Source: Noviherbaspirillum sp. (GTDB lineage: Bacteria; Pseudomonadota; Gammaproteobacteria; Burkholderiales; Burkholderiaceae). From it: a stretch of DNA of 7,106 nt. A program made the position numbers and the translations under genes. Below, piece by piece: positions 1 through 7,106 of this stretch. The number at the start of each line of letters is the position of its first letter. The stretch's first letter is position 1. The DNA lies in the NCBI GenBank assembly GCA_028292785.1, contig JAQGLQ010000278.1, positions 1 to 7,106 of the forward strand, given 5' to 3'. Below the pieces are notes generated by a model. It was not told where the DNA came from. It saw nothing but the letters and a program-made list of their open reading frames with translations, and ran no database searches.

Positions 1-819
1 GTCGACCGCGGCTTTTACGTCGGCGTCCGATGCGGTGGAACCGCCTTTGGGAGGCATGACACCGGCCTTGCCCTGGAAGCCCTTGATTGCGTGTTCGTAG
101 AGGGTGGCGGAACCCTGTGCGATACGCGCCGTCCACGCGGCCTTGTCTCCGACCTTCGGAGCGCCAGCGACACCCGCGCCGTGGCAGGCGACGCATGCGG
201 AGTCATACACCTTCTTGCCTGCATCGGCGGAGGCTACCGCCGGCTGGGCGGCTGCAGGTGCAACGGCAGCGGTTGTTTCGGCAGGAATCGCGGCGGCGGC
301 GGGTGCTGCCGCCTTCATTTCCGGTTCCTTGAATTTCGCGCCCGACTTGTTCGCCATAAGGACCACCGCGGCGGCGACTTCCACGTCGTCCAGTTCAGGA
401 TTGCCGCCTTTGGCCGGCATAGCGCGGAGGCCCTTGATTGCATGCGACACCAGGGTGTCGTAGCCCTGGGCGATACGGGCGGACCAGGCGCTTGCGTCGC
501 CGATCTTCGGAGCGCCGGCGGCGCCGCTGTCATGGCATGCCGCGCAAGTCGATTTATAGACGGCGTCGGCGGTCTGCAACTGCTTCGGCGCATTCGCATC
601 CCTGAAGGTGAAGCCTTCGTCGGCGACCGGTTTAAGCCTTGCGGCCACGGCTTCCGGCGTCAGGCTGTCGGAACCGGAACCGGCGGTCGACTCGTTGGCG
701 ACATACTGCACCAGCAGGATGATGCAGATGATGGGGATCAGAAAACCCGCAGCGATGGCAGCGATGAGCTGCTTCGGCGTCCTGATCGCGGATTCGTGTT
801 CGTTGTGTGCGTCGCTCAT
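1..819 (-). CDS. Membrane-anchored diheme cytochrome c (two cytochrome c5-like domains), 3' end cut by window
   Basis: The reading frame is open from ATG at 819 to the left edge, giving 273 residues without a stop; probably only a short C-terminal tail is missing. Residues 17-40 form one hydrophobic segment, read as an N-terminal membrane anchor with both heme domains in the periplasm. Domain 1 has heme-binding CAACH at 92-96 (bases 532-546) and the probable axial ligand Met134 in MPAKGG. Domain 2 has CVACH at 209-213 (bases 181-195) and Met255 in MPPKGG. The two domains resemble each other (GAPK.GD...W.ARIAQG...L..HAIKG), so they look like an internal duplication. They are joined by an Ala/Pro-rich linker at about 165-198. 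The GAPKxGD and MPxKGG pattern is that of cytochrome c5; electron transfer between membrane complexes is the expected role, with partners unknown. GAGGG at 824-828 sits 4 nt before the ATG and supports this start. Its upstream region is shared with the iteron locus. Confidence 0.9.
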   Translation of the reverse strand, partial: MSDAHNEHESAIRTPKQLIAAIAAGFLIPIICIILLVQYVANESTAGSGSDSLTPEAVAARLKPVADEGFTFRDANAPKQLQTADAVYKSTCAACHDSGAAGAPKIGDASAWSARIAQGYDTLVSHAIKGLRAMPAKGGNPELDDVEVAAAVVLMANKSGAKFKEPEMKAAAPAAAAIPAETTAAVAPAAAQPAVASADAGKKVYDSACVACHGAGVAGAPKVGDKAAWTARIAQGSATLYEHAIKGFQGKAGVMPPKGGSTASDADVKAAVD

Positions 820-928
820 TATTCCCTCAATACATTTTTTGAAACCGGCAGGCGGCTTGCCTGAATTCGGCGTTTTGGTGACCGGCGGCTTCCGATAACC
901 CGAAGCACAACGTCTCGCAAAACCTTTG

Positions 929-947
929 ATTATAGACGTAAATTATA
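929..947 (-). promoter_or_regulatory. Candidate promoter of the cytochrome gene (two overlapping -10 options)
   Basis: Read on the minus strand there are two perfect TATAAT hexamers, at 942-947 and 929-934, 13 bp apart and about 110-130 bp before the cytochrome ATG. Neither has a good -35 hexamer at 16-18 bp, so the promoter may need an activator. The local AT-rich stretch stands out from its GC-rich surroundings. Assignment to the cytochrome gene is inferred from orientation and position. Confidence 0.42.
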
Positions 948-976
948 TGGCGTGAAACGAAAAGAGCCTTCGTTCG

Positions 977-1004
977 GGGCGCTCCGCCCGCGCGGTTTCC
1001 GCGC
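977..1004. repeat. Two back-to-back GC hairpins
   Basis: GGGCG (977-981) pairs with CGCCC (985-989) around a CTC loop. It is followed at once by GCGCGG (990-995) pairing with CCGCGC (999-1004) around TTT. No T-run follows on either strand, so this is not a typical rho-independent terminator. It lies between the cytochrome promoter and the leftmost iteron. It may be part of the origin-like region or an insulator; its function is unknown. Confidence 0.5.
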
Positions 1005-1052
1005 CATGCAATCGGCCATTCTGCCGCATGCGAATGGGTACGCGTCGCCGCT

Positions 1053-1070
1053 ATCGTTTGTCGAGAGTGG
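1053..1070 (-). repeat. Inverted iteron left of the AT-rich repeats
   Basis: On the minus strand this reads CCACTCTCGACAAACGAT. It matches the right-hand iterons (for example CCACGCTCGGAAAACGAT) at 15 of 18 positions. It is the only clear copy in the opposite orientation, and it places iterons on both sides of the 11-mers. Confidence 0.72.
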
Positions 1071-1079
1071 TTTTGAGCC

Positions 1080-1112
1080 GATTAAAGAAGGATTAAAAGC
1101 AGATTAGGTGGC
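1080..1112 (+). repeat. Three tandem AT-rich 11-mers, candidate DNA unwinding element
   Basis: GATTAAAGAAG, GATTAAAAGCA and GATTAGGTGGC start at 1080, 1091 and 1102, an exact 11-bp period that puts GATTA on one face of the helix. The third copy is degraded after GATTA. Short AT-rich repeats beside iterons are typical of DNA unwinding elements in iteron plasmids (13-mers in RK2). A further AT-rich stretch follows near 1126-1154. The unwinding role is inferred. Confidence 0.55.
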
Positions 1113-1163
1113 CGCCAAAGTGCAGTTATCCCATTGATATGAAAAGATTTTCACATGTCGCCG

Positions 1164-1293
1164 TCGCGCTCGGAAAACGATAGGCCCTCGCTTGGGATAC
1201 GAACCGGTCCACGCTCGGAAAACGCCGGCCGCTCGCTGGAGAAACGCGCCTCCACGCTGGAGCTACGCGAGCCGCCAACGCACGGGAAACGAT
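1164..1293 (+). repeat. Iteron cluster 1: six regularly spaced 18-bp repeats
   Basis: Copies start at 1164 (TCGCGCTCGGAAAACGAT), 1186 (CCTCGCTTGGGATACGAA), 1209 (CCACGCTCGGAAAACGCC), 1231 (GCTCGCTGGAGAAACGCG), 1252 (CCACGCTGGAGCTACGCG) and 1276 (CAACGCACGGGAAACGAT). Start-to-start steps are 22, 23, 22, 21 and 24 bp, about two helical turns, so a protein bound at each copy would lie on roughly the same face. CGCT near the left and ACG near the right are the most constant parts. The stretch 1294-1391 that follows has no clear copy, only a small hairpin (1349-1366). Confidence 0.85.
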
Positions 1294-1391
1294 ACATGGC
1301 TGGCTATGAACGGCGCAAACCCTCTTTCAATTCAGGTTTCATCCTGCGTGCGGTATCAAAACCGCATGGGAATCCTGTTTCATTCGCTGTT

Positions 1392-1482
1392 CATCGCTTG
1401 GAAAACGATGTTTCAACCGGTTTTTGCAGTGCCGCGCACGCTTGAAATACGATAATCGGCCTATCCATGCTCGAAATACGTG
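1392..1482 (+). repeat. Iteron cluster 2: three repeats
   Basis: Copies start at 1392 (CATCGCTTGGAAAACGAT), 1436 (GCACGCTTGAAATACGAT) and 1465 (CCATGCTCGAAATACGTG). The first step is 44 bp, exactly two 22-bp periods, as if one copy in between had decayed; the second is 29 bp. Two copies carry the AAATACG variant rather than GAAAACG. Confidence 0.8.
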
Positions 1483-1518
1483 TCCGGACGCCTGCAACGA
1501 CGTGAATCTGCGAGGATG

Positions 1519-1844
1519 GCACGCTGATGTGCGCCGGTTTGGCCACGCTTGACGCACGAGCCGGGACGGATCAGGTGCGAACCGTTTCACCGCCACGCTG
1601 AAAAAACGATATCGGACAGCGCGTTTCACCGGCTGCGCCGCCTTTGCGGGTGCTTCACGGCCTTTTCCACGCTCGGGAAACGTGCAAATCCGCATCCGCA
1701 GCAAAATCGGCACCGGGCCACGCTCGGCAAACGAGTGTGATGCGGCAGACATCGCCACCGAACGCGGACTGCAAAGTTCCGCAGCCACGCTCGAAATACG
1801 TGTTTCAACGCTCGAACGATGAATCTCCACGCTCGAAAGACGAG
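1519..1844 (+). repeat. Iteron cluster 3: scattered repeats ending in a tight trio before trfA
   Basis: A weak copy starts at 1519 (GCACGCTGATGTGCG). Clear ones start at 1543 (CCACGCTTGACGCACGAG), 1593 (CCACGCTGAAAAAACGAT), 1667 (CCACGCTCGGGAAACGTG), 1718 (CCACGCTCGGCAAACGAG), 1785 (CCACGCTCGAAATACGTG) and 1827 (CCACGCTCGAAAGACGAG). A 15-bp copy lacking three central bases starts at 1806 (CAACGCTCGAACGAT). The last three are spaced 21 and 21 bp and lie directly before the trfA leader, where bound protein could repress trfA. Confidence 0.83.
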
Positions 1845-1893
1845 CTTTGCCGTGTTACTTTAAAAAAAGGTCAACGCAGCTGCTGGAAGTCCC
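1845..1893 (+). promoter_or_regulatory. trfA leader: A-rich tract and ribosome binding site
   Basis: The 49 bp between the last iteron and trfA contain a TTTAAAAAAAGG tract (1859-1870) and a Shine-Dalgarno-like GGAAG at 1885-1889, only 4 nt before the ATG. No good -35/-10 pair is visible. Any promoter here would overlap the last iterons, which fits iteron-mediated autorepression known in other iteron plasmids. That regulation is inferred. Confidence 0.4.
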
Positions 1894-2817
1894 ATGCCCC
1901 CGGTCACAAAACACAAATCCCTGAACGACGCGCTCGCCAAAATCGAGGAAAGCGTCGCCAACAAAAGAAAGTCCGCTTCCAGGCAGGCGCATGTGGCATT
2001 GGCCGCCGAATCGCCGTTTCCCCAGCGTGAAGTGGAGGATGTGCTGCGGATCGTGCAACTGCCGCTGTGGGAAAACCAGGTGCGCGGCTTGCCGAACCCG
2101 CTGGCGAGATCGGCGCTGTTCACCGTGGCCCGGCAGAATGAACCGCGCCAGCATCTGAAAGAGCGCCCGATCACTTCCGTGAAAGGCGTCGAGATTTTTT
2201 ATACCGGAGAAGAATTGCGCCAGGACGACGAGGATGTCTTTCTCAATCTGGTCCACCTCGCGCGCAGCCAGCCGCTGGGGCATGAGGTATCGTTCACCGC
2301 GTATTCGATGCTCAAGTCGATGGGCTGGCCGACCTCGTCGCCTTCCTACGAGCGGCTGCGCCTGTGCATCCTGCGGTTGACGGCAAATGCGGTCGAGATC
2401 CGCTTCGACGCCGGCTCCGGCAAGCGCGGTTACGGCGGCACGCTGGTGCAGGAATTCACGTTCAAGGATGAGACCGATCGCCAGTGGAAAGTCCGTCTCA
2501 ATCCGAAGCTGATCTCCCTGTTCGGGGCGGACGCATATACCCAGCTCGACTGGCGGCAGCGCCTGAAGCTGCGCTCCCCGCTGGCGAAATGGCTCCATGG
2601 ATTCTATTTCACGCACCGCGAACCGTTCGGCTACAAGGTGGAAACCCTGAAAGGCTTGTGCGGGTCATCGGCGCAGCAGCTTTATCATTTCCGCAACGGC
2701 TTGAAAAAGGCGCTCGATGTGCTGGTAGAGACCGGCTTTCTCAAGTCCTGGCGCATCGATCCGGTCACCGATGTCGTGACGGTCATGCGCGCGACGCGGA
2801 CGCTCGCGCTGGTGTGA
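1894..2817 (+). CDS. trfA: TrfA-family replication initiator protein
   Basis: This 307-aa protein is recognised as a TrfA-family (RK2/IncP-type) initiator. The shared pattern includes LPNPLARSALFT (66-77), YTGEELRQDDEDVF (103-116), LFGADAYTQLDW (209-220) and FTHREPFGYKVETLKGLCGS (239-258). TrfA proteins bind iterons through tandem winged-helix domains, melt the origin and recruit DnaB and the beta clamp. QLPLW at 55-59 fits the clamp-binding pentapeptide class (QLSLF-like), followed by the conserved family body. The length is close to the short RK2 form (about 285 aa) rather than the long one (about 382 aa), so a long helicase-recruiting N-terminus seems absent. Residues 1-40 are basic and probably disordered. 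The frame is intact and codon use matches its neighbours. The gene follows an iteron array on the same strand and ends 3 bp from a convergent response regulator. It could be a working initiator, a repurposed DNA-binding regulator, or a recent remnant. Confidence 0.88.
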   Translation: MPPVTKHKSLNDALAKIEESVANKRKSASRQAHVALAAESPFPQREVEDVLRIVQLPLWENQVRGLPNPLARSALFTVARQNEPRQHLKERPITSVKGVEIFYTGEELRQDDEDVFLNLVHLARSQPLGHEVSFTAYSMLKSMGWPTSSPSYERLRLCILRLTANAVEIRFDAGSGKRGYGGTLVQEFTFKDETDRQWKVRLNPKLISLFGADAYTQLDWRQRLKLRSPLAKWLHGFYFTHREPFGYKVETLKGLCGSSAQQLYHFRNGLKKALDVLVETGFLKSWRIDPVTDVVTVMRATRTLALV

Positions 2818-2820
2818 ATG

Positions 2821-3495
2821 TCATTGGCCGGAATCGTCCTCGCGCCGATACTGCAGGAACGCGGTCCGGTACAGCTCGCTTCCGGTAGCGATCCCCAGCT
2901 TCAGCCTGATGTTCGTCCGGCATGCGTCGACCGCATCGACCGTGATGCCAAGCCGAGCCGCGATATCGGCGCCTTTAAGTCCCTGGCCGATCAGCCGGAA
3001 CACCCGCAACTCGGCGGCGCCCAGCGCCACGTTCCGTCCCGATCCATGCTCGACGGACGCGACGGTGTCCGGCATCAGTATCTCCCGCATCTTGTCCGAC
3101 AGCCATACCTGTCCATCGAGCACGGTCCGCACCGCATGCGAAATCGACTGCGCCGCATGGTTCTTCATCAGGTAGCCGCTGGCGCCGGCGCGCAGGGCGC
3201 GCTCCGCGTACAGCAGCTCGTCATGCATCGACACCACCAGCACCCGCGCGCCGGGGGCCTGCGCGTGGAGTTCGCCGATCAGGGATAGCTCCACCGTATC
3301 CGACAGGTTCAGATCGAGCAGCACCGCTTTCGGCTGATGACGGCCGGCGAGTTCGAGCGCTTCCACCGGGTTGCCGGCTTCATGAAACACAAATGCGCTG
3401 TTCGATTTCCTGAGCAGGGTCGCATAGCCGAGCCGCACCACGGGATGATCGTCGACCAGGAGCAGGGAAATGGCGGCGCCTCGCATATCGTTCAT
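2821..3495 (-). CDS. NarL/FixJ-family response regulator
   Basis: This 224-aa protein has a receiver domain (about 9-125) and a LuxR-type helix-turn-helix (about 155-216). Receiver residues are all visible: acidic pair Asp15-Asp16, phosphoacceptor Asp61 in LLDLNLSD, Ser89 as the Thr/Ser switch and Lys111. The output domain reads LGAAELRVFRLIGQGLKGAD with a recognition helix around TVDAVDACRTNI; the usual His in VETHRxNI is Cys192. Its ATG lies inside the kinase stop (ATGA, 3492-3495), so translation is probably coupled to the kinase, and no strong Shine-Dalgarno is seen. Met4 is a possible alternative start. The protein is expected to be phosphorylated by the adjacent CHASE kinase and to act on unknown promoters. 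Its 3' end is 3 bp from the end of trfA, with no terminator hairpin between them. Confidence 0.92.
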   Translation of the reverse strand: MNDMRGAAISLLLVDDHPVVRLGYATLLRKSNSAFVFHEAGNPVEALELAGRHQPKAVLLDLNLSDTVELSLIGELHAQAPGARVLVVSMHDELLYAERALRAGASGYLMKNHAAQSISHAVRTVLDGQVWLSDKMREILMPDTVASVEHGSGRNVALGAAELRVFRLIGQGLKGADIAARLGITVDAVDACRTNIRLKLGIATGSELYRTAFLQYRREDDSGQ

Positions 3496-5315
3496 GCTTG
3501 CGTGGCCCTGACGGTGGTGCTGCGATCCGCGCCGGCGTCGATCTCCAGCCTGTAATTGATCACCGATGCGCGATAGGCCATGATCCGCATGCCCGCGCCG
3601 GAGAGCTGCACCGCGCGCGTATCGTCGCGCTCGGCTTGAAAGCCGACCCCATTGTCGCTGACGGCCAGCACGACTTTGCCGTTCACCTCGTCCAGCCGCA
3701 CCTTGATCTCCGTCGCATGCGCATGCCGCACCGCGTTGTTCACCGCCTCCTGTGCGAGACGGTAGAGATGGGTGGCCACCGTCGCATCCTCGATATCGAC
3801 CGGATCGTCAAAATCGAAAACGCAGCGCACCCCGTGCAGCGCCGATACGCCTATCGCCATCTGCTCGAGCGCGGCGCGGAGCCCGGCCCGTCCCGCCGGC
3901 ACCGGCATCAATCCATGCGCCAGCGCACGCACGCTGCCGATGGCCGCGCTGGCGGTGCGCTCCAGCGCTTCCGCCTGTCCGGCGAGCTCGCCCGACACTG
4001 GCCGCAGATTCTCGGACAAGGCCTTGAACGCCAGGCTCATTCCGGTCAGGCGCTGGCCGAGATCGTCGTGCAGTTCGTAGCCGATGCGGCGTCGTTCTTC
4101 TTCCAGTCCACGCGCCAGCTCGCGTTCGAGTTCCCTGGACCGGTCGACTTCGCGCCGCAAATCCCGGGTTTGCAGCGCGATCGCCTCCGTCAGTTCGCGG
4201 TTGCGCTCCAGCGTATTGCGCGACAAGACGCCAGCCATTCCGAAAAAAAGCAGGCCGCCGACCAGGACCGCGAACGGCAAACTCTTGTCGAGCTCGCCGA
4301 TCAGATACGCCCTCGGCTCGCTCATCTGAACACGCAGCAGCGCGCCGCCAAAGGGCAGGAGGAAGGACGTCGTCAGCCGGGCGGATGCGGCGGATCCGAC
4401 CGGCTCGGTCGGGCCGGCATCCGCCTGGCTTGAAAATATCCGCACCGGCTTCTCGTACTCGGCGCCATTGGTCCGGCCGACGGTCTCCGCCTTGAAATCG
4501 ACCCGGTTGGTCAGGGACGTCGGCAGCGCCTCCTTGAAAAAAGCGCCGACATTAAAGGTCAGTCCCACCGTGCCCGCGAGCCGCATCGCGCCGGCGGCGT
4601 CGGTATCGAAGACGCCCAGGCGCACGCCGAGCGAGACCGTCGCCGGCTCGCGCAGCTGCAGGGGAATTCCGGAACTGAGCGGCGCATTCGGCCGGTACTG
4701 GGCGGCCGACAGTGGCGGAGAGACCTGCTTGTACAGGCGCGGCGAATGGCTCAGGAGGTTGATTCCGAGGGTGGACAACTCCTGCGGATAGACGCGCGTG
4801 ATCACCATATGGTCGCTTGCGTCCGGCGGAAGCAGCGGCAGCGGAACGGCCTCGCCGTGTCCCGCGAAATCCTTGCGGTAGCGCTCCAGGAATTGTTCGC
4901 GCCCCGAGGCTGGAAAGTATTTTGCGTAGGTCACCCTGCTTACCGCGGGCAGGCGCCTGCGAAGATCGAGGCTGCTCACGTAAGCGCCGAACTGTTTCGG
5001 CGTGATGTCCTGTTCGGTGTGCCGGTACAGTCCGGCGATGCCGAACAGGACATCCTCATAACTGCGCAGGCGGGTGGCGATCGAGGTCTGAAAATCGAGC
5101 GCATGCATCTGGAACGTGGCGCGCGCCTCCTTTTCGATGCGCGCATCGATGCGCAGCGCAGCCCACGAACTGATCAAACCGCCGCCGACAACGATCAGCC
5201 ATGGTAACTGCCTGCCGAGATGTCCGATATGAAAATGGCAACCGGAGGCGCGTGAACCGGTCGGCGCGCCGTGGCGGGCGGCATCACTTGGGGAGTGATA
5301 GTCACTTGATGACAC
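3492..5315 (-). CDS. CHASE-domain sensor histidine kinase (NarX/DegS-type HisKA_3)
   Basis: This 607-aa membrane kinase is built in order: transmembrane segment 1 (about 37-56); a large periplasmic region (about 60-340) whose start matches a CHASE sensor (SYEDVLFGIAGLYRHT, QFGAYVSSLDL, Y.KYFPASGREQFLERY); transmembrane segment 2 (about 346-365); a charged coiled-coil linker (about 367-408); HisKA_3 with phosphoacceptor His416 in ERRRIGYELHDDLGQRL; and HATPase_c (about 513-605). The ATPase part shows the N box EAVNNAVRHA (523-532), DNGVGF (554-559) and GAGMRIM (573-579). CHASE domains bind small extracellular ligands; this one is unidentified. The start is GTG at 5313-5315, chosen because AAGGA (5323-5327) lies 7 nt upstream; no in-frame ATG comes until residue 70, inside the conserved domain. 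It forms an operon with the response regulator, overlapping it by 4 nt. Confidence 0.92.
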   Translation of the reverse strand: MSSSDYHSPSDAARHGAPTGSRASGCHFHIGHLGRQLPWLIVVGGGLISSWAALRIDARIEKEARATFQMHALDFQTSIATRLRSYEDVLFGIAGLYRHTEQDITPKQFGAYVSSLDLRRRLPAVSRVTYAKYFPASGREQFLERYRKDFAGHGEAVPLPLLPPDASDHMVITRVYPQELSTLGINLLSHSPRLYKQVSPPLSAAQYRPNAPLSSGIPLQLREPATVSLGVRLGVFDTDAAGAMRLAGTVGLTFNVGAFFKEALPTSLTNRVDFKAETVGRTNGAEYEKPVRIFSSQADAGPTEPVGSAASARLTTSFLLPFGGALLRVQMSEPRAYLIGELDKSLPFAVLVGGLLFFGMAGVLSRNTLERNRELTEAIALQTRDLRREVDRSRELERELARGLEEERRRIGYELHDDLGQRLTGMSLAFKALSENLRPVSGELAGQAEALERTASAAIGSVRALAHGLMPVPAGRAGLRAALEQMAIGVSALHGVRCVFDFDDPVDIEDATVATHLYRLAQEAVNNAVRHAHATEIKVRLDEVNGKVVLAVSDNGVGFQAERDDTRAVQLSGAGMRIMAYRASVINYRLEIDAGADRSTTVRATQA

Positions 5316-5371
5316 AACCGGTTCCTTGTCTTCTGCTCCAGGAAATTGCGCCTGGAGGCGTGGCTCTGGAG

Positions 5372-5406
5372 AAATGCCCGCGCGGCACAGGCATTGGCGG
5401 GCATTT
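5372..5406. repeat. Perfect 10-bp inverted repeat at the kinase promoter
   Basis: AAATGCCCGC (5372-5381) and GCGGGCATTT (5397-5406) are perfect reverse complements separated by 15 nt. The right arm overlaps the proposed -10 of the kinase operon, so the site could be an operator or, in RNA, a leader hairpin. The TTTT after the right arm on the plus strand resembles a terminator, but no plus-strand gene ends here. Confidence 0.5.
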
Positions 5407-5430
5407 TAACAAACAAGGTCGACCCGTCGA
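5403..5430 (-). promoter_or_regulatory. Candidate promoter of the kinase-regulator operon
   Basis: On the minus strand, TCGACG (5425-5430, 4 of 6 to consensus) and TAAAAT (5403-5408, 5 of 6) are 16 bp apart. Transcription would start near 5396, about 80 nt before the GTG. The overlap with the inverted repeat suggests regulation, possibly by the operon's own regulator; this is inferred. Confidence 0.35.
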
Positions 5431-5497
5431 ATACGACGGTTGCAGTCGCGGTCCGCGCGCCGTCCCGAAAACCTCGGCCGAATCATGGCGATTGAGG

Positions 5498-5503
5498 TAA
5501 AAT
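5498..5503 (+). promoter_or_regulatory. Candidate -10 element for tRNA-Arg
   Basis: TAAAAT lies 10 bp before the mature tRNA 5' end, a reasonable distance for a short leader. No convincing -35 hexamer is seen at 16-18 bp. Confidence 0.3.
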
Positions 5504-5512
5504 TCGCCCTGC

Positions 5513-5588
5513 GCGTCTGTAGCTCAATGGATAGAGTACTGCCCTCCGAAGGCAGGGGTTGCTGGTTCGATCCCAGCCAGACGCACCA
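5513..5588 (+). tRNA. tRNA-Arg (anticodon CCG)
   Basis: A full cloverleaf can be drawn over 76 nt. The acceptor GCGTCTG pairs with CAGACGC. The D stem is GCTC/GAGT with one G-T pair. The anticodon stem is CTGCC/GGCAG around loop CTCCGAA, giving anticodon CCG, which reads CGG. The T stem is GCTGG/CCAGC around TTCGATC. Discriminator A is followed by an encoded CCA at 5586-5588. No copy of its 3' end was noticed elsewhere in the window, so there is no sign that it served as an attachment site here. No T-rich terminator hairpin is visible just downstream. Confidence 0.96.
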
Positions 5589-5643
5589 CCCCGCCGCGCA
5601 TCCGGTTGCGGCAGCCCTTCCCCGGTAGTCACCCCGAAACCGG

Positions 5644-5671
5644 TTGCAATTCAAAAAATAATCGTCACAAT
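5644..5671 (+). promoter_or_regulatory. Weak candidate promoter for the diguanylate cyclase
   Basis: TTGCAA (5644-5649) and CACAAT (5666-5671) each match 4 of 6 consensus bases with a 16-bp spacer, about 70 bp before the cyclase ATG. The rest of the 5589-5745 gap holds only a short GCCGC/GCGGC stem (5593-5612) and two copies of CCGGTTGC (5602 and 5640). Confidence 0.25.
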
Positions 5672-5745
5672 GGCGCGCGCCGGGCTCGACGAATTCTCTG
5701 TCGTCGGACCGATTTTCAAGTTGCCGTGACAGCTGACAAGAGTTC

Positions 5746-6945
5746 ATGCCGACAGACCAGCCACCGCTGCCAAAACCCGCGTCGAGAAACGAACTTCGTT
5801 CCACGAAAGGCGGGTTTTCGCCCGCGATGGAACGCGCGTTTCAGGAGGCAATGGATGCGATGCGAAGTCAGCGCCTGCGGCGCTCGGGCCTGGCTGCGCT
5901 GGCGGTCTATTCGCTGTTCGCCATTACCGATCAGGCCATGCTCGGCGACACGTATCGGCAGGCATGGGCAATCCGCTTCCTGATCGTGGTCCCGCTTACG
6001 CTGGCGTGCATCTTTGGCATCGGCAGGATGCGCGGGCTGATCGGCCGCGAAGTGCTCGTTTCGATCGTGGCGGGCATGGCACCGCTGAGCATCGCGGCGA
6101 TGATCGCCATGAGCGAAAACGACAATGCGATCCGTTATCAGGCTGCGGTAACCCTGTTTGTATTGTTCGGCAATATCGTGATCACCCCGCGCTTCCGCGA
6201 TGCGCTCGCGCTCTCGCTGATCATGGGGGTGGCTTCCACCGTCATCGTCGTTTTCATTGTCGATGCCTCGCCCGACGTGAAACTGTTCAACTGGCTGATA
6301 TTCGTCGTGACGGCCGCAATCAGCCTGATCGCGAACCGTCGCATCGAACAGGACCAGCGGCGTGCATTCCTGGCATCCGCGCGCGAACAGGAACGCAACG
6401 ATGAATTGAGCCGCGCGGTCGACAAGCTCGGCAAGCTATCCTCGGAAGACCCGCTGACCAATATCGCCAACCGCCGCGAATTCGACCGCCGCCTGCCGCT
6501 CGAATGGGGCAGGGCGCGCCGCGACGTACTGCCGCTGGCATTGATACTGGTCGACGTCGATTTTTTCAAGAGTTACAACGATCACTACGGACACCCGGCG
6601 GGCGACGCATGCCTGAAAGAGATCGCCGCGATCCTGCGTTCCGTTCCGCAGCGATCAACCGACCTGGTGGCGCGGCTCGGCGGCGAAGAATTCGTGGTGC
6701 TTCTGCCCAACACCAACATCAACGATGCGGCCCATCTCTGCGAACGCATGCGCGAAGCGATTCTCGAACTGAACCTGCCGCACGCTTATTCCGCCGCGGC
6801 ACCTGTGATCTCGGCCAGCTTCGGCGTGGCCGCGATGCTGCCCTCGAGCCACAATGCGCAGTCGCAATTGCTCGAGAGCGCGGATGCGGCCCTGTACAAC
6901 GCCAAGAAAAACGGGCGCAACCGGGTGGTGATCCACGCCGATTAG
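5746..6945 (+). CDS. Membrane-bound diguanylate cyclase (GGDEF domain)
   Basis: This 399-aa protein condenses two GTP into cyclic di-GMP. The N-terminal half has about six hydrophobic segments (47-64, 73-93, 103-123, 132-148, 153-173, 180-197) forming a membrane sensor I cannot assign to a named family. A charged helix (about 198-230) links it to the GGDEF domain (about 233-397). The domain is complete: DPLTNIANRREFD (235-247), VDVDFFKSYND (269-279) with metal-binding Asp270, YGH, active-site GGEEF at 312-316, and inhibitory I-site RSTD (303-306), five residues before it. It is therefore predicted to be active and product-inhibited. The ATG at 5746 has only a weak AAGAG (5 nt spacing). Later Met28, Met36 or Met39 remain possible starts that would keep all membrane segments. 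It stands alone downstream of tRNA-Arg, with no phosphodiesterase nearby. Confidence 0.93.
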   Translation: MPTDQPPLPKPASRNELRSTKGGFSPAMERAFQEAMDAMRSQRLRRSGLAALAVYSLFAITDQAMLGDTYRQAWAIRFLIVVPLTLACIFGIGRMRGLIGREVLVSIVAGMAPLSIAAMIAMSENDNAIRYQAAVTLFVLFGNIVITPRFRDALALSLIMGVASTVIVVFIVDASPDVKLFNWLIFVVTAAISLIANRRIEQDQRRAFLASAREQERNDELSRAVDKLGKLSSEDPLTNIANRREFDRRLPLEWGRARRDVLPLALILVDVDFFKSYNDHYGHPAGDACLKEIAAILRSVPQRSTDLVARLGGEEFVVLLPNTNINDAAHLCERMREAILELNLPHAYSAAAPVISASFGVAAMLPSSHNAQSQLLESADAALYNAKKNGRNRVVIHAD

Positions 6946-7019
6946 GGCCGCCGCGGCTTGACGGAATGGCAAGCCTGCGCCAGCGCCGGTGTCGCTCGAA
7001 AACCGGAAGCGCGAGCCGG

Positions 7020-7025
7020 TATAAT
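7020..7025 (+). promoter_or_regulatory. -10 element for the gene at the right edge
   Basis: A perfect TATAAT lies 51 nt before the ATG at 7076, giving a leader of about 45 nt. The -35 region is poor (no TTGACA-like hexamer at 16-18 bp). The 130-bp gap after the cyclase shows no clear terminator. Confidence 0.5.
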
Positions 7026-7075
7026 CTACCCTCCTGGCAAACTGCCGGACAATACCGTTCCCTCACTGACTCCCC

Positions 7076-7106
7076 ATGCTCGCTTCGCAAAAACAGAAGA
7101 TCATCG
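7076..7106 (+). CDS. Start of a gene cut by the right edge, possibly arginyl-tRNA synthetase
   Basis: Ten codons are visible, MLASQKQKII, followed by one base. The beginning resembles the N-terminus of betaproteobacterial arginyl-tRNA synthetases as I remember them (ML..QKQ), and an upstream TATAAT supports a real gene. No clear Shine-Dalgarno is present. Ten residues are far too few for identification, so argS is a guess and no symbol is given. Confidence 0.4.
   Translation, partial: MLASQKQKII

Follow-up and report, generated by a model that had tools for sequence, protein, structure and literature searches.

A plasmid-type TrfA/iteron module retained on Noviherbaspirillum chromosomes as a candidate second replication origin

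Anatomy of the locus

The window analysed here, a 7,106-nucleotide stretch of Noviherbaspirillum sp. DNA, carries in order a cytochrome c gene (minus strand), an inverted iteron, a set of GATTA units, six iterons, ten further iterons and trfA, past which come a response regulator and a CHASE histidine kinase (minus strand), a tRNA-Arg(CCG), a GGDEF protein and the probable start of argS. The family search matched the cytochrome c protein over two stretches, and the frame starting at 7076 is read as probable ArgS because of synteny and because its first residues resemble those of a relative's protein. The neighbours named in the first-pass annotation were all recovered in this way, argS from synteny.

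The module itself (positions 1052-2817) is made up of 16 iterons on one strand and a single inverted one, a GATTA triple, and an intact gene for a 307-aa TrfA, much as the first-pass annotation had it (about 16 same-strand iterons plus one inverted copy, phased AT-rich 11-mers, and an intact 307-aa TrfA-family gene 49 bp after the last iteron). A weight matrix built from the window module and its relatives places the 16 plus-strand iterons (score at least 13) upstream of trfA, with starts from 1164 to 1827, and the inverted iteron at the outer edge of the origin (1052-1070, minus strand; score 21.2). A consensus scan of the window allowing up to three mismatches gives 10 plus-strand and two minus-strand sites, with 0.2 per strand expected from first-order simulated sequence, and at a score of at least 16 the matrix finds no site in 360 kb of genome G131 outside its module. 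Six iterons form a core array (1164-1294, plus strand) with spacings of 22, 23, 22, 21 and 24 bp, followed by ten dispersed iterons (1392-1845, plus strand; consensus and matrix scans), the last three of which (1785, 1806 and 1827) advance in 21-bp steps. The final iteron is a 19-mer (1827-1845) that ends 48 bp before the trfA ATG. The AT-rich 11-mers correspond to three GATTA units placed 11 bp apart (1080-1106, plus strand), a putative DNA unwinding element. The window accordingly presents two hallmarks of an iteron plasmid origin, namely direct repeats about 22 bp apart adjoining an initiator gene and an AT-rich stretch of repeated units whose melting is putative. A second conserved element near TCATTGA lies some 30 bp past the triple (about 1131-1145); similar elements occur in the other genomes that bear the module and in at least one plasmid (L153).

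The gene trfA (1894-2817, plus strand; Pfam TrfA E 1.1e-36) encodes a protein that scores 126.8 bits against the family profile PF07042, whose cut-off is 22. A possible -10 box of trfA (1855-1860, plus strand) coincides with a TAMCTT/TTACTT block that is conserved among the aligned upstream regions; the corresponding -35 would overlap the last iteron, which suggests autorepression. No PDB chain matched the window TrfA by sequence. Its predicted model (pLDDT 79.6) matches RctB (E 2e-9), TrfA 9a0w (E 6.6e-5) and RepE54 (about 1e-4), and the protein is thus predicted to have the initiator fold of RctB, from Vibrio chromosome 2, and of the plasmid proteins TrfA and RepE. Residues 55-59, QLPLW, are identical in all 11 module copies aligned and nearly invariant in a 41-sequence alignment; they fall in a low-confidence part of the model and constitute a putative beta-clamp motif. 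In this regard, a study on RK2 describes both the clamp-binding motif of TrfA, required for replication, and the unwinding element as required (PMC4980987).

Distribution and chromosomal setting

The TrfA profile scan gave a match in 32 of 392 family genomes, themselves drawn from a larger group, and among the loci fetched from it eight genomes encode a TrfA 83-88% identical to that of the window. These bearers include seven of the 15 searched genomes of the Noviherbaspirillum genus group, with Keguizhuia sedimenti as the eighth; Noviherbaspirillum sp. Root189, N. autotrophicum TSA66, N. malthae, N. aerium and K. sedimenti are relatives at 83-87%. In the protein search, identity falls from at least 83% to at most 58% after the first 11 proteins (best 120 of 619), and when a 50%-identical TrfA was searched against 369 genomes of the class, six of these gave strong matches, G002 being the only bearer among them. 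In another class lineage, two opposed TrfA genes with equal scores lie on one contig (G678:C181 5924-6691 and 35362-36129; L176 and L182). Our search of a literature library found no paper on Noviherbaspirillum with TrfA or with plasmid replication.

The other eight of the 15 genus genomes gave no match in the TrfA profile scan, and their flanks, 5-20 kb each, contained neither iterons scoring at least 16 nor a clear trfA remnant (best E 0.03). Since these eight genomes lack the module, it is dispensable at genus level.

In all eight bearers the module has a cytochrome c gene and tRNA-Arg(CCG) nearby: it lies on the side of these two genes, with the tRNA about 0.2 to 27 kb upstream of it; the window differs in that the module sits between cytC and the tRNA. 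In G003 it is the far end of an array that is linked to tRNA-Arg, on another contig. The gene dnaA is present in 17 of 17 genomes tested, the bearers among them, and shares a contig with the module in seven of the eight bearers, the exception being G003, where the two lie on different contigs. The distance between trfA and dnaA is about 104-242 kb in G001, G004, G005, G131 and G176; on the assumption that the contigs of G104 and G002 are circular, it comes to about 245 kb in the former and about 2 Mb in the latter. Because seven of eight relatives carry module and dnaA on one contig, a plasmid contig is not indicated and the chromosomal setting proposed from the window is supported.

We considered whether the module had replaced oriC, and rejected this idea since DnaA boxes are retained upstream of dnaA in the bearers. 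Within 800 bp upstream of dnaA, one or two strict boxes occur in each of the eight bearers and one to three in seven of the eight genus non-bearers (the contig of G187 is cut). As judged from these boxes and genes, the bearers retain both oriC and dnaA.

Beyond trfA, a psiF repeat protein, a methyltransferase, a kinase and an S8 peptidase are common to G001, G003, G004 and G176, and another gene set is common to G002 and G131. Directly after trfA in Keguizhuia lies a gene for an NYN-domain protein with a weak OST-HTH/LOTUS match (L042 11093-12310).

Conserved geometry, selection and descent

The arrangement of the origin is fixed in all ten copies with full upstream sequence; an eleventh, G003a, is cut by a contig end and was left out of the count. 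Each of the ten has the inverted iteron at the outer edge, 9-10 bp from the first GATTA unit, followed by the triple (first unit G/A/C-ATTA) and, 55-57 bp after its third unit, by iteron 1. The search pattern for the triple, written from the module copies themselves, gave no match in 1.14 Mb of background outside the module (780 kb of G131 and 363 kb of G001). Core spacings in the relatives are 22, 22-23, 22, 21 and 24 bp, one weak iteron of G131 being below the display threshold; the 21-bp steps of the last three iterons recur, and each of the ten copies has 13-16 plus-strand iterons. Iteron positions are 76-93% identical and spacers 43-62% (seven pairs compared of 36 possible), showing that the iterons, like the protein, are under purifying selection.

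One component of iteron plasmid origins, DnaA boxes, is lacking right after the triple: no box with up to one mismatch lies within 45 bp of it in any of the ten chromosomal copies, the DnaA sites elsewhere in them being scattered one-mismatch sites apart from a perfect box in G004. The missing box could have lowered the competence of the chromosomal copies. A further inverted iteron is found about 30-100 bp past the trfA stop in five bearers (L001 7004, L003 3688, L004 10167, L005 6950 and the G176 copy) and is missing in the window, G002, G131 and G104.

N. malthae and N. aerium have whole iteron-trfA modules in tandem (L003 379-3666; L004 about 5200-10071). Tandem trfA copies within a genome differ at 8 of 939 and 12 of 936 bases, and trfA differs between the two species at 75-78 of 936 bases; the copies are thus far more alike within a genome than between species, as if homogenised or duplicated twice.

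Across 36 pairs, trfA shows dN/dS of 0.02-0.15 at dS of 0.36-1.90, ratios that are approximate because dS is near or above 1 in many pairs, but which indicate that the gene is under strong purifying selection. A separate proposal that TrfA is more conserved than DnaA was dropped. Although the core of TrfA ranks above full-length DnaA and GyrB in every one of 28 pairs, the whole protein ranks above DnaA in no more than 9 of them, and the best 235-column window per protein scores 0.974 for TrfA, 0.982 for DnaA, 0.990 for GyrB and 0.948 for DnaN.

The patchy spread of the module (7 of 15 in the genus) is what would be expected of a recent or decaying plasmid insertion without function. We find this explanation hardly credible, however, given low dN/dS at high dS, fixed geometry and conserved iterons. 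A recent integration, which the first-pass annotation had named as a finding that would count against its reading, is moreover excluded by the divergence of the module copies, although eight genus genomes lack the module.

The history of the module was set against a species tree of five genes and 20 genomes, 16 of them ingroup (G154 fills 37% of the columns, and two of the gene names, TrmE and YidC, are guesses). Keguizhuia is the first branch among the ingroup genomes in this tree, and the bearers do not form one clade (AU p 3e-5), at least four changes being needed. For the eight bearers, the species topology is not rejected by trfA (AU p 0.151); the best trfA nucleotide tree differs from it at splits with 72-91% support, one example being the pairing of G005 with G176 (72%), and the tree of dnaA-region DNA is poorly resolved. 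We read these patterns as one early gain of the module followed by several losses, although they leave some room for repeated transfer of a closely related plasmid.

Relationship to plasmid origins and mobile elements

All 609 plasmid records with a TrfA match are less than 60% identical to the window TrfA (48.6% for the best among those listed), and the window DNA matches the plasmid collection over the tRNA alone, in one record. In four of nine TrfA plasmids examined (pBCJ2315, pR53p, pBMUL01 and a C. metallidurans plasmid) the GATTA triple precedes trfA on the same strand; the triple is on the opposite strand in three of the others and absent from two. In these four plasmids the TrfAs are related (<50% identical) and the anatomy is the same, which points to the chromosomal module as a captured plasmid origin. 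All four collinear plasmids have a DnaA-like box that begins 5 nt past the triple. None follows it in the three non-collinear ones, so a box at this place is not universal for TrfA origins.

Kinship with plasmid origins also raises the question of whether the module acts against plasmids, as an incompatibility device in which TrfA and iterons, without firing, exclude TrfA-type plasmids that enter the cell by pairing with their replication machinery or titrating it. The retention of many iterons, 13-16 on the plus strand of each copy, would suit such a role, as would the finding that all PF07042 matches in the eight bearers are module copies, no other TrfA-family gene having been found. The eight module-free genus genomes offer no contrast on the latter point, however, for they too gave no TrfA match; the core iteron sequence has drifted from the iterons of the plasmids examined, and the GATTA triple and the putative clamp motif are conserved though exclusion would not need them. 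We therefore regard a plasmid-exclusion device as unlikely.

The tRNA-Arg(CCG) beside cytC also holds distant TrfA-like genes in G212, G374, G386 and G030 (L046, L047, L048 and L049). That these represent the same ancient module was rejected, as they are 25-38% identical to the window TrfA, show no iterons and, in three of the four cases, come with mobile-element signs. These signs include a TrbL neighbour in G212 (L046), a duplicated tRNA in G374 (L047) and integrases within about 15 kb in G212, G374 and G030; G386 showed no mobile-element signs among those listed. The site thus appears to be a hot spot for elements with distant TrfA-like genes, and their element-like contexts make integration at tRNA-Arg a likely entry route for the module.

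The same contexts (G212, G374, G030), together with the tandem copies in G003 and G004, could be taken to mean that the module belongs to an element parked at tRNA-Arg that still excises or replicates as an episome. In contrast, no integrase, transfer or partition gene was found in the window or among the neighbours scanned, and among the integrase matches listed no genome but G176 has one less than 20 kb from the module (there at about 9 kb). The scanned neighbour proteins in G001, G002, G104 and G005, a subset of the neighbours, look chromosomal and include no relaxase, partition or transfer protein. Neither the window nor the bearers have a flanking copy of the tRNA 3' end of at least 13 exact bases, the probe being the tRNA of the window itself, which did not match the tRNAs of the bearers either. 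A still mobile episome consequently seems highly improbable to us.

Discussion

The plasmid-type anatomy of the module, its fixed geometry and its shared place on chromosomes that retain oriC lead us to favour, as the probable reading, a restrained but initiation-competent second chromosomal origin of plasmid descent, vertically inherited with several losses. The first-pass annotation had offered either a domesticated or secondary chromosomal origin or a TrfA-iteron regulatory device conserved in the lineage; shared locus, geometry, selection and vertical signal support the former, and the latter is less probable, since elements that initiation alone would require have been retained.

The case for TrfA as a regulator of nearby genes, whether as transcription factor or as dosage sensor, draws on DNA binding by the family and on the iterons at the promoter of trfA itself. 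A strict iteron pattern gave 49 matches in the eight bearers, 38 in the module and 11 elsewhere; the 11 are single and amount to a small excess over the control, with three matches in two non-bearers and two for the reversed pattern in the ten genomes. With this pattern no second iteron cluster was found outside the module in the eight bearers. The flanking genes also differ among bearers, and a regulator would not retain an unwinding element and a clamp motif. We accordingly give very little credence to a regulatory device, and retention of these two elements speaks against a mere regulator and a plasmid-exclusion device alike.

For the favoured second origin we propose the following model. 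The ancestor shared by Keguizhuia and Noviherbaspirillum, or an earlier one, would have acquired a complete TrfA/iteron origin on its chromosome, with the hot spot at tRNA-Arg(CCG) as the probable site of integration; the origin would have shed its mobility and partition genes and passed down vertically with several losses. By analogy with TrfA plasmids, TrfA would bind the six helically phased core iterons, open the GATTA triple and help to recruit the helicase, as well as the beta clamp through QLPLW, so that forks start. Iterons at the trfA promoter would mediate autorepression, and the ten further iterons together with the inverted one could restrain firing by titration and pairing. Such an origin may fire in every cycle or only as a backup.

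GC skew was given no weight as a test of firing, since GC and gene-strand skew are weak in both genomes examined. Over 800 kb of G131, where skew is weak, the dnaA-trfA interval totals about zero (-0.0005), with -0.012 to -0.015 to its left and +0.016 to +0.019 to its right, and the strand-difference intervals overlap; 383 kb of G001 show no clear pattern.

The retention of a plasmid-style origin across species suggests that chromosomes of this group of soil bacteria may carry a second replication start. The further proposition, that replication of these chromosomes naturally starts both from DnaA/oriC and from an unrelated, captured TrfA/iteron origin, a two-origin state inherited through speciation, we advance tentatively, as possible but short of probable. 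By the prevailing view, each bacterial chromosome starts its replication at a single origin, and engineered second origins carry a fitness cost (PMC7174701). A plasmid origin that persists intact across species beside oriC would amount to a natural experiment on whether and how bacteria live with two origins, with built-in controls in the tandem copies of two species, the module-free relatives and the plasmids of the same anatomy.

Among known systems, pBCJ2315, pBMUL01, pR53p and the C. metallidurans ZM16 plasmid are alike in having a GATTA triple, iterons about 22 bp apart and trfA, and the Burkholderia/Cupriavidus TrfA plasmids share a related iteron sequence and a related initiator. The module differs from them in being chromosomal, in a TrfA less than 50% identical to those of the plasmids listed, in lacking a DnaA box just past the triple and adjoining partition genes, and in a more extended ori. 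RK2/RP4 has a TrfA of the same family and oriV iterons 22-23 bp apart, whereas its iteron sequence is another one, no GATTA triple occurs in the stretch examined, oriV lies apart from trfA and amino acid identity is about 31% over the matched part. Vibrio cholerae ori2/RctB likewise places a plasmid-like initiator on a chromosome, and in its predicted fold the module TrfA is closest to RctB. A report on V. cholerae fused-chromosome strains describes two origins on one chromosome (PMC6284228). There, the second origin stems from chromosome fusion in single strains, whereas here a 1.8-kb captured module is common to several species. Multi-origin archaeal chromosomes use archaeal initiators, unlike the TrfA module. 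They nevertheless resemble the present case in harbouring an extrachromosomal origin inside the chromosome, one of several origins being described as derived from an integrated plasmid (PMC7174701).
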